Positions 1-64,000 of a DNA stretch of 64,000 bases are shown here, piece after piece (position 1 is the stretch's first letter; every line of letters begins with the position of its first letter). Origin of the DNA: Ilumatobacteraceae bacterium (GTDB lineage: Bacteria > Actinomycetota > Acidimicrobiia > Acidimicrobiales > Ilumatobacteraceae); contig JAWPMO010000001.1 in NCBI GenBank assembly GCA_033344875.1, positions 1,451,595 through 1,515,594 on the forward strand. The letters run 5' to 3'. The translations under genes and the position numbers were made by a program. Below the pieces are notes generated by a model that made no database searches, was not told the origin of the DNA, and saw nothing but the letters and a program-made list of their open reading frames with translations.

Positions 1-290
1 CCCTCGTCGACCAGGGCGCGTCCGGCGTGACCACGGCGGGCGACCCCGACCAGCCGAGGGTCGTCCAGCTTGACGACCAGCTCGTCGAGTCCCTGCTTCG
101 ACAGCTGCTCGATCTCGTCGATGTCGACGGCGAGCACCATGTCGTATCCCGTCATCAGCGGGATCTCCCAGGCGTGGACGACGACGATGCGGTCGTCGGG
201 CCCGGCGATCGACCTCGCCCAGGTGAGCGCCTGTTGGGATTCTTGACTGGCGTCGACGCCGACCACCACGGTACGGGGGTCACTCATCAT
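1..290 (-). CDS. Universal stress protein (UspA family), N-terminal part
   Basis: The gene runs off the left edge, so only about 96 N-terminal residues are visible. The reading begins MMSDPRTVVVGVDAS and continues with a helix rich in Ala and Trp and then RIVVVHAWEIP. This beta-strand, G-V-D-x-S, helix, VVHAW pattern is the hallmark of the UspA nucleotide-binding fold. A strong AAAGGAG motif lies 3 nt before the ATG at 290 and 6 nt before a second ATG at 287; 287 may be the true start. The gene is divergent from the ABC ATPase at 419, and the 128 bp between them must hold both promoters. UspA proteins are cytoplasmic stress and dormancy factors. The C-terminal ATP-binding G-2x-G-9x-G motif is outside the window, so ATP binding cannot be judged. 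Confidence 0.8.
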   Translation of the reverse strand, partial: MMSDPRTVVVGVDASQESQQALTWARSIAGPDDRIVVVHAWEIPLMTGYDMVLAVDIDEIEQLSKQGLDELVVKLDDPRLVGVARRGHAGRALVDE

Positions 291-418
291 GGACTCCTTT
301 CACTCCACTTCGATGGTGCGCACGAACCGTGGCCCTGGTGAAGTGCCGAAGGTCCGTTTTCACCGTGCTGGTTGACGCACGGCTCGTCGACGGCGAGAGT
401 GAATGCACCGGGGGCACG

Positions 419-1572
<1,154 letters not shown>

Positions 1573-1597
<25 letters not shown>

Positions 1598-2229
1598 TGG
1601 ACGCCGATCGCGTCGGAGTACTGGTCGTTGCCCGGCAGGTAGGGCTGGGCCTCGGTCACCTCGATCGGTGTCCACACCCCCTCGTCCGACAGCGTGTCGA
1701 TGACCGACCGACACTCGCGCTCGTCCCACAGGTCTTCGCGCTGGGTCACGACGACCACGCCTCCGGGGGCGACGACTCGGGCGAACTCGCGCCACGCCGC
1801 CTCCACGCCGGGCACGTAGGTCATCACGCCCACACAGATCAGACCGGCGAACGAGCCGTCGTCGAACCCGAGCGGCTGTTGGAGGTCGGCGGCCCGGGTC
1901 GCGCTGTACGCGCCGGTGCGATCGGCCAGCTCCAGCGAGGCTGCCGACACGTCGATGCCGACGAGTTCGCCCTCGTGACCCGCTCGCCGGAGCGCACGAC
2001 CGACGAGGCCGGTGCCGCACCCGGCATCGAGCACGCGGGACGGGTTCGGCCCGTGCTCCAAGAGCATGCGAGCGGCGACGTCCGGTGCCTCGTAGGACCA
2101 ATCGACCAGGTCGTCGTCGTAGCGACCCGCCCAGTCGTCGTAGAAACGTGTGACGTCGTCGACGTCGGCGCTGCCGCGCAGCAACCAGTCGCCGTCGTCG
2201 TCTCGGGTGTCGGCTCCTGGCTCGTTCAT
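1573..2229 (-). CDS. Class I SAM-dependent methyltransferase
   Basis: A 218-residue soluble protein with a Rossmann methyltransferase core. Motif I VLDAGCGTG is at residues 66-74, followed by an acidic loop GIDVSAASLELA (motif II), a hydrophobic strand FAGLICVGVMTYV (motif III) and the VVAPGGVVVVTQ strand (motif IV/post IV). Its N-terminal DDVTRFYDDWAGRYDDDL resembles the cap of Methyltransf_11/25 proteins. The substrate cannot be inferred. ATG 2229 is chosen because upstream codons lose family-like character; GGATGG just before it is a weak ribosome-binding site. The 3' end overlaps the ABC ATPase tail to tail. Confidence 0.85.
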
Positions 2230-2254
2230 GCCATCCGTTGTAGCAGGATGCGAC

Positions 2255-3163
2255 TCAGGATTCGACGGCGACCTCGGGCGCGACCTCGTCGTCGGCCTCG
2301 GCGGTCGATGCCGCCCCGCCCCTCCGGCGATACGCCCATGCGCCGACCGCTGCCAGCAGCAGGCCGACCACCAGCCCGAATCGCGGTGCGCTGTCGACGG
2401 TGGGGATCTGGTTCTGCATCCAGTTCTGGATGCGGATCGCGTTGTCGTACACGGGGTCGTCGCCGACAACGCCGTTGAGCACCCGGATCTCGAACCAGCC
2501 GTAGTAGGCGACGTAGGCACCGGCGATCACGAGCAGCACCCCGGCGATCTTGTTCACGCGGGGCAGCAGCGACCGGAACTTGGCGACGACGCCCTGCTTT
2601 GCGAGCGCGACGGCCAAGGTCAGGATGCCGATGATGATGCCCATGCCGAGGCCGTACAGCACGAACACGAACACCCCCGACACGTAGCTGCCCTTGCCGA
2701 ACGTCTGCGACGTGACGACGAGGAACGGGCCGATCGTGCACGACAGCGAGGCCACGGCGTACGACACGCCGAACAAGTACATCGAGAACATCGTGCCGTC
2801 GGCCCCGCCCTTGTTGAGCTTGGGGATGTTGAGGATCAACTGTCGACCGGTCAGCAGATAGATGCCGAGCCCGATCAAACCGAACCCGATGACGATCGTC
2901 GCCCACGGCAGGTGCTCCTCGATTCCGTCGAACACCTTGGTGATGACGGCGCCGAACAGCGCGAACACGGTGACGAACCCGGCGGTGAGCACGGCGGACA
3001 CCTTGAGTGCCTGCATGATCGCCTTGGCCGGGCTGGGACGCTCGTCACCGTCGTCGAGACCGACGAACGCCGACAGGTACGCCGGGAGCAGCGCGAAGCC
3101 ACACGGGTTGACGGTCGCCACCATGCCGGTGGTGAGTGCGAGGGCGAAAGGTCCACTGAACAC
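2255..3163 (-). CDS. Cytochrome c biogenesis / thiol-disulfide transporter, CcdA family
   Basis: A 302-residue polytopic membrane protein of the CcdA/DsbD-beta family, which passes reducing equivalents across the membrane to extracytoplasmic thioredoxin-like partners. The first helix contains TVNPCGFALLP with Cys 21, and a later helix contains SLSCTIGPF with Cys 142; this pair fits the redox cysteines of the family. About six to seven hydrophobic segments can be counted, the last followed by a positive stop (YRRRGG) and an acidic tail. No ATG exists near the N-terminus. GTG at 3163 is chosen, with a -10-like TAGCGT ending 11 nt upstream, so the leader is very short. It is divergent from the DUF3179 lipoprotein, a plausible but unproven partner. 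Confidence 0.85.
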   Translation of the reverse strand: MFSGPFALALTTGMVATVNPCGFALLPAYLSAFVGLDDGDERPSPAKAIMQALKVSAVLTAGFVTVFALFGAVITKVFDGIEEHLPWATIVIGFGLIGLGIYLLTGRQLILNIPKLNKGGADGTMFSMYLFGVSYAVASLSCTIGPFLVVTSQTFGKGSYVSGVFVFVLYGLGMGIIIGILTLAVALAKQGVVAKFRSLLPRVNKIAGVLLVIAGAYVAYYGWFEIRVLNGVVGDDPVYDNAIRIQNWMQNQIPTVDSAPRFGLVVGLLLAAVGAWAYRRRGGAASTAEADDEVAPEVAVES

Positions 3164-3283
3164 GTTGGGAGAACACGCTACGTCGGCGGCCGCATTCCGG
3201 GGCCGCGTCAGCGCGAAACAACCCGTGAACTCCGACGGGAGCGGATCGGGAAGCAGTTGCCGCCCAACCGGGTTCCGGCGGGT

Positions 3284-4534
3284 ATGCGCCACTCCCTGAT
3301 CGGTCTCGCCGGCATCTTCGTGGTCGCCGCGTGCGGCGCCGGCGACGACACCGTCGCCCCTCCCCCCACCGCGACGAACGAGGCACCGGGCGTCACATCG
3401 GAGCCGACCGCCGACGACGAGTCGCCCGAACCGGAGATCGTGCCGTTCGAGATCGTGCCGTCGTCGCCGGTCGACGTCACCGTGAGCGGTCTGACGATGC
3501 ACCGAGAGCGGACCGTGCCCGATGGCGCACCGACCCCGCTGGTCGAGTTCGACGAGATCCGCAGCGGTGGCCCGCCACCCGACGGTATCCCCCCGGTCGA
3601 CGAGCCGAAGTTCCTGAACGTCGGCGATGTCGACTTCCTCGCCGACAACGAACCGGTGCTCGCACTCGAGATCGACGGTGATGCCAGGGCCTACCCGGTG
3701 CAGATCATGACCTGGCACGAGATCGCCAACGACACCGTCGGCGGCGTGCCGGTCGCCGTCTCGTACTGCCCGCTCTGCAACTCGGCGGTCGCCTACGACC
3801 GACGGCTCGACGACCGGGTCCTCGATTTCGGCACCTCCGGGCTGCTGTACAACTCGGCGCTGGTGATGTACGACCGACAGACCGAGACGCTGTGGAGCCA
3901 CTTCACCGGCGAGGGCATCATCGGCGAGTTGACGGGCACCGACCTCGACGTGTTCCCGCTCGCGACCGTCTCGTGGCAGACGTTCCGCGAGGCGAACCCG
4001 GACGGACTCGTACTCAGTCGCGACACCGGCTTCTCGCGCGACTACGGACGCAACCCCTACCCCGGCTACGACGACGTCGACGGCGTGCCGTTCCTGTTCG
4101 AGGGGGAGGTCGACGGTCGGTACACCGCGCTGACCCGCATCGTCGGCGTGGAAGACGGCGCGGCCGCGGTCGGCATCCCGCTCGCCGACCTGCGCGATGC
4201 GGAGGTGGTCACCGGGTCGATCGACGGACGCCCGCTCATGGCGTGGTGGGCCTCCGGCACCGCATCGGCGTTGGAGAGCTCGGCGATCGTCGACGGCGTC
4301 GACGTCGGGGCGACCGGCGTGTTCGTTCCGGTGGTCGACGGGACCCCGCTGACGTTCTCGGCGGTGGGCGACGGCACCTTCACCGATGCCGAGACCGGTT
4401 CGACGTGGAACCTGCTCGGCGAGGCCGTCGCCGGTGACCTGTCCGGTTCACGGCTCGAGCCCTACGTCCACGTCGACACGTTCTGGTTCGCCTGGTCGAC
4501 GTTCCGCCCCGACACCGAGATCGTCACGGGATGA
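3284..4534 (+). CDS. DUF3179 domain lipoprotein
   Basis: A 416-residue exported protein. The first 17 residues form a lipoprotein signal ending in VAAC, so Cys 17 would be lipidated and the mature protein tethered outside the membrane. A Pro/Thr/Glu-rich linker follows to about residue 65. The rest matches the DUF3179 family, recognisable from DARAYPVQIMTWHEIAND and then SYCPLCNSAVAYDR, with Cys 162 and Cys 165. The biochemical function of DUF3179 is not known. The frame is open far upstream, but ATG 3284 directly precedes the signal peptide. It is divergent from a CcdA-type gene, and its stop overlaps the next small gene by 4 bp (ATGA), suggesting translational coupling. Confidence 0.88.
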   Translation: MRHSLIGLAGIFVVAACGAGDDTVAPPPTATNEAPGVTSEPTADDESPEPEIVPFEIVPSSPVDVTVSGLTMHRERTVPDGAPTPLVEFDEIRSGGPPPDGIPPVDEPKFLNVGDVDFLADNEPVLALEIDGDARAYPVQIMTWHEIANDTVGGVPVAVSYCPLCNSAVAYDRRLDDRVLDFGTSGLLYNSALVMYDRQTETLWSHFTGEGIIGELTGTDLDVFPLATVSWQTFREANPDGLVLSRDTGFSRDYGRNPYPGYDDVDGVPFLFEGEVDGRYTALTRIVGVEDGAAAVGIPLADLRDAEVVTGSIDGRPLMAWWASGTASALESSAIVDGVDVGATGVFVPVVDGTPLTFSAVGDGTFTDAETGSTWNLLGEAVAGDLSGSRLEPYVHVDTFWFAWSTFRPDTEIVTG

Positions 4535-4719
4535 GGATCGTCACCGTCCGCGACCTGCTGCCCGCCTCCGACCGCGCAGCGGCACTTCAGGTGGCCGTGA
4601 TGCTCGCGGCCACCGCCGGTGCGGCGTGGCTGCCCCGGCGCGAGCGAGCGCTCGTGCTGCTCGCGGTCGGTGTCGGGATGGTCGTGCTCGGCCTGATGGC
4701 GATGCGCACGCTGCACTGA
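4531..4719 (+). CDS. Small two-helix membrane protein
   Basis: A 62-residue protein starting inside the stop codon of the DUF3179 gene (ATGA overlap), which supports expression by translational coupling. It has two hydrophobic stretches (about residues 17-35 and 41-58) separated by a basic turn PRRERA, so it probably sits in the membrane as a hairpin. No family is recognised. The overlap hints at a role with the upstream lipoprotein, but nothing in the sequence shows one. Confidence 0.6.
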   Translation: MRIVTVRDLLPASDRAAALQVAVMLAATAGAAWLPRRERALVLLAVGVGMVVLGLMAMRTLH

Positions 4720-4737
4720 CGCGGATCACCGGGTCGG

Positions 4738-5907
4738 TCAGCCGGCCATCGCAGCGACGGTCTCGGCGAGAATGTCCGGGCTGGTCGCGAGGTTGATGCG
4801 GGCGTGTCCGAGACCTTGCGGGCCGAACTGCGGACCGGGGCTCAGCGCGACGCCGCGCGCCGCGAACGTCTCGGCCGGGTCGTCGCCGAGGCCGAGGGGG
4901 CGGCAATCGAGCCATGCCAGGTACGTGGCCGGGGGCGGTTCGTACACGACGCCGGGTAGGTGCTGCGCGAGCAGGTCGGTCAACGAACGGCGGTTCTCGT
5001 CGACGACCCCGACCACGGAGTCGAGCCAGTCGCCGCCGTCGGTCCACGCGGCCACGGTCGCCGTGACCGCCATCACGTTCGGGGCTCCGAGGTAGTGGCC
5101 GGGAAGTGATCGCAGCGCGGCGTGCATGCGGTCGCTGCCGGCGTGCAGCACCGCCCACCGCAACCCGGCGAGGTTGAACGCCTTCGACGCCGACGTGACG
5201 GTGACCGTGCGGACCGACACCTCGCCGCCGAGCGACTCGAACGGGATGTGCGTCTCCCCCGGCATGGTCAGGTCGGCATGGATCTCGTCGGAGATCACCG
5301 TCAGGTCGAAGCGCGCCGCGATCTCCGCGATCCGTTCGAGCTCGGCACGTTCGAACACGTGGCCGAGCGGGTTGTGCGGGTGGCACAGGATCCACATCGT
5401 CGCGCCCGTGTCGGTCGAGGCCAGCCGTCGTTCGAGGTCGTCGTAGTCGAATGCACCGTCGTGCCGGGTCACCGACACCAGCCGACGCTCCATCTCGCCG
5501 ATCGTGTCGATGAACGGGTGGTAGGCCGGCATGTGCAGCACCACGCCGTCGCCGGGTGCCGAGAGGTGGTGCACCGCGCTGCGGACGCCCTGGATGACGT
5601 CGATCATGTCGTGCACCCGGTCGGGGCGCGCCTCCCACCCGAAGCGTTCGGCCATGCGAGGCACGAACAACTTCGCGGCCGGCGACTTCGCGAACGGGCC
5701 GCCCCAGTTCGGGTAGCCGAACTCGTTGCCGTCGAGCACCTGCTGGAGCGCCGCGGTGATCGCCGGAGCGACGGGGAAGTCCATGTCGGCGACCCACGCC
5801 GCGAAGCGGACGTCGTGTGCGCCCCACTTGGCTCCACGTTTGGTGCGGAGCCGTTCGACGTCGAGAGAACGAAGCCCGAAGCGGTCGTCGTCGGCCGAGC
5901 CGGTCAT
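4738..5907 (-). CDS. PLP-dependent aminotransferase, MalY/PatB (cystathionine beta-lyase) family
   Basis: A 389-residue cytoplasmic fold-type I PLP enzyme. The family sequence is clear: WVADMDFPVAP near the N-terminus, the substrate-loop NEFGYPNW, CHPHNPLG with Asn 179, SDEIHADL with Asp 207 pairing the pyridine nitrogen, and the Schiff-base lysine Lys 242 in TSASKAFNLAGLR. MalY/PatB enzymes carry out C-S beta-lyase reactions on cystathionine or cysteine conjugates. Length is normal for the family. Which substrate is used here cannot be told. It is monocistronic, convergent with the small membrane gene and divergent from the GNAT gene, with 75 bp between. Confidence 0.9.
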   Translation of the reverse strand: MTGSADDDRFGLRSLDVERLRTKRGAKWGAHDVRFAAWVADMDFPVAPAITAALQQVLDGNEFGYPNWGGPFAKSPAAKLFVPRMAERFGWEARPDRVHDMIDVIQGVRSAVHHLSAPGDGVVLHMPAYHPFIDTIGEMERRLVSVTRHDGAFDYDDLERRLASTDTGATMWILCHPHNPLGHVFERAELERIAEIAARFDLTVISDEIHADLTMPGETHIPFESLGGEVSVRTVTVTSASKAFNLAGLRWAVLHAGSDRMHAALRSLPGHYLGAPNVMAVTATVAAWTDGGDWLDSVVGVVDENRRSLTDLLAQHLPGVVYEPPPATYLAWLDCRPLGLGDDPAETFAARGVALSPGPQFGPQGLGHARINLATSPDILAETVAAMAG

Positions 5908-5969
5908 CGGCTCGACCCCGAGGATGCCCCGAACGGAAAGTGACGCATCGACCGATCATGCCAGGCGGC

Positions 5970-5975
5970 TACCTT
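5970..5975 (+). promoter_or_regulatory. -10 element, leaderless GNAT operon
   Basis: TACCTT lies 7 nt before GTG 5983, so transcription would begin at or next to the start codon. This decides in favour of GTG 5983 over the upstream TTG at 5974, which overlaps the hexamer. Confidence 0.5.
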
Positions 5976-5982
5976 GGCGTGC

Positions 5983-6597
5983 GTGCCCGAGCCCCTCGCC
6001 CCCGTCACGCTGACCGGAGCGCACGTGCGACTCGAGCCGCTGTCGCTCGATCACGCCGAACCACTGGCGGCGGCTGCTGCCGTCGATCGTTCGACGTTCG
6101 AGCTGACGTGGGTTCCCGACAGCGGCGATGCCGCCCGCAGCTACATCGCCGGGCTGCTCGACGATCACGCCGCCGCCCGTGTGCTGCCGTTCGCCCAGCG
6201 GCGACTCGACACGGACGAAGTCGTCGGCTGCACCCGGTATCTCGATCCACACTGGTGGCGGGGCCGACCCGAGCCCGACGAGATCGAGATCGGGGGCACG
6301 TGGCTCGGAGCGAACGCGCAACGGACGGCCGTCAACACCGAGGCCAAGTTCCTGCTGCTCGAGTACGCGTTCGAAGAACTCGACGTGTGGCGGGTCGCGA
6401 TCTGCACCGACGCCCGCAACCAGCGCAGTCGCGACGCGATTCTCCGGATCGGTGCATCGTTCGAGGGGCTGCTGCGCAACCACCGGCTGCGGGCCGACAC
6501 CGACGCACCGTCGCCGCGGCAGACGGCGGTGTACTCGATCGTCGGCGACGAGTGGCCCGACGTGAAGCGGTCGCTCGAACGGCGGTTGGGCCGATGA
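5983..6597 (+). CDS. GNAT family N-acetyltransferase
   Basis: A 204-residue protein with the layout of the RimJ/RimL-like branch of GNAT enzymes, which move acetyl from acetyl-CoA to an amine. It opens with LTGAHVRLEPLSLDHA, has the central EIEIGGTWLGANAQRTAVNTEAK region where the acetyl-CoA pyrophosphate loop falls, then VWRVAICTDARNQRSRDAILRIGASFEG. The Gln/Arg-x-x-Gly/Ala loop is present in degenerate form (GANAQRTA). It is the first gene of a three-gene operon; its stop overlaps the next ATG (ATGA). The substrate is unknown. Confidence 0.85.
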   Translation: MPEPLAPVTLTGAHVRLEPLSLDHAEPLAAAAAVDRSTFELTWVPDSGDAARSYIAGLLDDHAAARVLPFAQRRLDTDEVVGCTRYLDPHWWRGRPEPDEIEIGGTWLGANAQRTAVNTEAKFLLLEYAFEELDVWRVAICTDARNQRSRDAILRIGASFEGLLRNHRLRADTDAPSPRQTAVYSIVGDEWPDVKRSLERRLGR

Positions 6598-7184
6598 AGG
6601 CGCTGGTGGTGATCGCCCACCCGTGCGACGACAGCTTCTCCCACGCCGCGGCCGAGCGTGCCGTGACCGGCTTGACCGCCGCCGGACACCAGGTCGACAC
6701 GATCGACCTGTACGCCGAGGGGTACCGCACGGCGATGTCGTACGAGGAGCGGGTGGCGTACCACGGTGACGACCCCGTCCTCGATCCACAGGTCGCCCGG
6801 CACATCGAACTCCTGCAGGGCTCACAGATCCTCGTGTTCGTGTACCCCACGTGGTGGAGCGGCCTGCCGGCGATCCTCAAGGGGTGGCTCGAACGGACGA
6901 TGGTGCCCGGCGTCGGGTTCCGGTTCGACGAGAAGTCGGGCAAGGTGAAGCCGGGGTTGACGCACGTGAAGCGCATCGTCGGGATCAGCACGTACGGGTC
7001 GCCGCGCGTTGCGGTGCGGCTCGTCAACGACAACGGCCGACGCACGCTCACCCGCACGGTGCGGTTGTCGAGCGGCATCCGCACCCGCACGGAGTGGTTC
7101 GGGTTGTACGGCATGGACACCGCGAGCGCCGGCGACCGCACCGCGTTCCTGGCCCGCATCGAACAGCGATTGGCGGGCGTCTGA
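6594..7184 (+). CDS. Flavodoxin-fold NAD(P)H-dependent oxidoreductase (quinone reductase-like) 1
   Basis: A 196-residue protein of the flavodoxin-2/NQO1-KefF family. It has the N-terminal strand and phosphate loop VVIAHPCDDSFSHA, the active-site loop VYPTWWSGLPAILKGWLER typical of family members, and GISTYGSPR near the third flavin loop. Such enzymes bind FMN or FAD and reduce quinones or similar acceptors by two electrons from NAD(P)H. The start overlaps the GNAT stop by 4 bp and the stop shares one base with the next ATG, so the three genes are tightly coupled. Confidence 0.87.
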   Translation: MKALVVIAHPCDDSFSHAAAERAVTGLTAAGHQVDTIDLYAEGYRTAMSYEERVAYHGDDPVLDPQVARHIELLQGSQILVFVYPTWWSGLPAILKGWLERTMVPGVGFRFDEKSGKVKPGLTHVKRIVGISTYGSPRVAVRLVNDNGRRTLTRTVRLSSGIRTRTEWFGLYGMDTASAGDRTAFLARIEQRLAGV

Positions 7185-7768
7185 TGCGCGTCCTCGCGGT
7201 CTACTGCCATCCGGACCCCGAGTCGTTCGTCGCCGCGGCACGCGACCGTGCGCTCGCCGGTCTCCGGTCGGCCGGACACGACGTCCGGTTCACCGACCTG
7301 TACGCCGACGGATTCGACCCGACGATGACCGCCGACGAACGCCGCACCCACAAGGAACCGGGCGTCGCTCCGGAATTGCAGCAGTACGCCGACGACCTCG
7401 CGTGGGCGGAGGCCCTGGTGCTGATCTATCCGACCTGGATGAGCGGCCAGCCGGCGATGCTCAAGGGCTGGATCGACCGGGTGTGGGTGGCGGGCGTGGC
7501 GTGGGAGATGCGCGACGGCGACCGGACGCCGACCCCGAAACTGCGCAACCTCCGGCGACTCGTGGTGGTCACCACGCACGGTTCGTCGAAGCTGATCAAC
7601 TCGCTGCAGGGCGAGAGCGGCAAACGGACGGTCACCCGATCGATCCGGGCGATGTGTGCACGGCGGGCCCGCACCACCTGGTGCGCTTTCTACGGCGTCG
7701 ACACTCGCGACGAGGCCGACAGGTCGGAGTTCCTCGACCGAGTCGAGTCGACGCTCGCCGGCCTCTGA
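7184..7768 (+). CDS. Flavodoxin-fold NAD(P)H-dependent oxidoreductase 2
   Basis: A 194-residue paralogue of the preceding gene. It shares the same landmarks: VYCHPDPESFVAAARDRA at the N-terminus, YPTWMSGQPAMLKGWIDR in the catalytic loop, VVTTHGSSK in the third loop, and a basic C-terminal half (RSIRAMCARRARTTW). It starts at the TGATG junction with gene 1. Two adjacent related copies suggest a duplication with possible heterodimer formation; NQO1-type enzymes are dimers with flavin at the interface. The heterodimer idea is inference. Confidence 0.87.
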   Translation: MRVLAVYCHPDPESFVAAARDRALAGLRSAGHDVRFTDLYADGFDPTMTADERRTHKEPGVAPELQQYADDLAWAEALVLIYPTWMSGQPAMLKGWIDRVWVAGVAWEMRDGDRTPTPKLRNLRRLVVVTTHGSSKLINSLQGESGKRTVTRSIRAMCARRARTTWCAFYGVDTRDEADRSEFLDRVESTLAGL

Positions 7769-7789
7769 CCGACGGCGACCAGGCCGGCG

Positions 7790-8695
<906 letters not shown>

Positions 8696-8714
8696 GAGGC
8701 CAGTCTGCCAGCGG

Positions 8715-9911
8715 TCAGGCCCGGACGAACCGGGTGACGCATTCGACGTGATGTGTGTGCGGGAACAGGTCGAGGACCTCGGTGCCGTCGTGTCGGTAGC
8801 CCTGCCGGGCGAGCAGGTCGGCGTCGCGTGCGAGCGCAACGGGGTCGCAGCTGACGAGCACCAACACGTCGGGGTCGGCGGCGACCATCGCTGCGGTGCC
8901 GGGTCGGCCCAGACCGGACCGAGCCGGATCGGCGATCGCGACGTCGATCGTCAGACCGTGCCCCGGTCGCCAGGTGCTGACCTCGCTCTGTTCGATCCGG
9001 GCGTCGCGTCCCTCCAGGTTCACCCTGCAGTCCTCGACCGCGGCGCGGGAGGTCTCGACCGTGATCACCTTCGCCGTGGGCGGTGCGCAGGTCACGGCGA
9101 ACAGTCCGACGCCGGCATAGGCGTCGAGCACGGTCGCGGCCGTCGCCAGCTCGGGAGCGGCGCGCCCGACGGCGTCGACCAACAGTTCGGCGGCAGCCGG
9201 GCCGCTCTGGAAGAACGAGCCGGCCGACACCTGCAGGTCGTGGCCGGCGACCCGCTCGACGAGGAAGGCGTTGGCGCCGGTGTAGACCGTCCGGGCCAGC
9301 CCGTGCACCTCGCCCTTGCGCTTGTCCCAGCGGGCGGTGATCTGACCGGTCGCTTCCGACACCCGGAGCGAGACCTCGAGTTCGGGGGTGATGCGGATCG
9401 CCTCGATCACCCGCTCCAAGGTGGGGTGGGCGATGAGGCATCCGGAGGCCGGGACCGTGTCGTGGGAGCGATCCTGGCGGTACGACGCCCGCCCGTCGGG
9501 GCCACCGACGACCCGGATGGTCGTGCGGTACCCGTCGGCCGGGACCGAGCGACCGAGGGTGAGCGTCGGCGAGTCGAGCTTGCCGGTACGGCGGAGTGCG
9601 TCGCGCACGATCTCCATCTTCGCCGGGAGCTGGGCCGCGACGGCGAGGTGTTGCCAGTCGCAGCCGCCGCAGCCTTCCCGCCGGCGCACGCACGGCGGTT
9701 CGACGCGGTCGGGCGAGGGGGCGTGCACCTCGGTGACGACACCTCGCGACCACTCGCCCTTCTGTTCGACGATCTGCACCGACACGTCGTCGCCCGGCGC
9801 ACCGCCCCGGACGAACACGACGCGGCCGGTGTCGTCGTGGCCGAGCACCTCGCCGCCGGCGATGAACCGCTCCGGCGAGACGCGCAAGGTCGGGAACTGG
9901 TCGTCGGGCAC
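8715..9911 (-). CDS. RlmD/TrmA-family RNA (uracil-5-)-methyltransferase
   Basis: A 398-residue enzyme placing the C5 methyl on a uridine in rRNA or tRNA. The N-terminus has a TRAM-like RNA-binding domain (about residues 1-63). Cys 74, Cys 81 and Cys 84 (C-x6-CGGC), with Cys 158, supply four [4Fe-4S] ligands arranged as in RlmD. The SAM domain has VLDAYAGVGLFAV and DPARSGLG, and the nucleophile is Cys 355 in VSCDP. Four Fe-S cysteines plus a TRAM domain favour an RlmD-like 23S rRNA enzyme over TrmA, but the target cannot be fixed from sequence. It is divergent from a small gene at 9972 and upstream of psuG. Confidence 0.88.
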   Translation of the reverse strand: MPDDQFPTLRVSPERFIAGGEVLGHDDTGRVVFVRGGAPGDDVSVQIVEQKGEWSRGVVTEVHAPSPDRVEPPCVRRREGCGGCDWQHLAVAAQLPAKMEIVRDALRRTGKLDSPTLTLGRSVPADGYRTTIRVVGGPDGRASYRQDRSHDTVPASGCLIAHPTLERVIEAIRITPELEVSLRVSEATGQITARWDKRKGEVHGLARTVYTGANAFLVERVAGHDLQVSAGSFFQSGPAAAELLVDAVGRAAPELATAATVLDAYAGVGLFAVTCAPPTAKVITVETSRAAVEDCRVNLEGRDARIEQSEVSTWRPGHGLTIDVAIADPARSGLGRPGTAAMVAADPDVLVLVSCDPVALARDADLLARQGYRHDGTEVLDLFPHTHHVECVTRFVRA

Positions 9912-9959
9912 GGCTGGAGGCTAGCGAGAGTTCGCGGACGAGTCCGGCAGCCGCCCGTT

Positions 9960-9965
9960 TAGAGT
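9960..9965 (+). promoter_or_regulatory. -10 element, leaderless small gene
   Basis: TAGAGT is 6 nt before ATG 9972, the spacing expected for a leaderless transcript. Confidence 0.5.
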
Positions 9966-9971
9966 GGGGGC

Positions 9972-10184
9972 ATGGAACCCACCGAGTGGTACTGGGATCT
10001 CGAGCGCAACGTCGCCGTGCCCGCCGAGCAGCGCGGACCGGGCGACCACATGCTCGGGCCGTACCGCACCAAGGGCGAGGCCGAGAACTGGAAGGCCACG
10101 TCCGAGGCGCGCAACGACGCCTGGGACGATGCCGACGAGGAGTGGGAGCAAGCGGGCACCGACCCCGACGACCGACGCGGTTAG
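9972..10184 (+). CDS. Small acidic conserved-looking protein
   Basis: A 70-residue protein rich in Trp, Asp and Glu (WYWDLERN at the start, ARNDAWDDADEEWEQ at the end). A central LGPYRTKGEAENW resembles short SPOR-like units in small actinobacterial proteins, in which GPY-x-T/S is followed by an Ala/Glu helix. No signal or membrane segment is seen. It is 11 bp upstream of rpe and has its own leaderless-type promoter. Its function is unknown. Confidence 0.7.
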   Translation: MEPTEWYWDLERNVAVPAEQRGPGDHMLGPYRTKGEAENWKATSEARNDAWDDADEEWEQAGTDPDDRRG

Positions 10185-10187
10185 GTT
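10182..10187 (+). promoter_or_regulatory. -10 element before rpe
   Basis: TAGGTT overlaps the stop codon of the small upstream gene and lies 8 nt before GTG 10196. It could give rpe its own leaderless transcript in addition to read-through. Confidence 0.45.
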
Positions 10188-10195
10188 CTGGTCTC

Positions 10196-10879
10196 GTGGC
10201 CCGACCGATCCAGATCGCACCTTCCGTCCTGCCAGCCGACTTCTCCAAACTGGGTGAGGAGGTCGCCGCGCTCGAAGCAGCGGGCGTCGATCTGATCCAG
10301 TGGGACGTGATGGACGGCCAGTTCGTGCCGAACCTCACGTTCGGTCCCGACGTGATCAAGTCGGCCCGCCAGCACTGCACCGTGCCGTTCGAGGCGCACC
10401 TGATGGTGTACACCCCCGACGTGATGGCGCAGGAGTACGTCGACGCCGGCTGTTCCCGTCTGATCGTGCACGCCGAGGCCTGCACGCATCTCCATCGCAC
10501 GCTCGGCAACATCAACTCGATGGGTGCCAGGGCCGCGGTCGCGCTGAACCCGGCCACGCCCGCCTCGGCGGTCGAGCACGTGCTCGATCTCGTCGATCTG
10601 GTGCTCGTGATGACCGTCAACCCGGGCTTCGGCGGCCAGGCCTACATCCCGACGATGGAACCGAAAATCGCCGAGATCAGGGCGATGATCGACGCCGCCG
10701 GCCTCGCCGACGAGGTCAATCTCGAAGTCGACGGTGGGATCGGCCCATCGACGATCGAGGGAGCTGCTGCGGCCGGCGCCAACATCCTGATCGCCGGGAG
10801 CGCGCTCTACCGCGACCCCGAGGGCCTGGAGCACGCCGTGACCGAGCTGCGCGCCCTCGCCGAAGCCGCCGCCCCCTGA
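10196..10879 (+). CDS. rpe: Ribulose-phosphate 3-epimerase
   Basis: A 227-residue TIM-barrel enzyme interconverting ribulose 5-phosphate and xylulose 5-phosphate in the pentose phosphate and Calvin-type pathways. Family motifs are all present: IAPSVLPADFSKLGEEV, DLIQWDVMDGQFVPNLTFGP with the metal-binding and catalytic Asp, EAHLMV with the metal His, the flexible loop MTVNPGFGGQAYIP, and LEVDGGI with the second catalytic Asp followed by ANILIAGSALY for phosphate. GTG 10196 gives the family N-terminus; the frame is open upstream, but the residues there are a shadow of the preceding gene. Length is standard. Confidence 0.95.
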   Translation: MARPIQIAPSVLPADFSKLGEEVAALEAAGVDLIQWDVMDGQFVPNLTFGPDVIKSARQHCTVPFEAHLMVYTPDVMAQEYVDAGCSRLIVHAEACTHLHRTLGNINSMGARAAVALNPATPASAVEHVLDLVDLVLVMTVNPGFGGQAYIPTMEPKIAEIRAMIDAAGLADEVNLEVDGGIGPSTIEGAAAAGANILIAGSALYRDPEGLEHAVTELRALAEAAAP

Positions 10880-11037
10880 CGCTCGGCGCCGCTCGGTCGC
10901 GGCTCCCATTTGAGCCGGCCGAACGCTGCATCACCGCCGTCTGCACGGCCGCATCGAGAGCCGTCACCGCTGCCGTTGGTACTCTCACGGGTTCGAATGG
11001 TCGGACCGACGCGGTCGGGGAAGCAGGTTACGGAACG

Positions 11038-12030
11038 ATGGACTCGACGGGTGGCGCACTCGAGGCAACGCTGAATCTCCAGCGAAGGGCGGCCATCGTG
11101 GAGGGCGGCGCCGTCGATCATGCCGGCAAGGTCCGCGTGGGCCGCATGGCCGACTTCGACATGGGGCGGACGATCTTCGGCGGCCTCACGGGCGTCGCAC
11201 GCAAGTTCATGTTCGAGAAGCTCGTCAGGGAGCCGGTGTGGTCCGACGCGTCGGCCGCTGCGATCGAGGCGGCCTACGCGGCCCTCGAATCGGATCAACC
11301 GGCGCCGCCGGTCGACCAGCGGTTGATCGACTTCATGATCGAGGAGTGCGACTTCAGCATGGAGCACGCCGACGGCACGTTCCTCGAGCACCTGCTGTTC
11401 TGCCACGACTACGCGGCTCGTCACTATCCCGAGCATTCGCCGAACGTGGCATTGCTCCATTCGATCCTGGGCACCGCGACGAACACGTTCGCGATGGACG
11501 CCGCCAAGATCCCGAAGCTGAAGGCATTGCTCACCGAGTTCGAAGCGCTCCACGTCGAGACGTTCCCGTCGATCCTCCGGCTCCTGTACGACAACAGCCT
11601 GCTCGACGACCTCGAGGCGAACGCACATCGACTCGACCGACTCGAGGCTCTCCATTGCCACCGCGTGATCGACAACGAACCGCTCACGATCGCCGCCGAC
11701 GACGTCTGGATCAACTTGAACTATCACCTGATGCACTTCGTCGATTTCATGCCGGCGGCGAACTGGTCGACACATCGGGCCGACCCGCTCCTCCAGATGT
11801 TCGAGCGGCTCTCCGAACTGTTGGACCGAGCCGGGCAACGCCAAGCTCACGTCGAGGTCTCGTTCCCCGATGCGAAGACCGCACCGGTCGACGAGGACCG
11901 CACGCTGTTCGGTCGGATCACCGACCTCCTCCCGGCAGCCGTCACGCTCAAGCTCGCCCGCAAGTCGATCCAGGACTACTCCGAGCTGGCCGGCCACGAC
12001 CTGAGCTACCGACTCGACTGGACCACCTGA
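11038..12030 (+). CDS. Unrecognised 330-residue protein, His-rich
   Basis: No family is recognised. The protein is soluble, mostly helical in character, with no signal peptide or membrane helix. Histidines and acidic residues cluster in the middle: LEHLLFCHDYAARHYPEHS, EALHVETFPS, LEALHCHRVIDNE and NLNYHLMHFVDF. That density is compatible with a metal- or haem-binding helical bundle but does not prove it. The C-terminus (AAVTLKLARKSIQDYSELAGH) is basic. ATG 11038 is the first start with coherent sequence; the 157 bp upstream, after rpe, show no gene. A perfect 13-bp stem loop spans its stop codon. Confidence 0.7.
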   Translation: MDSTGGALEATLNLQRRAAIVEGGAVDHAGKVRVGRMADFDMGRTIFGGLTGVARKFMFEKLVREPVWSDASAAAIEAAYAALESDQPAPPVDQRLIDFMIEECDFSMEHADGTFLEHLLFCHDYAARHYPEHSPNVALLHSILGTATNTFAMDAAKIPKLKALLTEFEALHVETFPSILRLLYDNSLLDDLEANAHRLDRLEALHCHRVIDNEPLTIAADDVWINLNYHLMHFVDFMPAANWSTHRADPLLQMFERLSELLDRAGQRQAHVEVSFPDAKTAPVDEDRTLFGRITDLLPAAVTLKLARKSIQDYSELAGHDLSYRLDWTT

Positions 12031-12063
12031 CGCGGGCGTGCACCATGCCGCCGCGTCAGGTGG
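12023..12063 (+). terminator. Hairpin over the stop codon of the 330-residue gene
   Basis: Arms CCACCTGACGCGG (12023-12035) and CCGCGTCAGGTGG (12051-12063) are perfectly complementary over 13 bp with a 15-nt loop. The left arm contains the TGA stop at 12028-12030. There is no T-run, which is usual for high-GC actinobacterial terminators. Confidence 0.6.
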
Positions 12064-12495
12064 CCCAGTCCGATCGATGCCCCGGAGTCCGACCCCAACG
12101 GGTGGACGAACTCCACTAATTCTCAGTACGACCCTCGTCTGCTGCCATCACGTGGCCCCTTGGGGAGCCTCCATCCCGAACTCTTCGCCGGATCTCGAGT
12201 GGGCGCCGCCACGAATCGCGTGAGCGAAGTGTGCGACCCAGATCCGGCGTTCGGGGACGCGGCTCGCCAGAGAGCGACGAGCATTATGGGACGGTTCGCC
12301 GATCGCGTACGTGCCGATCACGCGCGGGTGGCACCTTCGCCGCCGACGCGCGATATGTGCTTCTCCGGGTTGTCATCAGCAGCCTCGGCTTTCCTCGGGC
12401 CCTTCTGTGGGCGATGCCATGGCTACCGTGTCCGGTGTGAGCGTTGCTGCCGCTGGACCGGGAACTGATGACCGCTGCGGAGCGTCCAACCCGCT
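12064..12495 (+). other. Non-coding stretch
   Basis: About 430 bp with no convincing gene on either strand; the open frames are short and lack the codon bias of the neighbours. It should contain the promoter of the lipoprotein at 12496. No repeat, tRNA or structured RNA was recognised. Confidence 0.5.
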
Positions 12496-14289
12496 GTGAG
12501 AAGGTCGGTTGGGCTTGTTGCGGTCGTCCTGGCGACGGCTTCGTGTGGGAGCAGCCCTGACTTGGGTCTGTCGACGGTGCCGGAGTCGTCGGTCGCCCAG
12601 GTGACTTCAAGCACGACGGCGCCTTCGACGGTGCCGGAGGTCGGCGAGCCAGCGAGTTCGACCACGGTGGCAGAGGTCGAGGGCCTTGCGCCAGGAGTTG
12701 AGTGTGATCCCGATCTCAGCGAGTTCGTCGATGCGCAGTTCGCGTTCGTCGGAACGGTGATTGATGTTCGCGGCGAGGTGCAGCCCTGGGACGTAGATCC
12801 GGAGAATCCGGACCGGCCCGACGATCCACAGCTAACGCGTTGGGTGACCTTCGATGTCACCGGCTGGTACACCGTCGATTGGGGAACCGAGTTCAGTGTG
12901 TGGATGCCGGTCCACGATGCCGAACCGGGTGATCGTCTTGCCGTGGGCGGCGATGCGCGGTACGTGTCCATCGACGGCTTCAGCGGGCAGTCAGGCGAGG
13001 TCGAGTTCTGCACCCCTGCTCCGGAGCCGACAGCGGAGTCGCTGGCAGCCTGGAACGAGTTCTTCGGGCCGCCGATCGAGGCGGGGGCTGCGATGCCGGA
13101 AGGCGATCCGGACCCGGCCCACCTCGCAGCGATCGACGAGGCGGAGGCAGCGTGGAACGCCGTGGCGGGAGACTCGTACTCGTACGTGTTCTCGATGTTC
13201 GACCGCAACCGGTCTGCCTGCGCAACGCCGACGCAGCGCGTCGTAGTCACGGCTGCTGGCGTCGAGGCGACCAGTCTCGATGCACCGAAGTTCTCATGTG
13301 AGTCGGCTGCACGTGCGGTTCCGACGATTCCTGAGCTGTTTGCGCTGGCCCGCCAAGTCGCTGGAGCCACCGATTTCGACTTCCGGAGCAATCTCGACAG
13401 CGGCATCGTCATGAGCTTCTACGCCTCGGACCGCAGCGTTGAGGTTCAGGTCAACGTCCGCCGGTATTCCGCGTCGACCGCACCGACGGTCGCGGGCTGG
13501 GAGGCGGTCGGCGTCGCGGCTGACGCAGCGGCCGCGACCTGGGCAACCGCTCCCGATGATCGGATCACGCGGATCCAGATCGGCGGAGGTGAGCGCGCCA
13601 GGTACGACCTGACGACGACCGAGGTCGGCGGCCGCGTGGTCGAGGTCCGTAACGGTGCCGAGCCGATCGACCCCACCACTCTCGATCAGCCGTGGAGCCC
13701 CTACACGATCGACGGTGTCTTCGCTCTGCTCGACGAACTCGACGGACAGGGTCACGTCGTCGCTGTCTTCGACCCGGTCACAGGTGCTCCCTCGGATCTC
13801 TACTTCGACCCGATGCCCGACGCCATCGACGACGAACTGAGCCTCCAAGTCGCCGTGGCAAGTCTCGGTGCGTCCGACACCTCACCTGTCGTCTCCCCGG
13901 CGGAACAAGCATTGCTCGAGGCAGGGGCTGACATCACCGTGTTCCCTGGCGACCTGTCCGATCCGCGGCTGGGCAACCTCTGTGGCGTCGACGTCGTCAA
14001 CTTCGACGCTGACACGTCCAACCTCGCTTCGATCATCGACTGCCTTTCCGAACATGCCGATCGCAGCGTCGGTGCATCGGCGGTGCTCACCACCTACACG
14101 ATCGAAGGCGACCCGATCGTGTCGCTGTGGCTCGTCGACACGGACGAGGCATCCATCTTCACCGACAGCTCGCAGGACAGCTTCGCCGGAGGCCCGTTCG
14201 CATGGTCACGGCTCGACTGCGCCATCAACCTCCCCCTCCCGAGACCTGTCTCCGAGTTCCCAGACCCATACGCCACCTTCGACTGCTGA
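12496..14289 (+). CDS. Lipoprotein with two DUF6174-like regions
   Basis: A 597-residue exported protein starting at GTG. The signal MRRSVGLVAVVLATASC ends in a lipobox with Cys 17, followed by a Ser/Thr/Pro linker to about residue 55. A Cys-containing domain follows (about 60-175), with paired cysteines near VECDPD and VEFCTP. From about 210 there is a DUF6174-like unit: AWNAVAGDSYSYVFSM, a Cys pair, VVVTAAGVEAT, then IPELFALARQV. Near residues 350-455 a second shows the family ending YTIDGVFALLDEL and DAIDDELSLQVAV. The C-terminal 130 residues carry three more Cys and resemble nothing recognised. DUF6174 proteins are extracytoplasmic and of unknown function. Confidence 0.8.
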   Translation: MRRSVGLVAVVLATASCGSSPDLGLSTVPESSVAQVTSSTTAPSTVPEVGEPASSTTVAEVEGLAPGVECDPDLSEFVDAQFAFVGTVIDVRGEVQPWDVDPENPDRPDDPQLTRWVTFDVTGWYTVDWGTEFSVWMPVHDAEPGDRLAVGGDARYVSIDGFSGQSGEVEFCTPAPEPTAESLAAWNEFFGPPIEAGAAMPEGDPDPAHLAAIDEAEAAWNAVAGDSYSYVFSMFDRNRSACATPTQRVVVTAAGVEATSLDAPKFSCESAARAVPTIPELFALARQVAGATDFDFRSNLDSGIVMSFYASDRSVEVQVNVRRYSASTAPTVAGWEAVGVAADAAAATWATAPDDRITRIQIGGGERARYDLTTTEVGGRVVEVRNGAEPIDPTTLDQPWSPYTIDGVFALLDELDGQGHVVAVFDPVTGAPSDLYFDPMPDAIDDELSLQVAVASLGASDTSPVVSPAEQALLEAGADITVFPGDLSDPRLGNLCGVDVVNFDADTSNLASIIDCLSEHADRSVGASAVLTTYTIEGDPIVSLWLVDTDEASIFTDSSQDSFAGGPFAWSRLDCAINLPLPRPVSEFPDPYATFDC

Positions 14290-14407
14290 GCGACACGCAT
14301 GACGGCGACGAAGTAGACGCCGTTCGTGTCCGGCGGCAGCGGGTACCCGACCGCTCAGAACAACGCCCTGCGAGGCCCCGAAACCCACGCGCTATCCGGC
14401 AAACTGC

Positions 14408-14734
14408 TCACGGTCGGGTGTCCCATATCGCTCCGACAGGTTGCTCGGACGACCGTGGCCTATGTGCCGGTGGTGGGCACCCCATTATCGCCGCCCGGGA
14501 ATCACTATCGGATTGAAGGAGCCGCGTCACAACACGGCCCAAGCGCGACACGCGATAGTCCGCGTCAGCGACTGACTCCCACGGGCTCTGCCTCGCAGAC
14601 CCGACTACGCGGACTGAGGCGACGCCCAGCGCGTCGGCCCTGCCGAGCGGTCGGTCGACGTCGAGCGGTTGGGCACGTTGGTCGAGTTCGTCAGCGGTCA
14701 GGTCGTCGACGTGGTCGTCCATGTCGGCGAACAT
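14408..14734 (-). pseudogene. Possible gene remnant on the minus strand
   Basis: A 108-codon minus-strand frame begins MFADMDDHVDDLTADELDQ and for about 40 residues has the codon choice and acidic helical composition of a real actinobacterial N-terminus. After about residue 45 (GSARQSPWES) it loses that character, gaining rare codons and a Pro/Arg-rich tail. This fits the 5' part of a decayed gene, or a short real gene divergent from 14784. The call is weak. Confidence 0.25.
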
Positions 14735-14783
14735 GACTGAGGGATGTCGCAGCGGCGACGCACCGCGCGCGAGCCTGAAACGT

Positions 14784-15407
14784 ATGAGCGACGAACTACC
14801 GGGCCAGGAGCTGCTCTTCATCTCGGCTCGCGTGCAGTCGGTCGGCGAGCTGTACGCACGCATCATGGCGAAGTTCGAACTCGGGGCACTCATCGACGGA
14901 CCGACCCTGAGAGCATGGCTGATGACCGCCTGGGCCGACGCTCGAGTGGTGATTGCATTCCTCACGAACCGCAGTTCGGGCGGCAAGTACAAGAACCAGC
15001 GGGTCGCGATCTTCATGGCGGGGTGGAAGCCACCGGACAAGCAGCTCAGAAGGCGACTGGACGACCACCACGAGACGGCTACGCACCACGTCGCTCACCT
15101 GTTCCAGCAGACCGATGTGTCGGGGGGCTTCGACTACCAGATGCCCTACGACATCGTCGACGCCGTTGATTCGCTCGTCGCCGAGATGGATGAGCGAGGC
15201 GACGATCTCGCAGATCAGGCCGCGTCGCTACGAAGCGCTGCGATCCGTGCGCGAGCATGTCTCGACGACCCGATTCAGTGGGCGCAGCTTGCGGACATCG
15301 TCTCGCTGGAGTCGCTCGCCGAGCAGCTCGGGCTCGACCGGTCCGCTGGGTCGCACCCGCAGCTGCGTCGGGCGCTCGCACTTCGGTCGATCCCCCGGAG
15401 CAGCTGA
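14784..15407 (+). CDS. Unrecognised 207-residue protein
   Basis: No family is recognised. The protein is soluble and alpha-helical in the second half, with ADARVVIAFLTNRSSGGKYKNQRVAIFMAGWKPP as a possible alpha/beta core and then a His-rich segment DDHHETATHHVAHLF. ATG 14784 is preferred over ATG 14721 because the extra 21 residues look unstructured, but neither start has a clear ribosome-binding site. It stands alone, with 494 bp of mostly non-coding sequence before it and 338 bp after it. Confidence 0.6.
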   Translation: MSDELPGQELLFISARVQSVGELYARIMAKFELGALIDGPTLRAWLMTAWADARVVIAFLTNRSSGGKYKNQRVAIFMAGWKPPDKQLRRRLDDHHETATHHVAHLFQQTDVSGGFDYQMPYDIVDAVDSLVAEMDERGDDLADQAASLRSAAIRARACLDDPIQWAQLADIVSLESLAEQLGLDRSAGSHPQLRRALALRSIPRSS

Positions 15408-15745
15408 TCTCCGTCGAGGCTCAGCTACGCAAGTCCACACATCGCCATTGCTGACGATCGAATGCGAAGGGTCTACCTTCCACTCCCAGGATCACGCCAC
15501 CCAATCGGCCGGCCACCGGCACCTGCACATTTCGGCGCACAGAATCTCGATCGCCACGTCTGCAACCGCGCCACAGAACGGCCCAAGTCGCGCACCGCAC
15601 TTTCACCGGCATAACGATCCAGCCGAGCACCCGATATTCACGTGAGCGAGACGGCAGCACCTCGGCTGACAACCTCAGTCTGCTCTATCTCATCTGCCCG
15701 ACGAGATCGGAAACCCTGTCACACCCTTTCGTCAGGATGGGTGGC
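15408..15745 (+). promoter_or_regulatory. Gap upstream of the first DUF222/HNH gene, with a conserved promoter-proximal element
   Basis: Most of the gap shows no gene. Its last 38 bp, from about 15708, contain CCTGTCACACCCTTTC followed by the -10-like CAGGAT 7 nt before ATG 15746. The same arrangement lies upstream of the second DUF222/HNH gene at 58921. The SOS palindrome seen there is absent here: only a degenerate half (GATCGG) occupies that position. Confidence 0.55.
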
Positions 15746-17014
15746 ATGAAGGATCCGGTGCTCTCCCAGGCGTTGGCGGCGCTCGATGGCGCCGACATCG
15801 CGGCGAGCGACGACGCCGGGTGCGCTGCGCTGCTGGCGTCGATCACCAAGGTGCAGGGGTGGCTCTCGTCGACCGAGGCCCGGGTGACGTCCCGCATGCG
15901 AGAGCTGCACGCCACCTCGGGGTGCATGCCTGCTTCCGATCGGCACACGATCGAAGGTGGGGTGTCGTCGGCAGAGGGCAAGCGCAAGGAGCGTCGTTCC
16001 GAGGCGATCGACGACGTCCCGTCGTTCGGCGAGGCGCTGGCCGACGGCCAGATCGGCGCCGAGCACGTCGACGCGCTGGCCAACGCCTCGGCCAAGCTCG
16101 ACGACGAGGTGAAGGCGCGGCTGTTCGAGGACGAAGACGAACTGCTGGCCGAGGCGGCGTCGATGTCGCCCGAACGGTTCGGTCGCTCCGTTCGTGAGCG
16201 GGCACGCCGGCTCGAACGCGATCAGGGCCTCGAGCGCAACCGCCGCCAGCGACGCGACACCTACCTCTCCCGCAAGCTCAACGGCGCGACCGGCATGATC
16301 GAAGGGCGGTTCGCCTTCCACCCCGAGCTCGCCAACCAGATCTTCGGCGCGGTCGACCTCGAGGTCGCTGCCATGGTGGCCGAGGGCGAGCAGCGGGCCG
16401 ATCCCGAGTTCGCCGACCGTCGTGTCGATCGCAACCGGCTCGCCGCCGAGGCGCTCGGGCGCTTGGTCGGCGGCGGCCACCAGCAGATTCGACCAGCCGA
16501 AGCCGACATCACGGCGATCGTCGACGTCACCACCGCCGAAACCGGCGAGCTCCACGACCACAGCGTCTGCGAAACCGACGATGGCGCCGCACTGCCGCCG
16601 GCCAGCGTGCTCCGGCTCCTGTGCAACGGGCGGGTCACCCCGATCTACGTCGATGCCGACGGCAACCCGCTCGCCGTCGGCCACACCACTCGACACGCCA
16701 ACCGAGCCCAACGCCAAGCACTGCGAGCGTTGTACCGCACGTGCGGCTTCGGCGAGTGCGACACGCCGTTCGCACGATGCGAGATCCACCACGTCCTGCC
16801 GTGGCAGCTCGGCGGGCCGACCGATCTGGCGAATCTGATCCCGGTCTGCAGTCGCCACCACCACGTCATCCACGATCACGGATTGATCCTCGATCTGCTC
16901 CCCGACCGAACGTTGACCGTGGCTCGCCCGGATGGCACGGCGGTCTTCACGTCCGAACCCGACGTGCCATCGCGACGATCCACTCGATCGCGGCGACGAA
17001 GGACCGCAGCGTGA
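15746..17014 (+). CDS. DUF222 domain HNH endonuclease (13E12 type) 1
   Basis: A 422-residue protein with an N-terminal helical DUF222 region (about 1-320) and a C-terminal HNH nuclease module. The module begins with a Cys pair in RTCGFGECDTPF, then CEIHHVLPWQLGGPTDLANL, LIPVCSRHHHVIHD, giving the His-His, Asn and final His/Cys set of an HNH beta-beta-alpha-metal site. The basic tail RRSTRSRRRRTAA may contact DNA. ATG 15746 is chosen over 15737 because it aligns with the start of the paralogue at 58921. Such proteins are multicopy in actinobacteria and related to the mycobacterial REP13E12 family; their role is not established. It has an upstream element in common with the second copy. Confidence 0.88.
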   Translation: MKDPVLSQALAALDGADIAASDDAGCAALLASITKVQGWLSSTEARVTSRMRELHATSGCMPASDRHTIEGGVSSAEGKRKERRSEAIDDVPSFGEALADGQIGAEHVDALANASAKLDDEVKARLFEDEDELLAEAASMSPERFGRSVRERARRLERDQGLERNRRQRRDTYLSRKLNGATGMIEGRFAFHPELANQIFGAVDLEVAAMVAEGEQRADPEFADRRVDRNRLAAEALGRLVGGGHQQIRPAEADITAIVDVTTAETGELHDHSVCETDDGAALPPASVLRLLCNGRVTPIYVDADGNPLAVGHTTRHANRAQRQALRALYRTCGFGECDTPFARCEIHHVLPWQLGGPTDLANLIPVCSRHHHVIHDHGLILDLLPDRTLTVARPDGTAVFTSEPDVPSRRSTRSRRRRTAA

Positions 17015-17094
17015 TGCGCGCTCACCGCTCCGGTTCCGACCGTCAACGCACCATCCGTATCGTCCTGCCCGCGCGTGCGCACGGCCGACCTGCC

Positions 17095-17100
17095 TACGAT
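17095..17100 (+). promoter_or_regulatory. -10 element of the AddAB-like operon
   Basis: TACGAT is 8 nt before ATG 17109, consistent with a leaderless operon transcript. Confidence 0.5.
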
Positions 17101-17108
17101 CCAGAGCA

Positions 17109-20100
17109 ATGACCGTCCGGTGTACCGCTGTTCACGCCACCGAGGCGCTCCCCGCCTTGGCGGCCGCCGTCGCTGCGGCGAAGGGCGGCGACCCGCTCGC
17201 ACCGGTCACGGTGATCGTGCCGACCAACGCCGTCGGTGTGACCGCACGTCGGTGGCTCGGCGCCAACGGCGGCATCGCGGCGATCGAGCTCGTGACACCC
17301 AGCCGCCTGGCCGAGCGCATCGCCGGCGCCGAGCTGGCCGCTGCCGGTCGCCGTCCGGTGTCCACTCCCCTGATCGACCTCACCGTGCGCGAGGTGCTGC
17401 GGGCGATGCCCGGCGACTACGAGCCGGTGGCCGAACACCCGTCCACCGTCACGAGTCTGCGAGACCTGCACCGTGAGCTGCGCGCCGCCGGCCCGCTCGC
17501 GGGCGCGGCGCTGCGGGGCGCTTCCCGACGCGGCCGCGAAGCCGCTCGGGTCTCGTCGATGGTCGCCGAGCGACTGGCCACCGGCTGGTACGACGAGGCC
17601 GACCTGTTCACGCTGGCCATCTCCCGGATCCGCGATGACTGCGAACTGTTCGAGCGAGCGGTCGCATTCCTCCCCCGTCCCGACCGAGGGCTGGCCACCG
17701 ACCTCTTCCGGGCGATCGGTGACCGGTGCGATCTCCACGTGTTGGCCGACTGGACCGGCGTCGAGGTGGTCGATGCCGAGACGCACGCGTTCGCCGCTGC
17801 CATCCGCACCGAGATCACCGCACCGGCCGTTCCCGCACCCGCCACCTCGCCCTCGGCGCTGATCGTGTCGACCACTGACGCCGACGAGGAGGTCCGCCAC
17901 ACCGTGCGCCGCCTGGTCGACGCCGCCCGGTCGGGCACGCCGTTCGCTCGCATGGCCGTCGTCTGGCCGACCGACCGCCCCTACGCCCGCCTGGTCGAGC
18001 ACCACCTCGATGCGGCAGGTCTGCCGTGGAACGGCCGCCCCGGCACGCTGGTCACCGAGCGCCTCGTCCCCCGATTCCTCCTCGACCTCCTGCAGATCGA
18101 CCGCCGCGGACTCCGCCGCAACGACCTGTTCGACCTGCTCGCCGACGTACCGATCCACGCGTCCGACGGTCGCCGTGTCTCGGTGGCCCGATGGGAGCGC
18201 CTGGCGCGTGCGGCCGGCATCAGCCGCGACGACCACTGGCAGCCGCGGCTCGCCCGCCTGGCAGCGTCATACCGGGCACGAGGCGACGACCGTGAAGCAG
18301 ACGCGCTCGAGGTCGAGCGCTTCAGTGCGTTCGTCGACGACCTCCGCAAGGATCTCGGCGATCGCCGTCGCACACGCACCTGGGCCGACTGGGCGGCGTG
18401 GTGCGAACGGCAGGTCCTGTACCGACTCGGCCGATCGGTCCTCGATCAACTCGACGAGGCCGAACGCCTGGCGTCCGATCACGCGAGCCGGGTCCTCGAC
18501 CGCCTGCGTCATCTCGACGGCGTGAGCCGCCCGGTCACCCGCGGCGAGTTCCGGGCTGCGTTCGCTGCGGAGTTCGAGGTCGCTCCGGGGCGTCTCGGCC
18601 GCCTCGGCGACGGCGTCACGATCGGGTCGTTGGCCGGCACCGTCGGCCTCGACGCCGACCTCACGGTGGTCCTGGGCGCGGCCGAGGGGTTGCTGCCACC
18701 GACCCCGACCACCGACCCGCTCGTGTCCGACAGCGACCGCCGCGCCGCGGGGCTCCCCACATCCGACGCCCGCACCCACCGCGTGCACCGCAGCTTCCTC
18801 GGCCACATCGCCACGTCGAGCCAGGTGATCGTCAGCGCACCACGCGGCGATCTCCGAGCCACCACCGACCGGCTCGAGTCCCGCTGGATCGAGCAGCACC
18901 TCCCCGACGCCACGCGTGAAGTGGTCAGCAGCCACCACGCCGGTCTCATCGCCTGCGGGTTCCCCGCCGCCCACCACGAACACCGGTTGCGACGCCGGGC
19001 CTCGATCGCGGCCCAGGGGCCAGAGGCGCTCGGCGCGCTGTGCGCCGACGACACGGCCGCAGCCCGATCACTCCGTCTGCGCACCGCCCGTCGGGCCGCG
19101 GTACTCACCGAGTACGACGGCGACCTCACCGCGAGCGAGATCCAGCACTTCGTCAGACCGGTGTCGGCGTCGCAGCTCGAGTCCTGGCCGAGCTGCCCCC
19201 ACGGCTACTTCATGCGGCACCTGCTCGGCGTGAAACCCCTCGACGACCCGTCCGACGAACTCGGTCTCTCACCGATGGAGCGCGGCAACGTCATCCACGA
19301 GACCCTCGACCGGTTCCACCAACTGGTGCTCGAGGGCGAGATCCCGCAGCCGGGGCCCAACGGCTGGTCGCCCGCCGCGACCACCAAACTCCTCGAACTG
19401 TTCGAGCGAACGGCCGACGAGTTCGAAACCTCCGGACGCACAGGTCGCGCCGCCAACTGGTTCCTCCAGCGGCAAGCGGTGCGGCGCGAGTTGCTGAACT
19501 GGTTCGCGGCCGATGGCCGCACGGCGGCGGGCCGTCGCGCCAGCGTGTTCCGGTCCGAGCTCCGCTTCGGGTACGACGACGAGGTCAGCCTGCCGTTGGC
19601 CGACGGGCGGCGCCTCCCCGTCTCGGGCTATGCCGACCGCATCGACCGGACCGCCGACGGCCAGTTGGTGATCATGGATCACAAGAGCGGCAAAGCCGAC
19701 ACGTTCAAGAAGATCAACCGTGACGACCCGACCGAGGGCGGCCACAAGTTCCAGCTCCCGATCTACGCGGCAGCAGCGCTGGCCGCGGTCGGCGAACGCG
19801 CGGGCGAGTCCACGACTCCGGTGATCGCCGAGTACGACTTCTTCGAGCGCGGCGACTACGACCGGTACGGCTACGCCTTCGACGCCGACGTGTGGGCCCA
19901 GGTCGCCACCGATCTCCAACAGGTCGTCGACGGCATCGAATCGGGCCTGTTCCCCGCCGTCACCGAGCCGCCCCAGTACCGGCACTACATCGGCTGCTGG
20001 TACTGCCAGCCCGATGGCCTCGGTGTCGACGAGCGCTACGCGGAGTGGAGCCGCAAGCAGACCGATCCTCGCCTCGCCCCCTGGTTCGCCGACGACGACG

Positions 20101-20132
20101 ATGACGCCGCAGAGCAGGGAGCCGCCGCATGA
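17109..20132 (+). CDS. AddB-like PD-(D/E)XK exonuclease subunit
   Basis: A 1007-residue protein, the first of two in a double-strand-break end-resection complex. The N-terminal two thirds resemble an inactivated helicase core (VTVIVPTNAVGVTARRWL in place of a Walker A; VVLGAAEGLLPP later). The C-terminal part is a PD-(D/E)XK nuclease with RGNVIHETLDRF, LPVSGYADRID and the catalytic VIMDHKSGK. Cys in SWPSCPHGYF and the pair in IGCWYC give three of the four Fe-S ligands known from AddB. The expected fourth, six residues after the second Cys of the pair, is Gly. The stop overlaps the helicase ATG by 4 bp. The assignment is AddB-like; it could equally be called AdnA/AdnB-like. Confidence 0.85.
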   Translation: MTVRCTAVHATEALPALAAAVAAAKGGDPLAPVTVIVPTNAVGVTARRWLGANGGIAAIELVTPSRLAERIAGAELAAAGRRPVSTPLIDLTVREVLRAMPGDYEPVAEHPSTVTSLRDLHRELRAAGPLAGAALRGASRRGREAARVSSMVAERLATGWYDEADLFTLAISRIRDDCELFERAVAFLPRPDRGLATDLFRAIGDRCDLHVLADWTGVEVVDAETHAFAAAIRTEITAPAVPAPATSPSALIVSTTDADEEVRHTVRRLVDAARSGTPFARMAVVWPTDRPYARLVEHHLDAAGLPWNGRPGTLVTERLVPRFLLDLLQIDRRGLRRNDLFDLLADVPIHASDGRRVSVARWERLARAAGISRDDHWQPRLARLAASYRARGDDREADALEVERFSAFVDDLRKDLGDRRRTRTWADWAAWCERQVLYRLGRSVLDQLDEAERLASDHASRVLDRLRHLDGVSRPVTRGEFRAAFAAEFEVAPGRLGRLGDGVTIGSLAGTVGLDADLTVVLGAAEGLLPPTPTTDPLVSDSDRRAAGLPTSDARTHRVHRSFLGHIATSSQVIVSAPRGDLRATTDRLESRWIEQHLPDATREVVSSHHAGLIACGFPAAHHEHRLRRRASIAAQGPEALGALCADDTAAARSLRLRTARRAAVLTEYDGDLTASEIQHFVRPVSASQLESWPSCPHGYFMRHLLGVKPLDDPSDELGLSPMERGNVIHETLDRFHQLVLEGEIPQPGPNGWSPAATTKLLELFERTADEFETSGRTGRAANWFLQRQAVRRELLNWFAADGRTAAGRRASVFRSELRFGYDDEVSLPLADGRRLPVSGYADRIDRTADGQLVIMDHKSGKADTFKKINRDDPTEGGHKFQLPIYAAAALAAVGERAGESTTPVIAEYDFFERGDYDRYGYAFDADVWAQVATDLQQVVDGIESGLFPAVTEPPQYRHYIGCWYCQPDGLGVDERYAEWSRKQTDPRLAPWFADDDDDAAEQGAAA

Positions 20133-23100
20133 GCACCCGTCCCCCGGCTCCCGACCAGGCCGCCCGCGACCGGATCGCGACCGAACTCGACCGAAACCTC
20201 TTCGTCGAGGCCGGTGCCGGCGCCGGCAAGACGTCGAGCCTCGTCGGACGCATCGTGGCCCTCGTCCGGAGCGGCGTCGACATCGGCTCGATCGCAGCGA
20301 TCACCTTCACCGAGAAGGCCGCGGCCGAGTTGCGACACCGCCTCCGGTCAGAACTGGCAGCGGCCGGCGAACAGGCTGCGGTGGCCGGGCTCGATCATGC
20401 CCCGATCGGCACGCTGCACGCCTTCGCCCGACGCCTGCTCAACGACTATCCGGTGCCCGCCGGGCTGCCGCCCGGGTTCACCGTGCTCGACGAACTCGAG
20501 AGCCACCTCGCCTTCGAGGAGCGGTGGGAGACGCTCCTCGACCGCGTCCTCGACGAACCGCATCCGGCCGGAGGGGTGATCGACGGCGGCAGCGAACTCG
20601 TCGAGTTGTGCGAACTCGACAACTTCCGGATCGAGGTCGGCGGCCGCCGCGTCGCGACCTCGTTCCACGACAACTGGGACCTCGTCGACGGCAGGGTCGA
20701 TCGCTCCGATCCCGGTCCGTGGACCTTCGAGACCGCACCGTTCGCCCAGCGGGTTCTCCAGCTGTGCGACACGCCGGTGCCCGACGACGACAAGCAGGCC
20801 GAACGCCTCGGCGAGCTCCGAAAGCTGGCCGACCAACTGGCCGGCGAGACGTCGCTCGGCAGCCGGGTCTCGCTGCTGTTCGCGCTCGAACACAAGTGCC
20901 GGACCGTCAAGAAGACCGGGTCCAAGACGAAGTGGAAGCAGGCCGGGTTCGACCCGGAGGGCCTCGAAACCCTCCGGGGCGAGCAACTCGCACTCGCCGC
21001 CGACGCGATCGGGCTCCTCGACCAGGTGCGCGAGCGGCGCGTGCGCGTCCTCGGCGCCCTGTTCGGGCGGTGGGTGCTCGAGTCGGCAACCGAACGAGCC
21101 GAACTCGGCACCCTCGAGTTCCACGACCTGCTCGTCCTCGCCCGACGCCTCGTCGCCACGCACCCGGGTATCCGACGCTCGCTCCACGACCGCTATCAGC
21201 GCATCCTGCTCGACGAGTTCCAGGACACCGACCCGATCCAGCTCGAGATCGCCGTGCGCCTCACCGCAGCCCCTGACGATCCGGCCCAAGACACCGACTG
21301 GCTCGATCTGCGTCCGCTCCCCGGGCGGCTGTTCATCGTCGGCGACCCGAAACAGTCGATCTACCGGTTCCGTCGTGCCGACATCGCCCAGTACATGCAG
21401 GCCGCCGATCAGATCGGTGCCGACGTGGCGACCCTGTCGGCCAACTTCCGCTCGTCCGCAGCGGTGCTCGGCTGGGTCAACGCGGTGTTCGGCAACCTGA
21501 TCACCGAGCGGGTCGACGCCCAACCGCCGTACCAGCCGCTGATCGCCGGCCGCCCCCACCATCGCGAGCACGGGTCGGTCACGGTGTTCGGCGTCGACGA
21601 ACACGAGGGCCTCGGAAGCCGCCGGGCCGAAGAGATCCGCTGGCGCGAAGCCGCCGACGCCGCCGACGCGGTCGACACCGCACTCGCCGACGGCTGGCAG
21701 GTGACCGATACCGACGACGATGGCGAGGCGATCCTGCGCCCGTGCCGACCTGGCGACATCACGGTGCTGCTCCCCGCCCGCACCTCGCTGCCCGCGCTCG
21801 AAGCCGCACTGCGCGAGCGGAGCGTGCCGTACCGGGCCGAGAACAGCTCGGTCGTGTACGCGACCACCGAAATCCGCCACCTCATGCTCGCCCTGCGCGC
21901 GGCCGCCGATCCGACCGACGAGTTGGCATGCGTCGCCGCACTCCGGTCACCGCTGTACGGCTGCAGCGACGTCGAACTGTACGACTGGCGGCGCCACGGT
22001 GGTCGCTGGTCGATCTGGTTCGAGGCCGACGACGACACTCCCGCCGCCCTCCGCGACCACCCGGTGGGCGAAGCCCTCCAGCACCTGGGGTCGCTCGCTC
22101 GCCGGGCGAGCCGGATCGGCCCGGCCGACCTGCTCGCCGCCCTGGTCGACGAACGCCGCACGCTCGACGTCGCGCTCGACGGCCCCGACGCCCGCGACGT
22201 GTGGCGTCGGATCCGCTACGTGATCGATCAGGCTCGGGCCTGGAGCGATGCCGGCGGCCACGGGCTGCGGCGCTACCTGGCATGGGTCCACCTGCTCGCC
22301 AGCGAGAGCCGCAACGCCGACACGATCCTGCCCGAGCACGACGACGATGCCGTGCGCATCATGACGATCCACGCCGCCAAGGGTCTCGAGTTCCCCATCA
22401 CCGTCCTGTCCGGTATGACCACCAAACCGCGCGGTGCCACCTCCAACTCCGTGATCTGGCACCGCGACACCTGGACCATCTCCAACAAGCAGAGCCCCGA
22501 CCCCGTCTTCGAAGACTTCATCCCGCTCGACGAACAGATGAGCGACGCCGAGCGACGCCGCCTGCTCTACGTGGCCTGCACCCGTGCCGTCGATCATCTC
22601 GTCGTCTCGCTGCACCGCTATCCCGACAGCGCCGCCACCTCCAAGGCGGAGTCGGGCATCCTGCTGCTCGACGCCGGGGCTGCGGATCCCGCCAACGGTG
22701 CCGCCGTGCTCTCGCCCACCACCGACCATTTCGTGATGCCGACCGCCGGTTCGACGACCCTCGAATGGGACGACGCCGACGAGTGGGACCGCGAGCGCCG
22801 TCGTGCGTTCACTGCGGCTCGCGTTCGGCCGAGCGTGAGCGCGACCTACCTCGCCGGTGAGGCCGACACCGACCCCGGCCTCGACAAGGGCGCCGTCGAC
22901 CTCGATCTGCCACCGTGGCAACGCGGCCGGTACGGCACGGCCGTCGGGCGGGCGGTGCACGCCGTGCTCCAGTACGCCGATTTCCGCACCGGCGCCAACG
23001 TCGCATCCGAGGCGGCGGCGCAATGTGCGGCCGAGGGCATCATCGGCATGGACGACACCGTGGCCAGCCTGGCACGATCCGCACTCGCCGCTCCGATCGT

Positions 23101-23449
23101 GCAGCACGCCATCGATGCATCACACCACCGCGAACTGTTCGTCGCGGCACCGGTCGGCGGCCGCACCGTCGAGGGGTACATCGACCTGTTCGTCGAGACC
23201 GACGGCGGTGGCGTGATCGTCGACTACAAGACCGATCAGTGGCCCGACGACGGCGAGCGAGCCACCCGGGTCGCCAAGTACCGGCGCCAGCTCGCTGCGT
23301 ACGGGGTGGTGCTCGAACGCATCCTCGGGCGCCCCGTCGAACGGGCGTTGCTCGTTCGGTGCCGCCCCGACGGGCCCGCCGAAGAGATCGAGATCACCAA
23401 CTGGTCCGAAGCGCTCGACGAGGCCCGAGCACTCGCCGCCGCCGGTTAG
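20129..23449 (+). CDS. AddA-like UvrD-family helicase-nuclease
   Basis: A 1106-residue superfamily 1A helicase with a C-terminal nuclease. Motifs in order: Walker A EAGAGAGKTSS (residues 27-37), motif Ia AITFTEKAAAELRHR, Walker B ILLDEFQDTDPIQ, motif III IVGDPKQSIYRFRRAD, motif V VRIMTIHAAKGLEFP, motif VI RRLLYVACTRAVDHLVV, and a terminal RecB-type nuclease with YGTAVGRAVHAVLQ, VEGYIDLF and VIVDYKTDQW. It would unwind and degrade DNA ends with its AddB-like partner to prepare 3' tails for RecA. It starts within the stop of the upstream gene (ATGA). Its 3' end overlaps the convergent secreted-protein gene by 4 bp. Confidence 0.92.
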   Translation: MSTRPPAPDQAARDRIATELDRNLFVEAGAGAGKTSSLVGRIVALVRSGVDIGSIAAITFTEKAAAELRHRLRSELAAAGEQAAVAGLDHAPIGTLHAFARRLLNDYPVPAGLPPGFTVLDELESHLAFEERWETLLDRVLDEPHPAGGVIDGGSELVELCELDNFRIEVGGRRVATSFHDNWDLVDGRVDRSDPGPWTFETAPFAQRVLQLCDTPVPDDDKQAERLGELRKLADQLAGETSLGSRVSLLFALEHKCRTVKKTGSKTKWKQAGFDPEGLETLRGEQLALAADAIGLLDQVRERRVRVLGALFGRWVLESATERAELGTLEFHDLLVLARRLVATHPGIRRSLHDRYQRILLDEFQDTDPIQLEIAVRLTAAPDDPAQDTDWLDLRPLPGRLFIVGDPKQSIYRFRRADIAQYMQAADQIGADVATLSANFRSSAAVLGWVNAVFGNLITERVDAQPPYQPLIAGRPHHREHGSVTVFGVDEHEGLGSRRAEEIRWREAADAADAVDTALADGWQVTDTDDDGEAILRPCRPGDITVLLPARTSLPALEAALRERSVPYRAENSSVVYATTEIRHLMLALRAAADPTDELACVAALRSPLYGCSDVELYDWRRHGGRWSIWFEADDDTPAALRDHPVGEALQHLGSLARRASRIGPADLLAALVDERRTLDVALDGPDARDVWRRIRYVIDQARAWSDAGGHGLRRYLAWVHLLASESRNADTILPEHDDDAVRIMTIHAAKGLEFPITVLSGMTTKPRGATSNSVIWHRDTWTISNKQSPDPVFEDFIPLDEQMSDAERRRLLYVACTRAVDHLVVSLHRYPDSAATSKAESGILLLDAGAADPANGAAVLSPTTDHFVMPTAGSTTLEWDDADEWDRERRRAFTAARVRPSVSATYLAGEADTDPGLDKGAVDLDLPPWQRGRYGTAVGRAVHAVLQYADFRTGANVASEAAAQCAAEGIIGMDDTVASLARSALAAPIVQHAIDASHHRELFVAAPVGGRTVEGYIDLFVETDGGGVIVDYKTDQWPDDGERATRVAKYRRQLAAYGVVLERILGRPVERALLVRCRPDGPAEEIEITNWSEALDEARALAAAG

Positions 23450-24153
23450 CTGTAGCGCCGACGTCCGGTGCCGGTCACGCTGCGATACAGGCCCGAGAGG
23501 CTCAGCCGGAACGTGGCCAGCAGGAAGATCGCGGCGAACGCCACCCCGAACGGCAACAGGACCGCACTCAGAATCCGGATCCTGGCGTCGAAGAACGGCT
23601 TGATCACGCTGGTGGGGATCGCAGTCCCATCGAGTCGCAGGGTCCGCATCGGGTCCTCGTACGCCGGACAGTCCACGTCGGTCTCGGACACGCCGATCAC
23701 CTCGTCACCGCCGAAGTTCTCCACGGGGTCGGACACCCGCGAGACGAGCAGACCGAGATCGGGGTCGACCACGGCGCCCACGAGGTACGACTCACCATCG
23801 TCGAGGTACTGGGCGTCCAGTCCGAAGCGCACGTCGATCAGATCACCCAGCGCGAACGGGTCGGACCGGCCGCTGCGGATGCGTTCGATCTCGAACCGGA
23901 TCGTCCGGTAGTCGCGCTCGACCACCTCGCCCACGAACACGATGTGCGGCATCCGTGGTGCCGTACACCCGGTCGGAACCGGGACGAGCGGGAGGGCCGG
24001 CGGCGGGCCGGCAGGTACCTCGTCGCCGCCGGTCACGTCGCCGAGCGGGTCGTCGGGCACCGAGTCGGGCGGCGGTTCCTCCTGCGCGGCAGCCGGCGCA
24101 GCGGTCAGCACGGTCGCCAACACGACCAGACAGGCTCCGACGCGTCCTCGCAC
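23446..24153 (-). CDS. Secreted, C-terminally anchored protein of unknown function
   Basis: A 235-residue protein with a signal peptide ending in AAPAAAQ (about residue 24), a Pro/Asp-rich linker, and an extracytoplasmic beta-rich domain (PHIVFVGEVVERDYRTIRFEIERI onward, to about 185) with cysteines at CTAP and DCPAY that could form a disulfide. A single membrane helix (about 194-214, ILSAVLLPFGVAFAAIFLL) and a short basic cytoplasmic tail follow. The domain order resembles small surface proteins of actinobacteria, but no family is recognised. GTG 24153 has a TACCCT hexamer 6 nt upstream. Confidence 0.75.
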   Translation of the reverse strand: MRGRVGACLVVLATVLTAAPAAAQEEPPPDSVPDDPLGDVTGGDEVPAGPPPALPLVPVPTGCTAPRMPHIVFVGEVVERDYRTIRFEIERIRSGRSDPFALGDLIDVRFGLDAQYLDDGESYLVGAVVDPDLGLLVSRVSDPVENFGGDEVIGVSETDVDCPAYEDPMRTLRLDGTAIPTSVIKPFFDARIRILSAVLLPFGVAFAAIFLLATFRLSLSGLYRSVTGTGRRRYS

Positions 24154-24159
24154 GCAGCG

Positions 24160-24165
24160 AGGGTA
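24160..24165 (-). promoter_or_regulatory. -10 element, leaderless secreted-protein gene
   Basis: On the minus strand TACCCT lies 6 nt before GTG 24153. It is back to back with the promoter of the small gene at 24215. Confidence 0.5.
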
Positions 24166-24202
24166 CCGCTCGATGACGGTGGGCGAACGGCAGCCCGTCG
24201 GC

Positions 24203-24208
24203 GATACT
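24203..24208 (+). promoter_or_regulatory. -10 element, leaderless small membrane gene
   Basis: GATACT lies 6 nt before GTG 24215. Confidence 0.5.
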
Positions 24209-24214
24209 GGTGTC

Positions 24215-24325
24215 GTGGGATACAGCCCCTACCGCAAGTTCCAGGTTCGCACCGCCGACTACGTCATGTTGGCGGCCACTGCGCTCATCGGCGCGGGCCT
24301 GGTCGCCTGGGCGTTCTTCGGCTGA
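24215..24325 (+). CDS. 36-residue single-helix membrane protein
   Basis: Starting at GTG 24215, the peptide begins VGYSPYRKFQVRTADY and then has one hydrophobic helix ending LVAWAFFG. The basic-aromatic head followed by a short transmembrane helix predicts an N-in orientation. It is too short for most gene finders, but its own -10 hexamer and its clean end one base before the yraN stop support it. Similar-looking short proteins are seen in actinobacteria; the function is unknown. Confidence 0.6.
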   Translation: MGYSPYRKFQVRTADYVMLAATALIGAGLVAWAFFG

Positions 24326-24685
24326 TCAGAACGCCGCTTCGAGGTGTGTCAGATGCACACCCTCGATGGCGATCACATCGAACCGGACCCGTTCGACGGC
24401 GTCACCGTGGAGACGCAGCCAACTCTCGGCCAGCGACCGGATCTGCTGCTGCTTGCGGTCGTCGACCGCCGCGGCCGCCCCGCCGAAGCCGTGGCGGCGA
24501 CGGGCCTTGACCTCGACGAACACGACCACGTCACCGACGAACGAGACGATGTCGAGTTCACCGCGGACACCACGTTCGGGCGATCGCCAGTTGCGATCGA
24601 CGATCCGGTGACCGACGCGTCGAAGGTGACGGTCGGCGAGGGCTTCGCCCCACCGCCCGCGGGCGACGTTGGAGTGATCGGGCAT
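24326..24685 (-). CDS. yraN: YraN/UPF0102 family endonuclease-like protein
   Basis: A 119-residue protein of the YraN family, which has a Holliday-junction-resolvase-like (PD-(D/E)XK) fold. Family landmarks: ARGRWGEALADRHLRRVGHRIVDRNWR, GELDIVSFVGDVVVFVEVKARRR (the Glu-Leu-Asp ... Glu-Val-Lys triad), GGAAAAVDDRKQQQIR, and RFDVIAIEG near the end. The role is uncertain, perhaps DNA repair or uptake. ATG 24685 gives the family length. It ends the ribosomal/tRNA-modification gene string downstream of rplS, its usual actinobacterial position. Confidence 0.92.
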   Translation of the reverse strand: MPDHSNVARGRWGEALADRHLRRVGHRIVDRNWRSPERGVRGELDIVSFVGDVVVFVEVKARRRHGFGGAAAAVDDRKQQQIRSLAESWLRLHGDAVERVRFDVIAIEGVHLTHLEAAF

Positions 24686-24735
24686 CGACGGGTACCTCCG
24701 ACAACCTGGTGATGTCGGGGCCGCACGGCCCGATC

Positions 24736-24752
24736 GAGCCGCAGCGCGGCTC
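24736..24752 (-). terminator. Hairpin after rplS
   Basis: GAGCCGC and GCGGCTC (24736-24742, 24746-24752) form a perfect 7-bp stem with a 3-nt loop, 7 nt beyond the rplS stop. No T-run is present, so it may be a weak terminator or a 3'-end stabiliser. Confidence 0.4.
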
Positions 24753-24758
24753 AGGAGC

Positions 24759-25106
24759 TCAGAACTCGCGCTTCTCGCGGACCTTGGCGGCCTTGCCGAT
24801 GCGGTCGCGCAGGTAGTAGAGCTTGGCGCGACGGACGTCACCACGCTTGGTGACTTCGATCTTCTGCACGGTCGGGGCGTGGATCGGGAAGGTGCGCTCG
24901 ACACCGACGCCGTAGCTGAGCTTGCGGACCGTGTAGGTCTCGTGCAGGCCGCTGCCCTGACGACGGATCACGTTGCCCTGGAACACCTGGACACGCTCCT
25001 TGCCGCCCTCGACGACGCGCACGTGCACCTTGAGTTCGTCGCCCGGGAAGAACTCGGGGATGTCGTCCCGGAGGGAGTCGTTGTCGATGAGGTCGGTCGT
25101 CTTCAT
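24759..25106 (-). CDS. rplS: 50S ribosomal protein L19
   Basis: A 115-residue ribosomal protein located at the 30S-50S interface. The sequence is typical: [55 protein letters not shown], and the C-terminal [17 protein letters not shown]. The start has a purine-rich GAGAGA just upstream. It follows trmD in the conserved rpsP-khpA-rimM-trmD-rplS order. The lepB and rnhB genes that often follow rplS in actinobacteria are not present; yraN follows directly. Confidence 0.97.
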
Positions 25107-25163
25107 GATGTCTCTCTCAAAAAGGGCCCCGAGTCGTCGGTGGGATGATCCCGTGGGGGCGGA

Positions 25164-25898
25164 TCAAGGATACGGGACGGGTGGGAACTCTTCCAACAGC
25201 GCGCGCTCATCATCTGTGATTCCCCCGCGGGCTTCGATGAGGTCAGGGCGAGCGGCGATCGTGCGGTGGAGGGCCTGGGCGTGGCGCCAGCGAGCGACAC
25301 GGCCGTGGTCACCGCCACGGAGCACCTCGGGCACGTCCCAGCCCCGGTAGCTGGCAGGGCGGGTGTAGTGCGGCTCCTCGAGCAGACCGGTCGGTCCGAA
25401 GCTCTCGGTGACCGGGCTGTCGGCGTTGCCCATCGCACCCGGCAGCAGACGGGTCACGGCCTCGATGACCAGGCACGCAGCGACTTCGCCGCCGTTCAGA
25501 ACGACGTCACCGACGCTGAGTTCGCCGTCGACGAGATGCTCGCGCACCCGATGATCGACACCTTCGTACCGGCCGCACACGAGGCTGAACCCGTCGGATG
25601 CGGCGAGTTCGACGGCCATCGATTGATCGAATCGGGGTCCACCGGGGCTCAGGAGGTAGAGCGGCCGGGGCGGGTCGGCTGCTTCGACGGCCTCGAACAA
25701 CGGCTCGGGCTTCATCAACATGCCGGCGCCGCCACCGAACGGGGCGTCGTCGACCGTGCCGTGGACGTCGGAGGTCTGGGCTCGCGGATCGTGCAGCCGG
25801 AGGTCGAGCAAGCCGTTCTGGCGAGCCTTGCCCAGCAGACTGTCGGCACAGAACCCGTCGACGAGCCCGGGGAACAGCGTGAAGACGTCGATCCGCAT
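25164..25898 (-). CDS. trmD: tRNA (guanine-N1)-methyltransferase
   Basis: A 244-residue SPOUT-class enzyme that methylates G37 next to the anticodon and prevents +1 frameshifting. It has MRIDVFTLFP, DDAPFGGGAGMLMKPEPLFEA, the knot region LLSPGGPRFDQ and VCGRYEGVDHRVREHLVDGELSVGDVVLNGGEVA, and the C-terminal PASYRGWDVPEVLRGGDHGRVARWR, all diagnostic. It sits 7 bp downstream of rimM on the same transcript. Confidence 0.97.
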   Translation of the reverse strand: MRIDVFTLFPGLVDGFCADSLLGKARQNGLLDLRLHDPRAQTSDVHGTVDDAPFGGGAGMLMKPEPLFEAVEAADPPRPLYLLSPGGPRFDQSMAVELAASDGFSLVCGRYEGVDHRVREHLVDGELSVGDVVLNGGEVAACLVIEAVTRLLPGAMGNADSPVTESFGPTGLLEEPHYTRPASYRGWDVPEVLRGGDHGRVARWRHAQALHRTIAARPDLIEARGGITDDERALLEEFPPVPYP

Positions 25899-25905
25899 GG
25901 CCCGC

Positions 25906-26406
25906 TCAGTCGTTCAGGTCGAACAGACCGTCCGGCGGATCGATGGTGATCAGCGGAACGCCACCCGACACGTCGACGGACGTGACGAACGCGACCGGGA
26001 CGAGGGCGCCGGACTCGAGTTCGAGCAGATCGGAGGCGGGGTTTGCGACGACCGACACGCACCGACCCCGGTCGATGCCGTTGGCTTCGATGACGGTCGC
26101 GCCGATCAGATGGTGCACCCACAGTGCGTCCGCGTCGTCGAGCGGTTCGGCATGGACCTTGACGCCGGCCAGCGCTTCGGCGGCGTTACGGTCGTCGACA
26201 CCTTCGAGGTGGACCCGCCACTTGCCGCTCGCGTTGGAGGAGGCGGTCACCGTCATCCAGCGATCACGGACCCAGAGTCTCGACCCGACGGCCGCACGCT
26301 CGTCGCGATCGGTCGACAGCACGAAGAAGATGTCGCCACGGATCCCGTGGGCCCGCCCGAAATGCCCGACCTCCAACAACCCGTCAGGTTGCGTCGCCCT
26401 GCTCAT
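25906..26406 (-). CDS. rimM: 16S rRNA processing protein RimM
   Basis: A 166-residue 30S-maturation factor binding S19 and the 16S 3' domain. The N-terminal RimM barrel (LLEVGHFGRAHGIRGDIFF, KWRVHLEGVDDRNAAEALAGVKV) is followed by a PRC-barrel (LWVHHLIGATVIEANG to about 160), in the usual order and length. A clear GAGGAGG precedes ATG 26406. The 205 bp separating it from khpA is wider than usual for this operon. Confidence 0.94.
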   Translation of the reverse strand: MSRATQPDGLLEVGHFGRAHGIRGDIFFVLSTDRDERAAVGSRLWVRDRWMTVTASSNASGKWRVHLEGVDDRNAAEALAGVKVHAEPLDDADALWVHHLIGATVIEANGIDRGRCVSVVANPASDLLELESGALVPVAFVTSVDVSGGVPLITIDPPDGLFDLND

Positions 26407-26550
26407 CGCACCCTCCTCATGGTCTCACTCCGCAACGTAACCGCCTCGATCACGACGTATCCGCCGCAGCATGTCCGACGTCGAGCGCTCGCGTCCGATA
26501 TCGATCCGATCGGAGTCAGATCGTTCGAGTGCAAGGCGCGACGAACCCGA

Positions 26551-26566
26551 GTTGTCTTGGGACAAC
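26551..26566. other. Small inverted repeat between khpA and rimM
   Basis: GTTGTC TTGG GACAAC is a perfect 6-bp stem with a 4-nt loop, 46 nt past the khpA stop. It may be an attenuating or processing hairpin within the operon; there is no T-run. Confidence 0.3.
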
Positions 26567-26611
26567 GAGCGGTGAGGCGGAACGCAGCAATCGGGCGATC
26601 TGGCCCGGTCG

Positions 26612-26869
26612 TCAGTCGAGGAATTCGATGTCGAGGTCGATGCCGTCTTTGGACGCTGCGGCCCGGGTGACGGTGCGGATGCTCGCTGCGGTCCGGCCAC
26701 GACGGCCGATCACACGACCGAGGTCGCCGTCGCCGACGCGCACGTCGAGGCGATGCTTGCCCTCGTCGGTGACCTCATCGACCGTGACCTCGTCGGGAGC
26801 GTCGACGATCGACTTGACGATGTGCTCGAGGACCGCGACTGCGGTCGGGGCCGAAGCGTTGTCGCTCAC
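26612..26869 (-). CDS. khpA: KH-domain RNA-binding protein KhpA
   Basis: An 85-residue single type-II KH protein. The RNA-binding loop is the GRVIGRRGR in [21 protein letters not shown], preceded by [16 protein letters not shown]. KhpA acts with KhpB as a broad RNA chaperone affecting cell division and envelope in Gram-positive bacteria. The GTG start at 26869 overlaps the rpsP stop by 4 bp (GTGA), so it is translationally coupled. Its place between rpsP and rimM is conserved. Confidence 0.93.
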
Positions 26870-27129
26870 TTGCCGGCCTTGAACTGATCCATGGCGCCGG
26901 ACACGGTGAGCAGCTTGGCCACCCGCTCGGTCGGCTGGGCGCCTTCCTGCAACCACTTGACGGCCTTGTCGTTGTCGACCGTGAGCGCCGAGGGATCCTG
27001 CAGCGGGTCGTAGTGACCGAGGATCTCGATGAAGCGACCGTCGCGCGGCGACCGCGCGTCAGCAGCGACGATGCGGTACTGCGGTTGCTTCTTCTTGCCG
27101 ATGCGGGTGAGGCGCAGCTTGACTGCCAT
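26866..27129 (-). CDS. rpsP: 30S ribosomal protein S16
   Basis: An 87-residue S16, an early assembly protein of the 30S body. [35 protein letters not shown] is the family N-terminus, followed by [10 protein letters not shown] and [22 protein letters not shown] lies 11 nt upstream of the ATG. A TAACCT hexamer about 41 nt upstream of the start is a candidate promoter for the rpsP-khpA-rimM-trmD-rplS operon. Confidence 0.97.
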
Positions 27130-27339
27130 GTTTCATTGACTCCTGGACGTCGTATTCGAGAACCCCGAAAGGTTAACGGACCGGAGACCGAATCCCGACC
27201 GTTCGTCGGATACCCGCCGATCGCGGTCTGGGTGTGACCGACGTCTCCACGGCAGCGGACGGCGGTCATCTTCCATTCATCGTGCCGATACACGGCATCT
27301 CTACCGTGATCCGTCTCCCCCGATCACGAAGGAGTTCTG

Positions 27340-27789
27340 ATGCACCGATCGTGCGATCACCCCACCGGCACCCGCTCGACCACGGTCGTGCTCGTCGACC
27401 CGACCAGCCCCGACGGCCACACCTCGCTCAGCGAACTCTGCGACCACGACACCGACGTGCTCGTCGTGGTGCTGCTCAGCGGGCGGGCGAGCAATGCGCT
27501 CCGCTCGTTCGCCCATCACGAGGACACCAGTGTCGCAGAGGCCGGCTGGATCTACCTCGATCAGGTCGCGGTCGGACTGGATCGCCCCGGCCGCACGGTG
27601 GGGACGATCGCCGCAGACGGCCCTGACGCCGCCGCGACCCTGGCCGACATCGCGATCGAGAACGACGCCGACCGCGTGGCACTGCCGTCGTCGATCCTGC
27701 GCCTCGACCGCGAGGCGCCGACGAGGTTGGCCCGGCTCGCTCCGGTCACGATCGCCCTCCCCCGGTTCCCGGCGCTGTCCGTCGGCTGA
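27340..27789 (+). CDS. Hypothetical 149-residue protein
   Basis: No family is recognised with certainty. The sequence alternates strands and helices (TTVVLVDPT, DTDVLVVVLLSG, HHEDTSVAEAGWIYLDQVAVGLD, ATLADIAIENDADRVALPSSILRL), recalling a UspA-like alpha/beta fold without its nucleotide motifs. AAGGAG stands 6 nt before ATG 27340. It lies alone on the plus strand between rpsP and ffh, convergent with ffh. Confidence 0.6.
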   Translation: MHRSCDHPTGTRSTTVVLVDPTSPDGHTSLSELCDHDTDVLVVVLLSGRASNALRSFAHHEDTSVAEAGWIYLDQVAVGLDRPGRTVGTIAADGPDAAATLADIAIENDADRVALPSSILRLDREAPTRLARLAPVTIALPRFPALSVG

Positions 27790-27833
27790 ATCACGCCGGC
27801 GACGAACTCGAGCGACCGCGAGCCAACGGCGCG

Positions 27834-29261
27834 TCAGCGGGGTGGGTTGAAGCCGCCGGGGCCATCCTGGCCGGCCTGGCCGCCCATCAGCGACTCGAGT
27901 TCGCTCATGTCGGGCATGCCGCCGCCCATGCCGGGCAGACCGGGGAAGCCACCGCGCTTCTTGCCCTTCTTGCCGCCGCCGCCCATGCCCATCTTCTTCA
28001 TCATCTTCTGCATGTCGCCGAACTGCTTGACGAGGCGGCTGACCTCGGCGGTCTCGGTGCCGGAGCCCTTCGCGATGCGGGCGCGACGGCTGCCGTTGAT
28101 CAGCTGCGGGCGAGCCCGCTCCTCGGCGGTCATCGAGCGGATGATGGCTTCGATCGGCTTGAGGTCGTCGTCGTCGATCTTGGCGTTCTTCAACTCCTTG
28201 GGCATCCCGGGCATCATCCCGAGCACGCCCGACAGCGGCCCCATCTTCTTGAGCGCCTGCATCTGCTCGAGAAAATCGTCGAGCGTGAACTGGCCCTCCA
28301 TCATGCGGGCGGCGGCCTGTTCGGCCTGGTCGGCGTTGAACGCCTGCTCGGCCTGCTCGATCAGCGTGAGCATGTCGCCCATGCCGAGGATGCGGCCGGC
28401 CATGCGGTCGGGGTGGAACTGCTCGAACGCGTCGAGCTTCTCACCGGTCGACGCGAACGCGATCGGGCGACCGATGACCTCCTTGACCGAGAGTGCCGCA
28501 CCGCCGCGGGCGTCGCCGTCGAGCTTGGAGAGGATGACACCGTCGATCTGGAGCGTCTGGTGGAACGCCTCGGCGGTCTGCACCGCATCTTGACCGGTCA
28601 TCGCGTCGATGACGAGGAACGTGTAGTCGGGCGACACGGCGCCGGAGATCAGTCGGACCTGCTCCATCATCTCGGCGTCGATCGACAGGCGGCCGGCGGT
28701 GTCGACGATCACGACGTCGCGACCCAGTCGCTTCGCCTCTTCGACACCTTCGAAGGCGGTGAGGATCGGATCTTCCGGGTCGGAGTAGACCGGCACGTCG
28801 ACCTGCTTGCCGAGGGTGCGGAGCTGCTCGACGGCGGCGGGGCGCTGGAGATCGGCGCCGACCAGGAGGGGCTGACGGCCCTGCGATTTGAACCACAGCG
28901 CCAACTTGCCGGTGGCCGTGGTCTTACCCGAGCCCTGCAGACCGGCCATGAGGATGACGGTCGGCGGCTTGGACGCGTACTTGATCGAGAGCGTTTCTCC
29001 GCCCAGGATGCGGGTGAGCTCGTCGTTGACCGCCTTGACCACCTGCTGGCCGGGGTCGAGCGCCTGTGAGCGGGTCGCGCCGATCGCGTGCTCGCGGATG
29101 CGATTGCAGACCGACCGGACGACGGTGACGTTCACATCGGCCTCGAGGAGCGCCGAGCGGATCTCCTTCATGACCTCATCGACATCACCTTCGGTGAGTC
29201 GACCCTTGCTGCGGAGGCGTTTGACGATGCCGTCGAGACGGTTGGAGAGATTGTCGAACAT
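27834..29261 (-). CDS. ffh: Signal recognition particle GTPase Ffh
   Basis: A 475-residue SRP54 protein that binds signal sequences and, with FtsY, delivers ribosomes to the translocon. The N-domain (1-88) is followed by the G-domain with G1 GLQGSGKTT (107-115), DTAGR (G3), TKLDGDARGG (G4) and a Met-rich M-domain from about 310 with the RNA-binding helix GSGTETAEVSRLVKQF. The C-terminal tail is Gly/Met/Lys-rich (KKMGMGGGGKKGKKRGG), normal for actinobacteria. ATG 29261 begins the canonical MFDNLSNRLD; codons upstream are unrelated. A TAACCT hexamer ends about 10 nt before the start. Confidence 0.96.
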   Translation of the reverse strand: MFDNLSNRLDGIVKRLRSKGRLTEGDVDEVMKEIRSALLEADVNVTVVRSVCNRIREHAIGATRSQALDPGQQVVKAVNDELTRILGGETLSIKYASKPPTVILMAGLQGSGKTTATGKLALWFKSQGRQPLLVGADLQRPAAVEQLRTLGKQVDVPVYSDPEDPILTAFEGVEEAKRLGRDVVIVDTAGRLSIDAEMMEQVRLISGAVSPDYTFLVIDAMTGQDAVQTAEAFHQTLQIDGVILSKLDGDARGGAALSVKEVIGRPIAFASTGEKLDAFEQFHPDRMAGRILGMGDMLTLIEQAEQAFNADQAEQAAARMMEGQFTLDDFLEQMQALKKMGPLSGVLGMMPGMPKELKNAKIDDDDLKPIEAIIRSMTAEERARPQLINGSRRARIAKGSGTETAEVSRLVKQFGDMQKMMKKMGMGGGGKKGKKRGGFPGLPGMGGGMPDMSELESLMGGQAGQDGPGGFNPPR

Positions 29262-29327
29262 CAGGCCGCCCAGGTTACCCGGCGCTCCCCCGGCGACTCG
29301 TGAGACACGAGTTGAGATCACTCGTGA

Positions 29328-30305
29328 TCAGCAGTCCCAGTCGTAGGTGATCTCGTCGTCGACCATCCACGTGTCGAGGTCGCCGCTGTCGGAGACCCAC
29401 CGGCCGACGCCGTCGGCCCAGATCACGAGCGTGCCGGTGTCGTCACCGGGGCCCGGCTCGACGACCGCCGGCGCGAACCCGCGCCAACCGGCGACGGGAG
29501 ATGCTTCCCGGTCGGCGTCGGCGAAGGTCTCATAGATCTCGGCGTACTCGTCGTCGTACCCGTCGAACTGGTTCAGCTGGTACCAGGTCACGCCCTCGAA
29601 CGTGAGCGTCTCATTGCCGCACGCCGGGTAGAACGCGACGTCCTCGTGGACAGCGACGATCGGCACCGGGGCCGCAGCCATTGTCGACGGTGTCACCTCG
29701 GGAGCGAGCGTGCTGTCGACAGGGAGGCTGTCTGGCGTCGTGGTATCCGGCGGCGCAGCCACCGCCGTTTCGGCGTCGACGGTGATCTCGGCGCAGAAGT
29801 TGTCGAGCGCGTTCTCGGTGCAGATCCGGGACGCTCCGGCGAACGCGTCGTCGGGGAGCACCAGACGGTCCGGACCCGGGCCACCGATCCCGATGTCATC
29901 CCAGCCGTATCCCTCGGCCGCATCGACCGACACGGCGGACGGCTCGCCGCCGTATCCATCGGTCGACGATGTCAGGTAGTGGGTCGTGCTCCACGTGTCG
30001 CCGGCGGCCACTTCGAGCACGTACGCGACGCCGCGTGCAGTCTCTTCGGGGAAGGTGAGTTCGATCGCGGCACCGGGCGCTGCGACCGCCGGCGTGACGG
30101 TCATGAGATCCGGTCGGGTACGAGCAGCAGCGTCGCTCGGCCGACCGAGACCCGGCACGTCGGTCGATGACGGAACCACCGAGTCGACGGTGTCGGACGA
30201 CGACGGTGCCGGTAGCCCCTCGCCGGTCGGCTCGGTCGCGCCGCACGCCGTCAGGGCGAACCCTGCGACGGCGGCGACGACCGAGACGGAACGCATCACC
30301 ATCAC
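29328..30305 (-). CDS. Lipoprotein of unknown function
   Basis: A 325-residue exported protein. The signal has a lipobox LTAC near residue 21, then a Ser/Pro/Val-rich linker. A beta-rich domain follows (about 65-175: MTVTPAVAAPGAAIELTFPEE onward, with two Cys in RICTENALDNFCAEI), a second Thr/Pro linker, and a C-terminal domain (about 225-325) with Cys in FYPACGN and at the last residue. The possible starts are GTG 30305, ATG 30302 and ATG 30296; the first overlaps the upstream stop by 4 bp, so it is coupled to the I78-like lipoprotein. No family is recognised. Confidence 0.72.
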   Translation of the reverse strand: MMVMRSVSVVAAVAGFALTACGATEPTGEGLPAPSSSDTVDSVVPSSTDVPGLGRPSDAAARTRPDLMTVTPAVAAPGAAIELTFPEETARGVAYVLEVAAGDTWSTTHYLTSSTDGYGGEPSAVSVDAAEGYGWDDIGIGGPGPDRLVLPDDAFAGASRICTENALDNFCAEITVDAETAVAAPPDTTTPDSLPVDSTLAPEVTPSTMAAAPVPIVAVHEDVAFYPACGNETLTFEGVTWYQLNQFDGYDDEYAEIYETFADADREASPVAGWRGFAPAVVEPGPGDDTGTLVIWADGVGRWVSDSGDLDTWMVDDEITYDWDC

Positions 30306-31903
30306 CCGATCGACTCGATCGCAACGACCACATCACCGTCGACGGCGACGTTGACCCGATCGGTGCGGTAGTCCATCGTGATGGCGAGCGGCTCACCGTC
30401 CTGCATGACGACCCGGGTCTCGAAACCGAGCCCCTTCGCTTCGGCGCTGAACTCCTCGACCGACAGGCCGATGAGGGCTTCGAACGGCTCGATGTCGACG
30501 GGGTCACCGTCGATCGGTTCGCCGGTCTCGCCGGGTACGGTCTCGGCCGGGGGCAGCGACTCGGGCGGAGCCACCGGCTCGGCGCCGTCGCCGATACCGC
30601 CGTCACCCTCGACCGGCATCGGCGGATCGACCAGTTCGGTCGGCTCCGCCTGGATCAGGAGCTCGTCGGTCACGGCAGGGGCGGTGTGCCAGCCACCGTC
30701 GCTGTCGATGAACCGGTACGCCGGGAGCAACCACACGGTGCCGTCGGCGTCCCACGCCCACCACAGGTCGGGCTGCACGTCGACGAGCGTCACGACGACC
30801 GGCTCGGTCGGTGTCATCGGGTCGACCGGCATTGGCTCGTCGACCGGCATCGGCTCGTCCGACGGCGGTGCCTCGTCGGCCGGCGGCTCCTCGGCCCCAC
30901 CGGTGTCGTCGGCGAACGACTCGGCGGGGTCGGTGGCGTCGGCGGGCTCGGGCTCCGCCGCGACCTCGCTGACCGCGATGTCGGTCTCGGCGATCGCCAC
31001 GTCGCTACCGAAGCCGCCGTAGAAGCCATCGCCCAGGCGGGCAACGGCCGTCTCGATGTCGACGAGCGGGTACGGCCCGACGGCCTGCGTCGGGGCGAGC
31101 GTGCCGCCGGCGTACTGGAGGACACCTTCGGCACCGAAGCCGAAGTGCCACGAGCGGGTGGCCGCCCGCTCGTCGGTCCGATCGGACACGTCGATGCTGG
31201 CGAACCAGTCGTCGGCGTACGTGTCGAACCGGAGCCCGTCAGTGTCGACGCCGAGCGCTGTCAGCAGGTCGCGCACACGCTGTTCGGCCTCGTCGCCGGT
31301 CAGCACGCCGGTGGGCGGCGTCGGCTCGGGGCAGTCGCTGGTCTCGTTGCCATCGGCGTCGACCGACACGGCACACGGCTCGTCGTAGACCGCGTCACCC
31401 CAGGCGGCGCTGTAGTTCCAGTTCTGCTGGGCGTCCTCGTAGACCCACACGCTCGGAGCGGACCCGTCGTCAGGCCCCACTCGCCAGCTGACGCCGTAGC
31501 CCTCGTCGATCTTCACGACCTCACCGGTCACACCGAGCGCCGCAGCGATCCCTGCGACCTGGTCCTCGGTGACCGCAACGCCGGTGTCGAACACGTAGCC
31601 GACGTCGTTGGTGGGCAGCGCCGGCATGCCGTCGCCGATCACGAACTCCGCGATCCACTGTGCCATCCGGATCTCACCGGCGGGGACGTCTCCTGCCGCC
31701 GACGCGTCGGCGGTGGCGACGGCACCACCCCCGCCGCCGTTGACGACCTGGATCGGCGTCGGTGCTCGCATGCCGTCGGCCACGGGATCGGACGTGTCGG
31801 TCGGGGCACCGACGGGCGAGCTGTCGCCGCCGTCAGCACCACAAGCTGCCAGGATCAGGACGGCCGCGAGAGCGGGCGCCCAGCGTGAGGGATGTCGCTT
31901 CAT
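30302..31903 (-). CDS. Lipoprotein with a C-terminal I78-like inhibitor domain
   Basis: A 533-residue exported protein with signal and lipobox ILAAC (Cys 21). The central part (about 60-310) has a repeating alpha/beta pattern and Trp-rich strands such as NWNYSAAWGDAVYDEP, conserved-looking but unrecognised. A long Pro/Glu/Asp linker (about 330-370) follows, then a Trp-rich segment WWAWDADGTVWLLPAY. The last 60 residues (LIGLSVEEFSAEAKGLGFETRV ... DYRTDRVNVAVDGDVVV) fit the I78/potato-inhibitor-like fold, in which DxRxDRVNV is the diagnostic strand. It would act at the cell surface; whether it inhibits a protease is unknown. It precedes a second lipoprotein by a GTGA overlap and follows ftsY. 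Confidence 0.75.
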   Translation of the reverse strand: MKRHPSRWAPALAAVLILAACGADGGDSSPVGAPTDTSDPVADGMRAPTPIQVVNGGGGGAVATADASAAGDVPAGEIRMAQWIAEFVIGDGMPALPTNDVGYVFDTGVAVTEDQVAGIAAALGVTGEVVKIDEGYGVSWRVGPDDGSAPSVWVYEDAQQNWNYSAAWGDAVYDEPCAVSVDADGNETSDCPEPTPPTGVLTGDEAEQRVRDLLTALGVDTDGLRFDTYADDWFASIDVSDRTDERAATRSWHFGFGAEGVLQYAGGTLAPTQAVGPYPLVDIETAVARLGDGFYGGFGSDVAIAETDIAVSEVAAEPEPADATDPAESFADDTGGAEEPPADEAPPSDEPMPVDEPMPVDPMTPTEPVVVTLVDVQPDLWWAWDADGTVWLLPAYRFIDSDGGWHTAPAVTDELLIQAEPTELVDPPMPVEGDGGIGDGAEPVAPPESLPPAETVPGETGEPIDGDPVDIEPFEALIGLSVEEFSAEAKGLGFETRVVMQDGEPLAITMDYRTDRVNVAVDGDVVVAIESIG

Positions 31904-31954
31904 GCGTTTTGGACGCCTCGCCGATCGAATCGGTTCCCGTTCCGGGAAGAAAAT

Positions 31955-33088
31955 TCAGCTGCGGTCGAACAGGGCGGAGACGAACTCGTTCGGGTCGAAC
32001 GGGATCAGGTCACCCACCTGCTCACCCAACCCGACGAGCTTGACCGGAATGCCCATCTCGGTCTCGATCGCGAACACGATGCCGCCCTTGGCCGAGCCGT
32101 CGAGCTTGGTGAGCACGACACCGGTGACGTCGGTCGCCTCACGGAACTCGCGAGCCTGCGCCAGACCGTTCTGGCCGGTCGTGGCATCGATGACCAGGAG
32201 GGTCTCGGTCACGACGCCGGAGCCCTTCTCGGCCACTCGCCGCACCTTCTTCAGCTCTTCCATGAGGTTCGTCTTGGTGTGCAGACGTCCCGCCGTGTCG
32301 GCCAGGACGAGGTCGATCTGCTTCGACGCCGCCCGCTGCACACCGTCGAAGATCACCGACGAGGGATCGCTGCCCTCGGCGCCGCGTACGAACTCGGTGT
32401 TCGACCGCTCGGCCCAGGTGGCGAGCTGCTCGGCAGCGGCAGCACGGAACGTGTCGCCGGCAGCCAGGAGCAGCGTGCGGCCCGCGTCGGTCTGCTGCCG
32501 AGCGACCTTGCCGATCGTCGTCGTCTTGCCGACGCCGTTCACGCCCACGAACATCCAGATGTTGGGTGCGCCCGGCTCGAGCTCGTCGAACCGGAGGGTC
32601 CGGTCGGAGCCCTGCAGCCGCTCGACCATGTCGGCCTGCAGCGCGTCGAGCAGGGCGGACGGCTCGTCGATCTCACCGCTCTTCACACGGGCCTTGAGGT
32701 CGTCGAGCAGCGAGTCGGTCACGCCGAGACCCACGTCGGCTCGCAGCAGCGCCTCTTCGAGTTCGTCCCAGGTCTCGTCGGTGATCGACGTCCGGCCGAG
32801 CACCCCGGCGAAGGCCCCGGAGAAGGCCGATCGGGCCTTCGCGAGCCGGTCGCGCAACGACGCCGGCTTGACCGGTTCCGGCTGCGGCTCGGGTTCGGGC
32901 TCGACCCGCGGCTCGGCCTCGACCGTGGTCGTGTCGACCGCGGTGTCACGGGTCGGCGGTGGAACCGTCGGAGTCGGCCGTGGCGGCGCCTCGACCCCCT
33001 GCGATTGCCGACGCCCCAGGACGACGACGCCGATGCCGAACACCATGACGGCGACGGCGAGGATGAGAAAGATCCAGTACCACTCCAT
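31955..33088 (-). CDS. ftsY: Signal recognition particle receptor FtsY
   Basis: A 377-residue SRP receptor GTPase. A membrane helix at residues 4-25 is followed by a Pro/Glu-rich acidic linker to about 75. The N-domain (77-165) and G-domain come next, with G1 GVNGVGKTTT (182-191), DTFRAAAAEQL, LADTAGRLHTK (G3) and VLTKLDGSAKGG (G4), ending KLVGLGEQVGDLIPFDPNEFV. The N-terminal anchor is usual in actinobacteria. It lies downstream of smc and upstream of two lipoprotein genes and ffh. Confidence 0.96.
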   Translation of the reverse strand: MEWYWIFLILAVAVMVFGIGVVVLGRRQSQGVEAPPRPTPTVPPPTRDTAVDTTTVEAEPRVEPEPEPQPEPVKPASLRDRLAKARSAFSGAFAGVLGRTSITDETWDELEEALLRADVGLGVTDSLLDDLKARVKSGEIDEPSALLDALQADMVERLQGSDRTLRFDELEPGAPNIWMFVGVNGVGKTTTIGKVARQQTDAGRTLLLAAGDTFRAAAAEQLATWAERSNTEFVRGAEGSDPSSVIFDGVQRAASKQIDLVLADTAGRLHTKTNLMEELKKVRRVAEKGSGVVTETLLVIDATTGQNGLAQAREFREATDVTGVVLTKLDGSAKGGIVFAIETEMGIPVKLVGLGEQVGDLIPFDPNEFVSALFDRS

Positions 33089-33133
33089 ATCGACGACGAC
33101 GCTATCTGGCGCTCAGCAGGCCCGACGTTGGCC

Positions 33134-33139
33134 TAGTCT
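33134..33139 (+). promoter_or_regulatory. -10 element, leaderless hypothetical gene
   Basis: TAGTCT is 6 nt before GTG 33146. Confidence 0.5.
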
Positions 33140-33145
33140 CACGAT

Positions 33146-33523
33146 GTGGGAGCCGTACCGAAGACCTCGAACGCGCAGGACCCGCGTTATACGTGGGATC
33201 CCGACGTCGAGACCTCGGCCCTCGCCCGGGCGTTGCGTGCACCGCTGCGGGTCTTCGGTGTCGGGGTCAACCGGCACGAGGGCGTCGTCACTCGCAAGGT
33301 CCGGCAACCGTTCAAGCAGCTCGTCCCCGATGCCGGTGTCGTGCCCGGTTTCGGGAGTCCACCGACGAATGCCACGTGGGTCTACCTCGACGATGCCGAA
33401 CTGCCGGTCGGATGGGCCGGCCGGCCCCCGCCCAAGGCCCCGAACGTCGGTGACCGGGTCCGGCTCCACGTCAGCCCGATGACCGGCGCGCTCGTGCGCA
33501 CCAAGGTCCTGAAGTCCGGCTGA
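33146..33523 (+). CDS. Hypothetical 125-residue basic protein
   Basis: No family is recognised. The protein is soluble, basic and Pro-rich (VGWAGRPPPKAPNVGDRVRLHVSP), with an N-terminal TWDPDVETSALARALRAPLRVFGVGVNR and several beta-strand-like stretches; it could be a small barrel. GTG 33146 has its own -10 hexamer. It is convergent with smc, with 24 bp between the stops, and divergent from ftsY. Confidence 0.6.
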   Translation: MGAVPKTSNAQDPRYTWDPDVETSALARALRAPLRVFGVGVNRHEGVVTRKVRQPFKQLVPDAGVVPGFGSPPTNATWVYLDDAELPVGWAGRPPPKAPNVGDRVRLHVSPMTGALVRTKVLKSG

Positions 33524-33547
33524 CCACGCCGGCCGGTCGACGTCGTC

Positions 33548-36500
33548 TCAGGCGCGTCCGGTGGCGGTGGCGGCCTTCTCGGTGACCACCTTGGACGAAC
33601 CACCCGGCTGCATCGACACGCCGAGCAGCGAGTCGCCGGCTTCCATCGTGCGCTTCTGGTGCGACACGACCAACAGCTGTGCATCCTTGCGGAACTCGGC
33701 GATCAGGCCGAGGAATCGGTGCAGGTTGACATCGTCGAGCGCCGCCTCGACCTCGTCCATCACGTAGAACGGCGACGGGCGACTGCGGAACACGGCGAAC
33801 AGGAACGCGAGCGCGGTGAGGCTGCGCTCGCCACCCGACAGCAACGACAGCTTCTTGACGTTCTTGCCGCTCGGCTTGGCTTCGACCTCGATGCCCGTGT
33901 TGAGCAGGTCGTCGGGAACGGTCAGTTTGAGCGCACCGGCACCACCGGGGAACAGCGTGCCGAACAGCGCCGTGAAGTTCATGCTCACATCGGCGAACGC
34001 ACCGGCGAACACGTTCTGGATCTCCTGGTCGACGGCCTTGATGACCCGACTGAGATCCCGACGCGTGGATCGCACGTCTTCGAGTTGCTCCTCGAGGAAC
34101 GTGTGTCGCTGCTGCAGCTCGTTGAACTCCTCGAGTGCGAGCGGGTTGATCGGCCCCAGCAGGCGGAGCTCACGGTCGAGTTCCCGGACACGACCCGCCG
34201 CCGACGCACCCTCGGGGAGTTCCGGCTGCTCGGCCTGCTCGGCGACCTGCGGCTCGATGTCGAGGTCTCGACGCAACGTCTCGATGGCGGTCTCGAGCCG
34301 GAGCTTGGCCTCGGCCTCTTCGATCTCGGAGCGGTGCGACTTCTGGCGGGTCTCGTCGAGCCGACGTTCGGATTCGCCGCGCGTGCGTCGCGCCGTCTCG
34401 AGCGCCGTGGTCAGCCCGCGAACCTGGTCGCTCTGCCGGCGCCGCTGCTCGACCAACTGGTCGTGTTCGACCTCGATCACCGCACGGTGTGCCTGCACCA
34501 ACCCGTCGAGGCGTCCGATCGCGGTCAGCGACCGTTGGATCTGCTCACGCCGGTCGGCGGCCTGGGCACGAGCCTCCTGGTCGGCTTCGAGGCGGCGCTC
34601 GTTCTCCGCGATGCGTGACTCGAGGAACTGTTGCCGTTCGTTGAGCCCGGCGTTGCGAACCTCCAGCTCACGGCGGCGACCGGCCAGCGCACCGGCTCGC
34701 GCTTCGAGTTCGGCCCGGGCTTCTCCCCGTGCCTTCGCCGCTTCGGCTTCGGCTTGCTCGTCGGCGTCGAGCGAGGGCAGCATCGCTTCGAGCTCGGCGA
34801 TCCGTGCCCGCTCCTGCTCGATGTGCCCGGAGAGTTCGGCGACCGACCGGTCGAGCCCCTCGAGTTCGGCCTGGAACTCGCGCCGTTGCCCGAGCGCCCT
34901 CGACAAGCCCTCGGATGCCGCGGTGAACCGGGCGTCGTTCTGGTCGAGTTGACGGGTCAGGTCGCGCTCGGTCGACCGACACTGTTCGAGCTCGGCTTTC
35001 GCGGCGGCCAACGCCGACTGCGCTTCGGCGAGCCGGGTCGTCGCCGCCTCGGCCTGCTCGGTGGCATCGGTCAGGGCCGACGCCGTGGCACCGCCGGAGG
35101 CGGCACCGACCCGCCACCCCGTGGCGGCGAACCGGTCGCCGCTCGGCGTGACGACGATGGCATCGGGGTGTGCGAGCGCCGCATCGACGGCGGCGCCGAC
35201 ATTCGGGACCCGCACGGCCCGACCGACGAGCGCGGCGAGCAGGCCGCCCAGGTCGGCTCGTGTGGATCGCACGTGCGGGAGGACCGCTTCGCCGACCGGC
35301 GGCGGGTTCTGCGTGCCGGCGGCGGCACCGGCGGCCAACACCGCCCCGCTCGTGTTGGACTCGTCGAGCGCGGCGAGTGCCCGCTGGGCCGATGCCGAGC
35401 CGTCGACGACCACGGCGGTCAGCGCTTCACCCAGCGCCGCCTCGACCGACTCCTGCCAGCCGTCGTCGATGTCGACGAGTTCGAGCAGCGTGCCGAGCAC
35501 ACCCTCGACGTCGGCGAGCCGCTCGGCGCCGGCGCGCTCGCGGGCCGCATCGAGTGCGAGTTGCAGCGCTTCGACCCGCGCCGCACTCCTCGACGCCTGC
35601 TCGGAGGCATCCTGTCGCTCGGTGGTGCACCGCTCGAGCGCCGCCTCGGTGGTTATGCGAGCCTGCTCGGCGGCCTCGATCCGGGTGACGAGTGGCGTCT
35701 CGACCGCTTCGGCCTCGGCGCACGTCGCCCGCAAGCGCTCCGACTCGGCGGTCAACGCCTCGAGCTTGGTGCGCAGGTCGTCGGCGCGGGTGGTGGTGCG
35801 CTGGAAGTCCTGTTCGTTGCGCTGGAGCCCGCCGCGAACCGACCGCAGCTCGCCCCGGACCTCGGCTGCGGCACTGGCCGCCTTCGCCCCGCCGTCGTCG
35901 GCCGAGAGCGCCTCGGTGACGCGCCGGCGCTCGATTCGGAATGCTTCTTCGTCGGCTGCCAACGCCTCGCCGTCGGGAGCGACCTGCTCGAGCGCGGCGA
36001 GGACCTCTTCGAGTTCGGCTCGGAAGCGGGCGCCGTCGGCCTCGAGGTTCGCGACGACACCGGCATCGATCAACTGGCCGTGATCACGTTCGAGCGACCG
36101 CTTGCGTTCGGCGAGCATGCCCGACAATCCGCGAGCCCGCTCACGGAGCTGCTCGACCTGCATCAAGCGGTCGCCGAGGTCGCTGGCGCCACGGGCCGAC
36201 AGGTCGGCTTCGAGCGACATGATCTCGGTGTCGAGCTTGGCCAGCTGCGACTTGAGCTCGGCGTCGATCCGGACCGCTTCGACACGATCGGTGGCGATCG
36301 CTTCGAGCTTGCGGCGCAACGCGGTGATGTCTCGTCCGGCGACGTACACCTTGAGGGCGTGCAGCTCGACGACGAGTTCTTCGTGGCGGCGGGCCGCTTC
36401 GGCCTGACGTTCGAGCGGACGCAGCTGGCGTCGCACCTCGCGCAACAGGTCTTGCAAGCGGAGCAGGTTGGCCTCGGTGGCGTCGAGGCGACGCTCGGCC

Positions 36501-37027
36501 TTCTCCTTGCGCTTGCGGTACTTGAGGACGCCGGCCGCCTCCTCGATGATGCCGCGACGGTCTTCTGGCCGGGCGTTGAGCACGGCGTCGATCTGTCCCT
36601 GGCTGACGATCACGTGCTGCTGACGCCCGACACCGGCGTCGGAGAGCAACTCCTGGATGTCGAGCAGGCGGCACGGCACGCCATTGATGGCGTACTCGCT
36701 GTCGCCGCTCCGGAACAGGATGCGCGTGATCGTCACCTCGTTGAACTCGACGGGCAACAGCCCGGCGGAGTTGTCGAGGGTGAGGCTCACCTCGGCTCGA
36801 CCGAGGGCGGGGCGCTTCTCGGTACCGGCGAAGATGACGTCGTCCATCTTCTGGGAGCGGACCGACTTCGGTGCCTGCGCGCCGAGGACCCAGGCGATCG
36901 CATCGACGACGTTCGACTTGCCCGAACCGTTCGGGCCGACGACGACGGTGACCCCCGGTTCGAGGGACATGACCGTCGAATCGGCGAACGACTTGAAGCC
37001 TTTGAGGGTGAGACTCTTCAGGAACAC
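33548..37027 (-). CDS. smc: Chromosome segregation protein SMC
   Basis: A 1159-residue condensin ATPase. Walker A GPNGSGKSN is at residues 31-39; long coiled coils flank a hinge at roughly 500-660 (ADVEGVLGTLLELVDIDDGW ... GDRFAATGW). The C-terminal head has the signature LSGGERSLTALAF and Walker B YVMDEVEAALDD. It organises and separates daughter chromosomes with ScpAB, neither of which is in this window. GTG 37027 is selected; the frame is open upstream but without SMC-like sequence. A TAGTTT hexamer ends about 10 nt upstream. The 3' end faces the convergent gene at 33146. Confidence 0.97.
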   Translation of the reverse strand: MFLKSLTLKGFKSFADSTVMSLEPGVTVVVGPNGSGKSNVVDAIAWVLGAQAPKSVRSQKMDDVIFAGTEKRPALGRAEVSLTLDNSAGLLPVEFNEVTITRILFRSGDSEYAINGVPCRLLDIQELLSDAGVGRQQHVIVSQGQIDAVLNARPEDRRGIIEEAAGVLKYRKRKEKAERRLDATEANLLRLQDLLREVRRQLRPLERQAEAARRHEELVVELHALKVYVAGRDITALRRKLEAIATDRVEAVRIDAELKSQLAKLDTEIMSLEADLSARGASDLGDRLMQVEQLRERARGLSGMLAERKRSLERDHGQLIDAGVVANLEADGARFRAELEEVLAALEQVAPDGEALAADEEAFRIERRRVTEALSADDGGAKAASAAAEVRGELRSVRGGLQRNEQDFQRTTTRADDLRTKLEALTAESERLRATCAEAEAVETPLVTRIEAAEQARITTEAALERCTTERQDASEQASRSAARVEALQLALDAARERAGAERLADVEGVLGTLLELVDIDDGWQESVEAALGEALTAVVVDGSASAQRALAALDESNTSGAVLAAGAAAGTQNPPPVGEAVLPHVRSTRADLGGLLAALVGRAVRVPNVGAAVDAALAHPDAIVVTPSGDRFAATGWRVGAASGGATASALTDATEQAEAATTRLAEAQSALAAAKAELEQCRSTERDLTRQLDQNDARFTAASEGLSRALGQRREFQAELEGLDRSVAELSGHIEQERARIAELEAMLPSLDADEQAEAEAAKARGEARAELEARAGALAGRRRELEVRNAGLNERQQFLESRIAENERRLEADQEARAQAADRREQIQRSLTAIGRLDGLVQAHRAVIEVEHDQLVEQRRRQSDQVRGLTTALETARRTRGESERRLDETRQKSHRSEIEEAEAKLRLETAIETLRRDLDIEPQVAEQAEQPELPEGASAAGRVRELDRELRLLGPINPLALEEFNELQQRHTFLEEQLEDVRSTRRDLSRVIKAVDQEIQNVFAGAFADVSMNFTALFGTLFPGGAGALKLTVPDDLLNTGIEVEAKPSGKNVKKLSLLSGGERSLTALAFLFAVFRSRPSPFYVMDEVEAALDDVNLHRFLGLIAEFRKDAQLLVVSHQKRTMEAGDSLLGVSMQPGGSSKVVTEKAATATGRA

Positions 37028-37200
37028 GGTGGCCCAGAAACTACTCCGCTCGCCGCCACTCCCCCACCATCTCGCGAGATCCCCCCGAGCGTCGACATCG
37101 CTCCCCGAACCGCCGGACCACCCCACTCCACCACCCACATGCTCGAACCGCGTCACCGAGGCGTGCACCAGAGAGCCGCGCAACAAGCCCGCTGAGCGGG

Positions 37201-38037
37201 TCAGCGCTGGCAGCGGGGGCAGAAGTGGGTGGACCGCTGAGCGGAGACGGTCTGGCGGATCCAACCCACGCCGCAGGTGCGGCAACGTTCGCCGGCGCGC
37301 CCGTACACGTGATGCGCGTCCTGGTACGAGCCGCGCTCACCCAGCAGATCGACGTACTGGGCGTCGCCGAGCGTCGAACCTCCGGCGGCGATCGCCTCGT
37401 CGAGGATGCGGTGGATGGCGGCGTGGAGTCGCCGCTCGGACGTGAGCGACAGTTCGTCGGAGATCCGGTCGGGCCGGAGCCGGGCCTCGTGGAGGATCTC
37501 GTCGGCATAGATGTTGCCGATGCCGGCGATGACGTGCTGGTCGAGCAGCAGCGGTTTCAGCAGGCGCCGGCGGGAACGCAGCACCTGCCGGAGGTCACGC
37601 AGCGTCAACCCATCGGAGATCGGATCGGGACCGAGTCGGGCGAGATCGGGGATCTCGACGGCGACGTTGGTCGGGTCGAACACCACGACCTCACCGAACG
37701 TGCGGGGATCGACGAACCACAGTTCGTTGCCGTCGTCGAGGTGCATCACGACGTGGGTGTGTGCCGGACGTTCGGTGCCGGCCGCTGCGACCAGCACCTG
37801 ACCGCTCATCCGGAGGTGGATCATCACCTCGTCGCCCGAATCGAGCGGCAGCAGCAGGTACTTGCCGCGTCGGTTGGCGGCGATGATCGTGGTGCCGGTC
37901 AACCCGTGGATCACCGCTTCGCGCGACGTGCGTCGCACGGTGCGTTCGCGGCCCACGTCGACGCCGTTCACCCGGCGGCCGACGGCGAAACGTTCGAGCC
38001 CGCGTCGTACGGTCTCGACCTCGGGGAGTTCAGGCAT
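37201..38037 (-). CDS. mutM: Formamidopyrimidine-DNA glycosylase
   Basis: A 278-residue bifunctional glycosylase/AP lyase removing 8-oxoguanine and formamidopyrimidines. The N-terminal Pro nucleophile and Glu are in MPELPEVETV, the catalytic Lys in RRGKYLLL, the minor-groove loop in IHLRMSGQ, and GIGNIYADEILHEARLRP forms the helix-two-turn-helix. The zinc finger is Cys 252, 255, 273 and 276. It overlaps rnc by 8 bp and precedes smc by 173 bp, the standard actinobacterial order. Confidence 0.96.
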   Translation of the reverse strand: MPELPEVETVRRGLERFAVGRRVNGVDVGRERTVRRTSREAVIHGLTGTTIIAANRRGKYLLLPLDSGDEVMIHLRMSGQVLVAAAGTERPAHTHVVMHLDDGNELWFVDPRTFGEVVVFDPTNVAVEIPDLARLGPDPISDGLTLRDLRQVLRSRRRLLKPLLLDQHVIAGIGNIYADEILHEARLRPDRISDELSLTSERRLHAAIHRILDEAIAAGGSTLGDAQYVDLLGERGSYQDAHHVYGRAGERCRTCGVGWIRQTVSAQRSTHFCPRCQR

Positions 38038-38725
38038 CGCGGTCGGCAGCAGCGAGGAGCGACTCGAACGCCGCGCTCGCGGCCGCCTGCTCGGCCGCCT
38101 TCTTGGAGCGACCTTCGCCCTCGCCGATCAGCTCCTTCGCGACGAGCACCCGGGCGAAAAACCGCTTGTCGTGATCGGGGCCGGTCGATCGCACCTTGTA
38201 GTCGGGCGGCATCCGTCCTTCGTGGGCGAGCCGTTCTTGGAGTGCCGACTTGTAGTCGAGGGTGTCGAGGGTGTCGATGGCGGCGTCGAGTCGCGGCACG
38301 AACAACCGGCGCACCAGCTCGAACGCCGCCTCGGTCCCCGCGTCGAGGTACACCGCGCCGAGCACGGCCTCCATCGCATCGGACAGGATCGAGACCTTCT
38401 TGCGTCCCCCGGCTGCGTCTTCGCCGCGCCCGAGGAGCAGATGTGCGCCGAGGTCGAGTTCGAGCGCGACCTCGGCGAGCGCGTGTGCGTTGACCACGCT
38501 CTTGCGCAGGTCGGTCAACGCTCCTTCGGCGAGGTCGGCGTACTGCCGGAAGACCAGATCGGCGATGACCCAGCCGAGGACGGCGTCACCGAGGAACTCG
38601 AGCCGTTCGTTGCTGTGGAGGTCGCCGGACTCGGCCACCCATGATCGGTGGCACATCGCCCGCCGGAGCAATTCGGGGTCGTTGAACTCGTGACCCAAGC
38701 GCTGTTCCAGCGCAGCGAGACTCAC
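38030..38725 (-). CDS. rnc: Ribonuclease III
   Basis: A 231-residue double-strand-specific RNase involved in rRNA and mRNA processing. The catalytic signature NERLEFLGDAVLG is at 39-51; the second acidic patch SDAMEAVLGAVYLDAG follows, then a dsRNA-binding domain from about 160 (DYKSALQERLAHEGRMPPDYKV ... GEGRSKKAAEQAAASAAFESL). The gene begins 3 bp after acpP and ends inside mutM. Confidence 0.96.
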   Translation of the reverse strand: MSLAALEQRLGHEFNDPELLRRAMCHRSWVAESGDLHSNERLEFLGDAVLGWVIADLVFRQYADLAEGALTDLRKSVVNAHALAEVALELDLGAHLLLGRGEDAAGGRKKVSILSDAMEAVLGAVYLDAGTEAAFELVRRLFVPRLDAAIDTLDTLDYKSALQERLAHEGRMPPDYKVRSTGPDHDKRFFARVLVAKELIGEGEGRSKKAAEQAAASAAFESLLAAADRDA

Positions 38726-38728
38726 GTA

Positions 38729-39022
38729 TCAGCTGCCCGTGCGTTCGTGGACGTAGTCGACGGCATCGCGCACCGTCTTGAGGTCTTCGAGGTCTTCGTC
38801 CTCGATGCGGAACCCGACCGTGCGGTCGCTGAGCTCTTCTTCGAGCGACTCGACGAGTTCGATCAGCGCGAGCGAGTCGGCTTCGAGGTCGTCGGCGAAG
38901 GACTGTCCCTCGGAGATGGTCGACGGGTCGATCTCGAGGATGTCGGCCAGACGGTCGCGGACGATCTCGAAGATCTCGTCGCGCTCGATCGGGCCCTGGT
39001 TCACATGAGTTTCTGCAGGCAC
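38729..39022 (-). CDS. acpP: Acyl carrier protein
   Basis: A 97-residue carrier for growing fatty acyl chains. The phosphopantetheine attachment Ser 50 lies in ADSLALIEL, with the acidic helices DEIFEIVRDRLADILEID and ELSDRTVGFRIEDEDLEDLKTV around it. A short N-terminal extension (about 12 residues) is present. GTG 39022 is leaderless by the hexamer rule. The acpP-rnc-mutM-smc string is conserved; plsX, usually next to acpP, is about 6 kb away here. Confidence 0.93.
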   Translation of the reverse strand: MPAETHVNQGPIERDEIFEIVRDRLADILEIDPSTISEGQSFADDLEADSLALIELVESLEEELSDRTVGFRIEDEDLEDLKTVRDAVDYVHERTGS

Positions 39023-39028
39023 CCCATC

Positions 39029-39034
39029 AGGTTA
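39029..39034 (-). promoter_or_regulatory. -10 element of the acpP-rnc-mutM operon
   Basis: On the minus strand TAACCT is 6 nt before GTG 39022. Confidence 0.5.
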
Positions 39035-39088
39035 CCCGGCCGCCGCCGGGGCGGGTGGGGAACGCTCTCACCGATGCGGCCGCAGGGC

Positions 39089-39094
39089 TATGGT
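39089..39094 (+). promoter_or_regulatory. -10 element, leaderless Pr6Pr gene
   Basis: TATGGT is 8 nt before ATG 39103. It favours this start over the in-frame start at 39055, which would lie upstream of the transcript. Confidence 0.45.
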
Positions 39095-39102
39095 CACCCC
39101 CG

Positions 39103-39777
39103 ATGAACGAGCAGGAACCGACGGGCACCTCGCTGATACGGCCCGAGCTGAGGTCGATCGTGCGGCTCGCTGTCTCGATGGCGGTCGTCGCCGCGATCGC
39201 CGCCCAACTCCAGTTCCTCGCCGACAACGACCTCTTGCGAACGGTCAACTTCTTCAGCTTCTTCACGATCGACAGCAACATCCTGGCGGCGCTGGTGTTC
39301 GTGGGGCTCGAGTTCGACCGCTCGTCACCGATCGGCCGGGTGGCTCGCCGATGCCGCGGTGCCGCCACGCTCTACATGACGATGACGGGCATCATCTACG
39401 CCGTCCTGCTGGCGCCGATCGCGGCCGACGTCAGCACGCAGCTCGACTGGGTGAACGCCGTGCTGCACATCATCGTGCCGATCTGGGCGATCGCCGATTG
39501 GGTGACCAATCCCCCGGCGCCGGCTCCCGATCGTCGCACGGTGCTCTGGTGGCTGTCGTTCCCGGTCGCCTGGCTGACATACACGGTGATCCGCGGCAAC
39601 ATCGTCGACTGGTATCCGTATCCGTTCCTCGACCCACGCGAGGACGTCGAGCACGCCGCCGGAAGCTGGCCGGTCGTGATCATCACGACGCTGGTCCTGA
39701 CGGCCGCCGTGGTCGGCCTCGGCCTCGGCCTCGCCTGGATCGCCCGCCGACGCGTCGCGTCGATCGCCGCCGGCTGA
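39103..39777 (+). CDS. Pr6Pr-family integral membrane protein
   Basis: A 224-residue protein with six hydrophobic helices. NFFSFFTIDSNILAALVFVG, TLYMTMTGIIYAVLLAP, WVNAVLHIIVPIWAIADWV and LVFLSFPVAWLTYT-like stretches, with RGNIVDWYPYPFLDP near the end, match the Pr6Pr/FAR-17a-like family. Related proteins in eukaryotes hydrolyse FAHFA lipids using a conserved Thr and His; T and H residues occur in equivalent-looking helices here (TIDSN, LHIIVP). Activity in bacteria is unproven. Confidence 0.8.
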   Translation: MNEQEPTGTSLIRPELRSIVRLAVSMAVVAAIAAQLQFLADNDLLRTVNFFSFFTIDSNILAALVFVGLEFDRSSPIGRVARRCRGAATLYMTMTGIIYAVLLAPIAADVSTQLDWVNAVLHIIVPIWAIADWVTNPPAPAPDRRTVLWWLSFPVAWLTYTVIRGNIVDWYPYPFLDPREDVEHAAGSWPVVIITTLVLTAAVVGLGLGLAWIARRRVASIAAG

Positions 39778-39837
39778 TCGTCAACACGCGGCGCCGAGAT
39801 GCCGGGCCGCCAGTTGCACGCGGCGGTCGGGGCCGGT

Positions 39838-39843
39838 GAGAAT
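39838..39843 (+). promoter_or_regulatory. -10 element, CBS-domain gene
   Basis: GAGAAT, one base away from TAGAAT, is 6 nt before GTG 39850. Confidence 0.35.
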
Positions 39844-39849
39844 CGGGTC

Positions 39850-40263
39850 GTGCGCACCGAGCCCATCTCCACCGTCATGACCACCTCGATCGTCTCGATC
39901 GACCGTGACCAACCCCTGTCCGAGGCATACCACGCCCTCCAGGGTGCGTCGTACCACCACATCCCGGTCCTCGAGAACGATCGTCCCGTCGGCATGCTGT
40001 CGTCGACCGACATTCTCCGACTCGTGTACGACGTCGAAGGCTCGAGCGACAAAATGCTCACCTCGATGCTCGATCATCAGTTCACCATCGATGATGCGAT
40101 GTCCGACGATCTCGTCACGCTGACCGAGTCGGCCACGGTGCACGACGCCGCCGAGGCACTCGCCGATGGCAAGCGTCACTCCGTGCTCGTGCTCGGAGCC
40201 GACGGCGCGCTGGTGGGCATCGTGACGACCACCGACCTCGTGCGCTTCCTCCGAGACCTCTGA
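39850..40263 (+). CDS. Tandem CBS-domain protein
   Basis: A 137-residue protein consisting of two CBS repeats: ISTVMTTSIVSIDRDQPLSEAYHALQ...HHIPVLENDRPVGMLSSTDILRL and DAMSDDLVTLTESATVHDAAEAL...HSVLVLGADGALVGIVTTTDLVRFL. The pair folds into a Bateman module that binds adenosyl nucleotides. The stand-alone form suggests a regulatory sensor whose partner is not evident. An ATG at 39799 would add 17 residues; GTG 39850 is preferred on spacing from GAGAAT and on typical CBS start. Confidence 0.88.
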   Translation: MRTEPISTVMTTSIVSIDRDQPLSEAYHALQGASYHHIPVLENDRPVGMLSSTDILRLVYDVEGSSDKMLTSMLDHQFTIDDAMSDDLVTLTESATVHDAAEALADGKRHSVLVLGADGALVGIVTTTDLVRFLRDL

Positions 40264-40270
40264 GGTGACG

Positions 40271-40285
40271 GACCGGCGACCGGTC
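40271..40285. terminator. Hairpin between convergent CBS and propeller genes
   Basis: GACCGG CGA CCGGTC forms a perfect 6-bp stem with a 3-nt loop between stops at 40263 (plus) and 40284 (minus). It could serve both directions. Confidence 0.4.
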
Positions 40286-42434
40286 AGTCGGCCAGTCCGA
40301 CGCTGATCGTCACCGACGAGCGGCCTTGCGGGTACCAGACCCGGACGTGGTCCTGGTTCACGGCGAACACGACGCCGCCATCGCGGCGGACCCAGATGAA
40401 TTCGCCGGCGCCGCAGCACTCCTGCGCGAACGTCTCGATGCCGGGCCACTGTTGCGACTCGTCGACCAACTCACCGGTGAGCGTGTCGATCAGCTCCCAG
40501 CCGTCGCTCGTGTCGTTGGTGATGATGGCGAAGCCGTCGCCGACCGCCGAGGCACCCCGCAGGCCCGACCGCTGCCAGAGCGTCTCGCCGGTCGCCGAGT
40601 CGATGCCGAACAGGTTGCCGTCGACGCATCCTGAGTCCGACTGCTCCCGGCAAGCGTTCATCACCGTCACCGCGCCGCTGACGTCGGAGAGGAACCCTTC
40701 CCGGCGGATGTCGAGCAGGTCGGGCCGTGACCAGACCACCTCGCCGAGGGCGTTGTGGCCCTCCCAGCCCCGCTCGTCGAACGCGGGCACGGCCCGAACC
40801 GGAATCGACGCGAGGATCGTCGCGTCGTCGGACTGCCAGGCGCCGTCGATCCAGACGCCGCGGACGGCCGACTGCCGTCCGTCGATTCGCTGCAGGATCC
40901 GGAACGCTCCACGCCCCTCGTCGATCACCTCGAAGACGTGCTGGAACGCCGGGATGCCGAGGTTCGGTGGGAACTCGATCTCTGCGATCGTCCCGGTCCG
41001 GAGGTCGAGCACAGCCAACCGGTCGTCGGCCGTGGTGATCCGATCATCGCTCGGGCCGAACACCGTGAACGGGCCGTCGACGATGAATGCGTCGAGGCCG
41101 GCTGGAACACCGATCGAGTCGCGGTCGAGTCCCGTGTCCAGAGCGAACGTGTGCCAGGTCGGCGCGGCGTCACCGCTGCTGGGCGCGTACTCACCGATCG
41201 TCACCTCGTCGGCGCCGGGTGCGGTCAGCATCGATCCGGCGAAGTTGCCGTCGAAACAGCGACGCCAGCGGACGGATCCGTCGTCGTCGACGACCGAGAG
41301 GATGTAGGCGTTCGTGTTCTCGCCGTCGTACGGCCGGGCCAGCACGGCGGTGCCGCCGTCGACTCGACCGACGGCGACGTTCACGGCCGCGGGCGCAGCC
41401 TGGTCGTTCGCTTGGAACGCCGGCAGGACGATGTCGAGCCCGGGAACCGCTCCGAGTGGCCCGAACCGGTCGAGGCCGGCATCGGCGGCCGGGGCATCGC
41501 CGCTGCCGATTCGATCGACACAGGTCGGCGTCCAACGGTCGTCCACCGCAGCTTCCGGCACGGTGCCGTCGGGATCGGTGGTCGGTGGCGCGGTCGGCGA
41601 CGTCGTGGTCGGTGACGAGGTGTCGGTCGGCGCCGGCTCGGTCGTGTCGGGGTTGTCGGGTTCGACACCGGTGATCTGCGACTCCAGCACGTCGAGCGAC
41701 GACAGGTCGAGGAAGGTCGGCGTCTCGATCACACCCCTGGCCGGACCACCACCGCAGGCGACGAACCATCCCTCGATGTCCGGTGTCCAGCCCGACGGAA
41801 CGCCGTCATGCTCCGTCAGGAAGGCGATCACCTCGAGCCCGTCGAACCTGACCGGATCGGCGAGCGGGTCGTCTTCTCCGCGAACCGCCCACTGCGATGC
41901 TGTCTCGAACCAGGCGACGACAGCTGACGGGTCGCCGGAGAGCACGCGTGCCGACGACAGCGTGACGGTGGTGAGCCCGAGATCACCCAGGTCGGCGGGC
42001 GCCGAGCCGTCGGCCCGAACAGCGCTGCTGAGTTCGGCACGGACGAGCACGTCGTTCCTGGCGACGAGCTCCTCCAGATCGGCGGCGGGCTGGTAGTCGT
42101 AGGTCGGCAGACCGCTGCGCAGGAGATCGACGATCGCGTCGAGGTCCGACGCGTCGGCACACTCCGTGGCGACGGCGTCGGTCGCCGGTTGATCGATCGG
42201 GGTGACGCCGTCGTCGTCGCGGAGTTGCGTGACGACGACCAGCCCGCCGACCAGCGCGACGAACGAGGCCGCGGCAGCCAGGTACCAGCCGCGACCGCGG
42301 CGCATGGCCACCACGTTCGAACCGGCGCTGCCGCCGGTCTCGGCGCGGCGGACGATGTCGGCCCACTGATCGGGGGCGTCGACGGCATCGAACCGCTCAA
42401 GGCCGAGTCGGTCGTTCTGATCGGACGTGCTCAT
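40284..42434 (-). CDS. Membrane-anchored propeller-like protein paired with an ECF sigma factor
   Basis: A 716-residue protein with a cytoplasmic N-terminus of about 49 residues, one membrane helix (50-69, WYLAAAASFVALVGGLVVV) and a large exterior part. A first exterior domain (about 85-260) is followed by a Thr/Pro linker (near 265-295), then a C-terminal beta-propeller-like domain with PQQ/WD-type blades such as GNLFGIDSATGETLWQRSGLRG and DGWELIDTLTGELVDE. The cytoplasmic tail carries DQWADIVRRAE but no clear zinc anti-sigma motif. Its ATG overlaps the sigma factor stop by 4 bp, so it is probably the regulator or sensor of that factor. That is inference. Confidence 0.8.
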   Translation of the reverse strand: MSTSDQNDRLGLERFDAVDAPDQWADIVRRAETGGSAGSNVVAMRRGRGWYLAAAASFVALVGGLVVVTQLRDDDGVTPIDQPATDAVATECADASDLDAIVDLLRSGLPTYDYQPAADLEELVARNDVLVRAELSSAVRADGSAPADLGDLGLTTVTLSSARVLSGDPSAVVAWFETASQWAVRGEDDPLADPVRFDGLEVIAFLTEHDGVPSGWTPDIEGWFVACGGGPARGVIETPTFLDLSSLDVLESQITGVEPDNPDTTEPAPTDTSSPTTTSPTAPPTTDPDGTVPEAAVDDRWTPTCVDRIGSGDAPAADAGLDRFGPLGAVPGLDIVLPAFQANDQAAPAAVNVAVGRVDGGTAVLARPYDGENTNAYILSVVDDDGSVRWRRCFDGNFAGSMLTAPGADEVTIGEYAPSSGDAAPTWHTFALDTGLDRDSIGVPAGLDAFIVDGPFTVFGPSDDRITTADDRLAVLDLRTGTIAEIEFPPNLGIPAFQHVFEVIDEGRGAFRILQRIDGRQSAVRGVWIDGAWQSDDATILASIPVRAVPAFDERGWEGHNALGEVVWSRPDLLDIRREGFLSDVSGAVTVMNACREQSDSGCVDGNLFGIDSATGETLWQRSGLRGASAVGDGFAIITNDTSDGWELIDTLTGELVDESQQWPGIETFAQECCGAGEFIWVRRDGGVVFAVNQDHVRVWYPQGRSSVTISVGLAD

Positions 42435-42934
42435 GACTGGTCCTCGCCTTCGAGAATCTCCCGTGCCCGGGCGGTCGCCCGGTGCAGCCTGACCCGCAAC
42501 GTGCCGGCAGGGATGCCGAGCACCGGGGCCAACTCCCGCGGCTTCCAACCGCCCACGTGGCACAGCACGATCAGTTCACGATCGTCGTGTGACAGCGCGG
42601 AGAGCCGTTGCAGGAGGAGTTGGATGTCCTCGTCGTCACCGCCGCCGGCGGCGGATCGCCGGTCGTCCAGCGGGTCGCCGCTCGTTCGTCCTCGCTGCTT
42701 CAGCTCGCCACGAGCGATCGCGAAGGCGCTCTTCCACACCCACGCCGCCACGTCGTCGATCCGGTCGCCACGACGGAGGGCCTGGGCGAACGCTTCGGCG
42801 ACCGCGTCGTCGGCCAGCGGTCGTGAGCCAGTCAAGGCGAACACCGAGCGCCAGAGGCGTGCGTGATCGGCTTCGTACACACGACGTACCCGTTCGACCG
42901 CGAGGTCCACCTGCATGACATCTGAGTCCATCAC
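42431..42934 (-). CDS. ECF-type RNA polymerase sigma factor
   Basis: A 167-residue sigma-70 family member. Region 2 covers about residues 12-80 (RRVYEADHARLWRSVFALTGSRPLADDAVAEAFAQALRRG) and region 4 about 105-158 (QRLSALSHDDRELIVLCHVGGWKPRELAPVLGIPAGTLRVRLHRA), with helix-turn-helix IPAGTLRVRLHRA. It would direct transcription of a stimulus-specific set of promoters. Two ATGs (42934, 42931) open the gene. It is followed, with coupled translation, by the membrane propeller protein, a likely signal-input partner. Confidence 0.9.
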   Translation of the reverse strand: MMDSDVMQVDLAVERVRRVYEADHARLWRSVFALTGSRPLADDAVAEAFAQALRRGDRIDDVAAWVWKSAFAIARGELKQRGRTSGDPLDDRRSAAGGGDDEDIQLLLQRLSALSHDDRELIVLCHVGGWKPRELAPVLGIPAGTLRVRLHRATARAREILEGEDQS

Positions 42935-43003
42935 CGGTCAAGGGAGCGACGACGGCAATTCGTTACCGGTTCGAGCAAAGTTTCTCGGACGGCGATGTGC
43001 CGT

Positions 43004-43573
43004 TCAGTCGGACTCGTGGTGGACGTGGGCGCGCTGACCGTCGCGGTCGCAGATCATGATGAGTTCGGCCGGCCGGTCGATGGCGGTCATCGCATGGGGC
43101 GTCATCGTGCCGAACTCGGCCGCCTCACCGGTCTCGATCACCACCTCACGGTCGCCGAGGTACAGCAGAACGCGGCCCTCGATGACCACGAACCAGTCGT
43201 GGCCGGTGTGCACCCGCTGCTCGGGCGGATCCGTCCGGGGCTCGAGCCGCATCTTCATCGCGATCGTGTTGCCGGTCGGGCGGCTGAGCATCCACGTGGT
43301 GATGCCCTGGCCGACGGCGTTGGGTGAGGGGCGGATCACGACGTCGTGATCGCCGTCGTCGTCGAGCAGCGCGTCGAGATCGATCTGGAGCGCACGCGCG
43401 AGGGGGATGAGCACGTCGAGGCTGATCGTGCGGTTCCCGGTCTCGATCCGGCTGATCGTCGACGCGCTCAGATGGGTCCGGTGCGCGACCTCGTCGAGCG
43501 ACAGACCCAGCGTGGTACGCAGACTGCGCAATCTCGTGCGCACGACCTGCTCGATGTCGGTGGTCTCGGCCAT
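43004..43573 (-). CDS. XRE-family transcriptional regulator with cupin sensor domain
   Basis: A 189-residue repressor/activator type protein. The helix-turn-helix is LRTTLGLSLDEVAHRTHLSASTISRIETGNRTISLDVL (about 18-55), and the cupin occupies about 95-185 with HTGHDWFVVIEGRVLLYLGDREVVIETGEAAEF and TMTPHAM. The domain pair is known from regulators that sense small ligands or metals. GAGGAGG is positioned before ATG 43573; the frame is open 8 codons upstream. It is divergent from the reductase-methyltransferase fusion and probably controls both through palindromes in the gap. Confidence 0.9.
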   Translation of the reverse strand: MAETTDIEQVVRTRLRSLRTTLGLSLDEVAHRTHLSASTISRIETGNRTISLDVLIPLARALQIDLDALLDDDGDHDVVIRPSPNAVGQGITTWMLSRPTGNTIAMKMRLEPRTDPPEQRVHTGHDWFVVIEGRVLLYLGDREVVIETGEAAEFGTMTPHAMTAIDRPAELIMICDRDGQRAHVHHESD

Positions 43574-43595
43574 GGGTCCTCCTCGTTCGGGGCGC

Positions 43596-43634
43596 ATGCA
43601 GCTGCATCTTGCGAATACTGCAAGTGCTCTTGCA
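43596..43634. promoter_or_regulatory. Cluster of palindromes, candidate operators
   Basis: The 91-bp gap holds three symmetric elements: ATGCAGCTGCAT (43596-43607, perfect); CTTGC..GCAAG (43608-43624, 7-nt spacer); and TGCAAG TGCT CTTGCA (43619-43634, perfect 6-4-6). The recurring CTTGC/GCAAG half-site suggests a dimeric regulator, presumably the adjacent XRE-cupin protein, binding twice. Confidence 0.55.
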
Positions 43635-43651
43635 AACGTTGGAAATCACTC

Positions 43652-43657
43652 TAACGT
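43652..43657 (+). promoter_or_regulatory. -10 element of the reductase-methyltransferase gene
   Basis: TAACGT is 7 nt before ATG 43665, just downstream of the CTTGC palindromes. Confidence 0.45.
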
Positions 43658-43664
43658 CGCCGAC

Positions 43665-45260
43665 ATGAGCACCCACACCTCACACAGCCGGTCCGTCGAG
43701 CGGGTCTGCGACGTCGCCGTCGTCGGCGGGTCGGCGGCCGGACTCGCGGCCGCCCTCCAACTGGGTCGACAGCGCCGGTCGGTGATCGTGATCGACGCCG
43801 GCGAGCCGCGCAACGCCCCCGCCGACCACATGCACAGCTACCTCGGCCACGAGGGCATCCCGCCGGCGGAGTTCGCGGCGATCACCCGTGAGGAGGTCCG
43901 CAGCTACGGCGTCGAGGTCCTCCCGGCACGCGCGACCGACGTCACCCGGCTGCCCGACGGAGACTTCCGGGTAGAGCTCACGGGCGGCCACGCGGTGATC
44001 GCCCGCCGGGTCCTGGCGGCGACCGGCCTGATCGACGAGCTGCCCGACATCGACGGGCTCGCCGAACACTGGGGCCGCGACGTGATCCACTGCCCGTTCT
44101 GCCACGGCTACGAGGTGCGCGACCGACGCATCGTCCAGATCGTGACGCACCCGATGGGGCTGCACACCGCCGGCCTGTACCACCACCTCACCGACCGGCT
44201 GACCGTCGTGCTACACGCCGAGGTCGCCCCCGACGCGCCCGAGCTCGCACCGCTGCGGGCGGCGGGCGTTCGGGTCGTCGCAGAACGTGTCGAGCGCATC
44301 GTGACCGGCGACGACGGCCGCCTCGCATCGGTCCAGCTCGTCGGCGGCGAGCGAATCGAGGCAGACGCCGTGGCCGTCGGCCCGCGGTTCCGACCCCGGG
44401 CCGACGTGTTCGCGTCGATCGGCATCGTGCCGGCGATGCACGTCTCCCGACTCGGGGAGTTCGTCGAGACGTCGCCGGCCGGGCTGACGTCGGTGCCGGG
44501 GCTCTACGCCGCCGGGAACGTCACCGACCCCAGTCAGCAGGTGCTCGCGGCAGCGGCCAACGGCAGTTGGGTCGGCGCCATGATCGGCTTCAGCCTGGTC
44601 GAGGACGACCTCGCCGCCGCCCGTCGGCCAACGGCGAACCAGGCCGACTGGGATCGACGCTACGGCGGTGAGCGGATGTGGAGCGGGAACGCCAACGGCT
44701 CACTCGTCCACGAGGTGACCGGCATGGCCCCGGGGCGAGCGCTCGACATCGGCGCCGGCGAGGGCGGCGACGCGCTCTGGCTCGATGGTCAGGGCTGGCA
44801 GGTCACCGCGTCGGACATCTCGCAGCACGGGCTCGACCAGGTCGCCGCCGAGGCGGCCCGTCGGGGTGTGCTCGTCGAGTGTCGCCACGCCGACGCGAAT
44901 GGCCTCGCCCCGTTCGGTGGCGACACGTTCGACCTCGTGACCGCCCACTACGCCTCGATCCCCCTGACACCGGATGGTCGGGCGATCGACAACATCCTCG
45001 GCGCGGTCGCTCCCGGCGGGACGTTGCTCGTCGTCGGACACGACCTCGAACCGATGCGGCGTCCGGTCGACACGAGCCGGCACAGCCGGATGTACGACGC
45101 CGACGCCTACGTCACCGTCGACGACGTCGCCGCGGTGATCGTCGATGCGTCGGGCTGGCTCATCGAGGTGCACGAGCGGCGGAGTCGTCCTCCCGGGCAC
45201 GCTGCTGCGTCACACCACGTCGACGACGTCGTGCTCCGAGCGCGTCGGATCAGCAGCTGA
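43665..45260 (+). CDS. Fusion of a thioredoxin reductase-like flavoprotein and a SAM methyltransferase
   Basis: A 531-residue two-domain enzyme. Residues 1-320 are a pyridine nucleotide-disulfide oxidoreductase: VAVVGGSAAGLAAAL for FAD, Cys 143 and Cys 146 in HCPFCHGYE, then the C-terminal FAD motif GLYAAGNVTDPSQQVLAAAANG. The usual GxGxxG for NADPH is degenerate (IVTHPMGLH). Residues from about 335 form a class I methyltransferase with ALDIGAGEGGDALWL, ITASDIS-like second motif and GGTLLVVGHD. The combination occurs in other actinobacteria; a role in thiol or metalloid detoxification is possible. It is divergent from the XRE-cupin regulator. Confidence 0.88.
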   Translation: MSTHTSHSRSVERVCDVAVVGGSAAGLAAALQLGRQRRSVIVIDAGEPRNAPADHMHSYLGHEGIPPAEFAAITREEVRSYGVEVLPARATDVTRLPDGDFRVELTGGHAVIARRVLAATGLIDELPDIDGLAEHWGRDVIHCPFCHGYEVRDRRIVQIVTHPMGLHTAGLYHHLTDRLTVVLHAEVAPDAPELAPLRAAGVRVVAERVERIVTGDDGRLASVQLVGGERIEADAVAVGPRFRPRADVFASIGIVPAMHVSRLGEFVETSPAGLTSVPGLYAAGNVTDPSQQVLAAAANGSWVGAMIGFSLVEDDLAAARRPTANQADWDRRYGGERMWSGNANGSLVHEVTGMAPGRALDIGAGEGGDALWLDGQGWQVTASDISQHGLDQVAAEAARRGVLVECRHADANGLAPFGGDTFDLVTAHYASIPLTPDGRAIDNILGAVAPGGTLLVVGHDLEPMRRPVDTSRHSRMYDADAYVTVDDVAAVIVDASGWLIEVHERRSRPPGHAAASHHVDDVVLRARRISS

Positions 45261-45280
45261 CCGGGGGCGGGGCGGGCGAC

Positions 45281-46306
45281 TCAGCCGCCGTCGGCGTCGA
45301 GACCGTCGGCGGTCTCGTCGGCCGGCGGGCGGATCGCCGTGGTGATCTCGCCGACCACGTCGGCCTCGACCATCTCACGGGCGACACTGATCGCGTTGAC
45401 GATCGCCCGTTCGCTCGACGAACCGTGCGAGATGATGCAGACGCCGTCGACGCCGAGCAGCATCGCGCCACCGTAGGTCTCGGGGTCGAGCATCTCGTAC
45501 AGCGGGAGCAGCGCCGGCATGAGTGCGTCGGCGTGCGGCTTGTACGACGGGTCGGAACCGAACGCGCCGAGCAGTGCGTTGACGATCGTCTTCAAGCCGC
45601 CCTCGAGCGTCTTGAGCACGACGTTGCCGGTGAACCCGTCGGTGACGATCACGTCGGCGGTGTCGGACATGACGTCACGACCCTCGACGTTGCCGATGAA
45701 GTTCATGGCACCGGCCTCGGCGGCCTCGACGAGCAGCGGGTACGCCTCCTTGCGGAGGGTGTCGCCCTTGCCGGGCTCCTCGCCGATCGACAACAGCCCG
45801 ATCTTCGGCGAATCGAGACCGAAACGATGCCGGGAGAAGATCGAGCCCATCTGGGCGAATTGCACGAGCAACTCGGCCTGGACCTCGGCGTTGGCTCCCG
45901 CGTCGAGCAGCACGGTCGGTGCGCCGTCGGGCACCGGGATGATCGTGGCGATCGCCGGACGCTTGACGCCCTTGATGCGACCCATTCGCAACAGCGCGGA
46001 TGCCATCGTGGCGCCCGTGTTGCCGGCCGAGATCATGGCCGAGGCCTCGCCGTCGCGCACGGCTTCGGCCGCGCGGACGAGGGTGGAGTCCTTCTTGCGA
46101 CGGACGGCCTTACCGCCGTCTTCGTCCATCTCGATCACCTCGGACGCGACGATCATCGGCAGATCGCCGATGTCGACGCGTTCAGCGAGGTCGGCAGGCC
46201 CGACGAGAACGACGGGCGTACCGGATGCAGCGGCGGCTCGCGCCCCGGCGACGATCGCGTCGGGGGCGTGGTCGCCACCCATTGCGTCGACCGCAATGGG
46301 CAACAT
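45281..46306 (-). CDS. plsX: Phosphate acyltransferase PlsX
   Basis: A 341-residue enzyme making acyl-phosphate from acyl-ACP at the first step of phospholipid synthesis. Family landmarks are MLPIAVDAMGGDHAP, SAMISAGNTGATMASALLRMGRIKGV, RPAIATIIP, LLDAGANAEVQAE, KIGLLSIGEEPGKGD, NVEGRDVMSDTADVIVTDGFTGNVVLKTLEG and GGAMLLGVDGVCIISHGSS. The start follows rpmF by 20 bp. In most bacteria fabD/fabH or acpP follow; here the next gene is the convergent reductase-methyltransferase fusion. Confidence 0.96.
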   Translation of the reverse strand: MLPIAVDAMGGDHAPDAIVAGARAAAASGTPVVLVGPADLAERVDIGDLPMIVASEVIEMDEDGGKAVRRKKDSTLVRAAEAVRDGEASAMISAGNTGATMASALLRMGRIKGVKRPAIATIIPVPDGAPTVLLDAGANAEVQAELLVQFAQMGSIFSRHRFGLDSPKIGLLSIGEEPGKGDTLRKEAYPLLVEAAEAGAMNFIGNVEGRDVMSDTADVIVTDGFTGNVVLKTLEGGLKTIVNALLGAFGSDPSYKPHADALMPALLPLYEMLDPETYGGAMLLGVDGVCIISHGSSSERAIVNAISVAREMVEADVVGEITTAIRPPADETADGLDADGG

Positions 46307-46326
46307 GCTCAGCGACGTGCTCCGGG

Positions 46327-46506
46327 TCAGCCGACGTCGATGACGACGCGGCCCTTGTACGTGCCACAGGACGGACACACCACGTGCGGCAACTTGGCGT
46401 TGCCGCAGCGGGGGCAGAGGCTGCGGGACGGAGCATCGAGCTTCCAGGCGGACGCCCGGGTGCTACGGCTCTTCGACTTCGACTTCTTCTTCTTGGGAAC
46501 AGCCAC
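46327..46506 (-). CDS. rpmF: 50S ribosomal protein L32
   Basis: A 59-residue protein read from GTG 46506: [20 protein letters not shown], then four zinc-binding cysteines (31, 34, 44 and 47) in LCPRCGN and [12 protein letters not shown]. This is the zinc-containing (C+) form of L32. The gene lies between yceD and plsX, its conserved place. Confidence 0.96.
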
Positions 46507-46625
46507 GATGGGACTCCAGCTATCGAGAGATCAAAACGAGTTCGTACGATCGCACGAACGGCTGCGCCAGACTATCGGCGCTTGGCCGCAGAACGAACGT
46601 CGCCGACAATCGAGAAGTTCGCGCC

Positions 46626-47138
46626 CTACTCGTCGAGACGCAGGTCGTCGAGCGCCGCCCAGCGGTCGTCGCGCACCGTGGTGTCGCATTCACAGGTCGC
46701 TCGGTTGCGGTCGATCCCACACACCGGACAGATCCCGCCGCAGTCTTCGCGGCACAGCGGACCGTCGGGCAGCTCGATGAGCACGTACTCGCGGACCGGG
46801 GGCGCCAGATCGATCTGGTCGCCTTCGATCGGGAAGGCCTCGTCGTCGGAGACATCGTCCTGGTAGATCTCGTCGACGTCGACGATCGCGGTGCCGGTCA
46901 CGTCGGTGAGGCACCGTCGACACGATGTGGTCCACGGGATCGTGATGTCGCCGCTGACGACGATGCCGTCGATGCTCGACACCGCGTCGAGCGCGACGCC
47001 GATCGGACCGGTGATCCGTGGATCGGGCACCCCCAGGTCGGACGCGTCGACCTGCTCGTCGATCCGCCGGGACGAGCCCGGCACACGCAGGAGTTCGCGC
47101 GCATTGACGCGCAACGCGTGCAGGGGGTTGGCGGGCAT
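46626..47138 (-). CDS. yceD: YceD/DUF177 family protein
   Basis: A 170-residue protein linked to large-subunit rRNA maturation in bacteria and plants. Visible features: HALRVNARELLRVPGSSR, GDITIPWTTSCRRCLTDV (first Cys pair), an acidic EIYQDD segment, and LCREDCGGICPVCGIDRNRATCEC near the C-terminus with several further Cys, likely metal-binding. It precedes rpmF, the usual order, with a 119-bp gap containing a GTTCGT/ACGAAC inverted repeat. Confidence 0.9.
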   Translation of the reverse strand: MPANPLHALRVNARELLRVPGSSRRIDEQVDASDLGVPDPRITGPIGVALDAVSSIDGIVVSGDITIPWTTSCRRCLTDVTGTAIVDVDEIYQDDVSDDEAFPIEGDQIDLAPPVREYVLIELPDGPLCREDCGGICPVCGIDRNRATCECDTTVRDDRWAALDDLRLDE

Positions 47139-47144
47139 GACGGC

Positions 47145-47768
47145 TCAGCGATCCTGGTCGAAGAACCCCTTGGTGGGGTCGTCGGCATCTTCGATCTCGT
47201 CCATGGAGAGTGCTTCGCTCGCGTTGCCGATCGACAGCTTCTGGCGGCCGGCTCCGACCGTCTTGCCGAGCTTGTCGAGCAGGATCTCGAAGCTCGCGAG
47301 GCGCTGGTCGAGGAAGTCCTCGGTCTCGAGTTTGAGGCGGCGGGAATCGGACTCGGCGGTTTCGATGACCTGACGGGCGCGCGATTCGGCGGCGCGGACG
47401 ACCTCGGTGCGCTGCACCATGCGCTCGGCCTGCACGCGAGCGGCTTCGAGCATCTCGTTGGCCTCGCGCCGCGTCTTGTTGACGAACTCCTGGCGCTCCT
47501 TGAGCATCCAGCGGGCCTGCCGGAGTTCGTCGGGCATGCTCGCGAGCGCCCGGTCGAGCAGTTCGACGACCTCGTCACGGTCGATGCGGGGCGACGACGA
47601 CAGCGGCATGGTGGGCGCGTTGGCGACGATGTCGATGGAGCGACGCAGCCAGGTCTCGGCGTCGCCGACGTAGCCGGTGCCCTCGTTGGGGTCCGGGTAC
47701 TCGTCGTCGATCTCCTCGTACGCCTCGGGCTCGTCGTAGTGGTCGTCGTATCGGTCGTCGTAGCTCAT
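47145..47768 (-). CDS. DivIVA-like coiled-coil protein
   Basis: A 207-residue protein with a highly acidic N-terminus (YDDRYDDHYDEPEAYEEIDDEYPD) and a long coiled coil (about 70-165) rich in Arg/Glu heptads: LRQARWMLKERQEFVNKTRREANEMLEAARVQAERMV. Its position between coaD and yceD matches the mycobacterial DivIVA-related protein (Rv2927c type). It may act in cell-wall or septum organisation. Its start overlaps coaD by 4 bp and it ends 6 bp before yceD. Confidence 0.8.
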   Translation of the reverse strand: MSYDDRYDDHYDEPEAYEEIDDEYPDPNEGTGYVGDAETWLRRSIDIVANAPTMPLSSSPRIDRDEVVELLDRALASMPDELRQARWMLKERQEFVNKTRREANEMLEAARVQAERMVQRTEVVRAAESRARQVIETAESDSRRLKLETEDFLDQRLASFEILLDKLGKTVGAGRQKLSIGNASEALSMDEIEDADDPTKGFFDQDR

Positions 47769-48271
47769 GGGTTCTGCCTCGCTCGATCGGCGGGAGGGGC
47801 GAATCTATCGGCGAGCGCATCGGCAACGGGTGCGGCCACCAGATGACTGATGTCTTCGCCGTGGGCGGCGATCTCGCGGATGAACCGGCTCGACACGTAC
47901 CCGAGCGCGCTGCGGCAGGGCAGGAACACGGTCCGGATGCCGGTGACCGAATGGTTCATGTGCGCCATCTGCTGCTCGATGTCGAAGTCGTTGGGGTTCC
48001 GGAGACCCTTCACCATGAAATCGGCACCGACCTCGGCGGCAGCCTGCACCGCGAGGCCACCGAACGTCCGGACCCGGACCGCCGGTCGGCCCGCGAGGCT
48101 GGCCTCGGCCAGCGCGAGGCGCTCATCGGGCGAGAACAGGCCGGATGGTTTCTCGAAGTTGACCAGGACCCCGACGACGACATCGCCGAACAGATCCACC
48201 GCCTGATCGACGACGTCGATGTGGCCGAGGTGGAGTGGATCGAAACTGCCGGGGATCAGCACCGTTGCCAT
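47765..48271 (-). CDS. coaD: Phosphopantetheine adenylyltransferase
   Basis: A 168-residue nucleotidyltransferase for the penultimate step of coenzyme A synthesis. The HxGH motif is in PGSFDPLHLGHIDVV (His 14, His 17); FMVKGLRNPNDFDIEQQMAHMN and the C-terminal YVSSRFIREIAAHGEDIS are family-specific. ATG 48271 begins MATVLIPGSFDP. It is in operon with rsmD (13 bp apart) and the coiled-coil gene. Confidence 0.96.
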   Translation of the reverse strand: MATVLIPGSFDPLHLGHIDVVDQAVDLFGDVVVGVLVNFEKPSGLFSPDERLALAEASLAGRPAVRVRTFGGLAVQAAAEVGADFMVKGLRNPNDFDIEQQMAHMNHSVTGIRTVFLPCRSALGYVSSRFIREIAAHGEDISHLVAAPVADALADRFAPPADRARQNP

Positions 48272-48284
48272 GGGTGAGAACACG

Positions 48285-48836
48285 CTACTGCTGTGAATCG
48301 CCCGGTGGGATGATGCCCGGGTCGTCGGCCCGCTCGAAGAACGTCACCCAGCTCCGGCCGTAGCGCTTAGCTCGCTGGGTCACCCAGCCGTCGATCGGCG
48401 GGAGTTCCCGACCCGACTCGGCCACGACGAACGGAGCCGCCGTTCGCTCGAGCAGGTCCGGCCACTGGTCGAACCCGTAGGGCGGATCGGCGAGCACGAG
48501 ATCGGCCTCGATACCGCGGCCGAGCACCATCGCGTCGCCGGGAACAACCCGCGCACGATCGCCCAGATCGAGCGATTCGATGTTGTCGCGCAACGTCCGG
48601 AGCGCCGTGCGATCGCGTTCGATGAACGTGCAGTGGGCGGCCCCACGCGACAGCGCCTCGATGCCGAGCGCACCGCTGCCGGCGTACAGGTCGACCACGA
48701 GCGCGTCGCGGACGACGTCGAGGCTGCCCAGCGCGTTGAAGGTCGCCTCACGCACCTTGTCGGTCGTGGGCCGTGTGTCGGTGCCCGGAGGCGCTTCGAT
48801 CCGACGTCCACGCAGTTCACCCGAAACGACTCGCAT
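48285..48836 (-). CDS. rsmD: 16S rRNA (guanine966-N2)-methyltransferase
   Basis: A 183-residue SAM enzyme methylating G966 in 16S rRNA. It begins MRVVSGELRGRRIEAPPG, with RPTTDKVREATFNAL, SAM motif VVDLYAGSGALGIEALSRGA and the catalytic DPPY at 117-120. It starts the coaD operon. The divergent gene at 48880 is 43 bp away. Confidence 0.94.
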   Translation of the reverse strand: MRVVSGELRGRRIEAPPGTDTRPTTDKVREATFNALGSLDVVRDALVVDLYAGSGALGIEALSRGAAHCTFIERDRTALRTLRDNIESLDLGDRARVVPGDAMVLGRGIEADLVLADPPYGFDQWPDLLERTAAPFVVAESGRELPPIDGWVTQRAKRYGRSWVTFFERADDPGIIPPGDSQQ

Positions 48837-48867
48837 CCCCGCAGGCTACGGGAGGCTCGGGCGTGGG

Positions 48868-48873
48868 CATACT
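48868..48873 (+). promoter_or_regulatory. -10 element, leaderless zinc-ribbon gene
   Basis: CATACT is 6 nt before ATG 48880. Confidence 0.45.
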
Positions 48874-48879
48874 GGACAC

Positions 48880-49074
48880 ATGCTCGAACCCGCAGCTCAG
48901 ATCACGTGCATCGACTGTGGCGGCCGGTGCTTCCTGCTCACACCACCTCGCGAAGACGGCGTGTGGCTCGAGGGCGACATGGTCGCCTACCGCTGCGAAG
49001 ACTGCCTCGACCGGTGGGACCTCGTGCTCGAGGACGACGACGACGCTGCGCGCGGCGACGAAGCCCGACCGTGA
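48880..49074 (+). CDS. Small zinc-ribbon protein
   Basis: A 64-residue acidic protein with CIDC and CEDC pairs (about residues 10-13 and 39-42) that would bind one zinc, and a C-terminal acidic tail LVLEDDDDAARGDE. No transport signal is present. Comparable small CxxC proteins are common in actinobacteria without known function. Its leaderless promoter lies in the 43-bp gap shared with rsmD. Confidence 0.7.
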   Translation: MLEPAAQITCIDCGGRCFLLTPPREDGVWLEGDMVAYRCEDCLDRWDLVLEDDDDAARGDEARP

Positions 49075-49163
49075 ACTTCTCGGACTGACGCATAGTTCGC
49101 GCCCGGAACGGGCACCCCCCTCGGGACCGGCTCGCATCCTGCGAGCCCTCGAGGAGGAAATTC

Positions 49164-50051
49164 ATGAACCGACGAACCACCACCATCGGCGCATTCGCAG
49201 CGGTTGCGAGCGTCATCGCGATCCCGTCGATCGCCATGGGCAACGCCCGACGCGAGTCCGGCAGTCTGAGCGCCATGCAGGCAGCGGAGAATCCGTACAT
49301 CGCGCAGCTCTCCGGCGCCAACGAAGTACCGGCCGACAGTGGCGACCCCGACGGTTCGGGCGCCGCCACCGTGTCGATCGCCGTGCTCAGCGACACCGAG
49401 GCCGAGGCGTGTTGGGATCTGTCGTACAGGGACATCGCCGACCCGTCGGCAGCACACATCCACGAGGAGGCCGCCGGTTCGAACGGCCCCGTCGTCGTCG
49501 ACCTGGGCACGCCCGGAGCGACGTCGCACACCGGGTGCACCGACCTCGACGTCGATCTCGCCAACCGCATCGTCGCCGGACCCGCCGGGTTCTACGTCAA
49601 TGTCCACAACAGCGAGTTCCCCGACGGCGCGATCCGCGGCCAGCTCGCCGACGGACCCGACGCAGCCGGATCGGCACACTTCCTGCCGACCTCGCTCCGT
49701 GCGTACGACTCCCGCAACGAGACGGCCGCGGCGCTGGCCTCGGGTGAGACCCGCATGGTCAGCCTGGCCGAGGGTGTCGACGGTGACGAGAACGTCGCCA
49801 TCGCCGTACCGCCGGGCGCCACGGCTGCCATCGTGACCCTGACCGCCACCGAGACCGCCGGTCCCGGGTTCCTGTCGATCTTCAGCGCCGACAGCCCGGA
49901 GCCACTGACGAGCAGCTTGAACTACTCGACCGACGGCCTGTCCGTCGCCGTGACCACGCAGGTCGCCGTCGACTCGTCCGGTTCGATCAACGTGCTCGCC
50001 GGTGCCGCCGGAACCCACTTCATCGTCGACGTGATCGGCTTCTACTACTGA
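49164..50051 (+). CDS. Secreted CHRD-domain protein with a C-terminal repeat domain
   Basis: A 295-residue exported protein. The signal is about 1-28 (cleavage near SIAMGNA). A CHRD domain follows at about 45-160: AQLSGANEVP, GSGAATVSIAV, AAHIHEEAAGSNGPVVVDL, VHNSEFPDGAIRGQL. The C-terminal 130 residues begin HFLPTSLRAYDSRN and end FIVDVIGFYY. They correspond to the domain in the proteins at 51018 and 52059 (DTR start, D-x-x-GYY end). GAGGAGG lies 7 nt before ATG 49164, unlike the leaderless genes nearby. It is probably cell-surface or extracellular; its function is unknown. Confidence 0.85.
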   Translation: MNRRTTTIGAFAAVASVIAIPSIAMGNARRESGSLSAMQAAENPYIAQLSGANEVPADSGDPDGSGAATVSIAVLSDTEAEACWDLSYRDIADPSAAHIHEEAAGSNGPVVVDLGTPGATSHTGCTDLDVDLANRIVAGPAGFYVNVHNSEFPDGAIRGQLADGPDAAGSAHFLPTSLRAYDSRNETAAALASGETRMVSLAEGVDGDENVAIAVPPGATAAIVTLTATETAGPGFLSIFSADSPEPLTSSLNYSTDGLSVAVTTQVAVDSSGSINVLAGAAGTHFIVDVIGFYY

Positions 50052-50128
50052 TCACCGACGAGTAGTGATCACCGACGAGTAGTGATCACCGACGAGTAGT
50101 GATCACCGACGAGTAGTCACCGACGAGC
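50049..50128 (+). repeat. 17-bp tandem repeat over the stop codon
   Basis: TGATCACCGACGAGTAG is repeated exactly four times (50049-50116), then a partial copy TCACCGACGAG follows. The first TGA is the stop codon of the CHRD gene; each unit also carries a TAG and the palindrome TGATCA. A 17-nt unit shifts the frame at each copy. Confidence 0.85.
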
Positions 50129-50155
50129 GGACGATCGTTCGTTCGGTCGCCACAT

Positions 50156-50190
50156 CACACCCGGTCGGGCCTCGTGTCCGACCGGGTGTG
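50156..50190. terminator. Strong hairpin between the CHRD gene and nth
   Basis: CACACCCGGTCGG and CCGACCGGGTGTG pair perfectly over 13 bp with a 9-nt loop. It lies between convergent stops at 50051 and 50196 and can act for both strands. Confidence 0.7.
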
Positions 50191-50195
50191 CCGCG

Positions 50196-50842
<647 letters not shown>

Positions 50843-51017
50843 CGAACAACCTACGGCGGGGGTGCGGCATCGAGACCACCGTTCGGCGAGCCGGCGTGCA
50901 ATCTGCCGCGGACGTCGATCACGACTCGGCTCCGGCATCCACCGGACACCGTCGCCGGGTGTGCCAGCCTGGCCCGGCTGGCGACACGAAGTCGATCGGC
51001 GCGACCCAGGAGGAACA

Positions 51018-51965
51018 ATGTCGGGTATTCGATCTCGTTGGGCAGCGGTGGGCGCCGCTGTCGCCATCACACTCGGGGCCGGAGGCATCGGCCTCGTCTC
51101 GGCCACGAACCCCGGCGACGCCGTCGCCTTCGTGCCGATCACGCCGTGCAGGGTCATGGACACCCGCACCGAATTCAACGTCGGGCCGAAGACCTCTCCC
51201 GTCGGGCCGGGCGAGGTCTACACCGTCAACACCACGACCGGCAACACCGGCGATTGTTCGGGGATCCCGACCACAGCGACCGGCGTGTCGCTCAACGTCA
51301 CCGCCCTCGACGCGACCCTCCCCACCTTTCTCACCGTGTGGGCCACCGGCGAACCACAACCTGATGCATCGAGCCTCAACCCCGTCCCCGGAGCGCCACC
51401 GACACCCAACGCCGTGACCACCGGCATCAGCGCCGGCCAGTTCGACCTGTACAACCTGCAAGGCAACGTCCAGGTCATCGCCGACATCAACGGCTACTAC
51501 ACCGACCACGACCACGACGACCGCTACTACACCAAGAACCAGGTCGACCAGATCTCGATCCGACCGTTCGCCGTCGAGAGTGACCCGTCGACGATCCGTG
51601 TCGAAGCAGGACTGTTCGACGACCCCGATCTCGCCAACACACTCACGGTCACCGCGCCGGGCCCTGGCCAGTTGCTGGTGACCGTGTCCGGCAACTATTC
51701 CGCGATCATGTCCGGTGGCCTCCATCCGGATGTCGAGTGCTCCCTCAGCGACGACGGCGTGTTCGACGCCTCGTACCGGTCGCAGTACGAGGTGTGGAAC
51801 GACGACGGGGCGACCGGTTCCGACCGGAGCGAGACCGACCTCTCGATCGTGCGGGTCGTCGAAGTCGACGCGGCGGGCGACCTGACGTTCGAACTCCTGT
51901 GTCGAGAGCGTTCGAGCGCGAACGTGCTCGTCGTGTCGCGGATCATCGCTCAGTACTTCCCATAG
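51018..51965 (+). CDS. Secreted fibre-like protein 1
   Basis: A 315-residue exported protein, with AGGAGG placed 5 nt before ATG 51018. After the signal (about 1-30, ending in VSATNPGDA) comes the domain that also occurs in two neighbours: AFVPITPCRVMDTR to VIADINGYY (about 38-165). Directly after it is DHDHDDRYYTKNQVD, a motif frequent in trimeric phage tail fibres and other His-x-His metal-bound trimers. The last 130 residues form a beta-rich unit with Cys in DVECSLSD and ELLCRERS. It is likely extracellular or attached to the surface. It forms a tandem with the gene at 52059. Confidence 0.8.
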   Translation: MSGIRSRWAAVGAAVAITLGAGGIGLVSATNPGDAVAFVPITPCRVMDTRTEFNVGPKTSPVGPGEVYTVNTTTGNTGDCSGIPTTATGVSLNVTALDATLPTFLTVWATGEPQPDASSLNPVPGAPPTPNAVTTGISAGQFDLYNLQGNVQVIADINGYYTDHDHDDRYYTKNQVDQISIRPFAVESDPSTIRVEAGLFDDPDLANTLTVTAPGPGQLLVTVSGNYSAIMSGGLHPDVECSLSDDGVFDASYRSQYEVWNDDGATGSDRSETDLSIVRVVEVDAAGDLTFELLCRERSSANVLVVSRIIAQYFP

Positions 51966-52058
51966 TCCGCCGGCGGTATTCGCCGAACGTCGTCGTCCGG
52001 ATGTGCCAATCTTGGACCGGCCGGGCGGCACGGGTCGATCGGCGAGATCGGGGAAACC

Positions 52059-53033
52059 ATGTCGATGATCAGAACTCGCTGGGCCGCGTTCGGCGCTGCG
52101 GTGGCCATCACGCTCGGCGCCGGGGGCATCGGGCTCGTCTCGGCGACCGATCCGGCCGACGCGGTCACGTTCGTGCCGATCACGCCGTGCCGGTTGTTCG
52201 ACACACGACCGGACTTCCAGGTGGGTGACCGGAGTGCCCCGCTCGGGCCGGGCGACGTCCACACCGTCGAGGCCACCGGGAACAACGGCGACTGCACCGG
52301 CATCCCCGCCGACGCCACGGCGGTCTCGATGAACATGACGTCGACCGACGCCGCCGCGCCGACGTTCCTCACCGTCTGGGCGGCCGGCGAGGCACGACCC
52401 GAGGCATCGAGCATGAACCCGGTCCCCGGCGCGCCGGCCGTTCCGAACGGGGTCATCTCCGCACTCAACGGGGACGGGGAGTTCAGCGTGTACAACCTGG
52501 CCGGCAGCGTCCACGTGCTCGCCGACATCAACGGCTACTACGTCGACCACGACCACGACGACCGCTACTACACCGAATCCGAAGTCGACGCTGCGATCCA
52601 GAAGCGGAAGTTCGTGAACATCAACACGATGAAGGACGCCGGCGGCCGGGAGGCCAATGTGCCGATCGGTGGACCGCTGAGGTTCGACGCCAGCCTGGTC
52701 GTTCCCCCGGACTACACCGGAGGCGATCTCACACTCGTGCTGAATGTCATGAAATTGGACTTCTCGCCCCAAGTGAGCTGCACGGTCACCTTGACGAGCA
52801 ACTACCTCTACGCGATGCGCCCATCGACCGGAGCGTCGGTGACACCGGCCCAACTCACCGGCAGTGGAACGGTCTCACTCGACGCGGTGTTCCGCGACAT
52901 CGACACCTTGCAGCTCGCGATCACAGGTCAGTTCGAGCCGGGCGACAGCATGACCTTCGGAGTCTTCTCTGACGGGTCGACATGTTCGAGCACCGACGTC
53001 GGAATCCACAGCGCGGCCGTGTACTACGACTGA
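52059..53033 (+). CDS. Secreted fibre-like protein 2
   Basis: A 324-residue paralogue of the gene 93 bp upstream. Signal and shared domain are strongly similar (WAAFGAAVAITLGAGGIGLV, FVPITPCRLFDTR ... VLADINGYY), as is the DHDHDDRYYTESEVD motif. The C-terminal 140 residues differ (beta-rich, VSCTVTLTSNYLYAM, then CSSTDVGIHSAAVYYD at the end), so the base is conserved while the tip varies. The leader GGGGAAACC before ATG 52059 is a weak ribosome-binding site. A long hairpin follows the stop. Confidence 0.8.
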   Translation: MSMIRTRWAAFGAAVAITLGAGGIGLVSATDPADAVTFVPITPCRLFDTRPDFQVGDRSAPLGPGDVHTVEATGNNGDCTGIPADATAVSMNMTSTDAAAPTFLTVWAAGEARPEASSMNPVPGAPAVPNGVISALNGDGEFSVYNLAGSVHVLADINGYYVDHDHDDRYYTESEVDAAIQKRKFVNINTMKDAGGREANVPIGGPLRFDASLVVPPDYTGGDLTLVLNVMKLDFSPQVSCTVTLTSNYLYAMRPSTGASVTPAQLTGSGTVSLDAVFRDIDTLQLAITGQFEPGDSMTFGVFSDGSTCSSTDVGIHSAAVYYD

Positions 53034-53050
53034 TCCAGTCATCCACACCA

Positions 53051-53102
53051 CTCGTTCGTGTCGCTCAGTCCCCGATACGGGACTGAGCGCGACATGAACG
53101 AG
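53051..53102. terminator. Long imperfect hairpin between fibre gene 2 and recG
   Basis: The arms starting CTCGTTC at 53051 and ending GAACGAG at 53102 fold back, closing with the perfect inner stem TCAGTCCC/GGGACTGA around a 6-nt loop. It fills nearly the whole gap between the two convergent stops (53033, 53104), so it is likely a bidirectional terminator. Confidence 0.65.
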
Positions 53103-53103
53103 T

Positions 53104-55242
53104 TCAACTCTTGGCGAGGAAGCCTTCGTCTTCTTCGGTGAAGATGAGGTCGAGCTCGTCGAGCAGAATCGGGTGGTTCGCCAGGCCGGGGTCGGCGTCG
53201 ACGATCTCGAACGCGGCCTCGCGGGCGAGCGCCACCAACTCCCGATCCCTCCGCAGGGAGGCGAGCTTCAGGTCGCTTCGGCCCTTCTGCGCGGTGGACA
53301 TCAGCGTGCCCTCGCCGCGCAGGTCGAGGTCGACCTCGGCCAGCTCGAAACCGTCGGTCGAGGCAACCAACGCCTCGACTCGCGGGTTGCCGCCGTCGGC
53401 CGGGTCGTGCTCCTGGGTGACGAGCCAACACGTCGAGGCGTGCCGGCCGCGACCGACGCGTCCACGCAACTGATGGAGCTGGGCGATACCGAACCGGTCG
53501 GCGTCGAGGATCACCATCATGGTGGCGTTCGGCACGTCGACGCCGACCTCGATCACGGTGGTGGCCACGAGCACGTCGAGGTCGCCCTCGCGGAACCGGT
53601 CCATCGTCTCCTGCTTCTCCGCCGACGACAGACGGCCGTGCAGAAGACCGATGCGCAGGCCCTGGAGCTCCTGGTGCACGAGCCGTTCGAACGTCTCCTC
53701 GGCCGACGCCACCTCGAGCTTCTCGCTCTCGTCGATCAGCGGGCACACGACGTAGGCCTGACGCCCCTCCCCCACTTCATGGCGTACGTCGGCCCACACC
53801 TCGACCTCGAGCAGCGGACCGTTCGCCCACTTGGTGACGATCGGCGTGCGGCCCGGCGGCAACTCGTCGAGCACGCTCACGTCGAGGTCGCCGTAGACCG
53901 TCATCGCCGCCGTGCGCGGGATCGGGGTGGCCGTCATCACGAGCACGTCGGGCACGTGACCGGCCGACTTGTCGCGCAGCGCCGCCCGCTGCTCGACACC
54001 GAAACGGTGCTGCTCGTCGACGACGACCGCTCCGAGACTGGCGAAGTCGACGCTCTCCTGGATCAGCGCGTGGGTGCCGATCGCGATATCGACCGTGCCG
54101 TCGGCGAGGCCGGCGAGCACGTCCTTGCGCTCGCTGCCGGTCACTCGGTTGGTGAGCAACTCGACCCGTAGCGGCCGGTCGCCGAACAGGTTGCCGGGGT
54201 CCGGCACCTTGAGGTCGCCCAGCATCTCGCGGACACCGGTCGCGTGCTGTTCGGCCAGTACCTCGGTCGGCGCCATGAGGGCACCCTGGTGGCCGCCCTG
54301 CACCGCGGCGAGCAGGGTCGACACGGCGACGACGGTCTTGCCGGCACCGACGTCGCCCTGCAGGAGGCGGTGCATCGGGTGCGGCGAGGCGAGGTCGGCC
54401 TCGATCTCGCCGATCGCACGGGCCTGCGCCGTCGTGAGCGGATACGGGAGCGCGTCGTGGAAGCGACGGACCAGCTCGCCGCCGATGTCGTGCGACAGGC
54501 CTTGCGAGGAACGCTCGAGTTCACGCTTGCGCAACACGAGCGAGAGCTGGACCCGCAGCAGCTCGTCGAACGCGAGCCGGCGGCGGGCCTGCTCCTTCTC
54601 GCGGATCGACTCGGGTCCGTGGATCGACCACAGCGCCGCACCCCGGTCGATGAGCGACAACCGCCGGACGACCTCGGCCGGGACCGGGTCGGCGATGCCT
54701 CGCTCCTGGGATCGGCGCAGCGCCTCTTCGATCCACCCGGCGAGTTCCCAGGTGTTGAGCTGCGCCTTCTCGCTCTGTGGGTAGATCGGCACGATCTTGC
54801 CGGTGCGATCGCCGATCAGGTCGACGATCGGGTTCGCCATCTGCAGACCACCGCGGTACGTGTCGGGCTTGCCGAACAGGGCGACCTGGAGGCCCTCTTT
54901 GAGCTGCCGCTCGCGCCACGGCTGGTTGAAGAACACGAGGTCCATCCGCCCGGACCCATCCCCCACGTTGACGTTGACCATCGTGCGTCGGTTGCGGGTC
55001 GTGCGCTTGGTCACCGAACGGACGGTGACGAGCACGAGCGCTTCCTCACCGGGCACGAGGTCGGCGATGCGGGCCTCGTTGGTGCGGTCGACCCAACGGC
55101 GCGGATACGTCGTGACCAGGTCGAGCACCGTGTCGACGCCGACCGCCGCCAACGACGCATGCTTCTTCTCACCGACACCCTTGAGCTGACCGACGTCGAT
55201 CGCCTGCCAGTCGCGGAACGTGATCGGTGGGCGTTCGTGCAC
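53104..55242 (-). CDS. recG: ATP-dependent DNA helicase RecG
   Basis: A 712-residue helicase that reverses stalled forks and processes branched DNA. The wedge OB-fold is in the N-terminal 200 residues (NVNVGDGSGRMDLVFFNQPW, GGLQMANPIVDLIG). Motif I is GDVGAGKT, motif Ia MAPTEVLAEQH, motif II DEQH, motif III VMTATPIPRT, motif V ATTVIEVGVDVPNATMMVI and motif VI QLRGRVGRG. The terminal TRG element DLDLRGEGTLMSTAQKG is present. Length is typical for actinobacteria. It follows the DAK gene by 10 bp. Confidence 0.97.
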   Translation of the reverse strand: MHERPPITFRDWQAIDVGQLKGVGEKKHASLAAVGVDTVLDLVTTYPRRWVDRTNEARIADLVPGEEALVLVTVRSVTKRTTRNRRTMVNVNVGDGSGRMDLVFFNQPWRERQLKEGLQVALFGKPDTYRGGLQMANPIVDLIGDRTGKIVPIYPQSEKAQLNTWELAGWIEEALRRSQERGIADPVPAEVVRRLSLIDRGAALWSIHGPESIREKEQARRRLAFDELLRVQLSLVLRKRELERSSQGLSHDIGGELVRRFHDALPYPLTTAQARAIGEIEADLASPHPMHRLLQGDVGAGKTVVAVSTLLAAVQGGHQGALMAPTEVLAEQHATGVREMLGDLKVPDPGNLFGDRPLRVELLTNRVTGSERKDVLAGLADGTVDIAIGTHALIQESVDFASLGAVVVDEQHRFGVEQRAALRDKSAGHVPDVLVMTATPIPRTAAMTVYGDLDVSVLDELPPGRTPIVTKWANGPLLEVEVWADVRHEVGEGRQAYVVCPLIDESEKLEVASAEETFERLVHQELQGLRIGLLHGRLSSAEKQETMDRFREGDLDVLVATTVIEVGVDVPNATMMVILDADRFGIAQLHQLRGRVGRGRHASTCWLVTQEHDPADGGNPRVEALVASTDGFELAEVDLDLRGEGTLMSTAQKGRSDLKLASLRRDRELVALAREAAFEIVDADPGLANHPILLDELDLIFTEEDEGFLAKS

Positions 55243-55252
55243 GCCGACGTTT

Positions 55253-56935
55253 CTACTCGACGCCGAACAGGTATGGGTAGAGCGGCTGACCGCCGTAATG
55301 CACTTCGACCTGCACGTCGGCGTGCTCGTCGTCGAGCCAGGCCTCGAGGTCGGCGGTGACCGAACGGTCGGCGTCGGCGCCCGTGATCACCGTCAGGAGC
55401 TCACCGTCGTCGCCGAGCAGCAACTCGAGCAGCGAGCGAGACGTCGAACCCACGTCGTCGCCGACCGCGACGATGCCGTCGCCCTTGACGATGCCGATCC
55501 AGTCGCCGGTCGCGATCGCGCCGGCGTCGCTCTTCGAGTCGCGCACGGCCTGCGTGACCTCGCCCGTCGCCACGGACTCAGCGGCCTCGCGCATCTCGTC
55601 GACGTTGACCTCGCACTCGGCCTCGGGGTCGTAGACGACGAGCGCCGCGAGCGCCTCGGGCATCGTGCGCGTCGGGACGACACCGACCGACTTCGAGGTC
55701 AGGCCCGCGATCTGTTCAGCGACCGGGATGATGTTCTTGTTGTTCGGCAGGATCACGACACTGTCGGCGTTGACGTGCTCGACCACGTCGAGGAGCTCGG
55801 CTGTGGACGGGTTGAGCGTCTGACCACCGGCGACGATGCCCTGCACACCGAGGTTGTGGAACAGCTCGGCGAGGCCGTCGCCACTGCACACCGCCACCAC
55901 GGCGGTGGTGACCCGTGGCAAACCGGCTCCGGCGCGGGTCGGGACGTGGTCACCGGTGATCGCCGCTTCGCGGTTGGCATGCTCCTCGGCGACCTCTTCG
56001 AACAGGTCGGTGACGCGGATCTGCTTGGGACGCCCGTCGAGTTCGAGGGCGACCTCGATGGCGGCGCCGATGTCGTTGGTGTGCACGTGACAGTTCCAGA
56101 TGCCGTCGCCCCCGACGACGACGATCGAGTCACCGATCGCTCCCCACCCCTGCTTGAAGTCGTCGATCCGGTCGTCGAGCAGGTCCATGAAGTACATCAC
56201 CTCGTAGCGCTGCTCGCTCACGTCGAGCTCGCCGTCGGCGCCCGACGAACGCGCCGCGACCGCCTCGAGCTGCTCGCTCGACGGGCCGTCGGACTCGTCG
56301 GGTTCCGGCAGCGGCTCGCCGTCGATGATGTGCAGCGCCGAGTCGAGGAAGAGCAGGTAGCCGGCGCCGCCGGCGTCGACCACGCCGGCGTCCTTGAGCA
56401 CGGGGAGCAGTTCCGGCGTGTTGTCGAGCGCCGCCTTGCCGGCGGCGCGAGCGGCTCGCACGGTGTCGATGAGCGAGGCGTCGTCGGCGGATGCCGCCTT
56501 GGCGGCCTCGGCGCTCTCGCGCACCACCGTGAGGATCGTCCCCTCGATCGGCTTCAGCACCGCCTGGTAGGCCCCGGCCGACGCCGCGGTCAACGCATCG
56601 GCGACCTTCTGACCCGAACCCTCCGCCTGCTCCTTGAGGGTGGAGGCCAACCCGCGCAGGATCTGGCTGAGGATCACGCCGCTGTTGCCGCGGGCACCCA
56701 TGAGCGAACCGTGACTGATCGCATCGCAGGTCGCAGCGAGGTCGTCTGCGTCGGCGGTCTCCATCTCGGCGACGACCGCGTCGAGCGTGCGTGACATGTT
56801 GGTGCCGGTGTCGCCGTCGGGCACCGGGTAGACGTTGAGCTTGTTCAGGCCGGCAGCGTGTTGGCGCACGGTGTCGCGGAACGTCGTCATCACGTCGCGG
56901 AGGGCGTGGACATCCAGCCGTTCGAGAGTTGGCAC
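55253..56935 (-). CDS. DAK2/FakA (YloV) family fatty-acid kinase-like protein
   Basis: A 560-residue protein with the dihydroxyacetone-kinase L domain at residues 1-200: LNKLNVYPVPDGDTGTNMSRT with the Mg/ATP aspartates Asp 40 and Asp 42, GARGNSGVILSQILRG, and DAGGAGYLLFL. A DegV/FakB-like C-terminal region follows (VAVCSGDGLAELFHNLGVQGIVAGGQTLNPSTAEL, ILPNNKNIIPVAEQI), as in full-length FakA. FakA phosphorylates fatty acids delivered by a FakB protein; no fakB is in this window. GTG 56935 has TAACCT 7 nt upstream. It lies directly before recG, the conserved dak-recG neighbourhood of actinobacteria. Confidence 0.92.
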   Translation of the reverse strand: MPTLERLDVHALRDVMTTFRDTVRQHAAGLNKLNVYPVPDGDTGTNMSRTLDAVVAEMETADADDLAATCDAISHGSLMGARGNSGVILSQILRGLASTLKEQAEGSGQKVADALTAASAGAYQAVLKPIEGTILTVVRESAEAAKAASADDASLIDTVRAARAAGKAALDNTPELLPVLKDAGVVDAGGAGYLLFLDSALHIIDGEPLPEPDESDGPSSEQLEAVAARSSGADGELDVSEQRYEVMYFMDLLDDRIDDFKQGWGAIGDSIVVVGGDGIWNCHVHTNDIGAAIEVALELDGRPKQIRVTDLFEEVAEEHANREAAITGDHVPTRAGAGLPRVTTAVVAVCSGDGLAELFHNLGVQGIVAGGQTLNPSTAELLDVVEHVNADSVVILPNNKNIIPVAEQIAGLTSKSVGVVPTRTMPEALAALVVYDPEAECEVNVDEMREAAESVATGEVTQAVRDSKSDAGAIATGDWIGIVKGDGIVAVGDDVGSTSRSLLELLLGDDGELLTVITGADADRSVTADLEAWLDDEHADVQVEVHYGGQPLYPYLFGVE

Positions 56936-56942
56936 GGGCCAC

Positions 56943-56948
56943 AGGTTA
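56943..56948 (-). promoter_or_regulatory. -10 element of the DAK-recG operon
   Basis: On the minus strand TAACCT is 7 nt before GTG 56935 and lies over the 3' end of the upstream DUF6226 gene. Confidence 0.5.
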
Positions 56949-57710
56949 GTGGCGCATGTCACCGGGCGGTCCGGCGAGCCACGACGGCCCGGAACGTTCG
57001 TTCCACCCGGACGGGTCGGCGAGGATCTCGTCGACGACCTCCCTGGTTCGACGGCGGCGACGTGGCGCCGGGCCCGGGTCGAGGAACCGACGGTTCGACG
57101 GGGCGACGGAGAACCGGATCCCGGCGGGCAGCTCCCCCATTCCGATGTTGCGCGCCTGACGCCGACCGTCGTCGAGCACCGTGATCGACTGCCGACCCCG
57201 CCACAGGTGACGGAACTCGCCCGTCACGATCGGGCGCAGGTAGGAGTCCAGGTGGTCGATGACGTCCTGCGAACCGCTGTCGCACGCGTCGCAGCCGCAG
57301 TCGGGGATGAAGGCGATCCGGACCGCCGGGTCGCCCACGCCGAGCGTGACCCCGGCGTCGGGAACGTCCTCGATCCGACTCCGGCACACGACCAGCGAGA
57401 GCCCGCCACCGACCGAAGGCGTGACGAGACCCATCCGGGTGACCGCGGTCGCGGGCTGCTCGACCCACCGAGGTGCGGCGTCTCGATCGACGGTCGCGAG
57501 ACCGAGCCCGACCAGGGCATCGATCCAGGCGTCGGCGCGGGCGCCGATGATCCGCCACTTCGCCGGGTTCGTCAGTCGCGAGTACTCGTCGTCGGCCACG
57601 GTCCGGTCGGGCGGCGGGTGCGGATCGTCCCAGCGCTCCAGCCCGGTGGCCGAGCGCGTGAACGCCGCCTCCACCTCGGCCACCAGATCGGTCATGTCCA
57701 TCTGGTCCAT
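56946..57710 (-). CDS. DUF6226 family protein
   Basis: A 254-residue soluble protein found in actinobacteria. The family signature is IAFIPDCGCDACDSGSQDVI, with four clustered cysteines or acidic residues that may bind zinc, then LDSYLRPIVTGEFRHLWRG. An N-terminal helix (MDLTDLV-like start, EVEAAFTRSATGLERW) precedes it. The C-terminus is Arg/Pro-rich (PGPAPRRRRRTREVV). ATG 57710 is selected among nearby ATGs at 57701 and 57695. Function is unknown. Confidence 0.8.
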   Translation of the reverse strand: MDQMDMTDLVAEVEAAFTRSATGLERWDDPHPPPDRTVADDEYSRLTNPAKWRIIGARADAWIDALVGLGLATVDRDAAPRWVEQPATAVTRMGLVTPSVGGGLSLVVCRSRIEDVPDAGVTLGVGDPAVRIAFIPDCGCDACDSGSQDVIDHLDSYLRPIVTGEFRHLWRGRQSITVLDDGRRQARNIGMGELPAGIRFSVAPSNRRFLDPGPAPRRRRRTREVVDEILADPSGWNERSGPSWLAGPPGDMRH

Positions 57711-57821
57711 CGTGACGCGCCGATCCGGCCGGCTCGCGTCGGGTTTCCGCGTCGACCGTCCGCTCTCACACCGGACGAAACGCCCGATGCCCGCACCGAC
57801 ACGGGATGAGAGCATGCCGTC

Positions 57822-58418
57822 ATGGGCTTCCGGGACCGAGGGATCGAACCAGCGGACGGATTCGCCCGTCCGGGGTTCGTCGTTCGGCCGCTGGTACCCG
57901 GCGACGTGGTGCTCGACCACGAGGCCGTGATGTCGACGCGCACGTTCCTCTACCACTGGGAGCAGGACCCGCCGTACCCACCCGATGACTTCTCGGTGGA
58001 CGACAACCTCGAGGACCTCCGGAAAATGGACGCGGCGCACCGCGACGGGACCCGCTACACGTACACCGTCATGAACGCCGACGAGACCGAGTGCCTCGGC
58101 TGCATCTACCTCCTGCCCAACGACGATCGCCTGTACCGGACCGCGGTCGTGACGTCGGTCGACGGCACCGATCTGTCGTCGGTCGACGCGACGGTTGCGT
58201 TCTGGGTGCGCGCCTCGACGTGGGACGACGGATTCGAACGCCTCCTCCTCGAGGCGGTCCTCGGGTGGCTCCGCGACGATTGGCCACTGGTGCGATTCGT
58301 GATCATGACGAACGAGCATCTCGACCACCAGATCGCGACGATCGAGTCGCTGGGCCTGACGCGTCGCTTCACCTACGCCCGCGACCGCGACATGTACACG
58401 TCGTACGCCTACGCCTGA
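57822..58418 (+). CDS. GNAT-like N-acetyltransferase
   Basis: A 198-residue protein with the acetyltransferase layout: FVVRPLVPGDVVLDHEAVMSTRTFLYHWEQ near the N-terminus, then TYTVMNADETECLGCIYLLP (central strands), VAFWVRASTWDDGFERLLLEAVLGWLRDDWP and the terminal VRFVIMTNEHLDHQIATIESLGL with a Leu-Gly ending. The CoA pyrophosphate loop is poorly conserved, so activity is uncertain. It is divergent from the DUF6226 gene. The substrate is unknown. Confidence 0.75.
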   Translation: MGFRDRGIEPADGFARPGFVVRPLVPGDVVLDHEAVMSTRTFLYHWEQDPPYPPDDFSVDDNLEDLRKMDAAHRDGTRYTYTVMNADETECLGCIYLLPNDDRLYRTAVVTSVDGTDLSSVDATVAFWVRASTWDDGFERLLLEAVLGWLRDDWPLVRFVIMTNEHLDHQIATIESLGLTRRFTYARDRDMYTSYAYA

Positions 58419-58425
58419 GACCGGG

Positions 58426-58764
58426 TTGCTCGCCATCCTGCCCGGCGACCTGAGCTTCGGGCGCGGCGAACTGCCGCGCTACCGACCGAACGCTTTGCTG
58501 ATCGGGTTCTCGATACGAGACATCCGTCGGCCGCCCAGCGCCCGGTTCTCCGAAGCGCTCGACACCAACCCAGTGCTGCTGTACCTGCTCGGCGCCCGCG
58601 TGCACATCGACATCCGGGAGGACGGCATGAACCTCGTCGACCAACACGGTTCGGCGATCGACGTCTTGACGTGGGCCGATCCGGAACGGCGACTCGTGCT
58701 GTCCCGGCGCTGGGCCGACGACGGTCCGAGGCTGGGTCTGTTCTTCACGAACGGGCAACGCTGA
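58426..58764 (+). CDS. Hypothetical 112-residue protein
   Basis: A short frame starting at TTG 58426, 7 bp after the GNAT stop. The C-terminal half (ARVHIDIREDGMNLVDQHGSAIDVLTWADPERRLVLSRRWAD) reads like a genuine beta-rich protein. The N-terminal half is less convincing, and the opposite strand is also open here. No family is recognised. Confidence 0.4.
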   Translation: MLAILPGDLSFGRGELPRYRPNALLIGFSIRDIRRPPSARFSEALDTNPVLLYLLGARVHIDIREDGMNLVDQHGSAIDVLTWADPERRLVLSRRWADDGPRLGLFFTNGQR

Positions 58765-58871
58765 CGATCAGCCCTCCATGTGGCACGGCCCTGGGCCACC
58801 TGCTGTGTCGACCTGCTGTACCGGCGTGGCCTCGTGCCGGCATGGCGAATGGCGGCAAGACCCCGGCAACA

Positions 58872-58887
58872 TCGAACGTCAGTTCGA
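58872..58887. promoter_or_regulatory. LexA-binding SOS box
   Basis: TCGAAC GTCA GTTCGA is a perfect match to the actinobacterial SOS operator TCGAAC-N4-GTTCGA. It lies 33 bp upstream of ATG 58921, where it would cover the -35 region of that gene. Confidence 0.75.
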
Positions 58888-58908
58888 AACTCTGTCACAC
58901 CCCTTCAT

Positions 58909-58914
58909 CATGAT
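58909..58914 (+). promoter_or_regulatory. -10 element of the second DUF222/HNH gene
   Basis: CATGAT is 6 nt before ATG 58921 and follows TCTGTCACACCCCTTC, the block shared with the upstream region at 15708-15745. Confidence 0.45.
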
Positions 58915-58920
58915 GGGGGC

Positions 58921-60297
58921 ATGAACGACGCAGAGGTGCGCACGGCGGTGGAGGCGCTGGTCCAGACCGACCTGTCGGTCGCCGGCCATGCCGAGCTGTC
59001 CGACGCCGGGCGGGCGGTGGCTCGGCTGCAGTCGTTCGTCGATCACGCCAAGGTGCAGATCGCCCGACGTGGCCGGCAGCTCGCCGCCGAGGGCGACACG
59101 TCGTCGGCCCACACCCTGATCGACGAGGGGCGGTGCACCGGCTCCGACGCCAAGCACACCGACGGCCGCGACCGGGTGTGCGGCGACCTGCCCGAGTTCG
59201 AGGACGCACTGGCCTCCGGCGCCGTGACCGGGGCCCACCTCGATGCACTGGCACACCACACGAAGTCGCTGACCGACGAAGAGCGCTCCGATCTCGCGGC
59301 GATCACCGACGAGCTGATCGCCGACGCCACCGACCAGCCACCGGCGCTGTTCGACCGGACGGTCAAGGGGCGTATCGACGCGATCCGCAACCAGCACCGC
59401 CCCGACGACGCCGCCGAAGAGCTCGACCGGCAACGCGCCGCCTCGTGCGTGAAGCGGTGGACCGATCGCGACACGGGCATGAAGAACACGATGCTGTCGC
59501 TCGACCCGATCCGAGACGCGTCGCTGTGGAACGTGATCGACCACCACCTGGCTCGCTTGCGGCACGATCCTGCCAACGCCGATCGGCCGTTCGCCCAGCT
59601 CCAGGTCGAGGCCGTGCTCGCATCGGTCGACGCGACGGCGGGCGCTCAGCGGATCCCCGAGATCGTCGCCCACGTCGACCACCGGTCGCTGTGCCATGGC
59701 CGCCACGCCGACACGCTCGCCGAAACCGCCGACGGCACTGGGCTTCCCGTGGCGACGGTCCAACGACTCTGCTGCGAGGCGATCATCCAAGCGGTCGTCG
59801 TACGACCCGACGGCACCGTCGATCGGCTGTGCGCCGAGCAGCGGACGGCCGATCGCCGTCAACGTCGGATGCTCGAGGCGATGTACTCGTCGTGCGCTCA
59901 TCCGCACTGCGCGGTGTCGTTCACCGCGTGCCGCATGCACCACGTGACGTGGTGGACCAAGGGCGGCAAGACGGTGCTCTCGAATCTGCTGCCGTTGTGC
60001 GAGACGCATCACCACCTCGTCCACGAGGGTCGGTGGAGCCTCGAGATCGCCAACGACCGTGCGGTCACCTGGCTCCGGCCCGACGGCAGCGTCTGGCTCA
60101 CCGACGCCGGCCCCGATCGCACGATGACGCCACGGGCCGGGCCACCGGCCAGGGCCTCGGCCGACCGGTGCGAGCGACCGCCCGGCCGGCCACCCCCTGC
60201 CGCCACCCACGACGAACCCGTCGGCGACGGTGGCCGCGAACCCGGCGAGCCGACCGGAAACAGACCGGCACCGGACGGACAGACGAGCCTCCTCTGA
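58921..60297 (+). CDS. DUF222 domain HNH endonuclease (13E12 type) 2, SOS-boxed
   Basis: A 458-residue paralogue of the protein at 15746. The DUF222 region covers about 1-310. The HNH module has SSCAHPHCAVSFTACRMHHVTWW and LSNLLPLCETHHHLVH, with the paired His, Asn and final His needed for a metal-dependent nuclease, and zinc-type Cys pairs. A disordered Pro/Gly/Arg tail of about 70 residues (after TWLRPDGSVWL) is longer than in paralogue 1. A perfect SOS box upstream implies induction by DNA damage. Related mycobacterial 13E12 genes include known LexA targets. Confidence 0.88.
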   Translation: MNDAEVRTAVEALVQTDLSVAGHAELSDAGRAVARLQSFVDHAKVQIARRGRQLAAEGDTSSAHTLIDEGRCTGSDAKHTDGRDRVCGDLPEFEDALASGAVTGAHLDALAHHTKSLTDEERSDLAAITDELIADATDQPPALFDRTVKGRIDAIRNQHRPDDAAEELDRQRAASCVKRWTDRDTGMKNTMLSLDPIRDASLWNVIDHHLARLRHDPANADRPFAQLQVEAVLASVDATAGAQRIPEIVAHVDHRSLCHGRHADTLAETADGTGLPVATVQRLCCEAIIQAVVVRPDGTVDRLCAEQRTADRRQRRMLEAMYSSCAHPHCAVSFTACRMHHVTWWTKGGKTVLSNLLPLCETHHHLVHEGRWSLEIANDRAVTWLRPDGSVWLTDAGPDRTMTPRAGPPARASADRCERPPGRPPPAATHDEPVGDGGREPGEPTGNRPAPDGQTSLL

Positions 60298-60322
60298 GGT
60301 GGCCGTTCCGAGGACCCGAACC

Positions 60323-60355
60323 ACGACCCGACCGGCCCGACGCCGGCCGGGTTGT
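60323..60355 (+). terminator. Hairpin after the second HNH gene
   Basis: ACCCGACCGGC and GCCGGCCGGGT pair over 11 positions with one mismatch around a 5-nt loop. The stem extends by three further pairs if one G-U is counted. It lies 25 nt past the stop at 60297. Confidence 0.5.
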
Positions 60356-60498
60356 CCGGCTGCCCTCGAGCCGCCGGAGCCGCGAACTGCTCGGTTTCGG
60401 GTTGTCCCCACCATGAGACGGGGGGCGGCCGGGCTGCGGCGACGCCGACCGATCCCTACCGTGGAGACCGTCCCAGCCACTTGTGAAACGGACTCGTC

Positions 60499-60696
60499 AT
60501 GACCATCGTGCTCTGGCTCATCCTCCTCGTCATCTCCTGGCCGCTGGCGCTGCTGGCACTGCTCGCCTATCCGATTGCGTGGGTGGTGTTGCTCCCCTTC
60601 CGGATCGTGGGCATCTCCGTCTCGGGGGTGCTCGAGTTCCTGCGCGCGGCCGTGATGCTCCCGGCACGCCTGCTCGGCGGCGGCCGACGTCGCTGA
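60499..60696 (+). CDS. Small two-helix membrane protein
   Basis: A 65-residue protein almost entirely hydrophobic: TIVLWLILLVISWPLALLALLAYPIAWVVLLPF forms one or two helices, a second amphipathic segment GVLEFLRAAVMLPARLL follows, and the end is basic (GGGRRR), fixing the C-terminus inside. No family is recognised. A TACCGT hexamer about 36 nt upstream is a candidate promoter. Confidence 0.65.
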   Translation: MTIVLWLILLVISWPLALLALLAYPIAWVVLLPFRIVGISVSGVLEFLRAAVMLPARLLGGGRRR

Positions 60697-60778
60697 CACG
60701 CCGAGCTCGACGGTCTGTCGCCGATTCCGCCGTAGGGTGGTGCGTTCCCGTTTTCCGGGACCGGTACAGAACGAGAGC

Positions 60779-63136
<2,358 letters not shown>

Positions 63137-63143
63137 GCGATCG

Positions 63144-63215
63144 CGAGTTGTGCCAGGGCGCCCCGTGACGACTGGTCGCAGTTCGCCTGTCGGCTCACGC
63201 TCCTGGCACAACTCG
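63144..63215. repeat. Long-spaced perfect inverted repeat before rpmB
   Basis: CGAGTTGTGCCAGG (63144-63157) and CCTGGCACAACTCG (63202-63215) are perfectly complementary, with 44 nt between. The element starts 7 bp after the helicase stop. It could be a terminator, a REP-type extragenic palindrome or a small mobile repeat. Confidence 0.7.
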
Positions 63216-63307
63216 TGATGGGGCCGGTTGGCGGGCGCACTTTCGCTGTTAGCATTCGATGGCTGTGTGGACGGACTACGTCCACGATCGTCTTTCAGGA
63301 GTATCAG

Positions 63308-63499
63308 ATGGCATCGGTTTGTGAAGTGTGTGGCAAGGGCCCCTCGTGGGGCATGTCGGTGTCGCACTCGCACCGTCGGACCAAGCGTCGCTGGAACCCG
63401 AACATCCAGCGTGTTCGTGCGCAGGTCAAGGGCGCGACCAAGCGCGTCAACGTGTGCACCAGCTGCATCAAGGCCGGCAAGATCGTCAAGGCTGGCTGA
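63308..63499 (+). CDS. rpmB: 50S ribosomal protein L28
   Basis: A 63-residue L28 of the zinc-containing type, with Cys 5, Cys 8, Cys 50 and Cys 53, and the family HSHRRTKRRWNPNIQRVRA. AGGAG precedes ATG 63308. It lies on the opposite strand to the DAK-recG pair with which rpmB is usually contiguous in actinobacteria, implying a local rearrangement or insertion. Confidence 0.95.
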   Translation: MASVCEVCGKGPSWGMSVSHSHRRTKRRWNPNIQRVRAQVKGATKRVNVCTSCIKAGKIVKAG

Positions 63500-63723
63500 T
63501 GCAGGGCGTCGTCAAAGCGTTCGACCCGGAATCGGGTCTCGGCGTCGTCATGTGCGATACCGATCTCGCTGACTACGACCTCGCCGGCGACGCGCTCGAG
63601 GGTTCCATCTTCCGGATGGTTCGCCAGGGTCAGCGCGTCGTGTTCGATCTCGACGATGCCGGGATGGCGACCCACCTCCGCCTCGGCTCCGAGATCGACA
63701 TGGGGACCCCCGGGACCCACTGA
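63499..63723 (+). CDS. Cold-shock-like OB-fold protein
   Basis: A 74-residue protein starting at the TGATG junction with rpmB. QGVVKAFDPESGLGVVM recalls the RNP-1 region of cold-shock domains (K-x-F-x-x-x-x-G-x-G), and QGQRVVFDLDDAGMATHLRLG gives the last strands. The aromatic RNP residues are partly lost (VVM in place of FI), so nucleic-acid binding is uncertain. Translational coupling with rpmB suggests a ribosome-related role. Confidence 0.7.
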   Translation: MQGVVKAFDPESGLGVVMCDTDLADYDLAGDALEGSIFRMVRQGQRVVFDLDDAGMATHLRLGSEIDMGTPGTH

Positions 63724-63971
63724 GCCTGCGCCCGGCGAACCGCCAGGCCGCTCGAACGCCCGTTTCCGTCCCATGGCTGGGATACCGGTAGCGGCGCACC
63801 GCCACGGTCACCCTTCCGGTGGATCGGGAGCCTCCAGCCGCTGCAAACGCTTTCACCGTTAGTTCAGCCGGAATCCATCTGTTTTTCAGATATTCACATC
63901 TGCACAAACTCGCCCCATGTCCTCCCGGTGGAGGTGTGCTCGCGCCCGTCCGATTTGTCACACTGGCATCA
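63724..63971 (+). other. Intergenic region, possibly a structured leader
   Basis: About 250 bp without a gene. It contains short stems (GGCG-AAC-CGCC near 63735; CCTCC-CGGT-GGAGG near 63930) and a T-rich stretch near 63882 that lowers local GC. No known riboswitch class was matched. Confidence 0.35.
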
Positions 63972-64000
63972 GTGGCAACCGATGAGGGAGGGCCCGACAT
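63972..64000 (+). CDS. Possible start of a further gene
   Basis: GTG 63972 opens VATDEGGPD to the window edge, and CACACT stands 7 nt before it, in the same arrangement as the leaderless genes. Only nine codons are visible, so the product cannot be named. Confidence 0.35.

Follow-up and report, generated by a model that had tools for sequence, protein, structure and literature searches.

A predicted LexA operator and PafBC-like promoter element before a divergent 13E12-type HNH endonuclease gene of an Ilumatobacteraceae bacterium

Introduction

The 13E12/DUF222-HNH genes are numerous in actinobacteria, and the REP13E12 loci of Mycobacterium tuberculosis, reported to be frequently recombined and to undergo gene conversion, are said to be without defined biological function (PMC13061034). 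That 13E12 genes of M. tuberculosis are controlled by LexA has already been published: ten 13E12 HNH genes are placed in the LexA regulon of that species (PMC4181829), and five RecA-dependent HNH endonucleases have been reported after exposure to mitomycin C (PMC8151990). A second route of response to DNA damage is provided by PafBC, which responds to single-stranded DNA by reprogramming the housekeeping polymerase (PMC11804915). Its motif in M. tuberculosis is given as TGTCGG, TGTCAG or TGTCAC, followed by N10 and then by TA-N3-T (PMC8151990), and the mycobacterial recA gene is described as being under the control of both PafBC, through the RecA-NDp motif, and an SOS box (PMC8223512). As for the proteins, the M. 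smegmatis HNH nuclease MSMEG_1275 is reported to cleave DNA and to kill the cell if overexpressed (PMC9416677).

The locus described here resembles the M. tuberculosis regulon in that an HNH protein of the 13E12 kind lies beneath the same palindrome. The published account of that regulon concerns one species and control by LexA and RecA, whereas the present survey extends over many bacterial families and includes a PafBC-type element that lies beside the box or replaces it. The arrangement is also like that of mycobacterial recA, with an SOS box and a PafBC-type motif before a single gene, but differs from it in the 5-nt gap between the two and in a -10 sequence that reads CATGAT, not TA-N3-T. 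The likeness to REP13E12, judged to be of the same family by name alone, is that the 13E12 genes are present in many copies; gene conversion is reported for REP13E12, whereas the copies examined here have unrelated surroundings and cease to be alike at the promoter and near the stop codon. A literature search, which had most subscription journals outside its reach, found nothing tying DUF222 to the SOS response and no comparative genomics of the actinobacterial LexA regulon with HNH genes. What appears to be new is the phylum-wide extent of the association, the second element and a fused form of the promoter in one genome, designated G116. We consider it probable, on the strength of sequence comparison, that the locus is a DNA-damage-inducible chromosomal gene for an HNH endonuclease of the 13E12 kind, switched by both LexA and PafBC.

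The HNH protein and its relatives

The window, meaning the whole stretch of DNA that was analysed, is 64,000 nucleotides long and corresponds to positions 1451595-1515594 of a single-contig genome of 4.97 Mb that is 99.65% complete (G000). Its relevant features, including a second gene of the same family, are collected in Table 1.

Table 1. Features of the window that bear on the HNH gene and its predicted control
Feature	Position	Strand	Basis or remark
Predicted LexA operator (SOS box)	58872..58887	.	Exact TCGAAC-N4-GTTCGA; about -49 to -34 of predicted start site
PafBC-like promoter element TGTCAC-ACCCCTTCAT-CATGAT	58893..58914	+	One mismatch (CA for TA) to M. tuberculosis TGTCAC-N10-TA-N3-T
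Predicted -10 hexamer CATGAT	58909..58914	+	Sequence read-out; inferred spacing
HNH endonuclease gene, divergent 13E12/DUF222-type homologue, 458 aa (P0001)	58921..60297	+	Homology
HNH nuclease core, C325 to H368; C325, C330, H340-H341, N355, C360, H363-H364 present	59893..60024	+	Alignment of 120 family proteins
PafBC-like element TGTCACACCCTTTCGTCAGGAT of second window family gene	15717..15738	+	No LexA box at up to 2 mismatches
Second family gene of window, PF02720 72.6 bits and PF01844 28.3 bits	15746..17014	+	Pfam; ATG at 15737 also possible

The sequence-only reading from which this work started had labelled the product, P0001, a DUF222/HNH protein, and this label stands in part. P0001 is homologous to the PF02720-positive protein of the window, with which it aligns over 413 residues at 31% identity (E 1e-52); the DUF222 model itself (PF02720) gives no match to P0001 at E values up to 10, and the PF01844 HNH model scores 15.3 bits, under its cut-off of 21.4 bits. 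Because of the missing PF02720 match, P0001 is called, on the basis of these comparisons, a divergent 13E12/DUF222-HNH homologue and not a Pfam DUF222 member. The C-x4-C, HH, N and C-x2-HH motif of the nuclease core is intact in P0001 (residues 325-368). Among the family proteins that reach the respective column of the alignment, C325 is conserved in 118/118, C330 and H341 each in 116/117, N355 in 97/115, C360 in 113/114 and H364 in 107/114, and we infer that P0001 has nuclease activity.

Relatives of P0001 at E values up to 1e-20 are found in 56 of the 101 genomes of its bacterial family, and a contig search with the same query returned two loci, both from a single low-coverage MAG. When the PDB was searched by sequence, P0001 and a 19-row profile matched the HNH core (of IscB, among others) and, weakly, a few places elsewhere; the DUF222 part had no relative there apart from the HNH core and weak matches at chance level. 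Matches in PHROGs were mostly to the HNH core, and those of both window family proteins in NCBIfam were to the HNH core alone and far under cut-off. An AlphaFold model of P0001, built from a two-row alignment, had a mean pLDDT of 49.9 and was left unused for fold searches.

The LexA box at the locus and in its own genome

The sequence TCGAACGTCAGTTCGA is an exact 6-4-6 palindrome of the form TCGAAC-N4-GTTCGA, separated by 33 nt from the ATG at 58921. Both the box and its distance to the start codon had been claimed from the letters alone, and the read-out confirms them. It is the single exact match in the 64-kb window. Matches with up to two mismatches are frequent there (20, against a shuffle mean of 5.7), and it is therefore only the exact site that stands out.

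The assignment of the palindrome to LexA, also made in the sequence-only reading, is borne out by the other places at which the motif occurs. The whole 4.97-Mb genome contains 12 exact boxes and one match to the reversed control pattern. Eight of the 12 lie before 13E12-type HNH genes, one before imuA-imuB (ImuB recognised by PF00817, ImuA by eye) and three within other reading frames. Furthermore, CCGAACAATCGTTCGA stands before lexA and CCGAACGGTTGTTCGA before recA, both differing at one position from TCGAAC-N4-GTTCGA, which, as judged from these sites, is the LexA motif of this genome.

At least 18 HNH family genes are encoded in the genome; the search that found them scored 16 of 47 candidates, and more copies may exist. 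With 8 of the 18 bearing an exact box, a rough binomial figure is 1e-20, to be read as an order of magnitude, given also that one of the 18 (L086) was located through its own box. At up to two mismatches the box is found before 13 of the 18 genes, or 12 of 17 if L086 is set aside.

A PafBC-like element beside the box

Five bases past the LexA box begins TGTCACACCCCTTCATCATGAT (58893-58914), which departs from the published PafBC motif at a single position, CA for TA at 58909; it is for this one-base departure that the element is termed 'PafBC-like'. A transcription start about 7 nt past CATGAT would fall on the ATG and would give a leaderless mRNA. The genome encodes PafC (PF19187, E 6e-27), and the WYL-WCX protein adjoining it is taken, by position and domains, to be PafB.

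The recA gene of the same genome has an exact PafBC motif upstream, and the order of the elements, box first, is identical to that at the P0001 gene. Across the recA loci of 30 genomes of the bacterial family (G000 included, out of 54 genomes with a match), a LexA box with up to two mismatches is present in 30/30. A looser form of the PafBC motif, TGTSACACC-N7-YANNNT, which we read as an Acidimicrobiia variant, is exact in 19/30 and within two mismatches in 29/30, the reversed controls for box and element being 0/30. At these recA genes the box precedes the PafBC-like element by 19-101 nt, compared with 5 nt at the P0001 gene. In G000 the Acidimicrobiia form occurs at 13 places, as against three for the reversed control: before recA, a gene for an SSB-like protein that falls just under the Pfam cut-off, an rpsF-ssb operon (both genes recognised by eye), rmuC, a CoiA-like gene, an integrase, four family genes and three others. 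If this reading is right, the PafBC-type motif extends to the Acidimicrobiia.

Among the family genes of G000, six have a PafBC-like motif within one mismatch, and three of the six are without a LexA box; in the two genes that then remain of the 18 (L079 and L082) the TGTSACA half is present, with the -10 one base beyond the published PafBC spacing. The relaxed pattern was shaped on Acidimicrobiia sites, and the claim for the phylum as a whole, below, rests on the strict pattern. In 54 family genes of near relatives, chosen from the listed places whose match begins no later than residue 33, the relaxed pattern with one mismatch also gives some hits at other spacers: it is found in 23 of these genes at the spacer used, 13 at a spacer of 4 and seven at a spacer of 10, and when exact in 21, one and none, respectively. 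The published form is exact in only 3/54, and 10/54 have neither the LexA box nor the PafBC-like element.

Damage elements across the phylum

The PF02720 domain was found in 48 of 119 genomes sampled across the phylum, with up to 20 among the matches listed in one of them; the near and phylum-wide searches scored 16 or 17 candidates per genome, and copy numbers are thus lower limits. A set of 66 DUF222 genes from 36 genomes and 16 families was hand-picked from the best-scoring places listed, with preference for matches near the domain start and for different genomes; L194 and L201 (of 29 loci) and L224 (of 40 loci) were left out since their match starts deep in the domain. The genes so sampled are non-independent and biased to high-scoring members, and the background was gauged from coding stretches, reversed patterns and shuffles, not from other promoters.

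Upstream of these genes a LexA box with up to two mismatches is present in 49/66 (in 37 with up to one), and at least one gene with such a box occurs in 30/36 genomes and 13/16 families. The LexA motif therefore stands before this family outside mycobacteria as well. The strict PafBC pattern, TGTCR-N11-TA-N3-T, is exact in 25/66; the published form including the sixth base is found in 24/66, compared with 0/66 in the coding control. Either element is present in 57/66 genes, both in 17/66 and neither in 9/66; where the LexA box is missing, the strict PafBC motif is present in eight genes out of 17. Coding controls of the same genes gave 4/66 for LexA, 0/66 for PafBC and 4/66 for either, and 40 dinucleotide shuffle sets gave means of 1.55, 0.2 and 1.8 and maxima of 5, 1 and 6 in the same order. 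When all 20,480 palindromic dyads were ranked, with no prior choice among them, TCGAAC-N4-GTTCGA came first. The two PafBC halves pair at a spacer of 11 in 25 genes, and in none or one at the eight other spacers from 7 to 15. Where both elements are present the PafBC motif lies before the box in 15/17, the opposite order to that at the P0001 gene.

The near and phylum samples together comprise 120 genes. By the relaxed rule 53 of these have the LexA box only, 25 the PafBC motif only, 23 both and 19 neither; of 120 coding controls, six have a LexA box and none a PafBC motif. A quick maximum-likelihood tree of the 120 proteins, in which 31 of the 117 inner branches are weak, requires no fewer than 12 switches from LexA-only to PafBC-only or back, and on the same tree the label 'any element' as opposed to 'none' needs 15 changes. 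That most members carry one of two independent damage elements, and that the tree requires so many switches from one to the other, suggests that damage induction itself has been kept: the sequences point to a control that is largely retained while its means change. Damage control of the 13E12/DUF222-HNH family is supported by these promoter sequences. The sequence-only reading had ascribed such control to LexA, and the motif does lie far above chance; LexA would, however, be only half of the matter, since a PafBC-like element adjoins or replaces the box.

Within the class, at least one exact box is present in 47 of 60 genomes. From these, 30 loci were inspected, each from a different genome apart from L271 and L283, which are a single G116 site. 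A small minority lie before HNH genes: the pattern test calls one of them HNH (L261) and the G116 site is also a family member, a count that is a lower limit for a strict text pattern that misses many true family members. The other loci include, by eye, four recA genes, ruvC and DnaE2-like genes. HNH genes dominate the exact boxes of some genomes and not of all.

One genome of the same class in which they do so is G116, which has 31 exact boxes in 2.46 Mb. Of 20 boxes examined, 19 lie before family paralogues and one before ruvC (by eye); three of the paralogues were checked against Pfam, of which all three passed PF01844 and one PF02720. These sites were selected for exact boxes and not for the PafBC motif. 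In 19/19 of the paralogues the last base of TGTC-N12-TANNNT is also the first of the box, so that the two elements are fused, and the ATG is inside the box; 14/19 have the published PafBC form. One sampled copy ends early, at 99 aa. The genome thus offers a concrete test set of perfect boxes, nearly all of those examined belonging to family genes that have a PafBC-type motif too.

Near relatives of the locus

The four nearest homologues of P0001 are the paralogue L073 (65% identity), L142 (65%) and L143 (64%), both from one MAG, and L093 (56%). The sequence-only reading had itself named absence of the box upstream of orthologues in close relatives as grounds for refutation, and in this respect it is not supported: none of the four has a LexA box with up to two mismatches upstream. 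For this reason the call at 58872 is a motif call and not that of a conserved operator of the locus. In all four the PafBC-like half is retained, together with a start of the ATGATGG or AGGATGG type. The published spacing is present in L073, with one mismatch to the Acidimicrobiia form, and in L143, with none; in L142 and L093 the -10 lies one base beyond it. The box at 58872 is probably, to judge from this comparison, a local gain upon an older PafBC-like promoter.

More distant homologues, at 45-55% identity, have the box with up to two mismatches in 7/10 cases (L074, L094-L098 and L102) and lack it in three (L099-L101), none with the PafBC-like form at up to one mismatch. In G019, a genome of the same genus with at least ten PF02720 genes, there is no exact box; of seven family genes sampled there, two have a box with two mismatches, and in the remaining five the promoter is PafBC-like.

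Proposed mechanism and alternative explanations

In the undamaged cell, a LexA dimer on the box would lie over the -35 region and would block RNA polymerase. Upon damage, RecA on single-stranded DNA would bring about the self-cleavage of LexA, and PafBC, activated by the same single-stranded DNA, would recruit the polymerase through the adjoining TGTCAC element. The nuclease would thus be produced during DNA repair. Beyond nuclease activity as such, roles in repair processing, in self-dispersal and in cell death are each possible, and as a guess we favour a nuclease that processes breaks or disperses itself over one borne by phages. A phage-carried homing endonuclease was set aside, relatives in phages being nearly absent: the second window family protein, used as the query, has a partial match in 1 of 50,697 phage records, partial matches in 4 of 72,556 plasmid records and no relative among viral contigs. 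As to the suggestion of the sequence-only reading that these proteins may act on mobile DNA, relatives of that protein are thus nearly absent from phage and plasmid records, while the gene unit itself bears signs of having been dispersed.

The simplest alternative would have LexA as the sole regulator, the TGTCAC element being an ordinary core promoter in which PafBC is uninvolved. In its favour, the box is the commoner element in the phylum-wide sample and, within G000, most of the 13 family genes with a box are without a PafBC-like motif. The finding that the published PafBC form is exact in just 12 of the 30 recA upstream regions (coding control 0) also moves the two-switch reading slightly down and this one slightly up. 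The element nevertheless matches the published PafBC geometry and is conserved at recA, and the G000 sites of its Acidimicrobiia form are shared between four family genes and such genes as recA, rpsF-ssb, rmuC and those for SSB-like and CoiA-like proteins. Furthermore, it occurs without a box in 25 of the 120 family genes under the relaxed rule and in about half of the box-less phylum-wide genes under the strict one. On balance we regard control by LexA alone as unlikely. That the exact box is a functionless chance palindrome would fit with its absence from the four nearest homologues; against this, two-thirds of the exact sites in the genome lie before this one HNH family, and the paralogue L084 has an exact box placed identically relative to the same element. 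Chance is in our view a highly improbable explanation.

A further suggestion, that the nuclease executes the death of heavily damaged or infected cells, could draw on the lethality of overexpressed MSMEG_1275 (PMC9416677), which may or may not be a member of the family, and on the exact-box member L077 of G000, which is truncated inside the HNH core. In the same report, however, four of five overexpressed HNH genes are described as being without great growth inhibition (PMC9416677), and 18 or more copies per genome are hard to reconcile with a suicide gene. PADLOC, moreover, returned two weak matches, reaching E values of 0.018 and 0.009 at best. We regard a suicide function as very unlikely.

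Compatible with the preferred reading, of a damage-inducible nuclease gene switched by LexA and PafBC, is the idea that promoter and reading frame constitute a minimal dispersing gene, which as a single unit either moves or is duplicated through break repair, and whose damage promoter times expression to that repair. Close paralogues (about 84-95% protein identity) in G019, G079 and G024 and the closest pairs in G116 are alike in promoter and gene only: the shared stretch opens 29-96 nt ahead of the ATG and closes no more than about 100 nt beyond the stop codon, and the flanks are at chance identity. Over 72 pairs with at least 75% nucleotide identity, the upstream extent of similarity has a median of 33 (range 29-153) and its downstream end lies between -124 and +231. 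For many pairs in G116 the TGTC of the PafBC motif, 29 nt ahead of the ATG, is exactly where the likeness sets in. As similarity is confined to promoter and gene, that unit looks like what was copied. Gene conversion, which has been reported for REP13E12 (PMC13061034), would also confine homology to a shared unit, which tells against this idea; it could maintain the identity of paralogues, and by itself leaves their first dispersal unexplained. We hold the dispersing gene to be a possible, if rather doubtful, account.

Its boldest form is that promoter and HNH gene by themselves, about 1.3 kb in all, make up a chromosomal unit that disperses itself. Such a unit would heed both the loss of LexA and the activation of PafBC, would be made only during break repair and would spread through that repair into unrelated sites. 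We think this distinctly unlikely on the sequences at hand; if it were true, the 13E12 family would be a selfish or domesticated nuclease lineage, of which the damage promoter is the sole conserved outside feature.

Promoter elements of family genes in related genomes, and of lexA

In G116, a 2.46-Mb genome of the same class as G000, the exact SOS box occurs 31 times, and almost every one of the listed copies has the identical core ATAT. Family genes were found at 19 of the 20 boxes fetched from this genome (G116:C1, L283-L302), and the box encloses the ATG of each of these 19 genes. The complete genome G019, from the genus of G000, has no exact LexA box and at least 10 PF02720 genes, with a PafBC-like promoter present at five of the seven family genes sampled. 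At six loci encoding relatives at 46-55% identity (L094-L098 and L102), the LexA box lies within an apparent TTGAC-type core promoter, recognized by eye, rather than within the PafBC-like one. Several sequences resembling the LexA box occur upstream of lexA (L091), suggesting that this gene has multiple operators.

Other features of G000 and the window

The recA-type PafBC-like element, at the five G000 sites tabulated below, is common to a CoiA-like gene, an SSB-like gene, a tyrosine integrase, the rpsF-ssb operon, and rmuC. The frame of L077 stops within the HNH core, immediately before the final HH, and has serine- and tyrosine-recombinase-like frames next to it, identified by eye in L002. 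A frame in the window that resembles, by eye, a DEAD-box-type helicase begins with a long, acidic, repeat-like leader containing TDTTDTD and DNDNDN runs.

Coordinates of features in G000 and the window
Feature	Sequence	Position
L077, family gene with exact box	G000:C1	83779-84947
DEAD-box-type helicase frame (by eye) with acidic leader	window	60737-61500
PafBC-like site	G000	295246
PafBC-like site	G000	851777
PafBC-like site	G000	1878492
PafBC-like site	G000	3278654
PafBC-like site	G000	3798272
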